The position numbers were made by a program, and so were the translations under genes. DNA of 64,000 nt from an uncultured Aeromonadales bacterium (GTDB lineage Bacteria; Pseudomonadota; Gammaproteobacteria; Enterobacterales; Succinivibrionaceae), in assembly GCA_902776275.1 (NCBI GenBank), contig CACYPI010000004.1, forward strand, positions 1-64,000, given 5' to 3'. Under the pieces are notes generated by a model, which ran no database searches, had not been told where the DNA came from, and saw only the letters and a list, made by a program, of their open reading frames with translations. Positions 1 through 64,000 of the stretch are shown piece by piece. How positions within the stretch are numbered: position 1 is the first letter of the stretch; each line of letters starts with the position of its first letter.

Positions 1-405
1 CTATGCGGGCACCGCCATGATGCTAAGGCAAGCTGGTTTTTAAAAAACGCACCCGCGCGAGGCGGAAGGGAAATCATGAAACTATCTGATCAAGTACTGG
101 TCTGATTTGACCATGCTTAAAAAGCCGGTGCCGGTTTTTTGAAAACGCCGTGGATCCCGCCTGAAAATCTTCCTTTGAAACCAGAAGGACAGCCCGATCG
201 CGAAGATCGAAGATCAAGGTTTAAGCTGGCGTGACTGTCGTGCTTCTGATACTTTTTGACTAAGTTTTTTCTGGCATCGTGCTCTGGATCATCAAGCCTC
301 AACCTAAAGTATGTAAGATGAGGAAAATTCGGGTTCAGCTTCGCTTGGCTTAATATCGCAGAGAAAAATATTTAGATTATGCGTTCTCAAAATAATAGGA
401 AACAC
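1..405. other. Upstream region, no gene seen
   Basis: No convincing gene is seen before the efflux operon. Around 119-139 an A-run, CC, a short loop, GG and a T-run could form a small terminator on either strand, but the loop is tight and the call is weak. The last 100 bases are AT-rich and probably carry the promoter of the efflux genes; no clear -35/-10 pair was identified. Confidence 0.4.
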
Positions 406-1653
406 ATGAAATCCAAGGCATTGATTCTGACAGCCGTTGTGGCGTCAGCCCTTTTGGGATGCGGCGACCACAAGGATGGCGCGCAAAACATCGTTCAGGA
501 AGTGGGAGTGATCACTGTCAAGACCGAGCCGGTCACCATCAGCCGCGAGTTCACGGGGCGCGTTGTCTCCAAGGAAGAGGCCGAGATCCGCCCGCAGATC
601 ACCGGCATCGTCAAGGCGCGCCTGTTCAATGAGGGCGACCATGTGGAGAAAGATCAGGTGCTCTACCAAATTGACGACGCTTCCTACAAGGCCGCCTATG
701 ACGAGGCCATGGCCAAGCTTCAGAACGCTGAGGCTGCGATGAAGACCGCCTCGCTCAAGGCCAGCCGTTACAATGCCCTGCTCAAGACCAACGCGGTGGC
801 GCGCCAGGAGGCCGACGACGCCCAGGCGGCTTATGAGCAGGATGTGGCGCAGGTGGCCGAATACAAGGCCGCGGTGGAAAAGGCCAAGATCAATCTCGAC
901 CGCACGCAAATCCGCTCGCCCATCGAAGGCCGCGCTGGCATATCCCAGGTGACCCCGGGCGCGCTGGTCACCGAGAACCAGAGCGAGGCCCTGGTCACGG
1001 TGCGCCGGATAGACCCCATCAACGTGGACATCACGCAGTCAAGCGCCCAGATGCTTCAGATGAAAAAGCGCTTCCGCAACCGGATCAAGCGCGGCGTCGT
1101 CATCCCAGTGAAGCTTACATTGGAGGATAACTCCGAGTACGGGTATGAAGGCCATATCACTTCAGCCGAGGTCGCCGTTGACGAATCGACCGGCACCATG
1201 ACCGTGCGCGCCGAGTTCCCCAACCCCGATCACGATCTGCTCCCTGGCATGTACGTGCGGGCCATTGTGTACTCCAAAGGCATCATCCCCGACGGCATCC
1301 TGGTGCCGCAGCAGGGCGTGACAAGAGACAGTTCGGGCAAGGCGGTGGCCTTTGTGGTCACCCCAGAAAACAAGGCCGAGCTGCGTCAAATCACCGCCGA
1401 TGAAGCCATCGGCGACAAATGGCTCGTATCCTCGGGGCTTCAGGCTGGCGACCGCGTCATGGTCGAGGGCACCTCCAAGGCCAGCGCCGGGGCCACCGTG
1501 AAGCCTGTGGATGTGACGGCAAAATACGCCGGAGACGATCAGGGCAAGGCATCAGGCGAGACTGGCGATGCGTCCTCAAAGCAGGATCAGAAGGCTCAGG
1601 ATCCCGCCTCCAAGGCAGGCGCTGACAACCAGGGCACCGAGGCGCAGCAATGA
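406..1653 (+). CDS. RND efflux periplasmic adaptor lipoprotein (AcrA/MexA type)
   Basis: This is the membrane-fusion subunit that links an inner-membrane RND pump to an outer-membrane channel. The ATG at 406 is preferred over the in-frame ATG at 379 because AGGA lies five bases upstream and the protein then starts with a lipoprotein signal (MKSKALILTAVVASALLGC), with the lipobox Leu-Leu-Gly-Cys. A barrel-sandwich (lipoyl-like) half follows (IRPQITGIVKARLFNEGDHV), then a coiled-coil hairpin rich in Ala, Lys and Glu, the second lipoyl half (QIRSPIEGRAGISQVTPGA) and beta-barrel and membrane-proximal domains. The C-terminal 45 residues are a low-complexity polar tail. About 415 residues is normal for the family. 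The stop overlaps the start of the pump gene. No TolC-type gene is adjacent. Confidence 0.93.
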   Translation: MKSKALILTAVVASALLGCGDHKDGAQNIVQEVGVITVKTEPVTISREFTGRVVSKEEAEIRPQITGIVKARLFNEGDHVEKDQVLYQIDDASYKAAYDEAMAKLQNAEAAMKTASLKASRYNALLKTNAVARQEADDAQAAYEQDVAQVAEYKAAVEKAKINLDRTQIRSPIEGRAGISQVTPGALVTENQSEALVTVRRIDPINVDITQSSAQMLQMKKRFRNRIKRGVVIPVKLTLEDNSEYGYEGHITSAEVAVDESTGTMTVRAEFPNPDHDLLPGMYVRAIVYSKGIIPDGILVPQQGVTRDSSGKAVAFVVTPENKAELRQITADEAIGDKWLVSSGLQAGDRVMVEGTSKASAGATVKPVDVTAKYAGDDQGKASGETGDASSKQDQKAQDPASKAGADNQGTEAQQ

Positions 1654-4600
1654 TTTCAGAGTTTTTCATTCGCCGCCCAGTCTTTGCCTGGGTCATCGCG
1701 TTGAGCATGATGCTCGCGGGCGTGCTGTGCATCGGCAACATGTCAATCGCGCAGTATCCGGATGTGGCGCCGCCGCAGGTGAGCATCAAGGCCACCTATC
1801 CTGGCGCCTCGGCCGAGAGCCTTGAGAACAGCGTCACCCAGGTGATTGAGCAGCAGCTCACCGGACTCGACGGCCTCCTGTACTTCTCCTCGTCCTCAAG
1901 CTCTTCCACAGGCCAGGTCTCGATCACCGTAACCTTCGAGCAGGGCACGGATCCCGACATGGCGCAGGTGCAGGTTAAAAACAAAGTCTCCCAGGCTGAA
2001 AGCCGCCTGCCGACCGAGGTGACCCAGCAGGGCGTCACCGTGGCCAAATCCCAAAGCGACTTCCTCATCGTGATGTGCGTCTATGACGCCACTGACCGCC
2101 ATAGCGCCGGCGATATCTCCGACTACCTGGTGTCCAACATGCAGGATGAACTCTCGCGCATCGACGGCGTGGGCGACGTGCAGGTATTCGGCGCCCAGCA
2201 CGCCATGCGCATCTGGCTCGATCCGGTGAAGCTCGCCTCCTACAGCCTCATGCCCTCGGACGTTAAGACCGCCATACAGGCTCAGAACACGCAGGTGTCC
2301 TCAGGCCAGATCGGCGCCTCGCCCTCCTCGCAGGACCAGCAGCTGGTGGCCACCATCAAGTCGCGCGACCGCCTGCAGACCCCGGAGCAGTTCGGCAGCA
2401 TCATCCTCAAGAGCAGCACCAAGGGCGCCATCGTCAGGCTGCGCGACGTGGCCCGGATTGAGATAGGCAGCGAAAGCTACGCCTCGGACGCCATGGCCAA
2501 CGGCCACCCGGCCTCCGGCATCGCCTTCAAGCTCGCCGCCGGCGCCAACGCCCTGAACACCGCCGAGCTGATTAAAGGCCGCATCGCCGAGTTCCAAAAG
2601 AACATGCCTGTCGGCTATACGGTCAGCTACCCGATGGACAGCACCGACTTCATCAAGATCTCCATCGGCGAGGTGGTCGAGACCCTCTTTGAGGCATTGC
2701 TGCTCGTGATCCTCGTGATGTACGTCTTTCTGCAGAACCTGCGTTCGACCATCATCCCCGCGATCTCGGTGCCGGTGGTGCTCTTAGGCTCCTTTGCCAT
2801 ACTCTATGCCTGCGGCTTCACCATCAACACCTTGACGATGTTCGGAATGGTGCTTGCCATCGGCCTGCTGGTCGACGACACCATCGTGGTCGTGGAGAAC
2901 GTGGAGCGCCTGATGCATGAGGAGCGCCTAAGCCCCGTTGAGGCATCCATCCAGTCGATGCGCGAGCTCACCGGCACGCTCTTCGGCGTGGCCATCGTGC
3001 TCTCGGCGGTGTTCCTGCCCATGGCCTTCTTCTCAGGCTCCACGGGCGTCATCTACCGGCAGTTCTCCATCACCATAGTCTCGGCCATGATGCTCTCGGC
3101 ATTCATCGCCATCACGCTGACCCCGGCGCTGTGCGCGACCATCTTAAAGCCGGTGCCGCCCAGGACGGCGCCGGGCAAGTCCCTGGAGCGCCGCGGCCTT
3201 GGGAAATTGCTCGGAGCCTTCAACCATGGCTACGAGGCGGTGCACGGGAAATACACCGCCGTGGTTGACAAGGGACTCAAGAAGCCCGCGATCCTCGCCG
3301 GAGTGTACGCGCTGTGCGTCGCCTTGAGCTACTTTGCCTACACAAGCCTGCCCACGGGCTTCCTCCCCACCGAGGATCAAGGCTACCTCATGGTGCAGTA
3401 CACGCTGCCCGCCGGCGCCTCCACCAATCGCACCCAGGCCGTGCGCGCTGAGATCCAGAAGTACTTCGACGAGCATGAGAAGAAGAACATCAACGTAGCG
3501 ATGATGGTCGACGGCTTCAGCTTCGTCGGCACCGGCCAGAATGCGGGCATGGGGTTCGTCGCCCTCAAGAACTGGGATGAGCGCACCTCCCCCGAGGACT
3601 CCTCATCCGCCATCGCCAGGCGTGCCATGGCGGTCCTAAGCCAGATCCGCGACGCGCAGGTTTACGTGCTGACCCCTCCGGCAATTTCCGGCCTCGGCAG
3701 CTCCAACGACTTCACCTTCGAGCTCCAGGGCCTGGCCGGGCTCGGCCGCGACAAGCTCAAGCAATACCGCGACGAGCTGATCGCCAAGGCCGCCCATGAT
3801 CCCGACCTCATGGCCGTGCGTCCCAACACCTTGCCCGACATGCCGCAGCTTAAGGTCGACATCAACGATGACAAGGCCCGCTCGCTGGGATTGTCGCTGA
3901 CGGACATCAACAGCACACTGAGCTACGCCTTCGGCGGCAGCTACGTCAACGACTTCATCGACAGCGGCCGCGTCAAGAAGGTCTACATGCAGGGCATGAT
4001 GCAGTACCGCTCCAAGCCCGAGGATCTCTACCGCTGGCAGGTGAAGGGCGCCAACAGCTCAGGGCAGGCCGTCATGGCCCCGTTCTCGTCATTCTCGAGC
4101 TACCGCTGGGAATTCGGCCCGGACACGCTCTCCCGCTACAACGGCCTCGAGTCCTACGAGATCCAGGGCCAGCAGGCCCCGGGCAAGAGCTCGGGCGACG
4201 CCATGAGCGCCATGGAGCGCCTGGCCTCGGCGTTGCCGAGCAACACCAGCTTCTCGTGGACGAGCATGTCCTACCAGGAGAAGCTCTCCTCGGGCGGTGC
4301 CATCAAGCTCTACGCGATCTCGCTCCTGGTGGTTTTCCTGTGCCTGGCCGCGCTCTATGAGAGCTGGTCCATCCCATTGTCGGTGCTCCTCGTGATCCCG
4401 CTGGGCCTCGTGGGCGCCCTGGCAGCCGTGCATCTCAGGGGCCTTGAGAACGACATCTACTTCCAGGTGGCCCTCATCACCGTCATCGGCCTCTCGGCCA
4501 AGAACGCCATCCTCATCGTTGAGTTCGCCGAGGCCAAGGTCAAGGAGGGCGAAAGACTCCTCGATGCCGCGGTGCATGCCGCCTCGCTGCGCTTCAGGCC

Positions 4601-4850
4601 GATCCTCATGACCTCGTTCGCCTTCATGGCGGGCGTGTTCCCGCTGGCGGTGGCCTCAGGCGCGGGCGCCAACAGCCGCGTGGCCATCGGCACCGGCATC
4701 ATCGGCGGCACGCTCTCGGCCACCGTGCTGGCCATCTTCATCGTGCCGCTGCTGTTCGTGGGCGTGAAGAGCCTCTTCGGAAGACGCTCGGGCAAGGCCG
4801 CCGCAAAAGCGGCAGCGCGCCCTGAGGATGCGCAAAGCGGCGCAAAGTAA
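1650..4850 (+). CDS. RND multidrug efflux inner-membrane transporter (AcrB/MexB type)
   Basis: This is a proton-driven trimeric pump of the hydrophobe/amphiphile efflux family, 1066 residues, the usual length for AcrB homologues. It begins MISEFFIRRPVFAWVIALSM, the standard first membrane helix. The ISxAQYPDVAPP region, two large periplasmic loops and two sets of transmembrane helices follow. The proton-relay helix contains the paired aspartates (GLLVDDTIVVVENVERL). The second half has the GLSAKNAILIVEFA motif. The start codon overlaps the adaptor stop (ATGA), so the two genes are translationally coupled. Substrate range cannot be read from sequence; bile salts, dyes or antibiotics are typical for the family. 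Confidence 0.95.
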   Translation: MISEFFIRRPVFAWVIALSMMLAGVLCIGNMSIAQYPDVAPPQVSIKATYPGASAESLENSVTQVIEQQLTGLDGLLYFSSSSSSSTGQVSITVTFEQGTDPDMAQVQVKNKVSQAESRLPTEVTQQGVTVAKSQSDFLIVMCVYDATDRHSAGDISDYLVSNMQDELSRIDGVGDVQVFGAQHAMRIWLDPVKLASYSLMPSDVKTAIQAQNTQVSSGQIGASPSSQDQQLVATIKSRDRLQTPEQFGSIILKSSTKGAIVRLRDVARIEIGSESYASDAMANGHPASGIAFKLAAGANALNTAELIKGRIAEFQKNMPVGYTVSYPMDSTDFIKISIGEVVETLFEALLLVILVMYVFLQNLRSTIIPAISVPVVLLGSFAILYACGFTINTLTMFGMVLAIGLLVDDTIVVVENVERLMHEERLSPVEASIQSMRELTGTLFGVAIVLSAVFLPMAFFSGSTGVIYRQFSITIVSAMMLSAFIAITLTPALCATILKPVPPRTAPGKSLERRGLGKLLGAFNHGYEAVHGKYTAVVDKGLKKPAILAGVYALCVALSYFAYTSLPTGFLPTEDQGYLMVQYTLPAGASTNRTQAVRAEIQKYFDEHEKKNINVAMMVDGFSFVGTGQNAGMGFVALKNWDERTSPEDSSSAIARRAMAVLSQIRDAQVYVLTPPAISGLGSSNDFTFELQGLAGLGRDKLKQYRDELIAKAAHDPDLMAVRPNTLPDMPQLKVDINDDKARSLGLSLTDINSTLSYAFGGSYVNDFIDSGRVKKVYMQGMMQYRSKPEDLYRWQVKGANSSGQAVMAPFSSFSSYRWEFGPDTLSRYNGLESYEIQGQQAPGKSSGDAMSAMERLASALPSNTSFSWTSMSYQEKLSSGGAIKLYAISLLVVFLCLAALYESWSIPLSVLLVIPLGLVGALAAVHLRGLENDIYFQVALITVIGLSAKNAILIVEFAEAKVKEGERLLDAAVHAASLRFRPILMTSFAFMAGVFPLAVASGAGANSRVAIGTGIIGGTLSATVLAIFIVPLLFVGVKSLFGRRSGKAAAKAAARPEDAQSGAK

Positions 4851-4891
4851 GGCCTCATCGCCGGCCCGGTATCCCCGCTAAGACAGAGAGC

Positions 4892-4933
4892 AAGGACACT
4901 CCGCAATATCCAAAGGGGGTGTCCTTCTTTTTA
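4892..4933 (+). terminator. Intrinsic terminator of the efflux operon
   Basis: AAGGACACTCC and GGGGTGTCCTT form a long stem about 40 bases after the pump gene, followed by CTTTTTAT. Confidence 0.85.
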
Positions 4934-5167
4934 TGGCGCCTTGCCTTCCAAGCGTACTGGCGTTGCCAAGCGCGCCGCTGTGTCCCGCCTTGCCGTTTGC
5001 AATGCGCAAGCGGAAGACTTCCAGCGTTGAACGGGGCAGGTGTTCGCCAAGCGGGAAACGCAAGGCAAAGTCCTGGGATTGTCATATGATGGAGGTCTGT
5101 CATGATCCTCTTGCACGCTGTGCTTTAAGGATCATGGAATATGTTTTGAAGATCGGGGAGGGAGCCG

Positions 5168-5433
5168 ATGCTCCAGGCTTCGCGCAATGAAATCATCCTC
5201 AGGGAGCTCAGGGCAGGTAAGCCGCTCAAGGTCGCCGAGCTGAGCGTCAGGCTCGGCGTCTCCGTCGATACGGTGCGCCGCGATCTCAAGGCGCTCGACG
5301 CGGCGGGGCAGCTTAAGTACGTGCGCGGCGGGGCCTGCCTCCCCGACACCATGCTCGCCTTCTCAAGCTTCAGCGGCCGCGAGATCGACCACGCCGATCT
5401 CAAGCGCGCCGCCGCGGCGAAGGCCGCGCGGCA
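5168..5433 (+). pseudogene. DeoR-family regulator, N-terminal fragment
   Basis: About 88 codons are recognisable. A DeoR-type helix-turn-helix (VAELSVRLGVSVDTVRRDLK) is followed by the usual GG linker (KYVRGGACLP) and the start of the effector-domain linker (FSGREIDHADLKRAAAAKAA). Family members are about 250 residues, so the whole sugar-phosphate-binding domain is missing. The homology stops near 5430 and the sequence passes directly into a PhnE-like permease in another frame; the frame then closes at 5473. A deletion joining two unrelated genes explains this best. Upstream, GGGGAGGGAGCCG before the start gives a plausible ribosome site. Any product would be a stand-alone DNA-binding domain, probably non-functional. 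Confidence 0.75.
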
Positions 5434-6172
5434 GTGTACTTCCTCATCTGCGCCGCGCTATTGTGCGCGCTGAGCTTTGCCTACCTGGGCATCGACTTTG
5501 GGCGCTTGGCAAGACGCGCCCCCGAGATCCTGGGCGTCTTCTGGAAGCTTGGTCACCTTGACTTTTCAAACGCCGATCTGGTGTTCTCATCGTCTCTTTG
5601 AGACCATCAGCATCGCGGTGCTCGCGCTGCTCTACAGCCTGCTGTTGGGGATCTTCTTTGGCATGCTCGCCGCGCGCAACGTGTTCGGCATTCCTGCCTT
5701 GTCGGTCTTCGTGCAGTCGTTCTTCTCGTTCCTGCGCGCCGTGCCCACCCCCATCTGGGTGCTCTTGATGCTCGTGTGCCTGGGCATGGGGCCTGAGGCT
5801 GGAGTGGCAGGGCTTTGCGTGCACACCACCGCTTTCTTCACGAAGTCGTTCGCCCAGAGCTTTGAGGAGATCCCGCGCGACACGCTCGAGGCCATCGAGG
5901 CCACGGGCGCGGGCAGGGTGTCGGTGTTCACGAACGCCGTGCTGCCAGCCGCGTTCTCCCAGATCATCGCCTGGTGCGGCATGAGGCTTGAGGTGAACTT
6001 CTCGGAGTGCGCGATCCTGGGCATGGTGGGCGCAGGCGGCGTGGGCTTCGTCTTCGCCAACAGCCTGCAGGGCTACGACTACGGCACGGCCGGGCTTGCG
6101 ATCCTGCTGGTGTTCGCAACTGCGTTCCTAATCGAGAGGATGTTCGTCAAGGTCAAGAAGATCTTCAGGTGA
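5434..6172 (+). pseudogene. phnE: PhnE-like phosphonate/phosphate ABC permease, truncated and frameshifted
   Basis: The region encodes most of a PhnE-family inner-membrane permease, but not as one reading frame. Bases 5434-5601 in one frame give VYFLICAALLCALSFAYLG and then VFWKLGHLDFSNADLVFSS, the usual PhnE N-terminal region without its start, ending in TGA at 5599. Continuity resumes one base over at about 5594 (LFETISIAVLALLYSLLLG). It then runs to 6172 with the transporter EAA-like loop (DTLEAIEATGAGRVSVFTNAVLP) and the terminal GMVGAGGVGFVFANSLQGYDY block. A single-base insertion in the TCTCTTTG tract explains the shift. No phnC or phnD is nearby. An internal start could give a 231-codon product, but its first 25 residues would be out-of-frame sequence. 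Confidence 0.8.
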
Positions 6173-6237
6173 GGAGTGATGCTCCTGCCATGGGATTGAG
6201 CGGCGCGGCCGATGGCTGCGCCGCGCTGTCTTGGCGG

Positions 6238-6411
6238 CTATTTCACGCGCCTGCCTTCATGATCGTCTGGAAAGGCCTTGTCCTCAATGTGGCAAGGGCA
6301 CTCAGGCCGCCCCTCATCAAGGCTCTTCAATACGGCGATGACGAAGCCTGCCACCACCACGGCCAGGAAGATCAGGAAGATCACTGTTGCATCGTCGAGG
6401 CTGTCCAGCAT
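6238..6411 (-). CDS. Small single-pass membrane protein, 57 residues
   Basis: This is a lone minus-strand gene with a strong ribosome site (AGGAGG, five bases before ATG at 6411); a longer in-frame start 45 bases upstream has no such site. The protein has a short acidic N-terminus (MLDSLDDA), one hydrophobic helix at residues 9-28 (TVIFLIFLAVVVAGFVIAVL), and a charged tail with a Cys-Pro-Cys-His motif followed by DKAFPDDHEGRR. The layout resembles small subunits of respiratory oxidases such as CcoQ, but the similarity is weak and no oxidase gene is nearby. Function is unknown. The Cys-Pro-Cys-His could bind a metal; this is inference. Confidence 0.6.
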   Translation of the reverse strand: MLDSLDDATVIFLIFLAVVVAGFVIAVLKSLDEGRPECPCHIEDKAFPDDHEGRRVK

Positions 6412-6557
6412 GTCCGCCTCCTCTTTTGTTGTTGTTTTTATGCTGATGCACAGCAACAGTATTGATGAAATGTCAGGATCGCGATCTTTAAAGTTAACTT
6501 GTTGATGGAAAATTCTTATTTTTTATCCATCCTGTCAGACAAGCACTCATTTTGGTG

Positions 6558-6585
6558 CGAAAAAGCCCCGCATGGTGCGGGGCTT
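6558..6585 (-). terminator. Intrinsic terminator of the minus-strand TRAP/amidohydrolase operon
   Basis: On the minus strand AGCCCCGCACCATGCGGGGCT is followed by TTTTTCG, 40 bases after the amidohydrolase stop. Confidence 0.8.
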
Positions 6586-6627
6586 GAGTGTTTTGAAGGC
6601 CGGATGCGGGGCCTTCCCGCAGCAGCG

Positions 6628-7782
6628 TCAGAAGAAGATCTGCCTGAACGCGACGCGCCCTGAGATCATCGTGAGCAGCGGTATGAAGATCTTCCCGCGG
6701 GCGGTGTTGCCGTAGAAGTCTTCGACGTCCTTGTCAGCGTCGCGGATGTCGAACACCGCGATGTCGGCTGGGCGGCCCGCCTCAAGCGAGCCTGCGCGAT
6801 CATCAAGCCCCAGCGCCTTGGCAGGATTTGCGGTGACGCGGAGGACGATGTCCTCGACGCTCATGCCAGCGGCGCTCTCCATCCCCATGGCGAAGGGCAG
6901 CGAGAAGCCCGGGCGGGTGAACTCGCTCACCCTCACGAGATCGGAGCTTATGATGTCAGGCTCGAAGCCAGTCGCAAGCGCCTTGCGCAGGTTCGGCAGG
7001 CTGTAGTGGACGCGCCCATGGCAGTCGTCCATGAGCACGCCGCGGCCGCGCGCCTCCACTACGGCATCCTTGATCCCGCCCTCGTCCTTGAAGATGGTCT
7101 CGCCCTTGCACTGGAACACGTGGGCCACGATGTCGCCCTTGCCCAGGGCGCCGAAGAGATCCTTGACGCTCACGTTCGAGGGCAGATCGTCGTAGTGCAC
7201 GACCACCGGGCAGCGGAAGCCGCGAGCGCGCACATGGGAGGCGATCTCCACGGCCTTCTCAAGCGGGGCCATGCCGTGATCGCCGAGCGTCGCCTTGCAC
7301 ATGCGCACCTTGAGTCCGCGCAGCACCGGGGCGTACTTCTCGAAAGCCTCGATTATCAGATCCTCGCGGAAGTCATTGGGATCGTGATCCTCGTTGTGGA
7401 TGCACAGGCTCTTGTTCCCGAAGGTCGAGACGTTCAGGTACGCGTAGCTGTGTGGCTCGAAGCGCATGAGCCCGGACATGTAGAACTGCGGGAAGTTCGA
7501 GGCCCCGCAGGTGCCGCCGTCGCAGCAGGTGGTGACGCCGGAGGTCGCGCACATGATGTCGGCGTTGCAGCCGATCATGCTGCCGAACTCGTTTGTGTGC
7601 AGGTGCTCGTCGATAAGTCCCGGAAGCACGCACTTGCCCGAGCAGTCGATGCGCGCGCACTTGTCCGGCACGCGGTCGGCCTCGGCGATGCGGCCGCCAT
7701 TTACGAGGATGTCCCGCCTCTCGAACCTCCCGCTTTGGGAGTTGAAGGCCAGGCCGCCTTCAAAAAGCATTGAACCTTTCAT
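6628..7782 (-). CDS. Amidohydrolase/deacetylase-family metallohydrolase
   Basis: This is a cytoplasmic TIM-barrel hydrolase of the dihydroorotase-like superfamily, 384 residues. Visible metal-site elements are LPGLIDEHLHT (His-x-His on strand 1), GLKVRMCK (candidate carboxylated lysine), VVVHYDD, DIVAHVFQCKG and the strand-8 aspartate in FEPDIISSDLV. The GVLMDDCHGRVHYSL segment matches the sub-family often annotated as amidohydrolase/deacetylase. The ATG at 7782 is chosen because GAGGTGGG precedes it and it sits eight bases after the dctM stop; the same frame stays open far upstream through dctM, which is coincidental. Co-transcription with a TRAP importer suggests that it hydrolyses an imported N-acyl or amide compound; the substrate is unknown. 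Confidence 0.88.
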   Translation of the reverse strand: MKGSMLFEGGLAFNSQSGRFERRDILVNGGRIAEADRVPDKCARIDCSGKCVLPGLIDEHLHTNEFGSMIGCNADIMCATSGVTTCCDGGTCGASNFPQFYMSGLMRFEPHSYAYLNVSTFGNKSLCIHNEDHDPNDFREDLIIEAFEKYAPVLRGLKVRMCKATLGDHGMAPLEKAVEIASHVRARGFRCPVVVHYDDLPSNVSVKDLFGALGKGDIVAHVFQCKGETIFKDEGGIKDAVVEARGRGVLMDDCHGRVHYSLPNLRKALATGFEPDIISSDLVRVSEFTRPGFSLPFAMGMESAAGMSVEDIVLRVTANPAKALGLDDRAGSLEAGRPADIAVFDIRDADKDVEDFYGNTARGKIFIPLLTMISGRVAFRQIFF

Positions 7783-7790
7783 TTCCCACC

Positions 7791-9071
7791 TCAGTTCATC
7801 ATGTTGGGCAGCGCCATCGCGAAGAACGGCACGTACGAGACCAGGAGCACCGTGGACATCAGGATCAGCACGAAGGGCAGGGCATGCCTGGAGAGCGTGC
7901 CGATGGTCTGGCCGGTGGCAGGGATGGCCGCGAACAGGCAGTTGCCAAAAGGCGGGGTGGCCTGGCCGACGGCGAGGTTGAACACGATGATGCAGCCTAG
8001 GTGCACCGGATCGATGCCCCAGTGCTTGGCGATGCCCAGGAGCAGCGGGCCAACGATCAGGATCACCGCGCCCGAGTCCATGAACATGCCGAGCACGAGC
8101 AGCAGGATGTTCACGAAGAGCAGGAACGAGTACTTGCCGGTGACGAAGCTGCCGACGAACTCGGTGAACATCGTTGGCACGTGGTAGAAGGTCAGCACAT
8201 AGCCGAAGAGCGACGCGGCCATGATTATGAGCAGGATGTTCGCGGTGCCCTTCACCGCGTCGATGACGATGAGGCGCAGGCGGTGCAGGTCGAGCTCGCG
8301 GTGGATGAAGGCGGCGACCAGCAGGCCGTAGATCACTGCGACTGCCGCAGACTCGGTCGGCGTGAAAATGCCGAAGTAGATGCCGCCTAGGATGATGATC
8401 GGCATCAAAAGCGCCCAGATGGCCTTGCGGGCGGAGATTAGCAGGCGCTTCCACGAGAAGTCGCCGCACTTGGGGATCTTGTGGGCACGGGCGTAGAAGT
8501 AGGCGTAGAGGCACATGAACACGCCGCCCATGATCCCGGGGATCACGCCTGAGATCAGGAGCTTTGAGATGGAAGTGCCGGTGATGGCGCCGTAGACCAC
8601 GAAGACGATCGAAGGCGGGATCACGATGCCGAGCGTGCCGCCGGCGACCGGCAGCGCCGCCGCGTACCCCTTGGGGTAGTTGGCCTTGACGAGCTCGGGG
8701 TAGAGCATGCCGCCGATGGCGGCGGTGGTGGCAATCGACGATCCCGAGAGCGCCGCGAAGAGCATGCACACGGCGAGCACCACGATGGAGAGGCCGCCGC
8801 GGACGTGGCCGAGCATGGCCTTTGAGAAGTCGACGAGCCTTGATGAGATGCCGCCGTGCTGCATGATCGAGCCCGCGAGCATGAAGAAGAATATAGCAAG
8901 CAGGGTGTAGCGCGCGCCGCCGTTGTACATCTTCTGGACGATGGTCACCACTGGCAGGTGGCCCATGAGGCAGATGGACGAGAGGCAGGCGGCCGTGAGG
9001 CTCCATACGAAGGGGACGCCTAGGATCAGGGTGATGGCGAAGACCGCCAGGAGCACGATTACGGGGGTCAT
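7791..9071 (-). CDS. dctM: TRAP transporter large permease (DctM)
   Basis: This is the 12-helix permease of a tripartite ATP-independent periplasmic transporter, 426 residues, the typical size. The sequence is hydrophobic throughout, with family hallmarks LSGSSIATTAAIGGMLYPEL, AGGTLGIVIPPSIVFVVYG, GIFTPTESAAVAVIYGL and AVGQATPPFGNCLFA. Its start overlaps the dctQ stop (ATGA), so the two are coupled. It uses the sodium or proton gradient to move substrate delivered by the DctP protein encoded upstream. Confidence 0.95.
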   Translation of the reverse strand: MTPVIVLLAVFAITLILGVPFVWSLTAACLSSICLMGHLPVVTIVQKMYNGGARYTLLAIFFFMLAGSIMQHGGISSRLVDFSKAMLGHVRGGLSIVVLAVCMLFAALSGSSIATTAAIGGMLYPELVKANYPKGYAAALPVAGGTLGIVIPPSIVFVVYGAITGTSISKLLISGVIPGIMGGVFMCLYAYFYARAHKIPKCGDFSWKRLLISARKAIWALLMPIIILGGIYFGIFTPTESAAVAVIYGLLVAAFIHRELDLHRLRLIVIDAVKGTANILLIIMAASLFGYVLTFYHVPTMFTEFVGSFVTGKYSFLLFVNILLLVLGMFMDSGAVILIVGPLLLGIAKHWGIDPVHLGCIIVFNLAVGQATPPFGNCLFAAIPATGQTIGTLSRHALPFVLILMSTVLLVSYVPFFAMALPNMMN

Positions 9072-9595
9072 TGTACTTTTGTCTCCCTGAGTTTCAATGA
9101 AGGATCCTTCTGCTCAAGCAGCCTGCGCAGCAGCAGGATCACGTGGTCGATGAAGAGCAGCGCGAAGCCTGCGAGCATGACCGCGTACACGTGGTAGGTG
9201 TAAAGCGGCAGCGGGGTCAGGCGCTGGCGGCGGGCGTAAACCATGCCAACGGTGCGCACGAGCCCGTAGATGCAGACCGCGATGACGATGATGGCGACGA
9301 TATCGGTTGCGAACTTGACGATCCACCGGGCGCCCTCGGGAAGCGAACCGGTGAAGTCGATGCGGATCTCGCCGTCGCGCTTGGCCGCGATGTTGGCGCC
9401 TAGGAGAACGATCACCATGAAGAGCACGACACTCAGCGTCTCGCAGAAGTTGAGGCTGGTTCCCGCGAGGTAGCGCAGGCAGACGTTGAGGAAGTTGACC
9501 ACGACGACGATCGCGACGGCGATGCCGAGCACTACCTTCTGGACTTTGAAGAGCGCGTCGCTTAGCGCCACGAGGCGGTTGTATAAGGCGAGCAT
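9068..9595 (-). CDS. dctQ: TRAP transporter small permease (DctQ)
   Basis: This is the four-helix small membrane subunit, 175 residues. The ATG at 9595 is preferred to the in-frame ATG 30 bases upstream because AGGAGG lies just ahead of it. The helices are visible at VVLGIAVAIVVVVNFLNVCL, LSVVLFMVIVLLGANIAAKR, DIVAIIVIAVCIYGLVR and AVMLAGFALLFIDHVILLL. The RDGEIRIDF motif after helix 2 is common in the family. It lies between dctP and dctM in a four-gene operon. Confidence 0.92.
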   Translation of the reverse strand: MLALYNRLVALSDALFKVQKVVLGIAVAIVVVVNFLNVCLRYLAGTSLNFCETLSVVLFMVIVLLGANIAAKRDGEIRIDFTGSLPEGARWIVKFATDIVAIIVIAVCIYGLVRTVGMVYARRQRLTPLPLYTYHVYAVMLAGFALLFIDHVILLLRRLLEQKDPSLKLRETKVQ

Positions 9596-9614
9596 TGGAT
9601 ATCCTCCTGCAAAT

Positions 9615-9636
9615 GCGGCGGGCACGGGCCCGCCGC
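9615..9636 (-). terminator. Hairpin between dctP and dctQ (probable attenuator)
   Basis: GCGGCGGGC and GCCCGCCGC form a perfect nine-base-pair stem with a four-base loop, lying entirely between the dctP stop and the dctQ ribosome site. Only a weak T-tract (ATTTG) follows on the minus strand. Likely roles are protecting the dctP 3' end or partial termination. Confidence 0.65.
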
Positions 9637-9656
9637 CTCACATGGCAAAGGGAGCG

Positions 9657-10622
9657 TCACCTGCCAAGCAGCTGGAGCAGGCCGACGTACTTGGAGCGGT
9701 ACTTGTCGTAGACGCCCTTGGTCGCGTCGACGAGTGCCTGGTGGTCGAGCGTGACCGCCTTCATGCCCTTGGCGATTGCGCCGTCGCGGGCCTTGGCGTT
9801 GTCCTGCTTCGTGGCCTCCCACTCAGCCTTCACGGCAGCTTTGGCAGCCTGGCCGACCCAGCTCTTCTGCTCGTCCGAAAGCCCGTCGTAGGTGTCCTTG
9901 GAGAACACCAAGCCTGCGACCTGGAAGACGTGGTTGGTCTCGACCAGGTACTTCTGCACCTCGTAGTAGGTGTTGTTGTAGATGTTGACGTAGGGGTTCT
10001 CCTCGGCGTCCACGGTTCCCTGCTCGAGGGCGGTGTAGAGCTCGGAGAAGTTGATGACGGTCGGGGCGGCGCCGAGGGCCTTGAAGATGTCCTGGTGGAC
10101 CTCGTTGGACTGGGTGCGGATCTTGAGGCCCTTGAAGTCGGCAAGGCTCTTGATCTCCTTGTTGGAGGTCACCTCGCGGAAGCCCATGGTCATCCAGCCC
10201 TCGAGGTGCATTCCCTGCTCCTCGATCTTCTGCGCAAGCTTGGCTCCTACCTCGCCTTCCACGGCCTTCTGGGCGTCGCCATAGCTTGCAAAGAGGAAAG
10301 GCAGGTCGAAAACGCCCATCTCGGGGACGAGGTCAACGAGGGCGGAGCTGACGATGATGGTGGCGTCGCAGGATCCCTGCTGAAGCATCGCCGGCATCTC
10401 GTTGATGGCGCCCAACGTGCCGTTGGGGAAGAGCGATACGGTCATCTTGCCGCCTGACACGTCCTTGAGCGTGTCGGCGAACACCGTGGCGGCCTTGCCG
10501 AAGATCGAATCCTCTGGATCGGCATAGCCGAGCATGAGCTCGTCCTTTGCCAGGGCGGCCTGGCTGAAGGCAATGGTGCTTGCTACAAGAGCGGAAATGG
10601 CGGCTGCGTGCAACTTCTTCAT
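9657..10622 (-). CDS. dctP: TRAP transporter substrate-binding protein (DctP)
   Basis: This is the periplasmic binding protein of the TRAP system, 321 residues. The ATG at 10622 is preceded by GAGG and opens a clear signal peptide (MKKLHAAAISALVASTIAF, ending SQAALA), whereas the upstream in-frame start would spoil it. The DctP core has the ligand-carboxylate arginine in LKIRTQSNEVHQDIFKALGA, followed by FSELYTALEQGTVDAEENP and a long hinge helix. The substrate is probably an organic acid; the partner amidohydrolase hints at an acylated compound. The promoter must lie in the divergent region shared with the sugar-acid kinase operon. Confidence 0.94.
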   Translation of the reverse strand: MKKLHAAAISALVASTIAFSQAALAKDELMLGYADPEDSIFGKAATVFADTLKDVSGGKMTVSLFPNGTLGAINEMPAMLQQGSCDATIIVSSALVDLVPEMGVFDLPFLFASYGDAQKAVEGEVGAKLAQKIEEQGMHLEGWMTMGFREVTSNKEIKSLADFKGLKIRTQSNEVHQDIFKALGAAPTVINFSELYTALEQGTVDAEENPYVNIYNNTYYEVQKYLVETNHVFQVAGLVFSKDTYDGLSDEQKSWVGQAAKAAVKAEWEATKQDNAKARDGAIAKGMKAVTLDHQALVDATKGVYDKYRSKYVGLLQLLGR

Positions 10623-11038
10623 ATATGAACCTCGCGTTTGATTGACCAGCGGACCTGTTTGGTACTTATCGCTTATCAAGCCCGCTTTATGATTGGTTTC
10701 GCTAATAGAATGATGGAATAAAATCAGCGCAAGCGCATTTGTCCGAGATCACACTTTTATTATTTCGTTGTATATAAATGGAAAAATTATAAATATATAA
10801 AAGCAAGTGATTTTGCATTTCAGCCTTGCTCGTCAGCATGCGCATTCATCTCCGAGCGGAATGAAAAGTACTGATATAGGGTAAATTCGGCTGCGTTTCT
10901 TTAAATATTTATTGATTTATAAGAATTCTTGTTTTTATCGAACGTTGAATGGGCTGATTGCTTTTAATCGTGAGGATGCTCACAAAAAATCACGAAAGAT
11001 TGTTTATACTCAAAAAAGTGATTATTTAGGAGCATTCA
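10623..11038. promoter_or_regulatory. Divergent AT-rich control region
   Basis: There is no gene here. The stretch separates two divergent operons (TRAP and C4-acid kinase) and is strikingly AT-rich compared with the genes. A -10-like TATACT lies at 11005-11010 before the kinase gene, and GGAG precedes its ATG. No clear operator palindrome was identified. Confidence 0.5.
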
Positions 11039-12322
11039 ATGAGAGCGGCAATCATCGCAGACGATCTGACAGGGGCCAACGACTCGGCAGCCTCCTTTGC
11101 CGCCGCAGGCCTCAAGACCTGCGTGGCCTTCTCAGACTACGGAGCTCTTCCATCCGACTGCGCTGTCGCAGTAGCTGACACCGAGTCGCGCGACATCGGG
11201 CCTGCCAGGGCCGCCAATGCGGTGAATAAGGCGGTGGAGGGCTTCTCAAAGGCAAAGCCTCAAATCCTCTTCAAGAAGATCGACTCGACCATGCGCGGCA
11301 GCATCGGCGCCGAGCTTGAGGCGGCGCTTCACGCGTCAGGGCGCGATTTCATCCTGATGGCTCCCGCCCTTCCGGCCTCGGGCCGCACCACGGAGCAGGG
11401 CTGCCAGCTTTTAAACGGTGAGCGCCTTGAGGACACCGAGCTTGCGCGCATCCCCAAGAGCCCGGTCACCACCTCCCACATCCCAACCATCATTTCCAAG
11501 ACTTCCTCGCTTCACGCCGTGGTCATCGGCGTCGAGGATCTGCCCACGCTTCAAGCAAAGATCCCGTCCCTCATCGCAAACGGCGCTGACGTGATCATCT
11601 GCGACGGGACCACCGACGAGCACCTTGCCATGGCGGCAAGCGCCGGGATCGCCACAGGGGCGCTGCTGTGCGGCTGCGCTGGCCTTGCCCGCGAGGTCTC
11701 GGAGATCATCTGTGGAGCAAGCGCGGCAGCAAAGGCTCCAGAGGTTCAGGCCGAGGCCTCAAGCGTGCTCGTGCTCGCAGGCTCGATTAGTGGCGTGACC
11801 CGCGCCCAGACCAGGCACTTGGTCGAAGAGCGCGGCGGCGCACTCGTGCGCGTTGACGCGGGATTGTGCGCGCGTGATCCGTCATCTGCCGCGCTAAAGG
11901 CCGCAGACGAGCTCGAGGAATTGCGCCGCAGCAGCCCTGAGGGGATCTTCGTGGTGGCGGGAGCCTACAGCGAGGATGACGTCGACGCCTCCAGGAAGGC
12001 GGTGGGCGCGCTTGGGATCACATTTGAGGAGGCCGGCGAGCGCATGGCGCGCTGCATGGCCATCATCGCCTCGCATCAGGCGGCGTCTTTTGGCGCCTAC
12101 GTTTTCACCGGCGGGGACACCGCCTGCCACGCTTGCTCCGCGATCGGGGCGACGGTGCTTCAGACCTTGGGGGAGATCCAAGACGGCGTGCCTTGCTGCC
12201 GGATCCTCCAGGGCTTGTGCTCAGGCAGGCTCCTTGCCACCAAGGCCGGCGCTTTCGGAGATGAAGACGCGCTATCTGAGGCCGCAGACTTTTTGATGAA
12301 ACAGGGGAAGTTCCACTCATGA
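11039..12322 (+). CDS. Four-carbon acid sugar kinase (DUF1537; OtnK/DtnK type)
   Basis: This ATP-dependent kinase phosphorylates a four-carbon sugar acid such as D-threonate or erythronate; 427 residues is typical. The N-terminal sugar-binding half starts MRAAIIADDLTGANDSAASF, the family signature, and contains LFKKIDSTMRGSIGAELEAAL. The C-terminal nucleotide-binding half contains SSVLVLAGSISGVTRAQTRHL and the glycine-rich AYVFTGGDTACHAC. AGGAG precedes the start. The stop overlaps the next start, and the next gene is PdxA2, which matches the known kinase plus 4-phosphate dehydrogenase pathway to dihydroxyacetone phosphate and CO2. Which stereoisomer is used cannot be decided from sequence. 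Confidence 0.92.
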   Translation: MRAAIIADDLTGANDSAASFAAAGLKTCVAFSDYGALPSDCAVAVADTESRDIGPARAANAVNKAVEGFSKAKPQILFKKIDSTMRGSIGAELEAALHASGRDFILMAPALPASGRTTEQGCQLLNGERLEDTELARIPKSPVTTSHIPTIISKTSSLHAVVIGVEDLPTLQAKIPSLIANGADVIICDGTTDEHLAMAASAGIATGALLCGCAGLAREVSEIICGASAAAKAPEVQAEASSVLVLAGSISGVTRAQTRHLVEERGGALVRVDAGLCARDPSSAALKAADELEELRRSSPEGIFVVAGAYSEDDVDASRKAVGALGITFEEAGERMARCMAIIASHQAASFGAYVFTGGDTACHACSAIGATVLQTLGEIQDGVPCCRILQGLCSGRLLATKAGAFGDEDALSEAADFLMKQGKFHS

Positions 12323-13341
12323 AAAAACCAGTTCTAGCCATCACCATGGGAGATCCGGCCGGCATCGGCTCTGAGATCACCGTCAAGGCGCTGCAGGATC
12401 CCAAGCTCTACGACGAGGCTGTGCCCGTCGTGTTCGGCGACGCGGGTCAGCTTAAGCGCCTTTTAGGGGTCTGCGGCCTCAAGGCCGAGGTCGTGTCGAT
12501 CGATTCGGCGGCCGAAGCCCGGGATGTCGCGCCCTCGCCTTCGAGGATCGTGGTGGTCGACCTCCATAACATCCCGCAGGACGTGCAGTTCGGCAAGGTC
12601 CAGGCGCAGTGCGGCAAGGCTGCCTACGAGTACATCGCCGCGGCGATCGACGCGGCGCTCAAGCACCAGGTGCAGGCCTGCGTGACCGCTCCTCTGAACA
12701 AGGAGGCCCTCCACCTGGGAGGCTGCCCGTTCCCCGGCCACACCGAGATCTTCGCAAACCTCACCAAGACCAGGGACTACGCGATGATGCTCGTCGGCGA
12801 CAAGCTGCGCGTCATCCACGTCTCCACCCACATTCAGCTGCGCAAGGCCTGCGACGCGGTCAAGAAGGATCGCGTGCTCAAGGTCATACAGCTCGGCGAC
12901 GAGGCCATGCGCATGATGGGCTTTGAGAACCCGCGCATCGCGGTGGCCGGCCTCAATCCACACTGCGGCGAGGGCGGGCTCTTCGGCGATGAGGACATGA
13001 AGGAGATAGTCCCGGCCGTCGAGGAGGCGAAGCGCGAAGGCATCAACGTCCAGGGCCCGATCGCCCCCGACACCGTGTTCCACCGCGCGGCCAACAAGGG
13101 CGAGTTCGATATCGTGGTCGTCATGTACCACGACCAGGGGCACATCCCGCTCAAGGTCCTGGGCTTCAGCTCGGGCGTGAACATCACCGTCGGCCTCCCG
13201 GTCATCAGAACCTCGGTGGACCACGGCACGGCCTTTGAGATCGCAGGCAAGGGCATCGCCAGCTCAGAGTCCATGACCGTCGCGCTCAACATCGGCGCGA
13301 AGATGGCCAGCGTCCGCTTTGCCAAAGAGCTTGCCGATTGA
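12319..13341 (+). CDS. pdxA2: 4-phospho-threonate/erythronate dehydrogenase (PdxA2)
   Basis: This is a metal- and NAD-dependent oxidative decarboxylase of the PdxA family, 340 residues. Hallmarks are MKKPVLAITMGDPAGIGSEI, TAPLNKEALHLGG, FPGHTEIFA, the metal-binding AGLNPHCGEGGLFGDED and YHDQGHIPLKVLGF, then TSVDHGTAFEIAGKG. In vitamin B6 synthesis PdxA oxidises 4-phosphohydroxythreonine; PdxA2 copies next to a DUF1537 kinase instead oxidise 4-phospho-threonate to a 3-keto acid that loses CO2 to give dihydroxyacetone phosphate. The four-base overlap with the kinase and the absence of pdxJ support the catabolic role. Confidence 0.92.
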   Translation: MKKPVLAITMGDPAGIGSEITVKALQDPKLYDEAVPVVFGDAGQLKRLLGVCGLKAEVVSIDSAAEARDVAPSPSRIVVVDLHNIPQDVQFGKVQAQCGKAAYEYIAAAIDAALKHQVQACVTAPLNKEALHLGGCPFPGHTEIFANLTKTRDYAMMLVGDKLRVIHVSTHIQLRKACDAVKKDRVLKVIQLGDEAMRMMGFENPRIAVAGLNPHCGEGGLFGDEDMKEIVPAVEEAKREGINVQGPIAPDTVFHRAANKGEFDIVVVMYHDQGHIPLKVLGFSSGVNITVGLPVIRTSVDHGTAFEIAGKGIASSESMTVALNIGAKMASVRFAKELAD

Positions 13342-13396
13342 TTTTCAACAACAGTTTCAAACCAAATACGACATCATCTGCCAAGGAGATTTAGTC

Positions 13397-14281
13397 ATGT
13401 CATTCAAGCCTCAAGGGATCATCACCCCGGTGCTCACCGCCCTGGACGAAAACGAGAACTTCAACGAGGAGAACTACTCCAAGTTCATCGACCACCTGGT
13501 CCGCTCCGGCGTGCACGGGATCTTCTCGCTGGGCACCAACGGCGAGTTCTACGCCTTCAGCGCCGAGGAGAAGCTGAAGATCATCAAGGCCGCGGTCAAG
13601 GCCGTCGACGGCCGCGTCCCGGTCTACGCTGGCACCGGATGCGTCACCACCAAGGAGACAGTGGAGCTCTCCCGCGAGGTCGAGGCCATGGGCGGCGTCG
13701 ACTGCCTGTCCGTGATCTCACCGTACTTCACCGCCATCAAGCAGGATGATCTGATCTGCCACTACAGCGCCGTCGCCGACGCTGTGAAGATGCCGGTGCT
13801 CCTCTACAACATCCCCGCCCGCACCGGCAACAACATCGACTTCAAGACCGTGAAGGCCCTGGCTGCCGACCACCAGAACATCATCGGCATCAAGGACAGC
13901 TCCGGCAACTTCGACAACACCCTGAAGTACATCGAGAACACTGATCCGCGCCTCTGCGTGCTCGCAGGCTCCGACTCCCTGATCCTCTGGACCTTGAAGG
14001 CCGGCGGCACCGGCGCCATCTCCGGCTGCTCGAACGTCTTCCCCGAGCTCATGGTCTCCATCTACGAGTACTTCAAGAAGGGCGACTTCGAGAAGGCCAA
14101 CGAGGCCCAGAGGAAGATCCGCCCGTTCCGCAACGTCATGCAGATGGGCAACCCCAACTCCGTGGTCAAGCGCGCCGCCCAGCTCAAGGGCTTCGATGTC
14201 GGCCCGGCCCGCGCCCCCTCGAACATCAAGAGCAAGGCCATCGACGACGCGCTGCTCGACGTGTTCAAGCTCTACGACTGA
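13397..14281 (+). CDS. DapA-family class I lyase/aldolase
   Basis: This is a TIM-barrel lyase of the dihydrodipicolinate synthase/N-acetylneuraminate lyase family, 294 residues. The ATG at 13397 is used because AAGGAG lies ahead of it; an upstream in-frame start would overlap pdxA2. Motifs are LGTNGEFYAF (pyruvate-binding loop), LLYNIPARTGNNI (catalytic tyrosine) and IIGIKDSSGNFDN (Schiff-base lysine). It probably cleaves or dehydrates a 2-keto-3-deoxy acid rather than making lysine, given its place in a sugar-acid operon with TTT transport genes. The exact reaction is unknown. Confidence 0.88.
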   Translation: MSFKPQGIITPVLTALDENENFNEENYSKFIDHLVRSGVHGIFSLGTNGEFYAFSAEEKLKIIKAAVKAVDGRVPVYAGTGCVTTKETVELSREVEAMGGVDCLSVISPYFTAIKQDDLICHYSAVADAVKMPVLLYNIPARTGNNIDFKTVKALAADHQNIIGIKDSSGNFDNTLKYIENTDPRLCVLAGSDSLILWTLKAGGTGAISGCSNVFPELMVSIYEYFKKGDFEKANEAQRKIRPFRNVMQMGNPNSVVKRAAQLKGFDVGPARAPSNIKSKAIDDALLDVFKLYD

Positions 14282-14296
14282 TTGGAGGCTCTTCGC

Positions 14297-15274
14297 ATGA
14301 AGGTTGTCATCACCCAGCCGCTCCACGAGGACGGCAACAAGATCCTGCGAGACGCAGGCCTTGACATCGAGGTGGCCAACGCGGGGGAGCCTGAAGGCTA
14401 CCTGCCGTTCGTGAAGGACGCCGACGGTCTCATCATCAGGATCGGCCACATCGACCGCGCGACCATGGAGAAGTGCCCGAACCTCAAGGTCATCGGGCGC
14501 CCGGGCGTCGGCGTGGACAACGTTGACGTCAAGGCCGCGACCGAGCTTGGCATCCCGGTAGTCATCGCCCCGGGCGCCAACTCCCGCTCGGTCGCCGAGT
14601 GCGCGTTCACCATGATGTTCGCGGCGGCCAAGGACATGGTCCGCGCCGACAAGGAGACCCGCAAGGGCAACTTCAAGGTGCGCAGCGAGTACAAGGCCTA
14701 CGAGATCTTAGGCAAGACCCTGGGCCTCATCGGCTACGGCCACATCGGCAGCATCCTCGCCAATATGAGCGCCGCCGTGGGCATGAAGGTCATGGTCTAT
14801 GACCCCTTCGTCAAGCCCGAGGTGGTCGAGCAGCAGGGCTACAAGTACTGCAAGGACATCGCCCCGATCATCAAGGAGGCCGACGTCATCTCCGTGCACG
14901 TGCCGCTGACCGACGCCACGCGCGATCTCATCGCCGCCAAGGAGCTTGGTGAGATGAAGAAGAACGCCATCCTCATCAACTGCGCCCGCGGCGGGATCAT
15001 CAACGAGGCCGATCTCTACAAGGCCCTGAAGGATCACGCGATCCAGGCAGCCTGCCTCGACGTCTTCGCCCACGAACCGGTGCCTGCCGACGATCCGCTG
15101 CTCACGCTTGACAACGTCATCGCCTACCCGCACATGGCAGGCCAGACCCGCGAGGCCGCCTCGAACGTCGCCACTGGCGCCGCCCGCGGCGTTGCCGCGG
15201 TGCTTGCCGGGCAGAAGTGGAAGGCCGTCTGCAACCCCGACTGCTACAAGCATCCGCGCTGGGCCGGAAAGTAA
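14297..15274 (+). CDS. D-isomer-specific 2-hydroxyacid dehydrogenase (SerA-like)
   Basis: This NAD-dependent dehydrogenase, 325 residues, starts at the ATG at 14297 behind GGAGG. The Rossmann motif is GLIGYGHIGSILANM, and an acidic residue after the next strand (MVYDPF) suggests NAD preference. The catalytic triad region is visible: the Arg in INCARGGIINEADL, the Glu in CLDVFAHEPVP and the His in AYPHMAGQTREA. The regulatory ACT domain of true serine-pathway SerA is absent. In this operon it probably oxidises the imported hydroxy acid or reduces its keto form. Confidence 0.9.
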   Translation: MKVVITQPLHEDGNKILRDAGLDIEVANAGEPEGYLPFVKDADGLIIRIGHIDRATMEKCPNLKVIGRPGVGVDNVDVKAATELGIPVVIAPGANSRSVAECAFTMMFAAAKDMVRADKETRKGNFKVRSEYKAYEILGKTLGLIGYGHIGSILANMSAAVGMKVMVYDPFVKPEVVEQQGYKYCKDIAPIIKEADVISVHVPLTDATRDLIAAKELGEMKKNAILINCARGGIINEADLYKALKDHAIQAACLDVFAHEPVPADDPLLTLDNVIAYPHMAGQTREAASNVATGAARGVAAVLAGQKWKAVCNPDCYKHPRWAGK

Positions 15275-15292
15275 CTGGAGGAATTTACCGAT

Positions 15293-16459
15293 ATGAAGAC
15301 TTACACCCAGGGACTCATGCGCAAGGTCATCGCAGGCGAGGGCGCCATCGCGCAGATCGCCGACGCCGCGAAGTCCTTCAACGCCAGGAACATCACGCTC
15401 ATCACCGACGCTGGCGTGTACAAGCTTGGCCTCACCAAAAAGCCCGAGCAGATCTTAAAGGACGCCGGATTCAACGTCATCGTGATCTCCGACGTGCCGC
15501 CCGAGCCTTCGGTCGCGCAGGTCAACGGGATCTTTGAAAAGGCCAGTGGCCACGGCTGCGATCTGCTGGTCGCCATAGGCGGCGGCTCGTCCATCGACAC
15601 CACCAAGCTCGTCTCGCTGATGCTCAAGAACGACGTGACCTTGGAGCAGATGGTGAAGGGACAGAAGCCCACCGTCCGCGGCGTCCCGACCCTCATGGTC
15701 CCGACCACCGCCGGCACCGGCGCCGAGGCCACCCCCAACGCCATCGTCCTCGTGCCCGAGGAGAACCTCAAGGTCGGCATCGTCAGCGATCTCATGATCG
15801 CCGACTGCGTGATCCTCGATCCTGAGATGACCAAGGGGCTGCCTCCCTCGATCACCGCCAACACCGGCATCGACGCGCTCTGCCACCTCATGGAGTGCTA
15901 CATCTCCAAGAAGGCCAACCCGTTCTCGGACACCTTCGCGCTAAGCGGCATAGCCATGATCGGCAGGAGCATCCGCGAGTGCTTCAACAACGGCGGCAAC
16001 CTCGAGGCCAGGGCCCAGATGCTCCAGGCAGCATTGTATGGCGGCCTCTGCATCGCCTCCTCCGGCACCACCGCGATCCACGCGCTCTCCTATCCGCTGG
16101 GCGGCACCTACCACATCCCGCACGGCCTGGCCAACGCGATCCTGATGCCGCTCATCATGGACTACAACCGCGACTCCTGCCGCGGCCGCTACGTGGACAT
16201 CGCCAAGGCCATCGGCATCAAGACCGAGGGCAAGGGCGAGGAGCAGATCTGCGATGAGCTGGTGGATGAGCTCTACAAGCTCAACGCCGATCTCAAGATC
16301 CGCTGCGATCTCAAGGCCAAGGGCATCACCGCCGACGCCATCCCCTCGCTCGTCGAGGGCGCGGCCAAGGTCACGAGGCTCCTCAACAACAACCCCAAGG
16401 CCATGTCCAAGGATGACATGCGCGTGATCTACGAGAAGCTCCTTGCGGCCAACGCCTGA
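15293..16459 (+). CDS. Iron-containing alcohol dehydrogenase
   Basis: This is a group III metal-dependent NAD(P) alcohol dehydrogenase, 388 residues. The nucleotide-binding GGGSSIDTTK motif is present, as is TLMVPTTAGTGAEATPNAI. The iron-site residues lie in TGIDALCHLMECYISKKANP and in SYPLGGTYHIPHGLANAILMP. GGAGG precedes the start. Likely substrates are 4-hydroxybutyrate-like or sugar-acid alcohols; the operon points to a second oxidoreductase step in four-carbon acid use. Confidence 0.9.
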   Translation: MKTYTQGLMRKVIAGEGAIAQIADAAKSFNARNITLITDAGVYKLGLTKKPEQILKDAGFNVIVISDVPPEPSVAQVNGIFEKASGHGCDLLVAIGGGSSIDTTKLVSLMLKNDVTLEQMVKGQKPTVRGVPTLMVPTTAGTGAEATPNAIVLVPEENLKVGIVSDLMIADCVILDPEMTKGLPPSITANTGIDALCHLMECYISKKANPFSDTFALSGIAMIGRSIRECFNNGGNLEARAQMLQAALYGGLCIASSGTTAIHALSYPLGGTYHIPHGLANAILMPLIMDYNRDSCRGRYVDIAKAIGIKTEGKGEEQICDELVDELYKLNADLKIRCDLKAKGITADAIPSLVEGAAKVTRLLNNNPKAMSKDDMRVIYEKLLAANA

Positions 16460-16476
16460 GCATCTGAGGGGGAACC

Positions 16477-16986
16477 ATGAAAAACCGCACCGACTTCTGG
16501 ACCGGTATCGCGCTCGCCGCCATCTCGGTCTTCTACTGGGTGGAGGCAGGGCAGATCAAGTTCTTCAAGGGCTTTGGCGCCATGGCCAAGGGGCCTGGGA
16601 TCACCTCCCGCACCATGCCCGAGATCTGGGCTGTCTGCCTGATGCTGCTTGCGCTCGTCTTGATCTCCAGGGGCTTCCGCGGCGGCAAGGCCAGGGAATC
16701 CGGCGGGGGTTCCCCCGCCTTCAGCCTGAAGGCATTCATCATCGAGCAGCGCGAGGTCATCGCGACCTTCGTGGCGCTGTTTCTCTACGCTGCGCTGATG
16801 CAGCTTTGCGGCTTCATCATCTCAAGCGCCATCTATATCTTCGCGCAGACATTGATCCTCATGCCCAATGGCAGGAGGCGCCCGGTGCTTGCGCTCTGCC
16901 TCGGCGTTGCGGTCTCCGCGATCGCGTACGCCGCCTTCGTCCACTGGCTCGGCGTGCTGCTGCCCGTGGGCATGATCTTCGAGTAA
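16477..16986 (+). CDS. tctB: TTT transporter small membrane subunit (TctB)
   Basis: This 169-residue protein has four predicted helices: IALAAISVFYWVEAGQIKFF, a helix around AVCLMLLALVLISRGF, EVIATFVALFLYAALMQLC with the adjoining FIISSAIYIFAQTLILMP, and LALCLGVAVSAIAYAAFVHW. This is the standard TctB pattern. It precedes tctA by 10 bases. Gene order here is B-A-C with the binding protein last, the reverse of the other TTT operon in this window. Confidence 0.9.
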   Translation: MKNRTDFWTGIALAAISVFYWVEAGQIKFFKGFGAMAKGPGITSRTMPEIWAVCLMLLALVLISRGFRGGKARESGGGSPAFSLKAFIIEQREVIATFVALFLYAALMQLCGFIISSAIYIFAQTLILMPNGRRRPVLALCLGVAVSAIAYAAFVHWLGVLLPVGMIFE

Positions 16987-16996
16987 GGAGGAAGCC

Positions 16997-18520
16997 ATGG
17001 CAGAATTTCTCTCCGGCATGGCGGGCGTCCTCGATCCGCTGGTGCTCCTGTTCATCTTCATCGGCGTGTTCGTCGGCATCGTCTTCGGCTCCATCCCGGG
17101 ACTCACCGCCACCATGGCGATCGTGATGTTCCTGCCTGTGACCTACACCATGACCTCGGTGCAGGGCATGTCGATGCTGATGGCCCTCTACATCGGCGGC
17201 ATCTCAGGCGGCCTCATCTCGGCCATCTTGCTGAACATCCCCGGCACGCCATCGTCCATCGCCACCACCTTCGACGGCCGCCCGATGGCCCTAAAGGGCC
17301 AGGCCGGCAAGGCACTGGGCACCGGCGTGGTGTTCTCCTTCTGCGGCACCATCATCGGCATTGCCGTGCTGATGGTCGCAGCCCCGATCATCGCAGCGCT
17401 GGCCATCAAGTTCGGCCCCTACGAGTACTGCACGCTCTCGCTGTGCGCCCTCTCGCTCGTGATCTCCCTGACCGGGCGCGACCTCGTCAAGGGCCTCGTA
17501 AGCGGCCTCCTTGGCATCATGCTCGCAACCGTGGGACTGGCCCCGATCGACTCGGCCAAGCGCTTCACCTTCGGCTCGGTCGAACTCAACAGCGGCTTTG
17601 CGCTCCTGACGCTGCTCATCGGCCTTTTTGCGGTGACCGAGGTCATCAAGGCCGCCGAGGAGGTGCGCAAGCCCATCAACGCGACCATGGAGAACCAGGA
17701 CGTCAGGATCAAGGGCTTCGGCTTCACGCTCAAGGAGTTCCTGGCTCAGAAGTGGAACATGATCCGTTCCTCGTTCATCGGCATCGTCATCGGGATCCTG
17801 CCGGGCATCGGCGGGGCCATCTCCGGCATGCTCTCCTACACCGCCGCCAAGAACGCCTCCAAGCATCCTGAGAAGTTCGGCACCGGCGTCATGGACGGCA
17901 TCGTGGCCTCGGAGACTGCGAACAACGCCGGCATCGGCGGGGCGATGATCCCGATGCTCACGCTGGGCATCCCGGGCGACGCGGCCACCGCGATGCTCCT
18001 GGGCGGCCTCATGGTCCACCAGATCGCCCCCGGCCCGCTCATCTTCGAGAAGAGCGCCGCCGATGTGTACGGCATCTACGGGGCGATGATCGTCGCGGCG
18101 TTTGCGATGCTGTTGTTGGAGCTCTTCGGGATCAGGATCTTCATCCGCGTGCTCAAGCTCAAGAAATACTGGCTCATGCCCATCATCATGGTGCTGTGCA
18201 CCGTGGGCGCCTTCGGCAACGCCAACCGCATGTTCGACGTCTGGTCGGTGCTGGTGTTCGGCGCGGCAGGCTACGCCCTCCTGAAGGCCGGCGTGCCCCA
18301 TGTGCCGATGATCCTGGGCTTCATCCTGGGCCCCATCTTCGAGCTCAACTTCCGCCGCGCGGTGCAGCACTACGACATCAACCCGACGGACTGGATGAGC
18401 CATCCCATCGCGATCTTCTTCTTCGCCTTCACCATTTTCGTCATCGTCTACTCGCTCATCCGCCAGAGGCGCGAGGCGAGGCTCGGTGGCAATGACAATC
18501 AAACATCAAATGAGGAGTAA
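16997..18520 (+). CDS. tctA: TTT transporter large permease (TctA)
   Basis: This is the 507-residue large membrane subunit. Family signatures are GIVFGSIPGLTATMAIVMFLP, NIPGTPSSIATTFDGRPMA, GILPGIGGAISGMLSYTAAK, SETANNAGIGGAMIPMLTLG and IPGDAATAMLLGGLMVHQI. The transporter is ion-gradient driven and receives carboxylate substrates from the TctC protein encoded immediately downstream. AGGAGG precedes the start. Confidence 0.95.
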   Translation: MAEFLSGMAGVLDPLVLLFIFIGVFVGIVFGSIPGLTATMAIVMFLPVTYTMTSVQGMSMLMALYIGGISGGLISAILLNIPGTPSSIATTFDGRPMALKGQAGKALGTGVVFSFCGTIIGIAVLMVAAPIIAALAIKFGPYEYCTLSLCALSLVISLTGRDLVKGLVSGLLGIMLATVGLAPIDSAKRFTFGSVELNSGFALLTLLIGLFAVTEVIKAAEEVRKPINATMENQDVRIKGFGFTLKEFLAQKWNMIRSSFIGIVIGILPGIGGAISGMLSYTAAKNASKHPEKFGTGVMDGIVASETANNAGIGGAMIPMLTLGIPGDAATAMLLGGLMVHQIAPGPLIFEKSAADVYGIYGAMIVAAFAMLLLELFGIRIFIRVLKLKKYWLMPIIMVLCTVGAFGNANRMFDVWSVLVFGAAGYALLKAGVPHVPMILGFILGPIFELNFRRAVQHYDINPTDWMSHPIAIFFFAFTIFVIVYSLIRQRREARLGGNDNQTSNEE

Positions 18521-18523
18521 CCC

Positions 18524-19495
18524 ATGAAACACCTGACTGCCAAGATAGCAACCGCCGCAGCCGCAATCGCGCTGGCCTTCTCCGCGGCAGCGAGCGCAGC
18601 TGACAACTACCCGAGCAAGACCATCAACATGATCTGCACCCACGGCGCAGGCGGCGACACCGACTACAACACCCGCCTCATCTCAAGGCTGCTTGAGAAG
18701 GAGCTCGGGGTCTCGGTCGTGGTCAACAACGTGACCGGCGCCAACGGCTCCATAGCGCTGACCCAGTACAAGGACGCCAAGCCCGACGGGTACACCCTGG
18801 TAGCCACCAACACCGTGGCGATGGCCTCCAACGAGGCCTCCGGCCTCTCGGACTTCGGCTACGACGCCTTCGAGCCGGTGGCCATCTACGGCAAGCAGTG
18901 CGGCGAGAACATCATCGTCAAGGCCGACGCCTCGTACAAGACGCTCTCGGAGATGATCGAGGCCACAAAGAAGACCCCCAACTCCATAAAACTCGGCGTC
19001 GCGATGGGCGGCTCCTCCTACATCGCCGCGGTCGTTATGGGGCTGGACAAGGGCGCGCAGTTTGCGCTGGTTGACGCCGGCGGCGACGCCTCTGGCCGCA
19101 TGACATCGCTCCTGGGCGGCCACATCGACGCGACCATCGCCCCGTACACCCTGGCTAAGGAGTACATCGCAAGCGGCAAGGTCCGCGCCCTGGCCACGCT
19201 GATGTCCGAGAGGCTGCCTGCTGCCAAGGACATTCCGACTGCCAAGGAGGAGGGGCTTGAGAACCTGACCGTCGACACCATGTACGGCATCCTCGCCCCC
19301 AAGGGCACCGATCCTGCCAAGGTCGAGAAGATCAACGCCGCGGTCATGAAGATCGTGAACACCAGCGACGAGTACAAGAAGGCCATCGAGAGCTTCAACT
19401 TCCAGGAGCCCTATGTCCTGGACGTCAAGGGCACCATCGCAAGGCTCAAGGAGCAGCGCGAGCACTTCCTGCAGTACTCGAAGTACCTCCAGTAG
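18524..19495 (+). CDS. tctC: TTT periplasmic substrate-binding protein (TctC/Bug family)
   Basis: This is a 323-residue periplasmic protein with a signal peptide (MKHLTAKIATAAAAIALAFS, ending AAASAA). The Bug-family core opens with YPSKTINMICTHGAGGDTDY, replacing the common PxxAGGxxD loop, and continues with VVVNNVTGANGSIALTQYK and SIKLGVAMGGSSYIAAVVMG. It recognises a carboxylated ligand, probably a four-carbon sugar acid in view of the operon. It begins three bases after tctA and ends the operon. Confidence 0.92.
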   Translation: MKHLTAKIATAAAAIALAFSAAASAADNYPSKTINMICTHGAGGDTDYNTRLISRLLEKELGVSVVVNNVTGANGSIALTQYKDAKPDGYTLVATNTVAMASNEASGLSDFGYDAFEPVAIYGKQCGENIIVKADASYKTLSEMIEATKKTPNSIKLGVAMGGSSYIAAVVMGLDKGAQFALVDAGGDASGRMTSLLGGHIDATIAPYTLAKEYIASGKVRALATLMSERLPAAKDIPTAKEEGLENLTVDTMYGILAPKGTDPAKVEKINAAVMKIVNTSDEYKKAIESFNFQEPYVLDVKGTIARLKEQREHFLQYSKYLQ

Positions 19496-19825
19496 CAGCA
19501 TGATGTGAAAGCCATGGCGTCGTGTCCGCCATGGCCTTCAAAGGCGGAGCGGCGAAAGCCCTCCGCCTTTCTTTGCCTTCAGGTCCTGTCGGCTTTGATG
19601 CAGCCAAGCAGGATAAGCGCAGCCTGACTGCCTCGTATCATGCCAGGGGCCGGGGCAGGGCGATGGCAGCCTGGCGCGGCCTGTGACAGGCGCAGGTGGC
19701 GATATGGCTGCGTTTTAAGGAAGGGATGTCAAAGAAAGGAGGAGTCGGGAGCTTTGCCTCAAGCAAAGGTGATCTGGAGGCTGGGCCTGGAAGATTAGCA
19801 AGGCGCCGTCGGCGGGATCATGCCC
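19496..19825. other. Convergent intergenic region
   Basis: Apart from the terminator at 19540-19574, nothing is recognised between the end of the TTT operon and the convergent DeoR gene. Confidence 0.5.
19540..19574 (+). terminator. Intrinsic terminator of the C4-acid operon
   Basis: AAAGGCGGAG and CTCCGCCTTT form the stem around GGCGAAAGCC, followed by CTTTG. Confidence 0.8.
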
Positions 19826-20584
19826 TCAGCAGCGGACGACCTTGATGCCGCGCGCCTCGATGAGACCGGCGTCGTTGTCGGAGAGGGCCTTGTCGGTGAT
19901 GAGCATGTTGACGTGGCTTGAGTCCAAGGGCGCCACCTCGAAGAGCTGGGTCTTGCCAAACTTGCTGGAGTCGGCGACCAGCACGCGCTTTGAGGATTGG
20001 CGCAGCAGCGACTCCTTGAACGCGGCCTTGTCGTTCGTAGGCGCGGTGATCCCGGACTCCAGGCTGAAGGCGTTGCAGCTTACGAAGGTGAAGTCGGGGT
20101 GGATGCGCGACATCATGTCCACGGCGAAGCCGCCGATGCACGACTGGCTCGACCAGTCGATGTCGCCGCCCGTGACCGCGACCGAGAGCTGGCGGCAGTC
20201 TGAGAGCAGGATCCCGATGTGCAGATCCGGGGTTATGACCTTGATCTGCTTGTCGCGCAGGTTGCGCGCGATCTCGATGGTGGTGGTTCCGGCATCGAGA
20301 ACCACGCTGTTGCCGTCGCCGATCATGGCCGCGGCCTTGGCCCCGATGAGCTCCTTTTCGTGGTGGTGGCGGCTTGCCTTCTCAGAGGTGGTGGGCTGGG
20401 TCTGGGTGGTGCGGCTCAAGGTCACGCTGCCGTGCACACGGTCAACAAGGCCCATCTGGTCGAGCATGATGAGGTCGCGCCTGATGGTGGCGGGGGAGGC
20501 ATTGGTCACTGCGACAAGCTCGGAGACTGTAACCAAGTTGTTGTTCTTTAAGAATTCGAGGATCTGCTCGTGTCGCTCATTCAT
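19826..20584 (-). CDS. DeoR-family transcriptional regulator
   Basis: This is a full-length regulator of 252 residues. The N-terminal helix-turn-helix (VSELVAVTNASPATIRRDLI) and the GLVDRVHGSVTL linker are followed by the sugar-phosphate isomerase-like effector domain with VVLDAGTTTIEIARNL, VAVTGGDIDWSSQSCIGG and RVLVADSSKFGKTQLF, the usual DeoR ligand motifs. It lies tail-to-tail with the four-carbon acid operon. DeoR proteins often regulate adjacent DUF1537/PdxA2 operons, so it is the best candidate for that role, sensing a phosphorylated intermediate. This is inferred from position. Confidence 0.92.
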   Translation of the reverse strand: MNERHEQILEFLKNNNLVTVSELVAVTNASPATIRRDLIMLDQMGLVDRVHGSVTLSRTTQTQPTTSEKASRHHHEKELIGAKAAAMIGDGNSVVLDAGTTTIEIARNLRDKQIKVITPDLHIGILLSDCRQLSVAVTGGDIDWSSQSCIGGFAVDMMSRIHPDFTFVSCNAFSLESGITAPTNDKAAFKESLLRQSSKRVLVADSSKFGKTQLFEVAPLDSSHVNMLITDKALSDNDAGLIEARGIKVVRC

Positions 20585-21041
20585 CGTTTTGCCTGACGTA
20601 AAATGGAAAGATGCTTTTCAATCATCATTCAATCATGGTTTGCTTAAGCAACTAAGAGAAAATAAACTCTTGCTCTTGCATGGCGCTGTTCAGCGACTTA
20701 TAAAAACTATCTTGCTACAGTTTAACAGATTTTTTGCAGAGATAGCACCGAGCAATTGATTGTTCCCACGGAAATTGGGAGCGTCATCAAACCTTGGGAT
20801 ATTTGAATGATTGCGCTCATCTCCATGACTGTTTTTTCTCAAAGTTCGCATCATTGGCAGTCAAAGGAGGAGCTTTTGCCTCAAGCAGGGGGCTTGCATG
20901 GATGATCCGGTCGCAGGGCCGCTTAGCTTGGGATGGACGTGAAAAAGGCAGGCTTCAATGGCCTTGATAGCCTGAAAATGCCGCTTTAGCGCAGATAAGG
21001 CCAGTCCCGCAGCAGAGGCGCCGGAGCAGGGAGGGCAAAGA
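20585..21041. other. Intergenic region without a recognised gene
   Basis: The first 180 bases are AT-rich and probably hold the deoR promoter. The rest, up to the terminator of the lsrRK-cupin operon, contains nothing recognised. Confidence 0.4.
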
Positions 21042-21070
21042 CAGGGACAGCTTGCTGTGCTGTCCCTTTG
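21042..21070 (-). terminator. Terminator-like hairpin after the cupin gene
   Basis: AGGGACAGC and GCTGTCCCT pair around a short loop 20 bases after the cupin stop. The T-tracts on either side are weak. Confidence 0.6.
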
Positions 21071-21090
21071 TGTTCTGCTGCAGGAATTGA

Positions 21091-21450
21091 TCAGTCTGGA
21101 GTGTACTTGTAGTCCTTGACCTCGACCTTGTCCTGCTGCTGGAAGGGGCCGAGCGTTGAGATCATGACGACCTTCTTGTCGTAGTTATTGATGCAGTAAT
21201 GGACTTCCTTGGGCTCGATGTGGATGAAGTCTCCTTTTTCCATGTGGTTCACCTTGCCGTCCACCACGATGTCGATCTTCCCCTCGATGATGTAGAAGTT
21301 CTCCTCCATGATGTTGTGGTAGTGGGCCGGGAAATCCTGCCCGGGCTGGAACTGCACCACGGCGAAGTTGAGCCTTGGCCCCTTCATGAGGTACTTGGGG
21401 CCTGAGTCGCCGAAGCGGAACTCCTTTTCCTTGTCGTTTAGTTTGAACAT
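21091..21450 (-). CDS. Small cupin-domain protein in the AI-2 locus
   Basis: This is a single-domain cupin of 119 residues. Motif 1 is FPAHYHNIMEENFYIIEG, with the two histidines and glutamate of a metal site; motif 2 is GDFIHIEPKEVHYCIN, with the final histidine. It follows lsrK by about 40 bases on the same strand, so it belongs to the lsrR-lsrK unit. The enterobacterial lsr operon ends in lsrG, a small isomerase acting on phospho-AI-2, and no lsrG is seen here. A cupin that isomerises or breaks down phospho-AI-2 is an attractive but unproven reading. Confidence 0.8.
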   Translation of the reverse strand: MFKLNDKEKEFRFGDSGPKYLMKGPRLNFAVVQFQPGQDFPAHYHNIMEENFYIIEGKIDIVVDGKVNHMEKGDFIHIEPKEVHYCINNYDKKVVMISTLGPFQQQDKVEVKDYKYTPD

Positions 21451-21489
21451 AGTCGCTTTAACTCCATTTCTTGCTTTTGTTGGTCAAAG

Positions 21490-23079
21490 TCATGCCAGGC
21501 CCGGGGCAGCCCACATGTGGCGGGTGATCCCCTGATCGGCGAGCGAAAGCTCCGCCTTGTAGAACTTTCTCCAATTAGAGTAGATCTCAAGATAGAGCTC
21601 GTGGTTCCTGGGATCCGGCTTGAAGACGCGGTCGGTCTTGACGAGCCTTGAGGCGGCGCCCTGGAGATCATCGAAGATCCCGATCCCGTAGCCAGCCATG
21701 ATCGCAGCACCCAGGGCGGTGGCTTCCTTGACCACCGGGACCCTGACCTCGACCCCGAGCGTGTCGCAGAGGATCTGGGTCCACAGCGGGGACTTCGAGG
21801 CTCCGCCGCCGAAGACCACGACGTCTGGCAGGCATCCCGTGCTCTCCTTGACGATCTCCATGTGGCCTAGCGTCACCAGGGCGGTGTTCTCGAGGATCGC
21901 GCGGTAGAAGGTGTAGCGGTTGTACTTCTCGGGATCGAAGTCGAAGTTCGCGAAGGTCGGGGACGCGTGCTTCCATGACGTGAAGTTCATGACGTCGGAG
22001 AAGGCGCACATCATGCCGTAGGAGCCTGCGGGGATCTTCGAGGCCTGCTCGTTCATGAGATCGTAGGGATCGCGCCCCAGCTTTTTCCCCAGCTCCTTTT
22101 CATGCTGGCAGAACGCCTCGCGGTACCAGCGCATGATCATGCCAGGCTTGAAGGCGAGGGCCTCGAACTGCCACATGCCTGGAATGCAGTGGCAGTTGAC
22201 CCTCACGCGGCCGCGGCTGTCGGTCTTGGGCTGCGGGGTGTTGTACTCGTACTGCCAGAAGCTTCCGCCGAACACTGCGGCCTCGTCCGCCCCGGCAACG
22301 CCCACGCCCAGCGTGCCAAGCTGCGCGTCGCCGCCGCCTGCGACCACCGGGGTGCCCTGGGCAAGCGAGCTGTCGGCGGCGCCCTTGGCGCTTACCGGCG
22401 CCACCACGCTGCCGCACTCGATGGCCTCGGGGAAGATGTCGGTGCGCACCCCGCACGCGCGGGCGATCTCAGGATCGAAGTTCCTCGTGGTCAGGTCCAT
22501 GAGCCCGGAGGTGGAGCCGTTCGATGGCTCGACCTTGAGCACTCCGGTGAGCTTTAAGATGAGCCAGTCGTTGAACATGCCGACATAGCGGCACTTGCCG
22601 TAGGTCTCAGGCAGGTGCTTCTTGACCCACAGGAGCCTTGGCAGGGCGTCGAGGGCGAAGGTCTGGCCTGACTTGTGGTAGAGCTTTAGCTCGAGGTCGC
22701 GGTCGCCTTTGACCAGCTCGGCGACCTCGCCGGTGGAGCGGGCGTCGACGTTGGCGCAGGCCCAGATCTCGTTGAGGTTGTCATCGTAGAGGACGATGCC
22801 CTCGCGCATGCAGGTGGTCGAGACTGCCTTGATGTCAGATGGCGCCAGGCGCGACTGCGCCAGGGCCTCGTGGATGCACTTGCAGGCGAGGTCCCAGTTC
22901 GTCTTCCAGTCGAAGTCCATCGATCCTGGGTAGCGCGGATCCTCGCGGTGGAACCACTCGTGCTGGCCCTCGGCGATTTGGTTGCCTTCCGTGTCGAAGA
23001 TCACGGCGCGCACCGAACCTGTGCCGGCGTCTATAGCCATCAGATATTGCTTGTCTTTCATGCCTGATAAAACCCCCAT
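21490..23079 (-). CDS. lsrK: Autoinducer-2 kinase LsrK
   Basis: This FGGY-family kinase phosphorylates imported AI-2 (DPD) in the cytoplasm, producing the signal that inactivates LsrR. Similarity to enterobacterial LsrK is clear along the full length: YLMAIDAGTGSVRAVIFDTE, CMREGIVLYDDN, WACANVDARSTGEV, GTPVVAGGGDAQLGTLG, VVFGGGASKSPLWTQIL and VVKEATALGAAIMAGYG. The start is uncertain: ATG at 23079 (overlapping the lsrR stop), GTG at 23082 or ATG at 23061; none has a strong ribosome site, so coupling to lsrR is likely. Length is about 529 residues, as expected. Confidence 0.93.
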   Translation of the reverse strand: MGVLSGMKDKQYLMAIDAGTGSVRAVIFDTEGNQIAEGQHEWFHREDPRYPGSMDFDWKTNWDLACKCIHEALAQSRLAPSDIKAVSTTCMREGIVLYDDNLNEIWACANVDARSTGEVAELVKGDRDLELKLYHKSGQTFALDALPRLLWVKKHLPETYGKCRYVGMFNDWLILKLTGVLKVEPSNGSTSGLMDLTTRNFDPEIARACGVRTDIFPEAIECGSVVAPVSAKGAADSSLAQGTPVVAGGGDAQLGTLGVGVAGADEAAVFGGSFWQYEYNTPQPKTDSRGRVRVNCHCIPGMWQFEALAFKPGMIMRWYREAFCQHEKELGKKLGRDPYDLMNEQASKIPAGSYGMMCAFSDVMNFTSWKHASPTFANFDFDPEKYNRYTFYRAILENTALVTLGHMEIVKESTGCLPDVVVFGGGASKSPLWTQILCDTLGVEVRVPVVKEATALGAAIMAGYGIGIFDDLQGAASRLVKTDRVFKPDPRNHELYLEIYSNWRKFYKAELSLADQGITRHMWAAPGLA

Positions 23080-23996
23080 CACTGGTTCTTGAGGAGGCTG
23101 CGCGCGGTGCTCTCGTCCGTGACCAGGATCCTGGCCAGGCGGGCGTTGATCGCAGAGCGCATGACAGCCTCCTTTTCAGCGCCGCCTGCAACCATGATGG
23201 TTCCGGGCAGCTCCTTCAATGTGTCAAGCCCCGTGGTCACCATGAGGCTGTCGTTCTCTTCATCGACGATCCTGCCGTTGCGGTCGATGAAATGCCCGAG
23301 GATGTCGCCTACGGCTCCCTTCTGCCTCAGGTATACGAAATCGCGCTTTTCAAAAAGCCCCTGCGTTATGAGCGTGGCGTCCTCGCCCAGGCCGCCGACG
23401 CTGAAGAGCGACATCGTAGCGGTCTTGATCATCTTTGAGATCCACATGACGTCGTGCTGGCGCAGCATCGCGTCGCGCAGCGGCTTGTCAGAGAGGATGA
23501 GCGGCGAGGGGCAGAGGTAGAGCTTGAGCCTGAAGATCTCGGAGAGGGTGTTGGGCAGGTAGTTGTTGACGCCGCCGGTGAGCGAGATGGCCGTGACGGT
23601 CGACTCGACGCTCGAGGCCAGGTAGTTGACCGCAAGCGAGAGCGTCCTGCCATAGCCGATGTTGATCACGCTGTCGCGTGAGATCCGTTCGTTCACGTAG
23701 GCGGTGGCCGCCTTGGCGAGCACGGAGGGCAGGCTCTTCTTGTCGGCAGGCGACGGGATCACGTAGGCGTCCTCGAGCGGATAGGCCTTCACCAGGGCGG
23801 ACTCGACCTCGCTTAGCGCATTGTCGAGCCTGTTGATGTGAAAGCTGACCACGCCGCGGGAGCGCCCTTCGTCAAGCAGCTTGATGACGCGGATCCTGCT
23901 CAATCCGAGCAGCGAGGCGATCTCCTGCTGCGTCAGCCCCTCGCAGTAGTAGTGCCAGCAGATTTTCTCAATGAGCCGAAGATCCGATGATGCCAT
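23079..23996 (-). CDS. lsrR: AI-2 operon repressor LsrR (SorC/DeoR-like)
   Basis: This 305-residue regulator has an N-terminal helix-turn-helix (CEGLTQQEIASLLGLSRIRV) and a SorC-type sugar-phosphate-binding domain containing NIGYGRTLSLAVNYL, AISLTGGVNNYLPNTL, LFSVGGLGEDATLI and MVAGGAEKEAVMRSAINARL. In enterobacteria LsrR represses lsrACDBFG and lsrRK until phospho-AI-2 binds. It is divergent from lsrA, with lsrK coupled behind it, the same arrangement as in E. coli. Confidence 0.93.
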   Translation of the reverse strand: MASSDLRLIEKICWHYYCEGLTQQEIASLLGLSRIRVIKLLDEGRSRGVVSFHINRLDNALSEVESALVKAYPLEDAYVIPSPADKKSLPSVLAKAATAYVNERISRDSVINIGYGRTLSLAVNYLASSVESTVTAISLTGGVNNYLPNTLSEIFRLKLYLCPSPLILSDKPLRDAMLRQHDVMWISKMIKTATMSLFSVGGLGEDATLITQGLFEKRDFVYLRQKGAVGDILGHFIDRNGRIVDEENDSLMVTTGLDTLKELPGTIMVAGGAEKEAVMRSAINARLARILVTDESTARSLLKNQ

Positions 23997-24224
23997 TGAT
24001 TGACCCTGTAAAAAGTAGCAAATTCAGTTTTAGATACAAATGTTCCTGCCTTTTACTTTTATGAAAGTATAGGTGGAATTTCGGGAATATTATTGGCTAA
24101 TTTGCGGTGTCGATCAAATTATTGTGAGGTAAAGCTGGCTGTTTTTTTCTATGCTGTAATCAGACAAAGGCCGATTGAGTGACTTTTGTTTAAAGACCAT
24201 TAAATTGTAAATAAGGACTGGTCA
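23997..24224. promoter_or_regulatory. lsrR-lsrA divergent promoter region
   Basis: 228 AT-rich bases lie between divergent lsrR and lsrA. A -10-like TATGCT lies at 24150-24155, about 70 bases before lsrA. A TGTGA half-site at about 24123 could be part of a CRP site but lacks a good partner. By analogy with E. coli, LsrR should bind here; the exact sites are not evident. Confidence 0.5.
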
Positions 24225-25742
24225 ATGGCTGAAGAAGATTTGTTGCTTGAGGCGCGCGATGTCGTCAAGAGCTTTGGCCTGAACCTCGTGCTCAAGGGCG
24301 TGACGCTCACGGTGCACAAAGGCGAGGTGCTGTCGCTCATCGGCGGCAATGGAGCAGGCAAGTCGACTTTGATGAAGATCATCATGGGGATTTACACCGC
24401 CGACAAGGGCAGCCTCAGCATCTGCGGACAGAGGCTCGAGGGCGCGATAACACCGTCTAGGGCGATGAAGGCCGGCGTCTACATGGTTCCGCAGGAGCCG
24501 ATGATATTCCCGCACATGACGGTCTCCGACAACGTCCTGATGGGCTTCCGCGGAAACAAGGCTGATCTTAAGAAGCGCCTTTCCGAGGTCTACAAGGAAA
24601 TAGGCTGCACCATCGACTTGTCGCGCCTTGGCATGACCCTCTCGATAGCCGAGCAGCAGATGGTCGAGCTGCTGCGCGGGCTCATGAGGCAGAGCAGGGT
24701 GCTGATCCTCGACGAGCCTACTTCCTCGCTCACCTTCGACGAGGTGCAGACGCTCTTCAAGATCATCGGTGACCTCAAGTCCAAGGGGATCGGCATCATC
24801 TACATCACCCACCGCATGGCCGAGGTGTTCGAGATCTCTGACACCATCGGGATCATGGCCGATGGCAGGATCACGCTCAACGGTCCGGTTTCCGATTTCA
24901 CGCGCGAAATGCTCGTCAACGCTCTGCTGCCTGAAACCAAGAAGAAGGAAGCCCGCGAGCGCACCCCGATCGAAAAGAAGATCCGCAAGGCGATGCCTCT
25001 CATCGAGTTCGACCATTTCTCAGGCTATGGCTTCAAGGACATCAGCTTCAAGGTCCTCGAAGGCGAGATCGTCGGCATCGCCGGCGTGGTCGGGGCCGGA
25101 CGCACGGAGTTCGCCACCGCGGTATTCGGGCGCGAGAAGCCGCTGGGGGGCAGGGTGCTCCTGGACGGGACCGACATCACCGGCCTGTCGACCAAGGAGG
25201 TCATACGCCTTGGGATCAACTATGTTCCTGAGGACCGCCACCTAAACGGCCTCTTCGGGATCTCTCCCGTGGCCTCGAACATCACCTCGGCCCTGCTCAA
25301 CTCGAAGCTTACCGGCAAGGGCGGCTTCCTGAACCAGGCCTCTGAGAACAGCATCGCCGACCGCTACATCGAGGACTTCCGCATCAAGGTGACCTCGAGG
25401 TTCCAGGAGGCGGGCTCGCTCTCAGGCGGCAACCAGCAGAAGGTCGTGCTGGCGCGGGCGCTTGCGACAATGCCGAAGGTCGTGATCTTAGATGAGCCGA
25501 CCCGCGGCATCGACGCGGCTGCGCGCGGCGACGTCTACGGGATCATCTACAAGCTGCGCGAGCAGGGCATCGCGGTGATCCTCATCTCGTCGGACATCGA
25601 TGAGATCATCGAGCTTTCCGACCGGGCGGTGGTCTTCTGCCAGGGCAGGATCAGCGCCCAGTTCCCGCGCTCGAAGATCAATCAGGAGAACCTGACTGCA
25701 GCCTCGTTCGGCGTCTACAAGGAGGACAACCATGCTGCTTAA
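24225..25742 (+). CDS. lsrA: AI-2 ABC importer ATPase LsrA
   Basis: This is a double-domain sugar-type ABC ATPase, 505 residues. Domain 1 has Walker A GGNGAGKSTLMKIIM, the degenerate signature LSIAEQQMVELLRGL and Walker B VLILDEPTSSL. Domain 2 has GVVGAGRTEFATAVFG in place of a canonical Walker A, the signature LSGGNQQKVVLARAL and Walker B VVILDEPTRGID. Asymmetric sites of this kind are normal for the family. It powers AI-2 import through LsrC and LsrD. The end overlaps lsrC by 11 bases. Confidence 0.94.
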   Translation: MAEEDLLLEARDVVKSFGLNLVLKGVTLTVHKGEVLSLIGGNGAGKSTLMKIIMGIYTADKGSLSICGQRLEGAITPSRAMKAGVYMVPQEPMIFPHMTVSDNVLMGFRGNKADLKKRLSEVYKEIGCTIDLSRLGMTLSIAEQQMVELLRGLMRQSRVLILDEPTSSLTFDEVQTLFKIIGDLKSKGIGIIYITHRMAEVFEISDTIGIMADGRITLNGPVSDFTREMLVNALLPETKKKEARERTPIEKKIRKAMPLIEFDHFSGYGFKDISFKVLEGEIVGIAGVVGAGRTEFATAVFGREKPLGGRVLLDGTDITGLSTKEVIRLGINYVPEDRHLNGLFGISPVASNITSALLNSKLTGKGGFLNQASENSIADRYIEDFRIKVTSRFQEAGSLSGGNQQKVVLARALATMPKVVILDEPTRGIDAAARGDVYGIIYKLREQGIAVILISSDIDEIIELSDRAVVFCQGRISAQFPRSKINQENLTAASFGVYKEDNHAA

Positions 25743-26730
25743 GCTGCTGCGCCGTTATGAGTTGAAGGCGCTGGCCTTCCTTCTGGGCATGTTCGTCATC
25801 GTGACGGCCGTCAACCCCTCGTTCATGTCAGCCGAATCGCTGACCAACTGCTTCAACGACTCCGTCGTGTTCACGCTACTGGCCGTAGGCGCGGGATTCG
25901 TGATCCTCACCGGCGAGATCGACGTCTCGGTAGGCTCGGTGCTCGGCATCAGCTCGGCGGTCGCGGCCACCTGCCTGCGCGACGGCGGATCTCTGCCGAC
26001 GGCCGTGTGCCTGGCGCTTTTGATCGGGGCTTTCGTCGGCCTCGTCAACGGCATCGGGGTCGCGGTGCTCAAGATCCCCTCGCTCATCTTCACGCTGGGC
26101 ACCTACGGCGTGGCGCGCGGCGCGGTGTACGTCTACACGGGCGGCGCCTGGGTTGAGAACCTGCCCGCCTGGTTCACCGGCGCCTCCCACAGCTACATCG
26201 CAGGCTACCTGACATGGTTCTACGCCGGCGTGGTGCTGCTGGTCGTGGCGGCCCAGATCCTCATCTCCTGCACCCACAAGGGGCGCAACTTCATCGCAGT
26301 CGGCGACAACATCAACGGCGCCAGGCTCGTCGGCATCAACCCGACCCAGACGAAGATCTGGGCGTTCGTGCTCTCGGGAGTATTCGCCTCGCTGGCCGGC
26401 ATATTGTTTACCTCGCGCATCGGGTTCATCACCCCGATGTCCGGCAACTCCTATGAGATGAAGGCCATCGCCGCCTGCGTGCTCGGAGGGATCTCGCTTT
26501 CAGGCGGCCTCGGCACGCTCGTAGGCGCGGCCATTGGCGCAGTCATCATGACCTCGATCACCAGGATCCTGGTCTTCCTGGGCCTGTCCTCGAATTACGA
26601 CAACACGATCACCGGCATCATCCTCATCGTGATCGTGGTCGTGAACACGGTCATTCAGGATCGCGCGATCCTGAACAGCCACCGCGAGATCAGCTTGAAG
26701 CGCATTGCCAAGGAGGCATTCAAGGAATGA
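25732..26730 (+). CDS. lsrC: AI-2 ABC importer permease LsrC
   Basis: This is a 332-residue inner-membrane permease of the ribose/AI-2 family with eight to ten helices. Family motifs are GEIDVSVGSVLGISSAVAAT, LGTYGVARGAVYVYTGG and the cytoplasmic GDNINGARLVGINPTQTKIW followed by GNSYEMKAIAACVLGGISL. It overlaps lsrA upstream and lsrD downstream (ATGA), indicating a tightly coupled operon. Confidence 0.93.
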   Translation: MLLKLLRRYELKALAFLLGMFVIVTAVNPSFMSAESLTNCFNDSVVFTLLAVGAGFVILTGEIDVSVGSVLGISSAVAATCLRDGGSLPTAVCLALLIGAFVGLVNGIGVAVLKIPSLIFTLGTYGVARGAVYVYTGGAWVENLPAWFTGASHSYIAGYLTWFYAGVVLLVVAAQILISCTHKGRNFIAVGDNINGARLVGINPTQTKIWAFVLSGVFASLAGILFTSRIGFITPMSGNSYEMKAIAACVLGGISLSGGLGTLVGAAIGAVIMTSITRILVFLGLSSNYDNTITGIILIVIVVVNTVIQDRAILNSHREISLKRIAKEAFKE

Positions 26731-27716
26731 AACGCTGGGAACTTGCTCTGCTGGTGGTGCTGGTGGCGGAAATAGCCATCTTCGCGACGGCCAATCCGAA
26801 ATTCCTGATGCCGCGCGTGATCTTCGGATCGATCAACGACATCATCCCGATCTGCATCATCTCGCTGTTCGTAACCATGGTGATGATCACTGCCGGCATC
26901 GACATCCAGGCCGGGGCCGTGGTAGGACTTGCCTCGATCGTGCTGGGCGTGAGCTGGCAGGATCTGGGCCTCAACATCTGGGTGGCCGCGCTCTTCGCCA
27001 TCGCCGTGGCCGCGCTCGTCGGCTTGCTGACAGGATACATAGTGGCCTACTTCAAGGTTCAGCCGATGGTGGTGACGCTGGGCGGCAGCTTCCTGTACGC
27101 AGGCCTTGCGCTGCTCGTGTCGACGCTCTCCTCGACGGAGAGCTACAAGGGCATCAGCGGCTTCCCCGACTCGTTCACCAGCTTCGCCTCATACCGCATC
27201 GGCGGCGTGCTTCCGGTGCAGGTGGTCGTGTTCCTGGTCATGGCGGTGTTCGCCTACGTGCTGCTGCACCGCACGAAGTACGGCCGCAAGATCTTCCTCA
27301 TCGGCATCAACCAGAACGCCGCCGAGTACGCCGGAATCAACACTAGGTTCATCATCATGACCACCTACGTGCTCTCCTCGATTTCCGCAGCCGTCGCCGG
27401 CATCGTGCTCACCTCGTACCTGGGCACCGCCAAGTCCGATCTTGGCGCCTCGCTCACGCTGCCCATCATCACGGCAGTGGTCTTGGGCGGCACGCTGATG
27501 ACCGGCGGCAAGGGCTCGATCATCGGCACGGCCCTGGCGGCTGTCATCATTGGCGAGCTCAAGTTCGGCCTGCCACTGTGCTTCCGCGTGAACATGCAGT
27601 ACCTCGACATCCCAGTAGGCGTGCTGCTGCTCGTGGTGGTCTCGGCCAGGGCCGTAGCCTCGCGGCCCGGATTCCAAGTCCTTGTGCACAAGCTCAAGAG
27701 TCATGGAAGAAACTGA
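26727..27716 (+). CDS. lsrD: AI-2 ABC importer permease LsrD
   Basis: This is the second permease, 329 residues, same fold as LsrC. Motifs are GIDIQAGAVVGLASIVLGVS, VTLGGSFLYAGLALLVS, LIGINQNAAEYAGINTRFII and ITAVVLGGTLMTGGKGSI. The start overlaps the lsrC stop by four bases. Confidence 0.93.
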   Translation: MKRWELALLVVLVAEIAIFATANPKFLMPRVIFGSINDIIPICIISLFVTMVMITAGIDIQAGAVVGLASIVLGVSWQDLGLNIWVAALFAIAVAALVGLLTGYIVAYFKVQPMVVTLGGSFLYAGLALLVSTLSSTESYKGISGFPDSFTSFASYRIGGVLPVQVVVFLVMAVFAYVLLHRTKYGRKIFLIGINQNAAEYAGINTRFIIMTTYVLSSISAAVAGIVLTSYLGTAKSDLGASLTLPIITAVVLGGTLMTGGKGSIIGTALAAVIIGELKFGLPLCFRVNMQYLDIPVGVLLLVVVSARAVASRPGFQVLVHKLKSHGRN

Positions 27717-27766
27717 AAATAAAACAACTAATTCCTTTAACAATCGCTTTCATAGGAGTATCAGAT

Positions 27767-28843
27767 ATGAAATGCAATAAGTTCATCAAAGCGCTCATGC
27801 TGGCATCTTTCGCCTCAGCTATCGCCGCATCGACCGCCTTCGCAGCCGACTCGGTTCAAGGCAAGACCGTCGCTTTCATCCCCAAGCTCACCGGCAACGC
27901 CTTCTTCGAGTCGGCAAACGCCGGCGCGCAGGCCTATTCAAAGAAGGTCGGCTACACGGTCGAGTACATGGGCTCGCCCAACGCCTCGGTCGCCGACGAG
28001 GTCAACGTCATCAACCAGGCCGTCGCGCGCGGCGTCGATGCGATCTGCATTTCGTCTGTTGACGCCAGCGGCCTGAACAAGGCCCTCGACGGCGCCCAGA
28101 AGGACGGCGTCACCGTCGTGACCTGGGATTCGGATGTCGGCGACACCTCGAGGACCCTCATGGTCTCGCAGGGCACTCCGGACATCCTAGGCAAGATGCT
28201 GGTCGATATGGGCGTTGACGCGCTGCAAAAGCGCGGCGTCGATCCGAAGACCAAGGCCGTCAAGTACTGCTGGCACTACTCGCAGGCCACGGTCGCCGAC
28301 CAGAACTCCTGGCAGCGCGAGGGCGCCAAGTACATCAAGGAGCATTACCCCAACTGGGTGAATGTCGCCCCTGACAACTACTACTCCGAGCAGGATGCTG
28401 AGAAGGCCGTCTCCATCGGCGCCTCGATCCTCGAGGCCCACCCGGACATCGACCTCATCATCTGCAATGACTCGACCGCGCTGCCCGGCCAGCTGACCGC
28501 CGCGCAGAACAAGAAGCTCGACAAGAGCAAGATCACCATCACCGGCTTCGCCTCGCCGATGTCGATCAAGAACTTCGCGCACAGCGACATCATCGAGGAG
28601 TGGGGCCTGTGGGACTGCGGCCTGCAGGGCGCCATCGGCACCTATCTTGGCGCCTATCTTGCCGCCGGCAACAAGGTCAAGGTTGGCGATGAGATCGATC
28701 TCCCCGAGATCGGCAAGCTCAAGGTCCTGCCCAACGACTCGCTCGTGCCCGGCGCCAAGACCGCTGCCGAGAACAACGGCGTAGTGCTGCTCCCTGAGCG
28801 CCTGGTCTTCACTAAGGCAAACGTCGACAAGTACAACTTCTGA
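27767..28843 (+). CDS. lsrB: AI-2-binding periplasmic protein LsrB
   Basis: This is a 358-residue periplasmic protein; the ATG at 27767 has AGGAG before it and opens a signal peptide (MKCNKFIKALMLASFASAIA, ending AASTAFA). It has a type I binding fold. Residues that contact AI-2 in Salmonella LsrB can be matched: Lys40 (FIPKLTGN), Asp121 (WDSDVGD) and Asp178-Gln179 (VADQNSW). In the segment that normally reads Pro-Asp-Ala the protein has Asn234-Asp235-Ser236, so two of the six ligand residues appear changed. The conserved ending LLPERLVFTKANVDKYNF fits LsrB well. It is probably still an AI-2 receptor, but specificity may differ. Confidence 0.9.
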   Translation: MKCNKFIKALMLASFASAIAASTAFAADSVQGKTVAFIPKLTGNAFFESANAGAQAYSKKVGYTVEYMGSPNASVADEVNVINQAVARGVDAICISSVDASGLNKALDGAQKDGVTVVTWDSDVGDTSRTLMVSQGTPDILGKMLVDMGVDALQKRGVDPKTKAVKYCWHYSQATVADQNSWQREGAKYIKEHYPNWVNVAPDNYYSEQDAEKAVSIGASILEAHPDIDLIICNDSTALPGQLTAAQNKKLDKSKITITGFASPMSIKNFAHSDIIEEWGLWDCGLQGAIGTYLGAYLAAGNKVKVGDEIDLPEIGKLKVLPNDSLVPGAKTAAENNGVVLLPERLVFTKANVDKYNF

Positions 28844-28869
28844 TTTATTGGATTCACATCCGTCACCAC

Positions 28870-28897
28870 GGTTCCGCCAGGAAGGCGGAACCTTTTT
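28870..28897 (+). terminator. Terminator-like hairpin between lsrB and lsrF
   Basis: GGTTCCGCC and GGCGGAACC pair over five bases and are followed at once by TTTTT. The T-run is adjacent to the lsrF ribosome site GGAGG, so full termination would silence lsrF; partial read-through is expected. Confidence 0.8.
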
Positions 28898-28909
28898 GGA
28901 GGAAATAAA

Positions 28910-29797
28910 ATGGCTGATCTAGAAGGCCTCAAAGTTGCCCATGACTACCATACCGACGTGCCCTTTGCCAACAACAAGGGGTTCTACGTCAAAGGCGCCA
29001 ACTCCCTTGACTGGGGCATGAAAAAGCACCTTGCAAACATCTTCAGGCCCTCAAGCGGCAACACGGTCATGTTTGCATTCGACCACGGGTACTTCATGGG
29101 CTCCGTATCGGGCCTTGAGCGCCTGGATCTGCTGCTGCCCAAGCTCATGCCGTACATCGACGTCCTGATGTGCACCAGGGGCGCGCTGCGCACCTGCATC
29201 GATCCGGCCTGCCGCAAGCCGGTGGCGCTGCGCGCCACCTCCGGCTCGTCCATGGTCCAGGATGATCTCTCCCACGAGATCCTCGCCGTGGATGCTGAAG
29301 AGGCCGTTAGGCTCAACGCAGACTGCCTGGCCATCCAGACCTTCATCGGCGGCGACGGCCAGTTGAGCTCGCTTGACAACCTCGAGAAGGCCGTCAACAT
29401 CGGGCAGCGCTACTCGATCCCCATCCTGGGCGTCGTCGCAGTCGGCAAGCAGATGGAGCGCACCCCCAAGTTCTTCAAGCTCGCCACCAGGATGCTGGCC
29501 GAGCTGGGAGCGAACCTGGTCAAAACCTACTACTGCGAGGATTTCGACGAAGTCGTCGCCGCCTGCCCGGTGCCGATCGTCGTCGCCGGCGGCAAGAAGT
29601 TGCCTGAAAAGGATGCGCTCAAGCTCGCCTACGATTCGATCTCCCACGGCGCGCATGGCGTCGACATGGGTCGCAACATCTTCCAGAGCCAGCACAGCGT
29701 CGAGATGTGCAAGGCGGTCAACAAGATCGTCCACTCGGGCTTCACTGACAAGGAAGCCTATGAGTTCTACGAGGATCTCGTAAACAAGAAGGCCTGA
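28910..29797 (+). CDS. lsrF: Phospho-AI-2 thiolase LsrF
   Basis: This 295-residue aldolase-fold enzyme transfers an acetyl group from 3-hydroxy-5-phosphonooxypentane-2,4-dione to CoA, giving dihydroxyacetone phosphate and acetyl-CoA at the end of AI-2 breakdown. It is closely similar to E. coli LsrF: MFAFDHGYFMG, ATSGSSMVQDDLSHE, the catalytic-lysine motif LVKTYYCEDF, CPVPIVVAGGKKLPE and GVDMGRNIFQS. GGAGG precedes the start. It closes the lsrACDBF operon; no lsrG follows. Confidence 0.94.
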   Translation: MADLEGLKVAHDYHTDVPFANNKGFYVKGANSLDWGMKKHLANIFRPSSGNTVMFAFDHGYFMGSVSGLERLDLLLPKLMPYIDVLMCTRGALRTCIDPACRKPVALRATSGSSMVQDDLSHEILAVDAEEAVRLNADCLAIQTFIGGDGQLSSLDNLEKAVNIGQRYSIPILGVVAVGKQMERTPKFFKLATRMLAELGANLVKTYYCEDFDEVVAACPVPIVVAGGKKLPEKDALKLAYDSISHGAHGVDMGRNIFQSQHSVEMCKAVNKIVHSGFTDKEAYEFYEDLVNKKA

Positions 29798-29840
29798 GCC
29801 TCCATTCCTTTTTACGAATGTCTGAAACTACCCTTTATGG

Positions 29841-29864
29841 CCCGCGCATGCGGGTCTTTTTTTT
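29841..29864 (+). terminator. Terminator of the lsrACDBF operon
   Basis: CCCGC and GCGGG flank a four-base loop and are followed by TCTTTTTTTT. Confidence 0.85.
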
Positions 29865-30150
29865 AATGGCGCATGCAGGCAGGCGATTTTAGGCATCTTC
29901 CATTTGATCAGGCTCCACAGTGCCAAATGCTTGTGGATAAGCGCCCTGATGCATCAAAAGGGGAGGAAATCGAAAGCCGCGCGGGGATGCGGTGCTGTTT
30001 CATCCAGGCGGGTGAGAGAGCCAAAATGAGCGCCCTTGAGGCTCACTGCCCATGCCTCTTGGCATGGGCAGGATGGCTATGGAATGGCTGGATGACTTTG
30101 CAACGGCCTCTGCGCACGAGGTGGGAATCTGGATGCGCAGGAACGATTGG
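29865..30150. other. Intergenic region with a perfect 10-bp hairpin
   Basis: No gene is seen. At 30047-30070, TGCCCATGCC and GGCATGGGCA form a perfect stem with a TCTT loop. No T-run follows on either strand, so it is not a typical terminator. It lies about 80 bases downstream of the LacI gene and could protect that transcript's end. Confidence 0.45.
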
Positions 30151-31152
30151 CTACCTGTCGATGAAGGTGACCTTCTCGATGAGCTGGAGCTTCTTGGGAT
30201 CCTCGCCGTCGATGAGCTTCAAGAGCCCTTGGGCGAGCTTGATGCCCACGCCCATGAAGTCCTGCCTGAGCCCCGGAACCGGAGGCACGAACTGGGTTGC
30301 CAGCGCGCAGGTCTCGAGGCAGATGATCTTGACGTCCTTGCCGACCACCAGGCCGTTGTCGGTGGCGCCTGCGATGAAGCCCAGCGCCGAGAGGGCTGAG
30401 CCGCAGAACAGGCCGTCCGGGTAGTCCTCCTGCGCGAAGATCTTGCGGGCGAAGGCGCGGTAGTCGTTGGCGTAGGAGTCGTAGATGAGGCAGTCGTCGT
30501 TGAAGGCGAAGCCGTACTCCATGGCCGCGCGCTTGACCCCGTAGTACTTGTGCCACACGTAGGTGTAGTCCTTGACTGCGGTGACCATGCGGATGCGCTT
30601 GCATCCCTGCTTGTAGAGGTACTCGACGGCGCGGAAGCCGGCGTCGTAGTTGTCGATGTCCACGAAGGCGTGGTCCACCGACATCTCGGTCTGCCCGAAC
30701 GAGATGAACGGGAAGTGGCGCTCGTGGAGGTAGGTCACGCGCGGATCGTTGGGCTTGGTGTTGTTGAAGATGATCCCGCCTGCGAGGTTCGACTCGACCA
30801 CGTACTTGATGGGCTCGAGCGGATCCTGCGAGTCCCCGATGGGCACTACCGACATGTGGTAGGGGGTGTTCTCAAGGCCCCGCGTCACGCCGGAGAGCAG
30901 CGAAAGCGAACCGATGTCGCCAACGATGTCGGTCTTCTTCATCATCGGGATGACGCAGCAGATGTTGTAGTTGCGTCCGGTGCGCAAGCCAAGGCCCTGG
31001 AGGTTGGGGGCGTAGCCGAGCTTGCGCGCCGCCTCCCTAACCTTTTCCTTGGTGGGTTCCTTGACGTCGTCGCCGTTTTTCAGCGCCCTTGAAACAGTTG
31101 TTACCGAAAGCCCCGTGTATTCGGCAATAGTCTTTAGTGTCGTATGAGCCAT
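30151..31152 (-). CDS. LacI-family transcriptional regulator
   Basis: This regulator has 333 residues when started at the ATG at 31152 (AGGAG upstream; an in-frame start 33 bases earlier adds a non-homologous tail). The N-terminus has the LacI helix-turn-helix (LKTIAEYTGLSVTTVSRALK) and hinge (AARKLGYAPNLQGLGL), and a periplasmic-binding-protein-like effector domain follows with GLFCGSALSALGFIAGATDN near the C-terminus. It is divergent from a broken phosphomannomutase gene whose leader carries GTAACGTTACGATT; the same box is upstream of the mannanase and solute-binding genes at 49.8-50.1 kb. It is a good candidate repressor of that regulon. It might instead act on TTGCGCAA boxes at 33.4-33.5 kb. 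Confidence 0.92.
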   Translation of the reverse strand: MAHTTLKTIAEYTGLSVTTVSRALKNGDDVKEPTKEKVREAARKLGYAPNLQGLGLRTGRNYNICCVIPMMKKTDIVGDIGSLSLLSGVTRGLENTPYHMSVVPIGDSQDPLEPIKYVVESNLAGGIIFNNTKPNDPRVTYLHERHFPFISFGQTEMSVDHAFVDIDNYDAGFRAVEYLYKQGCKRIRMVTAVKDYTYVWHKYYGVKRAAMEYGFAFNDDCLIYDSYANDYRAFARKIFAQEDYPDGLFCGSALSALGFIAGATDNGLVVGKDVKIICLETCALATQFVPPVPGLRQDFMGVGIKLAQGLLKLIDGEDPKKLQLIEKVTFIDR

Positions 31153-31546
31153 TGCAGGAGACTCCTGATCCTGTCTGTTTTTCACTTATTCTTGTTATAC
31201 CTGAAATTTATCTCATGAAAAATTAGAAGAGAATTAGCAGTTGCGTTTTTTTTTGCGTAAAAAAGCGTTATATGCGACGTTTTTGTGCCAGATTCCAATA
31301 TGTTGGATGAGGAAAAATTACAATAAATGACTGAAATTGCGTTTTTTACGATTATACCCAAACGATAGCATTTTTGTTTCATATGCTTCATGACTAACTA
31401 CTTTTCAGCAGGTCAGATAGTTCAAGTAAGCGCTTACATTTGATATTTGATCACGATCACACAATAACGATATTTAAAAACAAATCTTGCAAATACAATA
31501 CAGTGTTCATAAAAAGGTAACGTTACGATTTTAGAGGGGCGACACA
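31153..31546. promoter_or_regulatory. Divergent control region with a LacI-type operator
   Basis: A very AT-rich stretch lies between the LacI gene and the phosphomannomutase remnant. The clear element is GGTAACGTTACGATTT at 31516-31531, an inverted repeat centred on AACGTT, about 20 bases before AGAGGGG and the start codon. TTGCAA at about 31486 may be the -35 of the promoter this operator would block. A TGATCACGATCACA stretch near 31448 looks CRP-like. Confidence 0.6.
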
Positions 31547-32230
31547 ATGCCAAAATACGGAGTCAGCTCCTTCAAGGCCTACGACATCCGCGGCGTGGTT
31601 CCCGATGAACTCAACGCTGCCATCGCCTACCGGATCGGCCGGGCTTTCGCGCAATACGTGAAGGCCGGCAGGGTGGTCGTCGGGCACGACATCAGGCTCT
31701 CGTCGCCTGAGCTTTCAGAGGCGGTCATGCGCGGCTTTGCCGAGGGCGGCGTTTCCGATGTCATCGACATCGGCATGTGCGGCACCGAGATGATCTACTT
31801 CGCCACCCCGCACTTCGACGCCGACGGCGGCATCATGATCACCGCCTCCCACAACCCCAAGCAGTACAACGGCATGAAGTTCGTGCGCCGCGGCAGCGTC
31901 CCCATCAGCGGCGACACAGGTCCCAACGACATTCGCGATCTGGTCGCCTCGGCGGAGTTCAGTCCCGCTTCCGACGAGGACGCCTGAAAGTCTGGGGTCA
32001 GGCGCGAGGACGTGTACGCTGACTACGCCAGGCACATCGCATCTTTCCTCGACCTCAAGTCGCTCAAGCCCTTGAAGATCGTCTGCAACACCGGCAACGG
32101 CATCGGAGGCAGGATGGCCGAGGCCATCGCAAAATACCTCCTGTTTGACATTGTGAAGCTCAACTTCGAGCCCGACGGGAACTTCCCAAACGGCGTGCCC
32201 AACCCGCTCTTGCCTGAGAACCGCGAGGCC
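31547..32230 (+). pseudogene. Phosphomannomutase/phosphoglucomutase, broken
   Basis: This is the N-terminal half of an alpha-D-phosphohexomutase (ManB/CpsG type), which interconverts mannose 6- and 1-phosphates. Motifs are FKAYDIRGVVPDELN, VVVGHDIRLSS, the active-site serine loop GIMITASHNPKQYNGMK, IVCNTGNGIGG and EPDGNFPNGVPNPLLPENRE. The reading frame is interrupted by an in-frame TGA at 31985 just before RREDVYADYARHI. Homology ends at about 32230, where a transposase remnant begins, so the metal-binding DGDGDR region and the C-terminal domains are lost. The gene lies behind an operator matching those of the mannanase and binding protein, suggesting a former role in mannose use. Confidence 0.82.
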
Positions 32231-32747
32231 GCCTCCTTCGAGCCTTTCTTCCACGTGCGCAACTCCGGCAATGCCGCAGGCTTTGAGTATGAGGAAGACA
32301 TCGAGGCATTCAATGACGCGATGCACATGTGCGGCGCCTGCGCCTTGTTCACCACGATGAAGGACTGGCCGGATGACTACCTACTCTCCTCCTATCGCAG
32401 CAAGGATCAGCTGGAGATTGAGTTCGACACGTCGCGCGGCAGCTTACTTAAGCATGGTTAATCTTCAGAAGCCCGGCCAGGACAGCCCGGTTGAAAACGA
32501 GCAGATGGCGATGTTCGTGGCGCTCTGCCTGAGGTTCTGCTTCAAGAGGGAGCTTTCACATTGGCACCCGGACGAGCTTTGCATCGAGGAGGCGTACGCA
32601 GAGCTGTCAAAGCTTCCGTTTTCAAGGGAAGGCGGGCATTGGGCGCCTGCGCAGGAGCCCAATGAGCTCCAGAAGGAACTCTTGAAGGCGCTAGGGCTGG
32701 ACGACGGGTGCTTGCAGGAGCTCGACCACTACTTGGGGCTAGGCTAG
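32231..32747 (+). mobile_element. Degenerate IS4/IS1634-like transposase fragment
   Basis: After the phosphomannomutase break, the frame reads CGACALFTTMKDWPDDYLLS and YRSKDQLEIEFD, resembling the Y-x-x-x-D-x-(I/V)-E-x-x-F-D motif around the last catalytic glutamate of IS4/IS1634-group transposases. It stops at 32461. A second piece in another frame reads ENEQMAMFVALCLRFCFKRE, then SIEEAL-like CIEEAYAELSKLP and QKELLKALGL, typical of the C-terminal end of such transposases, ending at 32747. Terminal inverted repeats and the N-terminal half are not visible. It is an inactive remnant, and the family assignment is tentative. Confidence 0.6.
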
Positions 32748-32814
32748 AAAGGCCTGTCTGAAAGAACAGGCGCGGCATTGGCCGCACCTGCTTTGCAAGT
32801 GCCTGGATTTCCCT

Positions 32815-33297
32815 CTACAGCACTATCTCAACCTGATCCTCACTCTTGTACTCGACGACCACGCAGTCGCGCTTGTAGGTGCGCTCGGGCAGGCCGATGA
32901 GGATATGGGCCTGCTTTTCATGGACCGGGTACGAGCACATGTGGAAGACGCCCGGCTTGATGGCGACCAGGGTTCCGCGCGGGACGATGAAGGCCTCCAT
33001 GTCCTGGGGGTGCGGATCCGAGGATGCCGTGGTCACGTGGATCACCACGTCGTCGTCGAGGCACAGCGAGAGCTCGCCGGTATCGTCGTGGTACTCGTCC
33101 TTGTCGATGATCATGCGCTCAGGCTTGTCCACCACGAGCGGAGAATAGGCCATCGGCATGACTCCTGACACCGGGAAGATCAGGTGATCGTGGTAGAAGC
33201 CGCCTAAGTGCTGCCCGCTGGGGTGCAGCAGGTCAACGTACTCTCCGTACTGGGCGAATTTCACAGGGTCAAGCTCTTGCGCTTTCACGGTCTTCAT
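32815..33297 (-). CDS. Ureidoglycolate lyase-like (AllA-fold) protein
   Basis: This is a 160-residue cupin-fold protein, the same length as E. coli AllA. The ATG at 33297 has AGGAG; a longer frame adds 44 unrelated residues. Recognisable segments are LDPVKFAQYGEYVDLL near the start, HPQDMEAFIVPRGTLVAIKP and GVFHMCSYPVHEKQAHILIG, which match the G-x-x-x-F-x-P and P-G-x-W/F-H pattern of the family. No other ureide genes are nearby, so allantoin use is not supported. It is divergent from a sugar ABC transporter with dihydroxyacetone kinase-like genes and may act on an intermediate of that pathway. Confidence 0.7.
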   Translation of the reverse strand: MKTVKAQELDPVKFAQYGEYVDLLHPSGQHLGGFYHDHLIFPVSGVMPMAYSPLVVDKPERMIIDKDEYHDDTGELSLCLDDDVVIHVTTASSDPHPQDMEAFIVPRGTLVAIKPGVFHMCSYPVHEKQAHILIGLPERTYKRDCVVVEYKSEDQVEIVL

Positions 33298-33403
33298 TTC
33301 ATGTCTCCTTGTTTGTTTTTGCGTCTGCCAAGGCGGCTTTGCCTTTGCAACAGCCCTTCCTATAAGGCAGATACAAGCATCTTGCATCAACACAGCCCTT
33401 AGA

Positions 33404-33514
33404 ATTGCGCAAATGTAGATCCGTGTCAAACTTCAAACGCTTTTCTTCCCGAATATTTGCTTTGCATAACAAAACATAAAACTCGTCTTACATCTGTTTG
33501 CGCGATTGCGCAAT
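33404..33514. promoter_or_regulatory. Two TTGCGCAA boxes in a divergent promoter region
   Basis: ATTGCGCAAA at 33404-33413 and ATTGCGCAAT at 33505-33514 lie about 100 bases apart between the AllA-like gene and the ABC transporter operon. The second is a perfect ten-base palindrome 38 bases before the start of the binding-protein gene. Two copies with a central CG suggest an operator pair for a LacI-like repressor; the regulator is not identified. Confidence 0.5.
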
Positions 33515-33551
33515 TATGAGTCTGCTGTCTTATAGCTTTGGAGGTTTCCAT

Positions 33552-34547
33552 ATGAAGAAAGGCTTACTCGTTAGCGCTGTCGCTTTTGGCATTTGCATGT
33601 GCGCGGCAACCGCTTTCCCCACGGCGGCATCTGCTGCTGATGCCCAGTACACAATCGCGGGCGTCGGCAAGGACAGGACCCCCTGGTTCATCCGCCACAG
33701 CGCCGGCGTGATGCAGGGAGCCAAGGAAAACAACATGAAGGGCGTCTACTCGGCAGCTCCTACCGCCGACGAGGCCCAGCAGGTCCGCATCATCGAGGAC
33801 TTCATCGCCAAGGGCGTGAACGCTCTGCTCGTTGTCCCGAACAACGCCAAGTCGCTTGAGCCTTCCTTCAAGAAAGCCCAGGAGAAGGGCATCGCGGTTG
33901 TGACCCAGGAGTCCCCTGATCAGGTCAATGCCGACTACGACGTCGAGATGCTCGACAACACCAAGTTCGGCGAGCTGATGATGGACGAGCTGGTCAAGTA
34001 CTCCAAGGGCAAGGCCGGCTCCTACGCCATCTACGTCGGCTCCCTGACCGTCCCTGCCCACAACAAGTGGGCTGATGCGGCCATCGCCAAGCAGAAGGCC
34101 AAGTACCCTCAGCTCAAGTTCATCAACAAGTACCCGGTGTCCGAGGATCGCAACGCCTCCCGCCAAACTGCGCTTGACCTGCTCAAGACCTACCCTGATC
34201 TGGTCGGCATCATCTGCATGGGCTCCGAGGGCGCCCCTGGCGTCGCCAAGGCCCTGAAGGAGAAGAAGCTCAAGAACAAGATCGTTGTCCTGGGCGTCAC
34301 CACTCCTAACGTCGGCAGGAAGGACATCAAGGCCGGCTACATGACCGAGGGCCTGCTCTGGGATCCTGCCCAGGCCGCCCGCGTCCAGGCTTACATCGCC
34401 AAGATGGTCCTCGACGGCAAGAAGGATCAGATCAAGCCGGGCTTCGAGGTTCCGGGCTTCGGCAAGCCTGAGATCAAGGGCAACACCCTGATCTTCGACC
34501 AGCCGCTGCAGGTCACCATCGACAACGTCGACAAGCTTGACTTCTAA
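33552..34547 (+). CDS. Sugar ABC transporter periplasmic binding protein (LsrB/RhaS-like)
   Basis: This is a 331-residue type I binding protein. The ATG at 33552 follows GGAGG and opens a signal peptide (MKKGLLVSAVAFGICMCAAT, ending TAASAA). The body includes TIAGVGKDRTPWFIRHSAGV, IIEDFIAKGVNALLVVPNNA, YVGSLTVPAHNKWADAA and GIICMGSEGAPGVAKALKEK. It belongs to the ribose/rhamnose/AI-2 receptor group, but the AI-2 ligand residues of LsrB are not evident. The downstream kinases suggest that the ligand is a short ketose or polyol. A hairpin separates it from the ATPase gene. Confidence 0.9.
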   Translation: MKKGLLVSAVAFGICMCAATAFPTAASAADAQYTIAGVGKDRTPWFIRHSAGVMQGAKENNMKGVYSAAPTADEAQQVRIIEDFIAKGVNALLVVPNNAKSLEPSFKKAQEKGIAVVTQESPDQVNADYDVEMLDNTKFGELMMDELVKYSKGKAGSYAIYVGSLTVPAHNKWADAAIAKQKAKYPQLKFINKYPVSEDRNASRQTALDLLKTYPDLVGIICMGSEGAPGVAKALKEKKLKNKIVVLGVTTPNVGRKDIKAGYMTEGLLWDPAQAARVQAYIAKMVLDGKKDQIKPGFEVPGFGKPEIKGNTLIFDQPLQVTIDNVDKLDF

Positions 34548-34581
34548 AAAATCGCAATAACAAGATCCTGAAAAGGGCAGG

Positions 34582-34613
34582 ATGCCGCCTGGTCGAAGCC
34601 CGGCGGCATTTTT
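34582..34613 (+). terminator. Hairpin after the sugar-binding protein gene
   Basis: ATGCCGCC and GGCGGCAT form a stem with a 12-base loop, followed by TTTTTC. It lies 35 bases after the binding-protein stop and just before the ATPase ribosome site, so it is a probable attenuator. Confidence 0.75.
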
Positions 34614-34628
34614 CATGAAGGAAGACCC

Positions 34629-36110
34629 ATGCTACTTAAAGCTTCGCAGATCACTAAAAGGTATGGAGGCGTCACCGCCCTCGACCATGTCGACTTCGAC
34701 ATGGAGAAGGGCGAGATCCACGGCCTGGCGGGAGTCAACGGGTGCGGCAAATCGACGCTGATGAAGATCATCGCAGGCGCCGAGCACCAAACCTCCGGCA
34801 AAATCTACATCGATGACGAGGAAAAGCCGCCGTACTCCCCGGCCCAGGCCATGAAGTACGGCATAGGCATCATCTACCAGGATTTATCGCTGTTCCCGAA
34901 TCTCTCGGTGTTCGAGAACATCTACTTAAGCCGCGTCCTGGCCTCAGGCAGCAAGACTGTCCGCAGCGCCCAGTACCGCGCGGGCGTCGAGGAGATCATC
35001 AAGGAGCTCGGCATCGAGCTCGACCTCGACGCGACGCTCGACGAGCTCCCGATTGCCAAGCAGCAGCTCGTGGCGATCATCAGGGCGCTGTTCAACAAGA
35101 CGCGCCTCATCATCCTCGATGAGCCCACCACGGCCCTCACTACGCAGGAGATCGAGCACCTCTTCGGGATCTTGAAGACCCTGAAGGCAAAGGGCGTGTC
35201 ATTCGTCTTCATCACCCACAAGCTCACCGAGCTCAAAGAAGTGTGCGACCGCGTGACCGTTTTCAAGGACGGCCATCTCATCGGCACCTACAAGAACGAC
35301 GAGACGCTAACCATCGGTGCCATCGAAAAGGCGATGCTCGGCAAGGAGCTCACCTACAAGCACTATGACTCCAACTCGAACCCGGACAAGGTCCTGCTCG
35401 AAGTCTCCCACCTCTCCAAGAAGAACAACTTCAAGGACATCAGCCTCACGCTCCATGAAGGCGAGGTTCTGGGGATCGCAGGCCAGCTGGGCTCGGGGCG
35501 CACCGAGCTTGCCAAGGCGCTGTTCGGCGCCGAGCCTGCCGACAGCGGCACCATCAAGGTCGATGGCAAGGAGGTTGACTGCTCGTCGATCCACTCCTCC
35601 GTCGAGTCCGGATTCGCCTACGTCCCTGAGGACCGCCTGGCACTGGGCCTCGTGCTTGCGCAATCGATCCGCCGCAACGCAACCATCTGCTCGCTAAAGC
35701 GCCTCTCAGGGCTCTTCGGCGTCTTGAACCTCAAGCTCTACAAGGAGCTGGCTTTAAGACTGCTCGACGAGCTCAAGGTCAAGTACGGCCTGGTCTCACA
35801 GCCGATCTCCTCGCTTTCAGGCGGCAACCAGCAGAAGGTCGTGATCGCCAAGTGGCTGGCCATCAACCCCAGGATCCTGATCCTCGACAGCCCGACCGTG
35901 GGCATCGACGTAGGAGCCAAGAGCGGCATCTACGACACGGTGCACGAGAAGGCCAAGGAAGGCATGGGCTTCGTCTTCATCTCCGACGAGCTGCCCGAGC
36001 TCCTGTCAAACTGCGACCGCATCGCCGTGATGTCGCATGGCCGCATAACTGCCGTGTGCAACACCTCGGATCTCACCGAGGAAAAGCTGCAGCAGATCAT
36101 CGCGCAGTAG
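34629..36110 (+). CDS. Sugar ABC transporter ATPase (double domain)
   Basis: This is a 493-residue tandem ATPase of the ribose-type importer family. Domain 1 has Walker A GVNGCGKSTLMKIIAG, ELPIAKQQLVAIIRALFN at the signature position and Walker B LIILDEPTTALT. Domain 2 has GQLGSGRTELAKALFG, the signature LSGGNQQKVVIAKWL and LILDSPTVGIDVG. In the second Walker B the usual Asp-Glu is Asp-Ser, so this site is probably catalytically weak. It is followed by two permeases. Confidence 0.92.
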   Translation: MLLKASQITKRYGGVTALDHVDFDMEKGEIHGLAGVNGCGKSTLMKIIAGAEHQTSGKIYIDDEEKPPYSPAQAMKYGIGIIYQDLSLFPNLSVFENIYLSRVLASGSKTVRSAQYRAGVEEIIKELGIELDLDATLDELPIAKQQLVAIIRALFNKTRLIILDEPTTALTTQEIEHLFGILKTLKAKGVSFVFITHKLTELKEVCDRVTVFKDGHLIGTYKNDETLTIGAIEKAMLGKELTYKHYDSNSNPDKVLLEVSHLSKKNNFKDISLTLHEGEVLGIAGQLGSGRTELAKALFGAEPADSGTIKVDGKEVDCSSIHSSVESGFAYVPEDRLALGLVLAQSIRRNATICSLKRLSGLFGVLNLKLYKELALRLLDELKVKYGLVSQPISSLSGGNQQKVVIAKWLAINPRILILDSPTVGIDVGAKSGIYDTVHEKAKEGMGFVFISDELPELLSNCDRIAVMSHGRITAVCNTSDLTEEKLQQIIAQ

Positions 36111-36125
36111 TGGAGGCTTAGGACA

Positions 36126-37133
36126 ATGCTGCTTAAATTCGTAAAATCCAGGGAATTCTTCCTGTTCATGTTCATCGTGGTGTTCTCGCTGGCCATCACC
36201 GTCGTGAACCCCAACTTCCTGACCGTGGAGAATTTCGCCGATCTGCTCAAGTCTTTCACGGTGCTGGGCATTTTCTCACTGGGCGTGCTGATAGTCCTGC
36301 TCTCCGGCGGATTCGACCTGTCGTTCACCGCCATCGCGCAGGTGGCGCAGTACGTAGTGGTCTACTTCTTCGTCGAGTACGAGGTGGACAACGTGTTCTT
36401 CGCCATCATCGCCACGATGGTGATAGGCGCGCTGCTCGGCCTGGTCAACGGCGTGATCATCTACTACTACCACATCACCGCCATCATCGTGACAATCGCC
36501 ACGAACAGCATCTACATCGGCTTCCTCTACGTGATCACCGAGGGCGAGCTGCTCTACGACATCCCCGAGAGCTTCTCCTTCCTCTCCGACACCAAGATTT
36601 TCCCGATGGTCAATGCCTCTGGCGCCGAGGTGGGCATCTGCGTGGGCACCGCGTTCTGGTTCCTGCTGTGCATCCTGGTGCACCTGTTCATCAAGCACAC
36701 CGTGCTTGGGCGCAGCATCGTGGCCATCGGCGGCAACCAGCTCTCGGCAAGCCGCGTTGGCTTCAACATCTGCCGCACCACGCTGTTCATCTACACTTTC
36801 GTGGGCGCGATGGCCGGCTTTGCCAGCCTCATCCAGTGCGCGGTCTTCCAGTCCGTGGTCCCCAACTCGATGGTCGGCCATGAGATGGAGGTCATCGCGG
36901 CGGTGGTGCTGGGCGGCGCGTCCGTCACCGGTGGCCGCGGCACGGTGCTCGGCACCTTCCTGGGCGTGCTGCTCTTTGCAGTGCTCAGCAACGGCCTGAC
37001 CTTGATGAAGATCTCGCCTTTCTTCTACCAGATATTCACCGGCATTGTGATCCTGCTGTCCGTCTCGGTGAACGCCCTGCAGGATCTGCACCGCAAGCAC
37101 TCCCAGGTCCGCGTGCAGGTCAAGGAGGACTGA
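36126..37133 (+). CDS. Sugar ABC transporter permease 1
   Basis: This 335-residue permease of the ribose/AI-2 family has motifs LLSGGFDLSFTAIAQVAQYV, GALLGLVNGVIIYYYHITAI, VAIGGNQLSASRVGFNICRT and IAAVVLGGASVTGGRGTVLG, with about nine hydrophobic helices. It is separated by two bases from the second permease. Both permeases are needed for a heterodimeric channel. Confidence 0.92.
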   Translation: MLLKFVKSREFFLFMFIVVFSLAITVVNPNFLTVENFADLLKSFTVLGIFSLGVLIVLLSGGFDLSFTAIAQVAQYVVVYFFVEYEVDNVFFAIIATMVIGALLGLVNGVIIYYYHITAIIVTIATNSIYIGFLYVITEGELLYDIPESFSFLSDTKIFPMVNASGAEVGICVGTAFWFLLCILVHLFIKHTVLGRSIVAIGGNQLSASRVGFNICRTTLFIYTFVGAMAGFASLIQCAVFQSVVPNSMVGHEMEVIAAVVLGGASVTGGRGTVLGTFLGVLLFAVLSNGLTLMKISPFFYQIFTGIVILLSVSVNALQDLHRKHSQVRVQVKED

Positions 37134-37135
37134 AA

Positions 37136-38155
37136 ATGAACGAACACGTCAAGCGCCGCAGCGTGCCGCGCATCATCTCGGAGAACTTCGTGATCCTCAT
37201 CCTGATGGTCGCGGTCTACCTGCTGATGTGGGCAATGGACGGCCACGACTTCGTGGCCATGAACAACCTCTCGTCGATGGCCTACCAGCTGCCGATCCTG
37301 GGGCTGCTCTCGCTGGGCATGATGATCGCCATGCTCTCAGGCGGCATCAACCTCTCGATCATCGCGACGGCCAACTTCAACGGCATCATGATCGCGGTGC
37401 TCATAAAGTCGATGGCGGGTGGCTCGATGCTCGACGCCTCGGGTGCGGTGGTGCTCCTTTGCATCATCGGGGCTTTCATCTGCTCAATGCTCGTGGGCGT
37501 CATCAACGGCCTCTTCATCTCGCTTTTGAAGATCCCGGACATCCTGGTCACGCTCGGCACGATGAGCATCGTGGGCGGCGTGAACGTCTGGCTCACCGAG
37601 GGCTACACGATCTCAGACTTCCCGCAGTCGGTGCTCGCCTTGGGCAACAGCACGATCCTCGGGATCCCCAGCGCTCTCATCATTTTCGTGATCGGCGCGG
37701 CGGTGGCGAGCTTCATCTTGAACCGCACGTCCTTCGGCCATGAGCTCTACATGATGGGGTCCAACCAGCAGGCGACGCGCTACTCGAACGTGAGCCTCGT
37801 GAAGGTGACGGTGCAGCAGTACATGCTCTCCTCGTTCTTCGCCGTGCTCTGCTCGCTCGTGATGATCGGCCAACTCAACTCGGTCAAGGCCGACTACGCC
37901 TCGTCCTACCTCCTAGTCTCGATCCTCGCCGGGTTCCTCGGCAACGTGAATCCGTTCGGCGGCTTCGGAAAGGTGGCGGGAACCGTCATCGCGGTCATCA
38001 TATTGCAGTTCATCTCCTCGGGCCTCAACCTGATGGGCGTGGACTCGTTCCTCATCACTGCGATGTGGGGCCTGATCATCATCGTGGTGGTAATCGTCAA
38101 GGGCGCCGTGCCCAAGATCAAGAAGGCGCGGCTTGAAAGGAAAAACAGCAATTAA
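37136..38155 (+). CDS. Sugar ABC transporter permease 2
   Basis: This is the second permease, 339 residues. Motifs are MLSGGINLSIIATANFNGIM, VGVINGLFISLLKIPDILVT, LGTMSIVGGVNVWLTEGYTI, MGSNQQATRYSNVSLVKVT and GFLGNVNPFGGFGKVAGTV. It ends 71 bases before dhaK; the gap contains a weak GGCAGG/CCTGCC stem. Confidence 0.92.
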   Translation: MNEHVKRRSVPRIISENFVILILMVAVYLLMWAMDGHDFVAMNNLSSMAYQLPILGLLSLGMMIAMLSGGINLSIIATANFNGIMIAVLIKSMAGGSMLDASGAVVLLCIIGAFICSMLVGVINGLFISLLKIPDILVTLGTMSIVGGVNVWLTEGYTISDFPQSVLALGNSTILGIPSALIIFVIGAAVASFILNRTSFGHELYMMGSNQQATRYSNVSLVKVTVQQYMLSSFFAVLCSLVMIGQLNSVKADYASSYLLVSILAGFLGNVNPFGGFGKVAGTVIAVIILQFISSGLNLMGVDSFLITAMWGLIIIVVVIVKGAVPKIKKARLERKNSN

Positions 38156-38226
38156 GCATTTAGAAGGCAGGCGCCCTGGACGGGCTCCTGCCAGGAATCA
38201 CAAGCAAATATGCCAAGGAGTCAATC

Positions 38227-39231
38227 ATGCAACGTTTGGTAAATGATCCCAAGAACTACGTGGACGAGATGCTCGAGGGCCTCTACGCCGCAGCGCCTGA
38301 CAAGGTGACCTTCGTCAACGGCGACAAGCGCTGCCTCGTCAGCAAGTACAAGAAGAAAGGCAAGGTGGGGCTGGCCACCGGCGGCGGCTCGGGCCACCTC
38401 CCGCTGTTCCTGGGCTACGTCGGCAAGGGAATGCTCGACGGCTGTTCGGTCGGCGGCGTCTTCCAGTCCCCGAGCCCCGACCAGATGATGAACGTCACCC
38501 GCGAGATCAACCAGGGCGCAGGCGTCCTGTACATCTACGGCAACTACGGCGGCGACATCATGAACTTCGACATGGCCAAGGACATGGCCGAGATGGAGGA
38601 CATCGAGGTGCGCCAGCTTGCAGCCGGCGACGACGTGCTCTCCGCCCCGAAGGACAACGCCGGCAAGCGTCGCGGCGTCGCGGGCATCTTCTACGTCTTC
38701 AAGATCGCAGGCGCGGCTGCCGAGTCGATGCTCTCGCTCGACGAGGTCGAGCGCCTTGCCAAGAAGGCTGCGGCCAACGTTCGCACTTGCGGCATGGCCC
38801 TTTCCCCTTGCATCATCCCGGAGAAGGGCAAGGCCAACTTCTCGCTGCCCGACGGCAAGATGGAGATCGGCATGGGCATCCACGGCGAGCCGGGCATCAA
38901 GCTTGAGGATCTCAAGCCCTGCGATGAGATCGTCGAGCAGATGGTCGAGCCGATCCTCGCCGACCTCCCTTACGTGAAGGGCGACGAGGTCTCCGTCCTG
39001 GTCAACGGCTTGGGCGCCACCCCGCGCGAGGAGCTCTACATCGTCTACCGCAAGGTCGACCAGATCCTCAAGGCCAAGGGCATCAAGATCTTCAACGTCT
39101 ATGTGGGCGAGTTCGCGACCTCCATGGATATGGCTGGCATGTCTATATCGCTGCTCAAGCTCGACGACGAGCTCAAGAAGTACCTGAAGATGCCGTTCGA
39201 GACCCCGTTCCTTTCGCAAAACCAGCTCTGA
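38227..39231 (+). CDS. dhaK: DhaK-type ketose kinase, substrate-binding subunit
   Basis: This 334-residue DhaK-family protein covalently holds a short ketose through a histidine. Visible are VKDPKNY-like VNDPKNYVDEMLEGL, LATGGGSGHLPLFLGYVGKG, YIYGNYGGDIMNFDMA (active-site aspartate) and MGIHGEPGIKLEDL (substrate histidine). It pairs with the DhaL protein encoded 12 bases downstream. No DhaM is present, so phosphate could come from ATP directly or from a DhaM encoded elsewhere. With an importer upstream and isomerases downstream, the substrate may be dihydroxyacetone or a four-carbon ketose such as erythrulose; this is inference. Confidence 0.9.
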   Translation: MQRLVNDPKNYVDEMLEGLYAAAPDKVTFVNGDKRCLVSKYKKKGKVGLATGGGSGHLPLFLGYVGKGMLDGCSVGGVFQSPSPDQMMNVTREINQGAGVLYIYGNYGGDIMNFDMAKDMAEMEDIEVRQLAAGDDVLSAPKDNAGKRRGVAGIFYVFKIAGAAAESMLSLDEVERLAKKAAANVRTCGMALSPCIIPEKGKANFSLPDGKMEIGMGIHGEPGIKLEDLKPCDEIVEQMVEPILADLPYVKGDEVSVLVNGLGATPREELYIVYRKVDQILKAKGIKIFNVYVGEFATSMDMAGMSISLLKLDDELKKYLKMPFETPFLSQNQL

Positions 39232-39243
39232 GAGGCGGCAAAA

Positions 39244-39873
39244 ATGGCATTTGACATTGAAAAGCTCCGCAAGTTCATCAAGGCCTGCTCGGACCTGATG
39301 GAAGAGAACAAGCAGTACCTCATCGACCTCGACTCGGCGCTGGGCGACGGCGATCTGGGCCTTACCATGACCGCAGGCTTCGCTGAGGCCTCCGACTTTG
39401 CAGGCAAGTCCTCCGAGACCGACATCGGCAAGCTCACCGCGCAGGCGGGCATGGCGATGTCGCGCAAGGTTCCCTCCACCATGGGCACCCTGGTTGCAAG
39501 CGGCTTCATGGGCGCCGGCAAGGCGGTGAAGGGCAAGACCGAGCTTTCAGATCAGGATCTCGCAGCCTTCATCAACGGCTTCACCGAGGGCGTCAAGCAC
39601 CGCGGCAAGGCCAATGAGGGCGACCGCACCATCGTCGATGCACTGGGCCCCGGGTCCAAGGCCTTCGCAGATGCGGTTGCAGCCGGCAAGGGCGCTGCCG
39701 AGGCCGCCAAGGAGGCCGACAAAGCCGCCGCAGCAGGCAGGGACGCCACCGTCAACATGAAGCCGAAGTTCGGCCGCGCCGTCTACTACGGCGATCAGGT
39801 GCTCGGCAAGGTTGACCAGGGCTCGGTGGTCGGCGCGCTCATCTTCAAGGCGCTCGACGCCACCCTCAACTGA
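39244..39873 (+). CDS. dhaL: DhaL-type kinase, nucleotide-binding subunit
   Basis: This is a 209-residue helical-barrel DhaL protein carrying ADP/ATP and magnesium. The metal-binding aspartates are in IDLDSALGDGDLGLTMTAGF; the histidine usual in GDGDHG is replaced by Leu. SRKVPSTMGTLVASGFMGAG and NEGDRTIVDALGPGSKAF match the conserved MGGTSG and GxKTMLDAL regions. It works with the adjacent DhaK. A strong terminator follows, separating it from the isomerase genes. Confidence 0.9.
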   Translation: MAFDIEKLRKFIKACSDLMEENKQYLIDLDSALGDGDLGLTMTAGFAEASDFAGKSSETDIGKLTAQAGMAMSRKVPSTMGTLVASGFMGAGKAVKGKTELSDQDLAAFINGFTEGVKHRGKANEGDRTIVDALGPGSKAFADAVAAGKGAAEAAKEADKAAAAGRDATVNMKPKFGRAVYYGDQVLGKVDQGSVVGALIFKALDATLN

Positions 39874-39894
39874 TGGCTTTTGATTAGTTCATGC

Positions 39895-39919
39895 GGCCGG
39901 CCTTGCGCCGGCCGTTTTT
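39895..39919 (+). terminator. Intrinsic terminator after dhaL
   Basis: GGCCGGC and GCCGGCC over a five-base loop are followed by GTTTTTG. Confidence 0.85.
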
Positions 39920-39962
39920 GGCTCAGGGCAGGGGATCCTGCCTGAAGCAAAAGGAAGTTTTG

Positions 39963-40544
39963 ATGGACAGCAGCAATTTCAAGGAACAGTTTCAGAACTT
40001 GAGCAAGACGGTGCTCGATGAGCACCGCAAGGTCTTCGAGAAGGAGGATCTCAAGGGCCTCATGGCCTTGACCCAGGCGGTAGCCAAAGCCAATAAGATC
40101 TTCGTGATGGGCGTGGGCCGCGAGGGGCTTGCCGCCAAGTCGTTCGCGATGAGGCTCATGCACCTTGGCAAGGACACCCACTTCATCTGGGAGGACACCT
40201 GCCCGGGGATGAGCAGGGGAGATCTCTTCATCGTGGTCAACGGCTGCGGCGAGATAAGCCACATCAACACGGTGACGCAGAACGCCAGAAAGACCGGCGC
40301 CACAATCTTCGTGATCACTGGCCAGCGGGATTCGACGGCCTCGAAGCTTGCTGACTCAGTGCTCTTCGTGCCGGCTGCCGTGTTCAAGGGCACCGACAGC
40401 GGATGCGTGCCTTCGAGCCAGCCCATGGGCAACCTCTTTGAGCAGCACCTCTTCATGCTCTCCGACATCGCGGTGATGCTCATGGAGAAGGAGCTCGGTG
40501 TCGACCCCAAGCAGATGGAGTCGCGCCACCGCAACATCGAATAG
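39963..40544 (+). CDS. SIS-domain isomerase, copy 1 (6-phospho-3-hexuloisomerase-like)
   Basis: This 193-residue SIS-domain protein of the HxlB/PHI type starts at the ATG at 39963 (AGGA upstream). The phosphosugar-binding fold is marked by IFVMGVGREGLAAKSFAMRL, GDLFIVVNGCGEISHI and TIFVITGQRDSTASKLAD. PHI enzymes interconvert phosphorylated ketoses and aldoses in the ribulose monophosphate pathway, but no hexulose-phosphate synthase is nearby. In this operon it may isomerise the phospho-ketose made by DhaK-DhaL. A closely similar copy follows. Confidence 0.85.
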   Translation: MDSSNFKEQFQNLSKTVLDEHRKVFEKEDLKGLMALTQAVAKANKIFVMGVGREGLAAKSFAMRLMHLGKDTHFIWEDTCPGMSRGDLFIVVNGCGEISHINTVTQNARKTGATIFVITGQRDSTASKLADSVLFVPAAVFKGTDSGCVPSSQPMGNLFEQHLFMLSDIAVMLMEKELGVDPKQMESRHRNIE

Positions 40545-40648
40545 CGCGCGGGGCAGGAGGGCGGGAGCAGGGCTTAAGGCTTCGCTCCTGCCTCTTGGCA
40601 TCGAGGCTACAGTGCTGTAGCGCGATCTTTTCACCCAGGGGAGTTTTG

Positions 40649-41230
40649 ATGGACAGCGGGGAGTTCAGGGAACAGTTCGAGGCCCTGTGCAGCATGGTGC
40701 TGAAAGAGCACCAGATGGTCTTTGTAAGGGAGGATCTCCATGGCCTCATGGCCTTGTCCGAGGCGGTCGCCAGGGCAAGGAGGGTCTTTGTCGCAGGCGT
40801 CGGGCGCGCCGGGCTTGCCGCCAAGTCGTTCGCGATGCGGCTTATGCACCTTGGCAAGGACACGCACTTCATCTGGGAGGACACCTGTCCGGGGATGGGG
40901 AAGGGCGATCTCTTCATCGTGGTGAACGGGCGCGGCGAGATCGGCCACCTAAACCAGGTGACTGAGAACGCCAGGAAGACCGGCGCGTTCATATTCCTCA
41001 TCACGGCGCAGCGCGGCTCGACGGCCTCGAGGCTTGCCGATGCGATGCTCTTCGTGCCGGCTGCGGTGTTCAAGGGCACCGACAGCGAGTGCGTACCCTC
41101 AGGGCAGCCGATGGGCAACCTCTTTGAGCAGCACCTCTTCATGCTCTCCGACATCGCGGTGATGCTCATGGAGAAGGAGCTCGGGGTCGATCCCCAAAAG
41201 ATGGAGTCGCGCCACCGCAACATCGAATAG
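40649..41230 (+). CDS. SIS-domain isomerase, copy 2 (tandem paralogue)
   Basis: The length is the same (193 residues) and roughly three quarters of residues match copy 1, with long identical blocks (GLAAKSFAMRLMHLGKDTHF and the C-terminal 20 residues) and changes concentrated in the first 45 residues and a few surface positions (GREG to GRAG, NGCG to NGRG). GGGGAG precedes the ATG. A tandem duplication that has since diverged is the simplest explanation. The pair may handle two stereoisomers, as paired isomerases do in tetritol pathways; that is inference. Confidence 0.85.
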   Translation: MDSGEFREQFEALCSMVLKEHQMVFVREDLHGLMALSEAVARARRVFVAGVGRAGLAAKSFAMRLMHLGKDTHFIWEDTCPGMGKGDLFIVVNGRGEIGHLNQVTENARKTGAFIFLITAQRGSTASRLADAMLFVPAAVFKGTDSECVPSGQPMGNLFEQHLFMLSDIAVMLMEKELGVDPQKMESRHRNIE

Positions 41231-41264
41231 GGCGGGCGCGGCATCGCGCTAAATGCAAAATGAA

Positions 41265-41323
41265 ACCGGCAGGGATTTGAAGGCTCCTGCCGGTTCTGCA
41301 TCAAGGCCGGCATTGCCGGCCTT
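41265..41323. terminator. Paired hairpins between convergent operons
   Basis: ACCGGCAGG with CCTGCCGGT (41265-41294) and AAGGCCGGC with GCCGGCCTT (41303-41323) lie between the plus-strand isomerase gene and the minus-strand aldolase gene. Each can stop transcription from one side; the T-tracts are short. Confidence 0.65.
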
Positions 41324-41333
41324 CGGTTCAAGC

Positions 41334-42221
41334 TCAGATGTAAGGAGAAATCTCCTTCCAGAGCTTGTCGGCCTCGCCCTTTTCCATCTCAAGCAGCGGG
41401 CGCCTCATCAGGGCGTTCTTCACTACGCCGCGGCGCCTTAAGACCTCCTTGAAGATGCCCATGTCAGCGCCGGCCTTCAAGATGTCGATGATCCTGTTGG
41501 CCTTGCGCTGCAGGTCGCGGGCCTTCAGCAGATCGCCGTCCTTGTAGGCCTTGTAGACTGCGGCGAAAGCCTCGGGCATCGGGCCCGCGCAGCCGGAGAC
41601 GCAGCCCTGGGCGCCGCTGACCAGCGCGGCGAGGAACAGCCTGTCCGGGCCTACGAGCACCGAGAACTTGCCGTCCTTGATGTTGATGTAGTTGAGGATC
41701 CTCACCATGTCGGGGTAGCTGTACTTGATGCCGACCACGTTCGGGCACTCCTCGGCGATCTTCGCGGCGAGCGCCGGGCTGATGTCGTTGGTCGAGCACT
41801 GCGGGATCGAGTAGAGGTAGAGGGGGAAGTCAGGGCCCACGGCATTGGCGATCGCCTTGTAGTACTCCATGAGCGCGCGGTCGCTCGCCCCGAAGAAGCT
41901 AGGGGTCACCGCGCCGATGCCGTCGGCGCCGGCGGCCTTGGCGTGCTTGGCGAGCTCGACCGCGTCGGCAGTCGTCATCGCGCCCACGTGAACGTAGACG
42001 ATGCAGCGGTGGGCCGCCTGCTTGATGACAGTCTCGGCCACGAGCTTGCGCTCTTCAACCGACAGCAGGTACATTTCCCCGGTGGTGCCCAGAGGGTAGA
42101 GGCAATTGGTGCCTTTCTCGATCTGGAAGTCGACCTGCCTCTTGAGGCTTTCGGTGTCGATGCTTCCGTCCTCGTTGAAGGGCGTGGTCATCGCATTGAT
42201 GACTCCGTACATCAGTTTCAT
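41334..42221 (-). CDS. DapA-family aldolase (2-keto-3-deoxy acid type)
   Basis: This is a 295-residue class I lyase. LYPLGTTGEMYLL is the pyruvate-binding loop, YLYSIPQCSTNDI carries the active-site tyrosine region (unusual Ser-Ile-Pro in place of Asn-Ile-Pro) and NVVGIKYSYPD contains the Schiff-base lysine. It is the last gene of a minus-strand operon with a TTT importer and a KDPG aldolase-VOC fusion, so it probably cleaves or forms a keto-deoxy sugar acid. AGGAG precedes the ATG. Confidence 0.87.
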   Translation of the reverse strand: MKLMYGVINAMTTPFNEDGSIDTESLKRQVDFQIEKGTNCLYPLGTTGEMYLLSVEERKLVAETVIKQAAHRCIVYVHVGAMTTADAVELAKHAKAAGADGIGAVTPSFFGASDRALMEYYKAIANAVGPDFPLYLYSIPQCSTNDISPALAAKIAEECPNVVGIKYSYPDMVRILNYINIKDGKFSVLVGPDRLFLAALVSGAQGCVSGCAGPMPEAFAAVYKAYKDGDLLKARDLQRKANRIIDILKAGADMGIFKEVLRRRGVVKNALMRRPLLEMEKGEADKLWKEISPYI

Positions 42222-42247
42222 CTCAAACTCCTTGGTTTAGTAGAAAT

Positions 42248-43213
42248 TCAGTCCTGCAGCAGGTGGATTGCAAAGCCTGCGACGGGGTTCTTCAAATAGG
42301 CGCAGATGATCCTGCCCTTGTCGTCGTGGGACACGGTGTCCTCGATGAACTCGTAGCCGCGGCGCTTTAGGTACCAGTAGGCGCGCCTGGCGTCGCGGGT
42401 TCCAACGGCGATGTGGCCGTTCTCATAGTAGAACGGGGCCTTCATCGCCTCGAACAGCCCGCCAGCCATGAAGCTCTTGCCGCAGTCGCGCAGCGGGGCC
42501 TTGAAGATGTCTGCGAATTCCTTCGTCTCCTTTTCCGCCTCATCGCAGCTCTTGGCGTTGACGCCGATGTGCACGATGTGGAAATTCAGGTAGGAGAGCA
42601 CGGTGTTCTCGGCATCCTCCCTGATCTTGTCGTAGCGGTCGTTGTAGATGTCGTCGTACTTGAGCATGTAGTCGCCGCCGGCGCACGCGACCTTCCAGAA
42701 CTGCAGGTACTCGAAGGCGTTCTCGCAGACGAGATCCCCGGTGGGCACGAAGCGGATGTCGGGGAACGGGCCGCCGATGAGCTCCATGGTCTTGACGCCG
42801 CCGTTCTGGATCGCCGGGAAGAACTTGATGACCTTGCAGCCGAGCTGCCTGGCCCTGCCGAAGTCGGTGGGGTTGGTGCAGCCGGGGATCATCGGCACGC
42901 CGAGCTCGGCAGCGGCCTTGACGACCTCAGGGTCAAGCCCCGGGGCCACCAGGAACTGGGCGCCGCACTTGACGGCGGTGCGTGCCTGATCGGAGGTCAG
43001 CACGGTTCCGGCGCCGCAGATGAATCCAGGGACCTCGGCGGTGATCCTCTTTATGCTCTCGGCAGAATCTGCAGAGCGGAACATCACCTCCATGGCGGGG
43101 ATCCCTGCCTCCTTGAGGGCGCGGGCCAGGGGGACGGCCCTTTCTGCCTTGTCGATGGTGATCACAGGCAGGATGCCTATGTTGTCAAGCTTTTCCAGTA
43201 CGTTTTCTGACAT
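42248..43213 (-). CDS. KDPG/KHG aldolase fused to a VOC (glyoxalase-like) domain
   Basis: This is a 321-residue two-domain protein. Residues 1 to about 200 are a 2-keto-3-deoxy-6-phosphogluconate aldolase: ILPVITIDKAERAVPLARAL, the catalytic glutamate in AMEVMFRSA, FICGAGTVLTSDQA, LVAPGLDPEVVKAA, and the Schiff-base lysine in GCKVIKFFPA followed by RFVPTGDL. Residues about 210-321 fit a vicinal-oxygen-chelate fold: FHIVHIGVNAKSCDEAEKET, GGLFEAMKAPFYYENGHIAV and a final strand AGFAIHLLQD. Ordinary KDPG aldolases are about 210 residues. The VOC part could be an extra isomerase or epimerase step or a substrate-binding module. Confidence 0.88.
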   Translation of the reverse strand: MSENVLEKLDNIGILPVITIDKAERAVPLARALKEAGIPAMEVMFRSADSAESIKRITAEVPGFICGAGTVLTSDQARTAVKCGAQFLVAPGLDPEVVKAAAELGVPMIPGCTNPTDFGRARQLGCKVIKFFPAIQNGGVKTMELIGGPFPDIRFVPTGDLVCENAFEYLQFWKVACAGGDYMLKYDDIYNDRYDKIREDAENTVLSYLNFHIVHIGVNAKSCDEAEKETKEFADIFKAPLRDCGKSFMAGGLFEAMKAPFYYENGHIAVGTRDARRAYWYLKRRGYEFIEDTVSHDDKGRIICAYLKNPVAGFAIHLLQD

Positions 43214-43232
43214 GGTTGTTCTCCAACAGCAT

Positions 43233-44744
43233 TCATTTCGCTTTAGTAATAAACCGCTTCTTGATGAGCGGGTAGAAAAGGGTGAGGACGATGAGGATCA
43301 GGAGCACCAGCGTCACCGGGCGCTCCACGAAGATCATGAGCGATCCTTGGGAGAGCACCAGCGCGCGCCTGAGGTTCGACTCAAGCATGCCGCCCAGGAG
43401 CAGTCCCAAGATGAACGGACCCGGTGCGTAGCCGCCGCGCTTGAAGAAGAACCCGGCGATGCCGGCAAGCCCCATGATGATCACGTCCGAGAAGGAGTTG
43501 TTCAGGGCGTAGGAGCCCACAGCGCAGAGCACGCACACCGCGACCCACACGGTCTCGGGGCGGGCGTTCAGGATCTTCGCCGAAGCCTTCGCGGTTATGA
43601 GTCCGAAGATCAAGATCGCGACGTTCGAGAGCAGCATGAGCTGCATGATCTGGACCACGAAGTCGGCGTTGTCGGTGAACATCTTCGGGCCAGGCTGCAT
43701 GCCGTACATCATGAGCGAGCCAATGAGGATCGCGGTCACCGCGTCGCCCGGGATGCCCAGGGTCAGCATGGTGGTGAGGGCGCCGCCCAGCACGCCGTTG
43801 TTTGCGGTGCAGGAGACGGCGAAGCCTTCGACCGAGCCTTTGCCGTACTCCTCGGGGTGCTTTGAGAGCTTCTTGGCCTGGCCCCAGCAGATGATCGAGG
43901 CGATGTCGCCGCCTGCCGCCGGGATCGCGCCGATGACCGCCGACTCCGCGCTGGCGATGGCGGCGGGCCTGACAAGCCCTAGAAGCTGCTTTAGAGAAGG
44001 GAGGATCCTGCCCAGGTTGCCAGCGGCGCTGGATGCCAGCTTGAGCTCCCTGGCCTCCACGGACTTCTTGTGCTCGTAGATCTGGTTTAGCACCTCGCCG
44101 ATGCCGAACATGCCGATCATCACGGGCAGGAAGCTAACGCCCGCGACTAGCGCGGTGGTGTCAAGCGTGAAGCGCTTGACGGCGAGCATCGGGTCCACGC
44201 CCACGGTGGAGAGCATGAGGCCGGCAAAGCCCATCGCCATGCCCTTGACGACGTTGTTGCCAGAGCAGGAGATCATCATGGTCAGGCCGAATAGCGCGAG
44301 CATGAAGTACTCGGTTGGGCCGAACTTCACGGTGAAGCTTGCGATCGGGAAGGCCAGGAAGATCAGGAAGAGCGTGGAGACCACGCCGCCTGCCACCGAG
44401 AAGATGCAGTTGATGCCAAGCGCCAGGCCGCCCTTGCCTTGGCGGAAGAGCTGGTAGCCATCGAAGGTCGAGGCGATGGACGCCGGGGTGCCCGGAGTAT
44501 TGATGATCACAGCAGAGATGCCGCCAGCGAAGATCGCGGAGTTCCACACGCCGATGAGCATGGCGAAGCCGCACGAGGGCTCGAACCAGAAAGTGATCGG
44601 GGTGAGGATGGCAATGGCCATGGTGGCCGAGAGCCCAGGCAGGGCTCCGATCACGATACCAATGACCACGCCGGCGAAGTTGAATATCAGGACCTCGGGG
44701 GTCATGATGCTCAGGAATCCTTGGATCCACAAAGACATGTCCAT
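43233..44744 (-). CDS. tctA: TTT transporter large permease (TctA)
   Basis: This is a 503-residue large subunit with VVIGIVIGALPGLSATMAIA, INTPGTPASIASTFDGYQLF, SAVIGAIPAAGGDIASIICW, NNGVLGGALTTMLTLGIPGD and AVTAILIGSLMMYGMQPGPK. It is encoded after tctB in a C-B-A ordered operon, the classical TTT order. A separate subfamily from the TctA at 17 kb is likely, since the motifs differ at many positions. Confidence 0.95.
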   Translation of the reverse strand: MDMSLWIQGFLSIMTPEVLIFNFAGVVIGIVIGALPGLSATMAIAILTPITFWFEPSCGFAMLIGVWNSAIFAGGISAVIINTPGTPASIASTFDGYQLFRQGKGGLALGINCIFSVAGGVVSTLFLIFLAFPIASFTVKFGPTEYFMLALFGLTMMISCSGNNVVKGMAMGFAGLMLSTVGVDPMLAVKRFTLDTTALVAGVSFLPVMIGMFGIGEVLNQIYEHKKSVEARELKLASSAAGNLGRILPSLKQLLGLVRPAAIASAESAVIGAIPAAGGDIASIICWGQAKKLSKHPEEYGKGSVEGFAVSCTANNGVLGGALTTMLTLGIPGDAVTAILIGSLMMYGMQPGPKMFTDNADFVVQIMQLMLLSNVAILIFGLITAKASAKILNARPETVWVAVCVLCAVGSYALNNSFSDVIIMGLAGIAGFFFKRGGYAPGPFILGLLLGGMLESNLRRALVLSQGSLMIFVERPVTLVLLILIVLTLFYPLIKKRFITKAK

Positions 44745-44757
44745 AGGCAGCCCCCGG

Positions 44758-45216
44758 TCAGATGGTGAATTGGACGCTCAGCAGGCGTTCAAATATGAAA
44801 TAGAGCAGCCCCAGGATCACCGCGGAGAAGATGAGGTTGAACTTCCAGGTCCTTCCGAACGCGAAGTTGTAGAGCAGGCACAGCGCCGCCACTCCGACAT
44901 AGAAATTCAGGAAGTACCACAGCGCCATGAACAGGATGAACACGGCGGTTACGAAAGCGATGAGCTTGCCGTTTGACAGCTGCTCGGGATCGGTGCCGAA
45001 GAAGTCCACCGAGCCTTTCTTTACTGCCTCGATGGCGATCCACAGCCCGAAGAAAATGCTGAAGACAGCGCACAGCGCAGGGAAGAACCCGGGCCCGGGC
45101 CCCGGCACGGCCGCCTTTCCCGAAATGCCAAGCGACACGCCTCCTGCGAGGAAGGCCAGCCCGGCCACCACGAAGCACAAGCCGACAATGATGTCGCCCT
45201 TGGATTTGCGTTCCAT
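44758..45216 (-). CDS. tctB: TTT transporter small membrane subunit (TctB)
   Basis: This is a 152-residue TctB-family protein with four helices, including DIIVGLCFVVAGLAFLAGGV and FVTAVFILFMALWYFLNFYV. The motif PGPGPGFFPALCAVFSIFFG just after the first helix is characteristic of TctB. A GGGGG tract precedes its ATG. Confidence 0.9.
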   Translation of the reverse strand: MERKSKGDIIVGLCFVVAGLAFLAGGVSLGISGKAAVPGPGPGFFPALCAVFSIFFGLWIAIEAVKKGSVDFFGTDPEQLSNGKLIAFVTAVFILFMALWYFLNFYVGVAALCLLYNFAFGRTWKFNLIFSAVILGLLYFIFERLLSVQFTI

Positions 45217-45250
45217 CTATCCCCCTTAAGTACTGGAAGGTTCCAAATCA

Positions 45251-45273
45251 AGGCGGCGCCTTTGGGCGCCGCC
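45251..45273 (-). terminator. Hairpin between tctC and tctB (probable attenuator)
   Basis: GGCGGCGCC and GGCGCCGCC pair over a CAAA loop directly after the tctC stop, followed on the minus strand by TTGATTT. Confidence 0.75.
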
Positions 45274-45288
45274 TGTGCATTCAAGCGA

Positions 45289-46266
45289 TTACTTCTTGAT
45301 GAGCTTGGGGATCAGGACCTTGTAGGACTCAAGCTGGGACTTGGCGAACTTGTCCATCTCCTTGCCGTTCAAGTAGGCGTACTCGAAGCCGCGCTGCGCG
45401 AGCAGGTCCTTCAGGGCCTGGCTCTGGGCGACCTTGGCCGAGGCGTCGTCGAGGATCTTCACGACATCCGCAGGAGTCCCCTTGGGCACCGCGAAGCCGC
45501 CCCAGCCCATGGCGCTGACGTCGTAGCCAAGCTCCTTGGAGGTCTTGACGTCAGGCACCACTGAGGAGCGCTTGTCGCCCAGGACCGCAAGGACCTTGAA
45601 CTGGCCGGAGTCAACGTTGCTCTTGACCTCGGACGGGGAGACGGCGACAGCATCGATGTTCTTGCCCAGGAGGGCGGCGACCGCAGGGGCGGCGCCGTCA
45701 AACGGCACATGGTTGAACTTCACGCCGGCCGCCTGCTCGAGGCTGGCTGCGGCCACGTTCCAAATCGAGCCAGGGCCGGAGTTGCCGACGGTGACCTTGC
45801 CCGGGTTCTCCTTGGCGTACTTGAGGAAGTCGTCCAGGGTGTTCCACTTGGCGTCCTTGGAGACCGTGATCGCGGCCGGAATGGTCATGATGCGGCAGAC
45901 AAAGGTGAAGTCATCCGAGGAGATGTCCGAAAGGCCCAGGGCCGAGATCATCGTGGACTCCACAGGCATGTACGACATGGTGTAGCCGTCGGGCCTGGAG
46001 TTCTTGACTGACTCGAGGCCGACTGCGCCGGAGGCGCCGGTCCTGTTCACCACCACCACGGGCTTGCCGAGCTGTTTTTCAAGTTCCTTGCCGTAGATGC
46101 GCGCCACGGTGTCGGAAGCCCCGCCAGGAGCGTAGGGCACCACGATCTGGATCTGCTTGCGCGGGAATTTTGCGGCGGCGCTGGCAGTGGTGCCTGCGGC
46201 GATGAATGAGACGGCGGCAGCCAGGGCGGCGGCCTTCGCGAACTTGCCAAACATGTGTCTAATCAT
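45289..46266 (-). CDS. tctC: TTT periplasmic substrate-binding protein (TctC/Bug family)
   Basis: This is a 325-residue periplasmic protein; the ATG at 46266 has GGAG eight bases upstream. The signal peptide ends near AAGTTASAAA. The Bug signature KQIQIVVPYAPGGASDTVAR and VVVVNRTGASGAVGLESVKN are followed by TVGNSGPGSIWNVAAASLEQ. It is the first gene of the operon, behind an IclR gene on the same strand. The ligand is likely a sugar acid or keto-deoxy acid, given the two aldolases downstream. Confidence 0.92.
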   Translation of the reverse strand: MIRHMFGKFAKAAALAAAVSFIAAGTTASAAAKFPRKQIQIVVPYAPGGASDTVARIYGKELEKQLGKPVVVVNRTGASGAVGLESVKNSRPDGYTMSYMPVESTMISALGLSDISSDDFTFVCRIMTIPAAITVSKDAKWNTLDDFLKYAKENPGKVTVGNSGPGSIWNVAAASLEQAAGVKFNHVPFDGAAPAVAALLGKNIDAVAVSPSEVKSNVDSGQFKVLAVLGDKRSSVVPDVKTSKELGYDVSAMGWGGFAVPKGTPADVVKILDDASAKVAQSQALKDLLAQRGFEYAYLNGKEMDKFAKSQLESYKVLIPKLIKK

Positions 46267-46366
46267 GATTTGTACTCCAATGGTTTTGTTTGAAATATTT
46301 GTTATTCAAATGATTATCAAAAATATCCAAATGCCTTTAGCAGATCCCTCCCATCAAGTCGATGTG

Positions 46367-47182
46367 TCAATTGCCTTGTGGCTCGTAAATCCTCTCGCCC
46401 TTGAACCCGAGCTTCCTTGAGATCTCCATGGCAGTTTCCATGACCTGCTTGGAGATGATCTCCTCTTTCCTCTGGTTCATCAGGCTGTAGATGCTCGCAA
46501 CGCTGATGGCGGCAACCGCGGCGCCGGTGTGGTCGCGGATCGCGCATCCAATGCAGAGCATGTTGGGGCCGTCCTCGCGGTTGTCCATCGTGTAGCCGCG
46601 GCTGCGGCTCTGGGCGGCGTCCTTGAGCACCTCGACGCCAGTCGTAAGCGACATCGGGGTGTTCACGGGATAGGGCTCGGGTCCCAGCAGATCCAAGACC
46701 TCGCCGTTTGAATGGGTGTAGAGCAGCGCCTTGCCAAGCGAGGTAGTGTGCAGGTAGCGCCTGCTCCCAAGCTTGGCCGTGGCCTTCACCACCGAATGAT
46801 CCTCGGCCCTGTCGAGGTAGACCACCATTCCATGATCCTCGATCCCCAGGAATACGGTGCCGCCCGAGGTGCGGTTGAGCTCCTGCAAATAGGGGCGGGC
46901 CGCGTCGGTGACGCCGATGCGCTCGACCACGCTCGAGCCTATCTCAAATGCCATGATGGAGAGGCCGTAGAGCTTGCCGCCCTCGCCTTTTGGCTCGACC
47001 ATGCCTTTTTCGATCATGGTGTGCAGGAGCTCGAAGGCGCTGCTCTTGGGGATCTTCATAAGCTCGCAGATGTCCTGCAGCGAGAGGTAGCGCCCGGCGT
47101 CGACGAACAGCTTCATCAGGTCGATGGTCCTGGCCACCGACTTGACCAGCTTCACATTGGCTTTTTGAAAAGTTCCGTTCAT
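46367..47182 (-). CDS. IclR-family transcriptional regulator
   Basis: This is a 271-residue regulator. The N-terminal winged helix (SVARTIDLMKLFVDAGRYLS, then LQDICELMKIPKSSAFELLH) and the C-terminal effector domain (YLHTTSLGKALLYTHSNGEV, RSRGYTMDNREDGPNMLCIG, AVAAISVASIYSLMNQRKEE) match the IclR fold. It lies 100 bases upstream of tctC on the same strand and most likely controls the TTT/aldolase operon and itself. GTTCACAT-type repeats upstream (47302-47346) are candidate binding sites. Confidence 0.93.
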   Translation of the reverse strand: MNGTFQKANVKLVKSVARTIDLMKLFVDAGRYLSLQDICELMKIPKSSAFELLHTMIEKGMVEPKGEGGKLYGLSIMAFEIGSSVVERIGVTDAARPYLQELNRTSGGTVFLGIEDHGMVVYLDRAEDHSVVKATAKLGSRRYLHTTSLGKALLYTHSNGEVLDLLGPEPYPVNTPMSLTTGVEVLKDAAQSRSRGYTMDNREDGPNMLCIGCAIRDHTGAAVAAISVASIYSLMNQRKEEIISKQVMETAMEISRKLGFKGERIYEPQGN

Positions 47183-47301
47183 GTATGTGTCCGAGCGTTG
47201 AAAACTTGCCCATCTGCGTGGCTGCCCACTTTTCCTTTTTAGGTCAAAGCGGACAGCTTTGCTCAGTTCGTTTTCAACTTAGCGAGGCAAGTCATGGTTT
47301 T

Positions 47302-47346
47302 GGTTCGCACCAGAAAATGGTTCACATGCGCGAACAGAGTTCACAT
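47302..47346. promoter_or_regulatory. Three GTTCRCA repeats upstream of iclR
   Basis: GGTTCGCAC (47302-47310), GGTTCACAT (47319-47327) and AGTTCACAT (47338-47346) are direct repeats at 17- and 19-base steps. The second continues to GCGCGAAC, making GTTC-N8-GAAC an inverted repeat; the third continues to TCATGAA. These look like operator sites, most likely for the IclR protein encoded about 120 bases away. Confidence 0.55.
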
Positions 47347-47424
47347 TCATGAATATGCAGTTTTAATCAGCACATGGAAATGCCTTAAGTCATTGCGGCA
47401 GGATGGTTTCGAGGGACGAAAAGC

Positions 47425-47454
47425 CCCGCAGCGCGAGATGTGGCGCGCTGCGGG
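47425..47454 (-). terminator. Long-stem hairpin, second terminator
   Basis: CCCGCAGCGCG and CGCGCTGCGGG form a perfect 11-bp stem; GCTTTTC follows on the minus strand. Confidence 0.7.
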
Positions 47455-47603
47455 ATAGGGGGTTGAAGTAAATGGATGTAAATATGGTTACTTAAAGACC
47501 GACGTAAAGGAAAGCTCGAGCGCGTTCAAGCACGCAATGCCGTTTCCGTGACCAGTGCCGTTAAAGGCGCGAGCAATCTGAAGTAAGAATGCGTGAAGTC
47601 CAA

Positions 47604-47638
47604 AGAAAAAAAGGCCCGGCAGCTTGACGCTCCGGGCT
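47604..47638 (-). terminator. Intrinsic terminator after the mannanase pseudogene
   Basis: On the minus strand GCCCGG and CCGGGC pair over a 12-base loop and are followed by CCTTTTTTTC. Confidence 0.8.
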
Positions 47639-47751
47639 AAATTGGCTTGTTTGCCATTTACTTCCCAGTCCGCAGCAAGGAACTACAAAAAACCGCGGCG
47701 GGAAGAACCTTTAAGTGCATGATGGCTCTTTTTTCTTATGCCACCCTTATC

Positions 47752-49791
47752 TCATTCGTAGATGGGCCTTAGGAACTCGATGTCGTCCACGTAGATCGGG
47801 CCATCGTACTTCATGTGGTCGGCGACGAAGCAGATGAAGAAGTCAGGCTTCTTGCCCTTAGCCGCATCTCCGACATCGATCTCAATTTTCGCTTTCCAGT
47901 AATCCTTTCCATTCAGCGAGGCTTTTTCAAGATCCTTGAACTGCTTGTGGAACTTATCCACGCCCAGCTTCACCCGGCCGTCGCCAAGCGCGGCATAAGG
48001 GCGGATCCCGCCTTCCGAAACGATTGCAAGAATATAAATAGTATAGTCCATTTTCTGGATGTTAGAGAACTTCTTGACACCCATGTTGCGGAATTTGATC
48101 TCCTCCCAATCATTGGCGCCGGAGAAGGAGCCGTTGAGCTTGAGCGCAGGCTCCCCGAGATCATTGGACACCTCAAGGGCGGGCGAGCCCCACTTGGCCT
48201 GCCAGGTCCCCTCGCTCTCCCAGCCGTCCAGGTCGTTTGAGAAGTCGTACTTGGCGGCAGCCTCGTAGCCATTGATCTTCTTGTCATGGGTGAACGAGAA
48301 CTTTGCCTTCACCTCGCCAGCCTTGGCAAACGTCGCGCTTGCCACCGCGTCAACCTTGCCGTAGCCGAGATCGGAGGTCCTCGCGTCAGCCTCCCACTAC
48401 CCATCCCCGTCGCCGTCCTTGAGATCGATGGTCTTGTTCGTCGAGAGCAGCCTCACTGAGACCTTGGAGACTGAGTCGCCCTTTGCAGGGTAGGGGAAGG
48501 TCGAGATCTTCACGCTGTCGCTGCCCACGGTCGAGCCTTCCTTCGGGGAGGCGATGTATAGCTCGCTTGAATCATGGTAAGGCAGTCCGCGGAACATCAG
48601 GCTGGCGTTCGTGAGGATTGCGTCGGTGGCCTTGCCGTCATGCAGCACGCGGAATCCGTCGTAGTCCGGGTAGAGGTTGCCGGGCTTGCCTGCCACCTGG
48701 GAAGTCAGGATCCAGAACATCGACCCGTCGATGCCGTTCTTGAAGGCTACGTCGTTCCACCTGCGGTAGATGAAGTCGCGGTTCTCAGGATCGTTGGCGC
48801 CGATGCCGTACTCCTCAAGCACCGCAGGCTTGCCTGCCGCATTGGCGGCCTTGGCGTGATCGATGATCCACTGCGTGCCCCACTTTTCCTCCTGCGGCTT
48901 GACCCAGGTAGACGGGTAGAGGTGGAAGGTGCCGTAGTTAACGTCAGGAAGCTCGATCAAGCGCTCCCAGTCCACGCTGGATTAGCCGTTGTAGGCCCAG
49001 TCGTCAGAGCCCTTGCGGTTGAAGAAGCCCTCGGAGCCGACCGCGATGAGCTGCCTGGGCGCGAGCTTGTGGATGTAGGATGACATGTCCTTGGCCCAGT
49101 TGACGATGGTGTTGCCGGTCTTGTCGGACTCGCAGCGCGGCTCGTTGGCAAGCTCCCAGGTCATGATCGCAGGCTCGTCCTTGTTCACGATCCCAGTGTA
49201 CTTGTTCTTGTGGTTGACCATGTGCTCGATGTGCTTCTTGTAGCACTCGATGATCTTCTTGTCGGTGTAGAAGGCCTCCTGGTGGGGCTTGTTGAACCAC
49301 TTGGCGTACTGCGGCATGCCGCCGAAGTCAGGCCAGTAGTTCGTGAGCACGACGACGACCCTGATCCCGCGCTTCTTGGCGCCGGCCACGGTGTAGTTCA
49401 GGCGCTCCCATGCGCTGTTCACTTCAGCCTTCTTATACACGCCAGGCTCGGGCTGCATGGAGTGGTCATGGCTCACGCCCTCCATGAAGCCCCAGACGCG
49501 GATGGTGTTAAGCCCCATCGCGGCGGCGTCATCGAGCACCGAGTCGATCATCTCGTTGGTGCCGTAGTGCATGTAGTAGTTGTTGGTGCCGGCGATTTTG
49601 AAGGGGGTGCCGTCCAGGAGCAGATCCTTGCCTTTCTGAGTGACAAAGGAGGTGATCTGGCCTGGAGGAGGAACCACGGGCTTTGCGGCGCTTGCATTGG
49701 ATCCTGATGAGGAGCTCTTGGTGCTGCTGCATGCGCAGGTAAGCGCGGCTGCCGCGATGGCGACGCATATGATGGTAGGCTTTGATTTCAT
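47752..49791 (-). pseudogene. GH5-type beta-mannanase lipoprotein with CBM, two in-frame stops
   Basis: One continuous frame of 679 codons is broken only by TAA (49000-48980 region, codon 270) and TAG (codon about 465). The ATG at 49791 opens a lipoprotein signal (MKSKPTIICVAIAAAALTC) with a lipid cysteine at 19 or 21, then a Ser-rich linker. The catalytic barrel shows IRVWGFMEG, VVVVLTNYW, the acid/base motif TWELANEPR (Glu217) and, after the first stop, the nucleophile motif PAVLEEYG. The C-terminal 190 residues (YDFSNDLDGWESEGTWQAKW onwards) resemble mannan-binding modules such as CBM27. The enzyme would sit on the cell surface and cut beta-mannan. Frame and codon use are otherwise intact, so inactivation looks recent. 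Confidence 0.82.
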
Positions 49792-49884
49792 GCTGTTTTG
49801 ATTTCCTGCCATTTCTTCTTATGCGGATTGTCCATTTGGCATGGGCTGCAGGATGTCGCATCCTGCCCACCTGAAGTTTATGTG

Positions 49885-49920
49885 ACAACGTTGCGATTCA
49901 TATCTTAACGTTACGATTTT
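49885..49920. promoter_or_regulatory. Two LacI-type operators upstream of the mannanase
   Basis: ACAACGTTGCGATT (49885-49898) and TTAACGTTACGATTTT (49905-49920) are centred on AACGTT exactly 20 bases apart. They match the box before the phosphomannomutase remnant at 31516. Confidence 0.65.
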
Positions 49921-50094
49921 GTGAAGAACCTCAAAAAGCGCATGCAAGCCGGGCAGGGCACTGGATGCACACACTGTACGGTTTTCGATACTCCGTATAG
50001 TGGAATATGTTATTTATTAAAGAAAAACCAATTTGCACGAAATTAACAATCTTGACGTTGTTCACAAAATGCGAAACACGGATTGCAAAAAGTT

Positions 50095-50110
50095 AAATCG
50101 TAACGTTATC
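50095..50110. promoter_or_regulatory. LacI-type operator upstream of the solute-binding protein
   Basis: AAATCGTAACGTTATC reads GATAACGTTACGATTT on the other strand, the same box as at 31516 and 49905. It lies about 70 bases before the start of the binding-protein pseudogene. The rest of 49792-50179 is AT-rich promoter sequence shared by the two divergent genes. Confidence 0.65.
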
Positions 50111-50179
50111 ATTTCAAACAGTGGGACGCGGGAAAAGCGCTCCACACAATCAAAAAGGCAATTAAGGAATTCTATTAAG

Positions 50180-51453
50180 ATGAACAAAGCCATCAAAAAC
50201 CCTGACTTGCGCGGCCCTCGCGGCTGCCGTCTCCCTTTGCGGTCAGCGCCCAGGCTTATGCCGGGGACGCCATCGAAGGCATCAATGCCTCCGAGGTGAA
50301 GGGCACCATCACCTACTACACCAACCGTACCGATCTGGTCCAGAACGGCACCTTCGACCGTTATGAGAAGGAGTTCAAGAAGCTCTATCCCAACGTCGAG
50401 AAGGTCAAGGTCATAGGATTCGCCGACTACCAGGGCGGCCTGCGCCCCCGCATGAACACCGGCGACTACGGTGACATCGTGCTGATCCTGCCTTCCGTCC
50501 CGTCCCAGCAGTACGCCAACTTCTACGAGCCGCTCAACGGCATGTACAAGCCCGATGACGTCTACTTCTACGACACCTGGGCCGACAAGGACAAGGTCTA
50601 CGGCATCTCGATGGGCAACTCCGTCGAAGGCCTCGTCTACAACAAGAAGGTCCTCGCCGACGCCGGCGTCTCGGTGCCCATCAAGACCGTGACCGAGTTC
50701 TTCGAGGCCTGCAAGAAGATCAAGGCCAAGGGCAAGATCCCGTTCTATGTCAACTTCGGCGCCCAGTGGCCGCTCCAGCAGTATGACAAGTACCCGCTGG
50801 TAATCGCTGGCGACGCGAACGTCTACGAGGACATGCTCAACCAGGACAAGGCCTTCTCCGGCGACACCGCCTACCACAAGTCCCTGGCCTTCTTGAAGAA
50901 GGTCATCACCTAGGGCTACACCGGGAAGGATCTGATGACCAACTCCTGGGAGGACTCCAAGAACACCTTCGCCAAGGGCAATGCCGGCATGTTCTACCTG
51001 GGCAACTGGGTCATCCCCCAGTTTGAGGAGCGCGGCGCCAAGTCCGAGGGCATCGGCTTCATGCCGATCCCGGGCGACGACTCCGGCGTGCTGAAGGCCC
51101 AGATGAACCACGACTGGGGCTACGCAATCTCCAAGTTCTCCAAGAACAAGGAGAACGCCCTGGCCTACCTCAAGTTCCTGCTTGAAAAGTCCGACTTCGA
51201 CAAGATCGCAGGCTTCATCCCGACCCTCGTGAAGAAGGAGCCGGCCGTGCCGCAGCTCAACGAGTACCTGGGCTACAAGCCTGAGATCATCACCACCCCT
51301 GTGAACTCCACCAAGTTCATCGAGGTCATCAACCGCTCCAAGATCGACTTCTATTCTGGCGGGTACATCCAGGGCGTCATGACCGCCTCCGACTTCGACG
51401 AGGCCTTGAAGAAGCTCGACGCCCGCTGGAACCGCGCCAGGGGAGGGAAGTAA
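50180..51453 (+). pseudogene. Family 1 extracellular sugar-binding protein, two frameshifts and an amber stop
   Basis: The ATG at 50180 begins MNKAIK. Removing one A from the A5 tract at about 50196 restores KTLTCAALAAAVSL, and removing one C from the CCC at about 50234 restores FAVSAQAYAGDAIEGINASE, a normal signal peptide. The mature frame then runs KGTITYYTNRTDLVQNGTFD to KKVIT, a TAG at 50911, and on in the same frame from GYTGKDL to RWNRARGGK. The body (YEPLNGMYKPDDVYFYDTWA, VEGLVYNKKVLADAGVSVPI, KGNAGMFYLGNWVIPQFEE) is typical of carbohydrate ABC binding proteins. No permease or ATPase partner is adjacent. It is divergent from the mannanase and shares its operator. Confidence 0.82.
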
Positions 51454-51504
51454 CTCAGACTGACGGCTTCATGAAATCCCTTTGAATCGCATGATTGCGA
51501 GCTT

Positions 51505-51539
51505 CCGGATCCGTAGCCCCAAAGCGGATCCGGCTTTTT
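51505..51539 (+). terminator. Intrinsic terminator after the binding-protein pseudogene
   Basis: CCGGATCCG and CGGATCCGG pair around an 11-base loop and are followed by CTTTTT. Confidence 0.85.
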
Positions 51540-51563
51540 AGCCTGGGGAAGTGCCCAAGCATC

Positions 51564-51597
51564 AAGCCCCGGAGGAGCGATCCTCCGGGGCTTTCTT
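51564..51597. terminator. Second strong terminator hairpin
   Basis: AAGCCCCGGAGGA and TCCTCCGGGGCTT form a 13-bp stem with a GCGA tetraloop, followed by TCTTG. Confidence 0.8.
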
Positions 51598-51701
51598 GCG
51601 CCCATCTCAAGCGCGTGCGCGCGATCACCGCTAAAGCGCCAAGGCTCATTTAGGATCACTCTTGCGGCAATGTCTGCCTGGATTCAAGGAGGAGAGACGG
51701 G

Positions 51702-52310
51702 ATGGCCATGACCGAGAAGGAAAAGATGCTCAAGGGCTTGCTCTATGACGCCAACAACGATCAGGAGCTTTGCGCCGAGCGCCTCGTTGCAGCCGACAAG
51801 TGCTTTGAGTACAACTCCCTCAAGCCCTCTGACAAGGAAGGGCGCGGGAGGATCATCAGGAAGCTCTTCAAGCGCACCGGCAGGAACTTCATGCTGATCT
51901 CGCCTTTCTACTGCGACTACGGCTCCAACATATCAATAGGCGAGAACTTCTTTTCAAACTACAACCTCGTGATCCTCGACCCGGTCGCGGTGACCTTCGG
52001 GGACAACGTCTTCATCGCCCCCAACTGCGGCTTCTACGCCGCAGGGCACCCCATCGACTTTGAAAGGCGCAACGCAGGGCTCGAGTACGCCTGGCCCATA
52101 ACCGTGGGCGACAACGTCTGGTTTGGCGGCGGCGTCCACGTTCTGCCGGGAGTCACCATCGGCAGCAATGTCGTGATCGGCGCAGGCAGCGTCGTGGTCC
52201 ATGACATCCCGTCCAACAGCGTCGCGGTCGGAAACCCCTGCAAGGTGATCCGTGCGATCACCGACGCGGATCTCAAGCGCGACTACGCGTGGCGCCCTCC
52301 TGTGGCTTGA
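51702..52310 (+). CDS. Sugar O-acetyltransferase (maltose acetyltransferase family)
   Basis: This 202-residue left-handed beta-helix acetyltransferase uses acetyl-CoA. The N-terminal maltose-acetyltransferase helix region (TEKEKMLKGLLYDANNDQEL) is followed by hexapeptide repeats (GSNISIGENFFSNYNLVILD, TFGDNVFIAPNCGFYAAGHP with the catalytic His, ITVGDNVWFGGGVHVLPGVT and IGAGSVVVHDIPSNSVAVGN). It acetylates sugars or galactosides of unknown identity; in E. coli such enzymes detoxify non-metabolised sugars. AGGAG precedes the ATG. Confidence 0.92.
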   Translation: MAMTEKEKMLKGLLYDANNDQELCAERLVAADKCFEYNSLKPSDKEGRGRIIRKLFKRTGRNFMLISPFYCDYGSNISIGENFFSNYNLVILDPVAVTFGDNVFIAPNCGFYAAGHPIDFERRNAGLEYAWPITVGDNVWFGGGVHVLPGVTIGSNVVIGAGSVVVHDIPSNSVAVGNPCKVIRAITDADLKRDYAWRPPVA

Positions 52311-52597
52311 GATGGAACAGCTCATCAGGTTTGAAAGAAAAGCGGGGTCTGCTGCTTGCAAGGTTTGCACCGCCTGATGCCGCAGGATGGCCTGGCAGCA
52401 AGGGGCAGGGTGGCAGACCTGATGAACAGGCCCGCTTCCAAATGCTGCAAGGCAGCAGAGCAGTGCTTGCGCAAACCTGATGGGCAGGATGGCGCAAGCC
52501 AAGTGAGCAGGGCGTCCCAAACCTGGCGGTCAAAATCAACAAACCAGGAAACAGAAGGCCCGGCGATCGCCGGGCCTTCATCGTCTTCAAGCCTTAA
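52311..52597. other. Convergent intergenic region
   Basis: Nothing is recognised until the palindromic terminator at 52555. Confidence 0.4.
52555..52578 (-). terminator. Perfect 24-base palindrome, asparaginase terminator
   Basis: AAGGCCCGGCGA is followed directly by its reverse complement TCGCCGGGCCTT, 20 bases after the asparaginase stop; CTGTTTCC follows on the minus strand. Confidence 0.7.
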
Positions 52598-53686
52598 TCA
52601 GTACTTGTCGAACATCTCCTGGATCTTCTTGGGATCGCTGGTCTGGGTCAGCGCCAGCTGGAGCAGGATGCGCGCCTTCTGCGGGTTCAAGTTGTCCGCG
52701 GTCACGCAGTCCTTCCACTGCTGCGCGGCATCGACGAAGCCGCTGCCGGTGCGGTTGGAGCGCACGACCACCACGCCTTTGGCGATGGCCTTCTCAAGTG
52801 CGGGGTAGGTGTCCTTGTGGATGGAGCCCATGCCCGAGCCGGCGCTCACGATGCCCTTGGCGCCGGCCGCGACCGCCGCGTCAGCCATCACGCCGTCGTC
52901 GCTCACATGGGTGTAGATGATGTCAACGCGCGGCAGCTTGTCGAGCTTTGAGACGTCAAACGGGGTCTTGGTGGTGTGCTCCCTCTCGACCTGCCTGTAG
53001 TAGCGCACCTTGCCGCCGGTGATCATGCCGACCGCGCCGACCTCAGGCGATGAGAAGGTCTGCAGCGAGGCGGTGTTGGTCTTGGTGTTGGCGCGGGCTG
53101 CGTTGATGGTGTCGTTGAGCGCCACCAGCACGCCGCGGCCCTTGGACTCAGGATCGGTTGCAACGCGCACGGCGTCCAGGAGGTTCATCGGGCCGTCAGC
53201 GGAGATCGCGGTGGCAGGGCGCATCGCGCCGACCATGACCACCGGCTTGTCGCTCTTCACTACGAGGTTCAGGAAGTAGGCGGTCTCCTCTAGCGTGTCG
53301 GTGCCGTGGGTTATGACGACGCCGGTCACGTCGTCGCGCTTTAGGAGCTCGTTGATGCGCTTTGCAAGCTTGAGCCAGATGTCCGTGGTCATGTCCTGCG
53401 AGCCGATGTTGGCGATCTGCTCGCCCTCGATCTTCGCGTAGTCCTTCATCCGGGGGACCGCGTCGATGAGCGTCTGGACGCCGAGGGCTCCTGCCTTGTA
53501 TCCGGTGGTCTGGGTTGCGGACTTGGCAGCGCCCGCGATGGTGCCGCCGGTTGCGAGGATGTAGACGGTGCCTTTAGCCTGCTGCTGCTCGGCGAAGGCT
53601 GCAGGGGAGGTGAGGGCGGCTGCGATGGGGGCGGTGATGATGGCGGTTGCCAGGGCGGCGGCTACGAGGGACTTTCTTAAGATCAT
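52598..53686 (-). CDS. ansB: Periplasmic L-asparaginase, type II
   Basis: This is a 362-residue enzyme hydrolysing L-asparagine to aspartate and ammonia in the periplasm. The signal peptide (MILRKSLVAAALATAIITAP, ending SPAAFA) is followed by the first catalytic threonine in VYILATGGTIAG, SQDMTTDIWLKLA, the second threonine-aspartate pair in VVITHGTDTLEETAYFL, and the lysine region KPVVMVGAMRPATAISADGP. In many anaerobic proteobacteria this enzyme feeds fumarate respiration through aspartate; that role is inferred. The neighbouring genes do not help. Confidence 0.95.
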   Translation of the reverse strand: MILRKSLVAAALATAIITAPIAAALTSPAAFAEQQQAKGTVYILATGGTIAGAAKSATQTTGYKAGALGVQTLIDAVPRMKDYAKIEGEQIANIGSQDMTTDIWLKLAKRINELLKRDDVTGVVITHGTDTLEETAYFLNLVVKSDKPVVMVGAMRPATAISADGPMNLLDAVRVATDPESKGRGVLVALNDTINAARANTKTNTASLQTFSSPEVGAVGMITGGKVRYYRQVEREHTTKTPFDVSKLDKLPRVDIIYTHVSDDGVMADAAVAAGAKGIVSAGSGMGSIHKDTYPALEKAIAKGVVVVRSNRTGSGFVDAAQQWKDCVTADNLNPQKARILLQLALTQTSDPKKIQEMFDKY

Positions 53687-54046
53687 GGCATTATTCCTTG
53701 AAAGCTTGTAGATGGATTGGTCTTTGCGATCGCCAGTCCATTGTATTGCCGCAGCGGGGCTTGGCGGCGCCTTGTGCCAAGGCAGGGCTTCCTAGGCGGC
53801 GTTTCAACTCATTTAGTGCGTGATTGCACTGCCGTTGACTCCATACCATCCACTGTCGTCGCGTTCCCGCTCCGCCCATTTGCTTCAATCCGCCCAAGCT
53901 TGTCCGCTTTCTGACAAACGCTTGTCATTCATCATTCAAGTCTCTGACAAGATGATGTCAATACTGTGATCGCTCTCTGATATTTGCTTGTCATTCTTCT
54001 CTATCCTTTGTGACAAACACATGTCATGCATCCGAGGTCAATTCAA
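53687..54046. promoter_or_regulatory. Control region of the second TRAP operon
   Basis: No gene is seen. The ansB promoter must lie at the low end. The high end holds four phased operators, described separately. Confidence 0.5.
53912..54026. promoter_or_regulatory. Four 16-bp palindromic operators at an exact 33-bp pitch
   Basis: TGACAAACGCTTGTCA (53912), TGACAAGATGATGTCA (53945), TGATATTTGCTTGTCA (53978) and TGACAAACACATGTCA (54011) each span 16 bases and start exactly 33 bases apart, about three helical turns. The consensus is TGACA-N6-TGTCA; only the third has a changed left arm (TGATA). The intervening 17-base spacers are not conserved. The array ends about 20 bases before the dctQ start. 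The RpiR-type regulator at the end of the same operon is the obvious candidate ligand-responsive binder. Confidence 0.85.
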
Positions 54047-54544
54047 ATGCAAGCAATCATGTCAGGCATATCCAAGGCGCTAGACGGATTCGTCGTGGCG
54101 CTTCTGGTAGTGATGTCGCTTTTGGTGATCGTAAACGTCGCCCTGCGCTTCCTCTTCAACTCAAGCATCGTGATGAGCGAGGAAGTCTCCCGCTTCATCT
54201 TCGTGTGGGTGGTCTACGTGGGGTCCATCATCGCGATGCGCGATGACGACCACATCTACGTGGACTTCATCCGCAAGAAGATGCCCAAGGGGGTGCAGAA
54301 GTTCCTCATCGTGTTCGTGAACCTCGTGATGCTGGTCTGCTGCCTGCTTTTCCTCAAGGGCAGCATCGAGCTCACCTCCATCAACATGTCCGACCACAGC
54401 CCGGTCGCAGGCGTGCCCATGGGCTACGTCTACGCCGCAGGCGCCGTCGGCAGCGCCGGCATGGCGATAGTCATCGTGTTAAGGCTCATCGGCTTCTTCA
54501 CGCGCGGGTTCGACCAGGCGCTCAAGGGCAAGGTTGCGGGGTGA
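54047..54544 (+). CDS. dctQ: TRAP transporter small permease (DctQ), second system
   Basis: This is a 165-residue four-helix protein. The ATG at 54047 has GAGG nine bases upstream; the earlier in-frame ATG at 54026 overlaps the last operator and has no ribosome site. Helices are VVALLVVMSLLVIVNVALRF, FIFVWVVYVGSIIAMR, FLIVFVNLVMLVCCLLFLKG and GYVYAAGAVGSAGMAIVIVL. RDDDHIYVDF after helix 2 is the usual DctQ motif. It is the first gene of a five-gene operon. Confidence 0.92.
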   Translation: MQAIMSGISKALDGFVVALLVVMSLLVIVNVALRFLFNSSIVMSEEVSRFIFVWVVYVGSIIAMRDDDHIYVDFIRKKMPKGVQKFLIVFVNLVMLVCCLLFLKGSIELTSINMSDHSPVAGVPMGYVYAAGAVGSAGMAIVIVLRLIGFFTRGFDQALKGKVAG

Positions 54545-54549
54545 TTTAA

Positions 54550-55827
54550 ATGACAGTTGCAATCTTCCTGGCGATCCTGCTCACCTCCGTCATCATCGGC
54601 ATCCCCATCGCCTTCTCGCTGCTCATGTGCGGCCTGGGGCTGATGTGGTACCTCGACATGTTCGACCCGCAGATCGTCGCGCAGTCGCTCATCAACGGCG
54701 CCGACAACTTCACTCTGCTGGCGATCCCGTTCTTCGTGTTCGCAGGCGACGTGATGAACGTCGGCGGCATGGCCAAGCGCCTCGTGGACCTGCCGATGAA
54801 GCTCGTCGGCCACAAGGCAGGCGGCCTGGGCTACGTCGTGATCATCGCTGCGGTGATCATGGCCTCGCTCTCAGGATCTCCTGCTGCCGACACCGCCGCA
54901 ATCGCCGCGATCATGTTCCCGATGATGTCGAGCGCCGGCTATCCCAAGGAGGGCTCGGTGGGCCTCATCGCCTCAGGCGGCATCATCGCCCCGATCATCC
55001 CTCCCTCGATCCCGTTCATCGTCATCGGCGTGACCGCCTCGGTGTCCATATCCCAGCTCTTCCTGGCCGGCATCGTCCCGGGCGTGCTCATGGGCGTGAC
55101 GCTGTGCCTCGTCTGGAGCTTCCGCGCCCGCAAGTTCGCCGCGGCCAAGAAGGCCACCGGCGCTGAAATCTGGGCCTCCTTCAAGTCAAGCGTCTGGGCG
55201 CTGATGCTCCCGGTGATCATCATCGGCGGCTTCAAGACCGGCGTGTTCACCCCGACCGAGGCTGGCGCGATCGCCTCCGTCTACGCGCTCTTGGTCTCGA
55301 TCTTCGTGTACCGCGAGCTCACGCTCAAGTCCATCTACAGGTGCCTGCTCAACACCGTCAAGACCACCGCCGTGATCATGCTGATGGTCGCCGCGGCCCA
55401 GGTCTCGGCCTACCTCATGACCGTCGCCGATCTGCCGCTGATGGTCACCGAGCTCTTAAAGCCCATGATCGGCCACCCGACCCTCCTCATGGCTCTGATC
55501 CTCGCGCTGCTGCTCGTCATGGGCATGGTGCTCGACCTCATCCCGATCGTACTCATCCTCGTGCCGGTGCTGATGCCGTTAGTCCAGGCCGCCGGGATCA
55601 ACGAGATCTACTTCTGCGTAATGTTCATCATCTGCTGCGCCATCGGCCTCATCACCCCGCCCGTGGGCAATGTGCTCAATGTGGTCTCGAGCGTGACCCG
55701 CGTGCCGTTTGAGCGCTCGGCAGCCGGCATCCTGCCGTACGCCGGGGCCCTCGTGGTGCTGATGTTCCTCATGCTCATCTTCCCTGAGATCATCATCGGG
55801 CCGCTTGAGTTCATGACCGGGAAGTAA
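54550..55827 (+). CDS. dctM: TRAP transporter large permease (DctM), second system
   Basis: This is a 425-residue permease with MASLSGSPAADTAAIAAIMF, GGIIAPIIPPSIPFIVIGVT, KTGVFTPTEAGAIASVYALL and GLITPPVGNVLNVVSSVTRV. It begins five bases after dctQ. It moves the acid captured by the DctP protein of the next gene. Confidence 0.95.
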   Translation: MTVAIFLAILLTSVIIGIPIAFSLLMCGLGLMWYLDMFDPQIVAQSLINGADNFTLLAIPFFVFAGDVMNVGGMAKRLVDLPMKLVGHKAGGLGYVVIIAAVIMASLSGSPAADTAAIAAIMFPMMSSAGYPKEGSVGLIASGGIIAPIIPPSIPFIVIGVTASVSISQLFLAGIVPGVLMGVTLCLVWSFRARKFAAAKKATGAEIWASFKSSVWALMLPVIIIGGFKTGVFTPTEAGAIASVYALLVSIFVYRELTLKSIYRCLLNTVKTTAVIMLMVAAAQVSAYLMTVADLPLMVTELLKPMIGHPTLLMALILALLLVMGMVLDLIPIVLILVPVLMPLVQAAGINEIYFCVMFIICCAIGLITPPVGNVLNVVSSVTRVPFERSAAGILPYAGALVVLMFLMLIFPEIIIGPLEFMTGK

Positions 55828-55883
55828 CGAAAGATTTTTAACCTATCAACAACCAGTTAATGCAAACATCAATGGAGACAACC

Positions 55884-56870
55884 ATGAACAAGACTTTCAA
55901 GATCCTCGCAGCCGCCGCCGCAGTCCTCGCCTTCGCCTCTTCTGCCGCAAACGCCAAGACCATCCTGCGCTTCGGCACTGACGTCTCGGTGCAGAACACC
56001 CAGGGCCAGGGCGCCAAGCACTTTGCCGAGCTCGTCAAGGAGCGCTCCAAGGGCAACATCGAGATCAAGGTCTACTTCGACAGCACCCTTGGCAACACCA
56101 TGTCGCTGATCTCCGGCGCCCGCGGAGGCACCCTCGACATCGCGATGGTCGGCAGTTCCAATGTCAGCGGCCTGGCCCCACAACTTGCCGTGCTCGACAT
56201 CCCGTTCATCTTCAAGGACAAGGCCCACGCCTACCGCGCGCTCGACGGCGAGGTGGGGCAGAAGCTGATGGCGACTCTCGAGGACAAGAACCTCAAGGGC
56301 CTGGCCTTCTTTGAAAACGGCTTCCGCAACATCACCAACAGCAAGAAGCCGATCGTCGAGCCCGATGACGTGAAGGGCCTCAAGATCCGCGTGCCTCAGA
56401 GCTCGATGCTGGTCGAGACCTTCAAGGCGCTGGGCGCCAACCCGGTGCCGATGGCCTTCGGCGAGCTCTACACTGCGATGGAGACCGGCGCCATCGACGC
56501 CCAGGACCACCCGATCTCGACCCTCTACGCCGGCAAGTTCTACGAGATCCAGAAGTACCTCTCGATGACCCGCCACGCCTACACCGCGGTCACCGTCATC
56601 ATGAACAAGAAGAAGTTCGACAAGCTCTCGGCCGATGATCAGAAGCTCCTGCTCGACTGCGCCCATGAGTCTGCCGCCTTCCAGCGCGATCTCAACTCCA
56701 AGCAGGAGGACACCATGATCGAGGAGATGAAGAAGACCGGCATCCAGGTCAACGACAACGTCGACGCCAGCGCCTTCGTCGATAAGACCAAGGACGTCCG
56801 CAAGATCTTCACCGACCAGAACGGCGACGAGTTCGTCAAGGCGATCGACGCGCTGCGCGACGCCAAGTAA
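55884..56870 (+). CDS. dctP: TRAP transporter substrate-binding protein (DctP), second system
   Basis: This is a 328-residue periplasmic protein. The ATG at 55884 has GGAG and opens the signal peptide MNKTFKILAAAAAVLAFASS, ending AANA. The ligand arginine lies in LKIRVPQSSMLVETFKALGA, and FGELYTAMETGAIDAQDHPI follows. Compared with DctP at 9.7 kb, Glu-Glu-Asn-Pro is replaced by Gln-Asp-His-Pro in the binding strand, so the ligands probably differ. A hydroxy acid is likely, given the dehydrogenase downstream. Confidence 0.94.
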   Translation: MNKTFKILAAAAAVLAFASSAANAKTILRFGTDVSVQNTQGQGAKHFAELVKERSKGNIEIKVYFDSTLGNTMSLISGARGGTLDIAMVGSSNVSGLAPQLAVLDIPFIFKDKAHAYRALDGEVGQKLMATLEDKNLKGLAFFENGFRNITNSKKPIVEPDDVKGLKIRVPQSSMLVETFKALGANPVPMAFGELYTAMETGAIDAQDHPISTLYAGKFYEIQKYLSMTRHAYTAVTVIMNKKKFDKLSADDQKLLLDCAHESAAFQRDLNSKQEDTMIEEMKKTGIQVNDNVDASAFVDKTKDVRKIFTDQNGDEFVKAIDALRDAK

Positions 56871-56892
56871 GCCTGAGGCCTTGCATCAAGGA

Positions 56893-56916
56893 GGGAGGGC
56901 TCCGGCCCTCCCTTGT
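56893..56916 (+). terminator. Hairpin after dctP (probable attenuator)
   Basis: GGGAGGGC and GCCCTCCC pair over a TCCG loop, followed by TTGTTCTC, between dctP and the dehydrogenase gene. Confidence 0.7.
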
Positions 56917-56943
56917 TCTCTAAAGCTTTTGAAGGGCAAGAAC

Positions 56944-57876
56944 ATGGACAGCAAAAGGATACTGACGGTCGTCAAGCTCAACCCCAAGGTCAAGGAGTAC
57001 CTGGACTCCAAGGGCTACGAGGTAGTGGGCGAGGACGGCATCGGCGACGGCAAGGACATCGAGATCGTGATGTCCAGCGGCAAGGGCAAGGTGCCCAAGG
57101 CCCTCATTGACCGCCTCCCAGATCTCAAGATGATCGACAACTTCGGCGTGGGCTACGACGGGGTTGATGTTGCAGAGTGCCGCGCCCGCGGCATCGGGAT
57201 CTGCGTGACCGCAGGCGTGCTCACCGAGGACGTGGCGGATCTGGGCGTGGCGCTTGCGCTCGCGCTCTGCCGCAAGATCCCCCAGTCGGACGCCTTCGTT
57301 CGCTGCGGAAGCTACAGCGAGGGGCTCAAGCCCAAGCAGGGCGTCAAGCTCTCGGGCAAGCGCGCGGGCATCGCGGGGCTCGGCCGCATCGGGCACGCGC
57401 TGGCGCAGAGGCTCGCGGCCTTCAACATGCAGATCTCCTACTTTGACGCCTACGCAAGCGAGCCCAGGTATCAGAAGATGCCGGATCTCGAATTGCTTGC
57501 GCGCGGGTGCGACATCCTCTTCATCTGCGCTGCGGCAACCCCGAAGAACCACAACATGGTCGACGCCAAGGTGCTCACCGCCCTTGGGCCATCTGGCATG
57601 CTCGTGAACATCGCCCGCGGCTCGCTCGTGGATGAGAAGGCGCTTTGCGATGCGGTCACCTCGGGCGCCATCGCAGGCGCTGCGCTTGACGTCTACGCAA
57701 GCGAGCCCAACGTGCCCAAGGCGCTCATCGCCTCGGACCGCACCGTGCTCACGCCGCACATCGCGAGCAACACGAAGGAGACGAGGGAGCTCATGGCGGA
57801 CACCGTCATCTCCAACCTCAAGGCCTTCGAGGAGCGCCGGGAGCTTGTGAACAACGCGCTGGCGTCGCGCAGGTAG
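56944..57876 (+). CDS. D-isomer-specific 2-hydroxyacid dehydrogenase
   Basis: This is a 310-residue NAD(P)-dependent enzyme of the glyoxylate/hydroxypyruvate reductase type. The ATG at 56944 follows AAGG. Motifs are NFGVGYDGVDVAECRARGI, Rossmann GIAGLGRIGHALAQRLAAF, the Arg in LVNIARGSLVDEKAL, the Glu region AALDVYASEPNVPK and the catalytic His in LTPHIASNTKETRELM. It probably acts on the hydroxy acid imported by the TRAP system of the same operon. Sequence alone does not choose the direction. Confidence 0.9.
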   Translation: MDSKRILTVVKLNPKVKEYLDSKGYEVVGEDGIGDGKDIEIVMSSGKGKVPKALIDRLPDLKMIDNFGVGYDGVDVAECRARGIGICVTAGVLTEDVADLGVALALALCRKIPQSDAFVRCGSYSEGLKPKQGVKLSGKRAGIAGLGRIGHALAQRLAAFNMQISYFDAYASEPRYQKMPDLELLARGCDILFICAAATPKNHNMVDAKVLTALGPSGMLVNIARGSLVDEKALCDAVTSGAIAGAALDVYASEPNVPKALIASDRTVLTPHIASNTKETRELMADTVISNLKAFEERRELVNNALASRR

Positions 57877-57908
57877 TAAGATCCGCGGCAGGTTTGGAGG
57901 ACAGGATC

Positions 57909-58790
57909 ATGATGGAGCAGGGCGCCACGCGCGCATTGTCTGAGGCGGCCGCCGCGATGCCGCTCTTCTCGCTCAACTCGCGCAGCCTCAGCGCCTCGGA
58001 CATCGGGATCGCCAACTACATCGCGCAGAACCCTTCAGAGGTCCAGACGCTCACCATCTCCGAGCTTGCCGCGCGCACCGAGGTCTCCGAGGCCACCATC
58101 TCGCGCTTTTGCCGCAAGATCGGATTGAACGGGGTGCAGAGCCTCAAGCTCGCGCTTGCAGGCTCCCAGGCCGGGGCCGACGCCGACATCGCCTCAGGCA
58201 AGATCACCAAGTCCGACGACTGCCGCAGCCTCATGCGCAAGGTCTTCTCGAACATCGTGCGCGGGCTCGAGTCCACCGAGGAGGTGCTCGATCCCGATGC
58301 GGTGGAGAAGGCGGCGCAGCTCATCGCCGCAACGCCGAGGCTCCTCGTATTCGGGTTTGGCACCTCGGGCACCATCTGCCGCGACATCGCCATCCGCTTC
58401 GTGCGCTTTGGCATGTCCACGGAGCTCATCACCGACGCCCACCAGCAGGGCACGGTGGCAGGGGCGCTCAACGATCGCGCGGTGGTCTTCGTGGTGTCAA
58501 ACTCCGGAAGCTCGGTAGATCTCATCCGCTCTGCGAAGATGGCCAAGAGGCGCGGCGCGAAGATCATCCTGCTCACCGCCCACCGCCAGTCCCCGCTCTC
58601 CAAGCTCGCTGACGTGGTGCTCATGGGCACCGGCCCTGAGATGGCGCACTTTGGCGAGTCCACCAACGTGAGGCTCGTCTTCCTCGCGATCATCGACGTG
58701 CTCTACGCGAGGCTCTCGCTTCTGCTTGAGGACAAGTACCGCCACAATCTCCAGGGCATGCGCGAGGCGATGGCGGAACTCAAGTGCTGA
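57909..58790 (+). CDS. RpiR/MurR-family transcriptional regulator
   Basis: This is a 293-residue regulator. The ATG at 57909 is eight bases after GGAGG; a TTG start 15 bases earlier lies inside that ribosome site region. The N-terminal RpiR helix-turn-helix includes LTISELAARTEVSEATISRF and CRKIGLNGVQSLKLALAG. The C-terminal SIS domain shows LLVFGFGTSGTICRDIAIRF and VVFVVSNSGSSVDLIRSAKM, fitted to a phosphosugar or acid ligand. It closes the TRAP/dehydrogenase operon and is the natural candidate for the TGACA-N6-TGTCA array in front of it. Confidence 0.92.
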   Translation: MMEQGATRALSEAAAAMPLFSLNSRSLSASDIGIANYIAQNPSEVQTLTISELAARTEVSEATISRFCRKIGLNGVQSLKLALAGSQAGADADIASGKITKSDDCRSLMRKVFSNIVRGLESTEEVLDPDAVEKAAQLIAATPRLLVFGFGTSGTICRDIAIRFVRFGMSTELITDAHQQGTVAGALNDRAVVFVVSNSGSSVDLIRSAKMAKRRGAKIILLTAHRQSPLSKLADVVLMGTGPEMAHFGESTNVRLVFLAIIDVLYARLSLLLEDKYRHNLQGMREAMAELKC

Positions 58791-59214
58791 TTTAGGCAGC
58801 GCATGATCCTGCAGGGGCTCCTTGAAGGGGCCCTCGGTTTTTCTACCGCTTGGATCATGCCGCGATACAGTTCAAGCCAGAAGCTTGAAGAATTTCCTGA
58901 ATTTGCAGGATGCATCGCCGGACGGAAATGCATGGCCATTCCGTGCCCGCCTGGCCATAGCGACTTTCTTCTGCTGGCAGGCCTTCGAGAGGCGGCTGAC
59001 TACGAGGATGACGCTGATGGCGCCGCCATTGATGGATCTGATCCCTCAAGATCTAAGCGTGCAGATGGGCCCCCTTGCCGCACAAGGCTGCGTTGAGCTC
59101 TTCTAATGAGGAATTTTCCGAGGCGGGCATTCGGCGGCAAGGCCTTTCACGATCCTTGGACGCAACAGGGAGCCTGCTTGATCGCAATGAAAAAAGAAAA
59201 AGCCCAATAAAGGG
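58791..59214. other. Region without a convincing gene
   Basis: A weak terminator-like stem lies at about 58813-58845 (GGGGC with GGGCCCTCGGTTTTT). Short open frames here lack ribosome sites or recognisable sequence. At 59199-59218, AAAGCCC and GGGCTTT form a hairpin flanked by A- and T-rich sequence, a possible bidirectional terminator that isolates the next unit. Confidence 0.45.
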
Positions 59215-59233
59215 CTTTCCATTTTGGGAAATT

Positions 59234-59242
59234 TGTTAAAAT
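59234..59242 (+). promoter_or_regulatory. Extended -10 promoter of the small peptide unit
   Basis: TGTTAAAAT is an extended -10 element (TG, one base, TAAAAT). No good -35 is seen. Initiation would fall near 59249, at the foot of the first hairpin of the leader. Confidence 0.5.
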
Positions 59243-59247
59243 CGCAA

Positions 59248-59344
59248 TGCTCCAGCGATGGAGCAACGGTGGCCCTGGTCAGCAGGTCATCGGAAGGCCT
59301 GCGTGCAGGGCCGTTTCATCAACAATTGGACTAGGACTTAGAAT
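59248..59344 (+). ncRNA. Structured 5' leader of the small peptide gene
   Basis: About 97 bases have two clear stems. TGCTCC and GGAGCA form a hairpin with a six-base loop (59248-59265) right at the likely transcript start. GGCCCTG and CAGGGCC (from 59271) enclose an inner GCAGG/CCTGC stem. An unpaired AT-rich segment leads to the start codon, with AGGA nine bases before it. The leader could control translation or be the target of an antisense RNA. It matches no riboswitch known to me. Confidence 0.55.
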
Positions 59345-59410
59345 ATGAAATCCTTGATCCTTTTGGCGGTGCTCCTGGTCTTGATACTCTGGGCCCAACC
59401 GGTGTATTGA
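59345..59410 (+). CDS. 21-residue hydrophobic peptide, Ibs-like toxin candidate
   Basis: This is an open frame of 21 codons and a stop, beginning MKSLILLAVLLVLIL and ending Trp-Ala-Gln-Pro-Val-Tyr. It is a single membrane-spanning stretch with one positive charge near the start and a C-terminal tyrosine. Size, composition and the final Tyr recall the 18-19-residue Ibs toxins of the E. coli Ibs/Sib type I systems. It has its own promoter-like element, structured leader and terminator, so it looks like an independent unit. A promoter for an antisense RNA was not identified. A regulatory or small membrane peptide is the alternative. Confidence 0.55.
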   Translation: MKSLILLAVLLVLILWAQPVY

Positions 59411-59422
59411 TCAGTACCGCCT

Positions 59423-59463
59423 GAGGGCGCACGGCATCCAACCCGCGCCCTCGCTTGTTATTC
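59423..59463 (+). terminator. Terminator of the small peptide unit
   Basis: GAGGGCGC and GCGCCCTC pair over a 14-base loop, 12 bases after the peptide stop, followed by GCTTGTTATT. Confidence 0.7.
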
Positions 59464-59518
59464 TAGGGGCGTTCCAAGCCCTTTTCAAGGCACTTTCTCC
59501 GGTTCATATCTTTTTTTC

Positions 59519-60127
59519 ATGATTAAATCAGTGCGTGCTATTTCCACGATTTTCCTGATTGCTGCGGCCATCCCCATGCTCTCAGGCTGCCTCACTGCCC
59601 TCAAGAAGGCCAACGAGTTCATGATGACTACCGGCCGCATCAAGGCTGAGAACGAATCTGACTTCCAGAAAGCGAGATCGGAGCCTTTCCAGCAGGATGC
59701 GACCGGCATCGAGTTTGACAACGTGGTGGGGCAGACATACCTTTCGGGGATCTGCTCGGCGTACTTCAAGGATCCCAAGAAGGCAGCGGATGCCTACACG
59801 GGCAAGCAGGTCCTGGTGAAGGGCATCTACCAGAGAATGGATGGCAGGAACTACCTGTTGTTCGACGGGATCATGGACGGCTCGCACGCTCCGCATCCGG
59901 TGCCGGCCTACCACATTGCCTTCTTTGACGATCCCAAGTTTGACTCGACGCTGTACTTCCTCAGGCAGTGGAAGTCGAAGGAAATCCATTCGGTGTCGGG
60001 GTACATCAGGGAAATCATCCCTTATGACCAGAAGAACCTCCGCTGCGGGATCGGGCTCAAGGATGTTTTCACGCAGGACGATCTGTCAGCCTACATAAGC
60101 GCCAAGAAGCATGGCAGGGAGTGGTAG
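59519..60127 (+). CDS. Lipoprotein of unknown function
   Basis: This is a 202-residue protein with a lipoprotein signal (MIKSVRAISTIFLIAAAIPM, lipobox Leu-Ser-Gly-Cys at 21-24). The mature part is polar and includes DNVVGQTYLSGICSAYFKDP and KQVLVKGIYQRMDGRNYLLF, which resembles an OB-fold of the tRNA_anti-like type found in small exported proteins, and ends with KDVFTQDDLSAYISAKKHG. No Shine-Dalgarno sequence is visible before the ATG, which follows a T-run. Its role is not recognised. It is convergent with the restriction genes and 17 bases from them. Confidence 0.75.
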   Translation: MIKSVRAISTIFLIAAAIPMLSGCLTALKKANEFMMTTGRIKAENESDFQKARSEPFQQDATGIEFDNVVGQTYLSGICSAYFKDPKKAADAYTGKQVLVKGIYQRMDGRNYLLFDGIMDGSHAPHPVPAYHIAFFDDPKFDSTLYFLRQWKSKEIHSVSGYIREIIPYDQKNLRCGIGLKDVFTQDDLSAYISAKKHGREW

Positions 60128-60144
60128 GAGGGCAGTGACCAACG

Positions 60145-62121
60145 TCAGGAACTGATCGATCTTCCAGCAATGCTTATGACGTCGGAGATGAAGTCCGACA
60201 GCACCTTGCGGGCGGCAGTGCGGTTTGCCGGGCTGTAGGCAAAGGCCCCGACGCCCGGGATGATCTCGCTGTAGACCCTGAAGGTTGTGCCAAGACTGGC
60301 GTCCTTGCCATCGCGCTTTGGCGGCGGAGTCCATGGATAGAGGATATAGCTGCCAACTGTGCGGCGGATCGCGTCGCGGTAGGTGTGCATCTTGAGGAGA
60401 TCGCCGCGCCTGTAGACGCGCTCGACCGACTCGGCATTCTCCTCTTCGAGGTACTCGTTTTCCTGCTCGGAGCAGCTTAAGTTTCCTTCCTCGCTTTCAC
60501 TTTCATCCTTGTCCGGCTCAAGCGCGTCGCTGCCGCCGAAGATGCTGCCGCGGTCGAGGCGGTACTTGGCGTCGAAGTGGAGGAACACTACGTTGCCGCG
60601 CCGCACTGCTTCGGCCTCGCCTCCCTTGAGGCGCGGGTAGATGGAGATTGTGAAGTCCGGACGGAAGATCGTCGAGTAGGAGCCGTCGTAGCGCGTCCCC
60701 TCGAAGTCATGATGCTTGAAGGTACGGTTGTAGTAGAGGTCGAGCGCCAGATCGACTGCGCCATGCCGCTTGATCACGAATGCCTGCCTGGACAGGACTC
60801 CTTGCTTTAAGGAGATGGCCACGCTGCCGTTGCCGGCAATCTTGACGGCATCGATGCTGCCTTCATGATCTGCATCCTTTAGGCGCGAGCAGCCGGGCAG
60901 GGAGCCCATGATTTCGCTGAGCTCAAAGAAGAGCCAGTATTCGTAGAGCAGGGCGATGTTGCGCGACTCGCCTTCAAATGCCTGGGCCTCGCCATCCCAG
61001 TTGAGCGCCGGGGCTATCGTGCACAGAGCGAGGATCTGCAGCACGCGGTCGTAGCCGCTGCGCTTTTGCAGCACCTGGTTCCCAGTAGGCATGACGCGCA
61101 TCTGGCCGACGCACCTGAAGAACGGCGAGTCCTCGATGAGCTCGATGCGCTGCTTGAGATCGAGCGCCTCGTGCTGGCTTTGGGAGATGTCGCGGCCTTT
61201 GGCGGTAGTGCCATCGTCATTCTCGCCAGCCACGCCCTTGCAGATCGCCTTGAACACGCCAAGGGCGAACTTCACGAAGCGGTTGGCCTCGGTGTCGTTC
61301 GAGTCATCCTTGCGGTCAGCCTCGTAAAAGGCCGGGACGAAGGCCGTCCCGCCACCTATCTGGAGCTTGTGCCAGTCCCTGGCGTGCGAGAGCGGGGCGG
61401 TGAAGATCTTGGGCGACGGGGCAGCGGTGCCGAACGGCACCATCTCGCGGCGTCGGATGAGCTTGCGGTCGGGATTGCGCCTGATGGCCTCGAAGATCCC
61501 CTCGACGGCCCCGGGGCTGGCAAGCTGCCTTAAGAAGATGAACTGCCCGAGCAGCGTCCTGGGGCGGCTTTCGAGACCCTTCCTGAAGAGGCTTGCGGTG
61601 GGGCTTGCGAGATCGAGCAGCAGCTCCGCGCAGTGCGAGGCGATCCCCTCGTTGAGGAGGCGGTAGTCCTCGTCGTAGCCCATCTTAGAGGGCACGACCT
61701 CGAGCACGAGATCCTCGCCGCCCTTGAAAGTCAGGTGCGTCCTGCCGATGTAGTTGACGAACTTGAACTCGAGCAAGTCCTTGTCGCGTTCGGGCTTGAC
61801 CTTCTGCTCGTTGCGCAGGGTCGGCAGGGCGCCTTCGCTGCCTCCCTCCACGCGCACGATCAATCTCTGTGTCTCTACGATGCGAATGGGCGCGGCGGGG
61901 TTGCCCGGGCACACATGCAGAGCAGCCTGCTCATTGCCAAGCGGAGCATAGGCGCACCCGCCTGCAAAGCCTGCTATCTCAAATTCTGCAAACCTGCCAT
62001 TGCCCTGAGCCTTGCTGACGTCACCGTAGGCGCCCCTTCTGTAGAGCCAGGCTTTTGACCCGCCTTTGAGATCGAGGCGCACTGCAAGCGCCGGAAGGTA
62101 GTCCTTCTCCAAGGCTGTCAT
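60145..62121 (-). CDS. McrC-like DUF2357/PD-(D/E)XK nuclease subunit
   Basis: This is a 658-residue protein, probable nuclease partner of the upstream AAA ATPase. The N-terminal two thirds resemble the DUF2357 region (GQFIFLRQLASPGAVEGIFE, then MVPFGTAAPSPKIFTAPLSH). The C-terminal part carries a PD-(D/E)XK core: Asp at about 489 in FRPDFTISIYP and Asp-Ala-Lys at 517-519 in VVFLHFDAKYRLD. An acidic Glu/Ser-rich insert follows. Its start overlaps the ATPase stop (ATGA). The pair matches McrBC-like type IV systems, which cut modified foreign DNA. Confidence 0.82.
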   Translation of the reverse strand: MTALEKDYLPALAVRLDLKGGSKAWLYRRGAYGDVSKAQGNGRFAEFEIAGFAGGCAYAPLGNEQAALHVCPGNPAAPIRIVETQRLIVRVEGGSEGALPTLRNEQKVKPERDKDLLEFKFVNYIGRTHLTFKGGEDLVLEVVPSKMGYDEDYRLLNEGIASHCAELLLDLASPTASLFRKGLESRPRTLLGQFIFLRQLASPGAVEGIFEAIRRNPDRKLIRRREMVPFGTAAPSPKIFTAPLSHARDWHKLQIGGGTAFVPAFYEADRKDDSNDTEANRFVKFALGVFKAICKGVAGENDDGTTAKGRDISQSQHEALDLKQRIELIEDSPFFRCVGQMRVMPTGNQVLQKRSGYDRVLQILALCTIAPALNWDGEAQAFEGESRNIALLYEYWLFFELSEIMGSLPGCSRLKDADHEGSIDAVKIAGNGSVAISLKQGVLSRQAFVIKRHGAVDLALDLYYNRTFKHHDFEGTRYDGSYSTIFRPDFTISIYPRLKGGEAEAVRRGNVVFLHFDAKYRLDRGSIFGGSDALEPDKDESESEEGNLSCSEQENEYLEEENAESVERVYRRGDLLKMHTYRDAIRRTVGSYILYPWTPPPKRDGKDASLGTTFRVYSEIIPGVGAFAYSPANRTAARKVLSDFISDVISIAGRSISS

Positions 62122-63698
62122 ATGAAGCTCGTGTGCTGGGATGACTCAAGCTTTGAGATCATCCTGTCGATCTTGTCTGAGCTTAGAGGATAGCCTCCCG
62201 TCCCATGGCCTTGCTCGCCGCCTTCCGGGGTTCCTGCTCCTGGGCCGTCCAAGGCGGCCTTGAGATCCTTGAGCAGCGCACCGACCTCGGTCTGAGTGCC
62301 ATGGATCTTGGGGAGGATCTTCTGCACGACCACCTCGTCGATGATCTCGTCGTCAGGAACGGTCCTGCCCATGAGCGAGGCCGCCTCCTGGTACCTCGCA
62401 GCCTCGCTTATCGTTCGGAAGGCGAACTCAAAGCCGGTGCCCTCCATGATCCGGTAAAGCTCCCTGAGCTTGGCCTTGAGCTTAGAGCTGTGGCCTGTCT
62501 GCGCGGTCGAGGCTTCAACCGTGCGCCTAAGCGCCATGAACTCGTCGCCAAGGCAGGGTGTTGGCTGCGAAGGCGCAAGTGCCGGGCTTGCCGCATCGAA
62601 AAGCTCGCTTTCCGTGGGCGAGAACTCTATGACGCTGGCGCGGTCGAGCACCTTGGGGCTGAACATGTAGGTGGTCTCGTCGATGTTGACGGTGCCGATT
62701 ATGAAGAGGTTGCGCGGGTAGGGAAGGACGCCTTGGCCGTAGCCCTTGAGCACGAAAGGCTCGTCTGGGGACTCCATGTGGCTTAGGAAGTCTGAGAAGT
62801 AACGTTCGACCTGGCTTAGGTTCATCTCATCGAGGATGAGGAAGCAGGGCTTGGCAGGCTCCGCATTCGCCTTCTCGATGATTTCGATGGCCTGGGTCTT
62901 CTCATAGGAGTTAGAAAACGGGTTGAAGTAGCCCATGATCTTGGTGTTGTCGGTCCAGTCTGCGCCAACTGGCACGAAGGCTGTGCGCTGAGGGGCGAGT
63001 ATCGCCGCCACCTTGCGCGCAAGCCTAGTCTTGCCGGAGCCGCTGATCCCAGTGAGGATCACGAAAGGCTTGGCCAAGAGCGCGTTGAGCAACCTGGCTG
63101 CGATGCTGTCGCCCCCGAATGGAAGTCCTGCCACCTCGATGAAATTCAATTGCGCAGAGGAGGCCGATGCCGTCTGGCTGGAAGGCGCAGCGCCATTCAC
63201 GCCCTTGATGAAATTGCCGAAGTTTCCGGAGTCCAACGGGATCAGGTCGCCGTAGAGAATGTTGCAGGCGTCTACGAGCTTTCCTATGAAAAGTTCGGTG
63301 TCCCTGCCGCGCTCGTAGTTCACCCATTCCTTGGTGAACCTGCAGGTGAGCTGCGTTCCATCTGAAAGGGTGATCGGAAAAGGCTCCTTCTCAACGTCCT
63401 TGCTAGGGAGTCCTGGAACGTCCTCTATGAGGATGTTGTTGAGCCTTATCTGATCGAGCCTGGCCTTTGATTCAGGACTCACCTGCCTGTCGTAGATGGT
63501 CCCGTTGAAGTCCAGCTTGCTTGACCTGGCAGTCGTTGACCTTTGAAGGCACCTGCTAAACTTTGAGAGTTTGTCGTCGGCGTACATCGTCTTGAAGATC
63601 TTGTAGGCAAGATCTACCACGGTGAACCTGTTTGATAGTTTGTTTTGGGCGTCGCTGAAGAAAGGGGACTCTGAGTTGACCTTGGATGTGTCTGCCAT
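62118..63698 (-). CDS. McrB-like AAA+ ATPase/GTPase of a type IV restriction system
   Basis: This protein has 526 residues from the ATG at 63698 (GGTGAT precedes it); in-frame starts up to 90 bases upstream exist without a better site. The N-terminal 190 residues are a divergent target-recognition region not recognised in detail. The AAA+ module shows Walker A FVILTGISGSGKTRLARKVA (about 212-231), Walker B CFLILDEMNLSQVERYFSDF and sensor NLFIIGTVNIDETTYMFSP followed by KVLDRASVIEF, characteristic of McrB. The EMNLSQ and TVNID segments are strong family marks. It translocates on DNA and works with the coupled nuclease. Confidence 0.87.
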   Translation of the reverse strand: MADTSKVNSESPFFSDAQNKLSNRFTVVDLAYKIFKTMYADDKLSKFSRCLQRSTTARSSKLDFNGTIYDRQVSPESKARLDQIRLNNILIEDVPGLPSKDVEKEPFPITLSDGTQLTCRFTKEWVNYERGRDTELFIGKLVDACNILYGDLIPLDSGNFGNFIKGVNGAAPSSQTASASSAQLNFIEVAGLPFGGDSIAARLLNALLAKPFVILTGISGSGKTRLARKVAAILAPQRTAFVPVGADWTDNTKIMGYFNPFSNSYEKTQAIEIIEKANAEPAKPCFLILDEMNLSQVERYFSDFLSHMESPDEPFVLKGYGQGVLPYPRNLFIIGTVNIDETTYMFSPKVLDRASVIEFSPTESELFDAASPALAPSQPTPCLGDEFMALRRTVEASTAQTGHSSKLKAKLRELYRIMEGTGFEFAFRTISEAARYQEAASLMGRTVPDDEIIDEVVVQKILPKIHGTQTEVGALLKDLKAALDGPGAGTPEGGEQGHGTGGYPLSSDKIDRMISKLESSQHTSFI

Positions 63699-64000
63699 GC
63701 CATCACCGCCGTGTAGCTTTTTTTTGCAGCTTAGCAGCTTCATGGCGTTCAGGCCATGCGCACAATCAAAGCTTGACGGGCGGAGCATTTTGGAAAGGCG
63801 CGTCAGGGGTGAAGTGTTGTGCGCGGGCTATTGAGAACCAGCGCTAGGCGCACGTTCGTTGAGGCGCTTGGGATGCAGACTCGCGAATGGGATTTGTCCA
63901 ATGTGAAGCCTGGGGCAGGCATCTGTCTCAAGCCGTTTTTGCGCTTGTCTCAGCACCGTTGCCCTAGCCCATCCTTCCTCTAGCAGAAAAGGCAGGGATG
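63699..64000. other. Upstream of the restriction operon, no gene seen
   Basis: This stretch probably holds the promoter of the McrBC-like pair on the minus strand. No other feature was recognised up to the window edge. Confidence 0.4.

Follow-up and report, generated by a model that had tools for sequence, protein, structure and literature searches.

The window analysed here, a 64-kb stretch of DNA (64,000 nucleotides), contains an operon on the plus strand in which the TRAP small permease dctQ (54047–54544), the large permease dctM (54550–55827), the solute-binding protein dctP (55860–56870), a D-2-hydroxyacid dehydrogenase of the glyoxylate/hydroxypyruvate reductase type (56881–57876), and an RpiR-family regulator (57894–58790) follow one another. 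A type II asparaginase gene starts at 53686 on the minus strand, and the 360-bp divergent intergenic region between it and dctQ houses an array of four palindromic boxes, of which the RpiR-family protein is the proposed binder. The Pfam domains DctQ, DctM, and DctP are encoded together, as expected of a DctPQM-type TRAP transporter, but none of the operon proteins exceeds an equivalog cut-off of the NCBIfam models. Both permeases resemble the YiaMN sugar-acid transporter most, yet stay well under the cut-off (YiaM, 96.5 of 260 bits; YiaN, 569 of 800 bits), and the transporter was not assigned to the 2,3-diketo-L-gulonate type (YiaMNO). The start codon of dctQ is best placed at ATG 54047 instead of ATG 54026, which overlaps box 4, because a GAGG lies just upstream of the former and the ortholog alignment begins there.

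The regulator carries an N-terminal PF01418 domain (HTH_6, residues 30–93, E = 3e-17) followed by a PF01380 domain (SIS, residues 146–272, E = 1e-18), both over the Pfam cut-offs, which is the RpiR/MurR architecture. Its nearest relatives among the curated models are RpiR proteins of the AlsR/HexR type, all of them well under the NCBIfam cut-offs: the protein scores 145 bits against a cut-off of 296 for HexR, 157 of 400 bits for AlsR, and 96 of 408 bits for MurR.

The four-box array

The boxes, all read on the plus strand, are TGACAAACGCTTGTCA (box 1, 53912–53927), TGACAAGATGATGTCA (box 2, 53945–53960), TGATATTTGCTTGTCA (box 3, 53978–53993), and TGACAAACACATGTCA (box 4, 54011–54026). Each starts exactly 33 bp after the one before, as the earlier note on this DNA had read them ahead of the TRAP operon, and all four starts were recovered. 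That note described four TGACA-N6-TGTCA boxes; the description is exact for boxes 1, 2, and 4, whereas box 3 is TGATA-N6-TGTCA, one mismatch away, with a TGATA half-site that is also used in related genomes. Relative to the likely dctQ start codon, box 4 spans positions -36 to -21.

The consensus TGAYA-N6-TRTCA covers all four boxes, which are its sole exact matches in the window. The 420 bp upstream of dctQ thus hold four exact matches against 0.0025 expected, and none of 2000 dinucleotide shuffles of this segment reached four. Exact TGACA-N6-TGTCA occurs elsewhere in the genome at two sites on other contigs (C7:1168 and C8:26701, the second within an open reading frame), each isolated, and we treated both as chance matches. 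Box pairs in the source genome (2.54 Mb) are confined to the array, which is present once, and four boxes with three consecutive 33-bp steps were seen in the window only. The 17-bp spacers agree at just 5–8 of 17 positions when unit is compared with unit, and Tandem Repeats Finder called no repeat on the array; recent tandem duplication was ruled out as its origin on these two grounds, and the 33-bp spacing has therefore been kept without recent duplication. With the shuffles at zero, the spacers not duplicated, and the pairs conserved in other genera, the reading of the array as a chance or tandem-repeat artefact with no regulatory role is already refuted and retains a negligible probability.

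The earlier note also suggested that the promoter itself is built from the boxes, with ATGTCA of box 2 (53955–53960) as the -35 element and TGATAT of box 3 (53978–53983) as the -10 element. The 17-bp distance between the two hexamers is indeed correct, and ATGTCA combined with GATATT at 18 bp ranks among the better local pairs, but the sigma-70 scan gave no passing match. Using approximate hexamer weights taken from general knowledge, the best local score was 7.2 against a median best of 6.9 in shuffled sequence, and the box 2/3 pair reached 4.1, no better than shuffled sequence. Moreover, the T/C at the position in question varies among boxes and genomes as a part of the operator. We therefore regard a promoter made of the boxes as unlikely; the operator sequence itself probably accounts for the -35/-10 resemblance.

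RpiR orthologs and paired boxes in the family

Among 57 whole genomes of the family Succinivibrionaceae, the regulator belongs to an ortholog clade with 39–49% identity, compared with about 33% or less for paralogs, that extends to five further genera. The recognition helix is almost invariant within the clade and differs in the paralogs. Order-wide (346 genomes) and phylum-wide (398 genomes) searches found no member of the clade outside the family. In genus g2 (G004, G005, G006, and G007), the ortholog is the last gene of the same TRAP operon; in G009, an RpiR fragment lies at a contig end with the transporter on the same contig; in g4, g5, and g10, the ortholog is downstream of gnd (6-phosphogluconate dehydrogenase); and in G022 (g8), it adjoins other genes.

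The comparison covered nine further RpiR-linked promoters, drawn from four other genera, four before TRAP operons (G004, G005, G007, and G009) and five before gnd (G014, G016, G018, G019, and G027); G006 was left out, its promoter not being readable. Every one of the nine carries two 16-bp TGAHA-N6-TDTCA boxes whose starts are exactly 32 or 33 bp apart. The TGAHA form was widened after the gnd boxes had been inspected, and hence the main test was rerun with the window-derived TGAYA consensus. The best 32/33 pair then had 1–3 mismatches, whereas shuffles averaged about 7–8, and 0 of 600 shuffles were as good as the real sequence in each of the nine promoters, which, being homologous within a genus, amount to about four independent lineages. 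Over lags of 17–60 bp, TGAHA pairs with at most one mismatch fall at step 32 in four promoters and at 33 in five, and the only remaining pairs lie once each at 21 and 42, also whole turns. G007 and G005 have a weak second box, and the position of the boxes relative to the start codon varies from about -30 to -320. The proposal in the earlier note that the boxes lie on one helix face, about three turns apart, is thus borne out by conserved phasing, and the absence of boxes from orthologous promoters, which it had named as the outcome that would speak against its reading, was not what the search returned.

Exact TGACA-N6-TGTCA pairs are restricted to the window across the family because the relatives use TGATA or TGAAA half-sites, so a looser consensus is needed. 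Mismatch-free pairs in the 57 genomes are limited to G000 and G009 (step 33) and to G014 and G016 (step 32), in each case before RpiR-linked genes. When one mismatch was allowed, all ten linked promoters were recovered together with eight further matches elsewhere, while the reversed control pattern gave four matches in the same scan. The TRAP operon of G014 has no pair, though an RpiR ortholog is encoded elsewhere in that genome, and that of G018 has no 32/33-bp pair.

Several loci show further arrangements. In G018, a 33-bp pair with one mismatch lies about 120–170 bp before the glucose-6-phosphate isomerase gene pgi (L197:1501–1549, equal to G018:C96:16928–16976); this genome has an RpiR ortholog, the pair at pgi is found only there and is not conserved in relatives, and pgi is a possible local target. 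In G022 (L163, G022:C162), two imperfect boxes 34 bp apart lie 75 and 41 bp before gnd, with a gluconokinase gene nearby, and the RpiR ortholog of G022 does not adjoin gnd. In G007 (L148:484–528), imperfect direct repeats TGACAAGCAGTGGCAAACAGTAACAAACACTGACAAACACTG are located between the box pair and dctQ.

Loci without the regulator

The transporter genes dctQ-dctM-dctP, with dctM 85–86% identical, are also encoded in six genomes of the genus to which the window belongs (G031, G032, G033, G041, G047, and G048), none of which has an RpiR ortholog. No 32/33 box pair was found at these six loci, where the best candidates had 6–7 mismatches, the level of shuffled sequence. Regulator and operators are therefore gained or lost jointly, whereas the transporter is retained. 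Overall, box pairs co-occur with RpiR orthologs and are conserved beside their operons: a pair at 32–33 bp is present in 10/10 readable RpiR-linked promoters and in 0/6 where the transporter occurs but the ortholog does not. Boxes, spacing, conservation, and co-occurrence are all read directly from the DNA, and on this footing the link of the boxes to the RpiR gene, as predicted operators of the protein encoded at the operon end, is well supported and agrees with the earlier note.

Half-sites of the TGACA/TGTCA type are not exclusive to RpiR proteins, and unrelated bacteria have TGACA-N6-TGTCA pairs at other spacings, so another transcription factor encoded elsewhere, such as a GntR- or TetR-type dimer, might bind the boxes, with the RpiR gene a mere neighbour. 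However, across five genera and two operons (TRAP and gnd) the pairs track the RpiR ortholog, and loci that have this transporter but lack the ortholog lack the pairs as well, which makes a foreign binder very unlikely. When 84,980 species were scanned for TGACA-N6-TGTCA pairs, the matches listed in unrelated bacteria had a variety of other steps, most often 19, 20, 22, or 23, which says little about the operator of the window. Also among the matches listed, several contigs of the uncultured bacterium RUG10619 contain TGACACCTAGGTGTCA palindromes in arrays of four to six, one every 22–23 bp, with similar flanks (L003:803–909, L030:730–814, L038:7235–7340, L051:6223–6330, L083:1482–1612, and L115:1547–1654), looking like a dispersed repeat element, and several Nocardia species (L002, L007, and others) have TGACAGCATGCTGTCA-like palindromes paired at a distance of exactly 20 bp, probably the tandem operator of an unrelated repressor.

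The RpiR-less relatives also bear on the function of the transporter. A gluconokinase gene (gntK) lies divergently beside dctQ in all six (L165–L170), and phosphogluconate dehydratase (edd) is next after gntK in the three loci read far enough (L223:84–2406, L224, and L225); both genes are absent from the window. Because gntK and edd stand beside the transporter and gnd is the other target, this gene neighbourhood suggests gluconate or 2-ketogluconate as the probable TRAP substrate and points to 6-phosphogluconate or KDPG as the effector. The 2-hydroxyacid dehydrogenase of the operon could reduce 2-ketogluconate.

Proposed mechanism

We consider it quite probable that the four palindromes are operators of the RpiR protein, with a dimer on each box, a tetramer on each pair, repression as the outcome, a sugar-acid phosphate as the effector, and the operon under its own control. 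One HTH dimer would occupy each 16-bp TGAHA-N6-TDTCA palindrome, and one SIS-domain tetramer would hold two boxes 32–33 bp (three helical turns) apart on one helix face, so that the four boxes of the window would offer room for two tetramers. One tetramer per pair is the simplest model because RpiR proteins of known structure are tetramers whose effectors bridge the dimer–dimer interface (PMC12713135) and because a tetramer spanning two DNA sites has been proposed for the S. pneumoniae regulator NanR. Occupancy would most likely repress dctQ transcription, a direction favoured by the last box lying 36–21 bp before the start codon. A phosphorylated sugar acid formed after uptake, with 6-phosphogluconate and KDPG as the first candidates, may bind the SIS domains and alter occupancy; repression would last until the sugar-acid phosphate arrives, and the operon would control itself.

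An effector-loaded RpiR protein might instead activate from the upstream boxes, as proposed for S. pneumoniae NanR, which is reported as an activator with a tetramer stabilised by effector (PMC12713135). Boxes 1 and 2, at 135–87 bp before the start codon, and the pairs of G005, G007, and G009, more than 160 bp upstream, would suit such a role, but box 4 reaches to within 21 bp of the start codon, and the proximal boxes of the gnd promoters lie 34–91 bp before theirs, which are typical repressor positions. Activation is thus the less favoured direction, although a possible one, and with box positions from near the start codon to far upstream a single steric-repression mechanism may not suit all promoters.

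More broadly, the orthologs may represent an undescribed RpiR subfamily in which the tetramer acts as a three-turn ruler; 32–33-bp pairs would be the recognition unit, kept while the targets shifted between gnd and gluconate-type TRAP operons, and the window's species would have doubled the pair into a cooperative array of four sites. We give this wider proposal an even chance. The conserved pairs themselves offer a natural replicate: for a predicted RpiR operator, the distance between two sites is maintained as well as their sequence, and regulator and operators appear or vanish jointly with the transporter retained. Regulator, operator code, and targets are together open to direct testing in a bacterial family that has received little study.

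Comparison with known RpiR systems

We found no description of RpiR tandem operators or RpiR–TRAP regulons in the literature, and the operator code and the phased-pair architecture are new within a known regulator family. S. pneumoniae NanR is similar in combining HTH and SIS domains and in controlling an anionic-sugar uptake operon, and its consensus TCTGAAACTACTTTCAAA includes TGAAA/TTTCA half-sites (PMC12713135), as in some boxes here. However, its core spacer is 4 instead of 6, its second site, 23 bp downstream, is a degenerate half-site rather than a full palindrome at 32–33 bp, and it is an activator and only a remote relative. A dimer per site is described for it, and a tetramer is proposed to bridge the palindrome and the downstream half-site (PMC12713135). 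The present pairs bear on a question from that work, namely how RpiR tetramers use two DNA-binding dimers.

HexR of gammaproteobacteria, including Pseudomonas, likewise exerts RpiR-family control over hexose-phosphate and gluconate-related genes (PMC5489143, PMC5343134), but its site is TTGT-N7-8-ACAA in contrast to the TGAHA-N6-TDTCA boxes, which therefore do not fit a HexR operator, and the operators here are in phased pairs. Pseudomonas RccR is also an RpiR tetramer, provides the closest solved structure (8JU9), and has two 15-bp palindromes before aceE (PMC5489143). Compared with the boxes described here, the RccR half-site is TGTAGT/ACTACA, the aceE sites are 68 bp apart, and the target genes are different.
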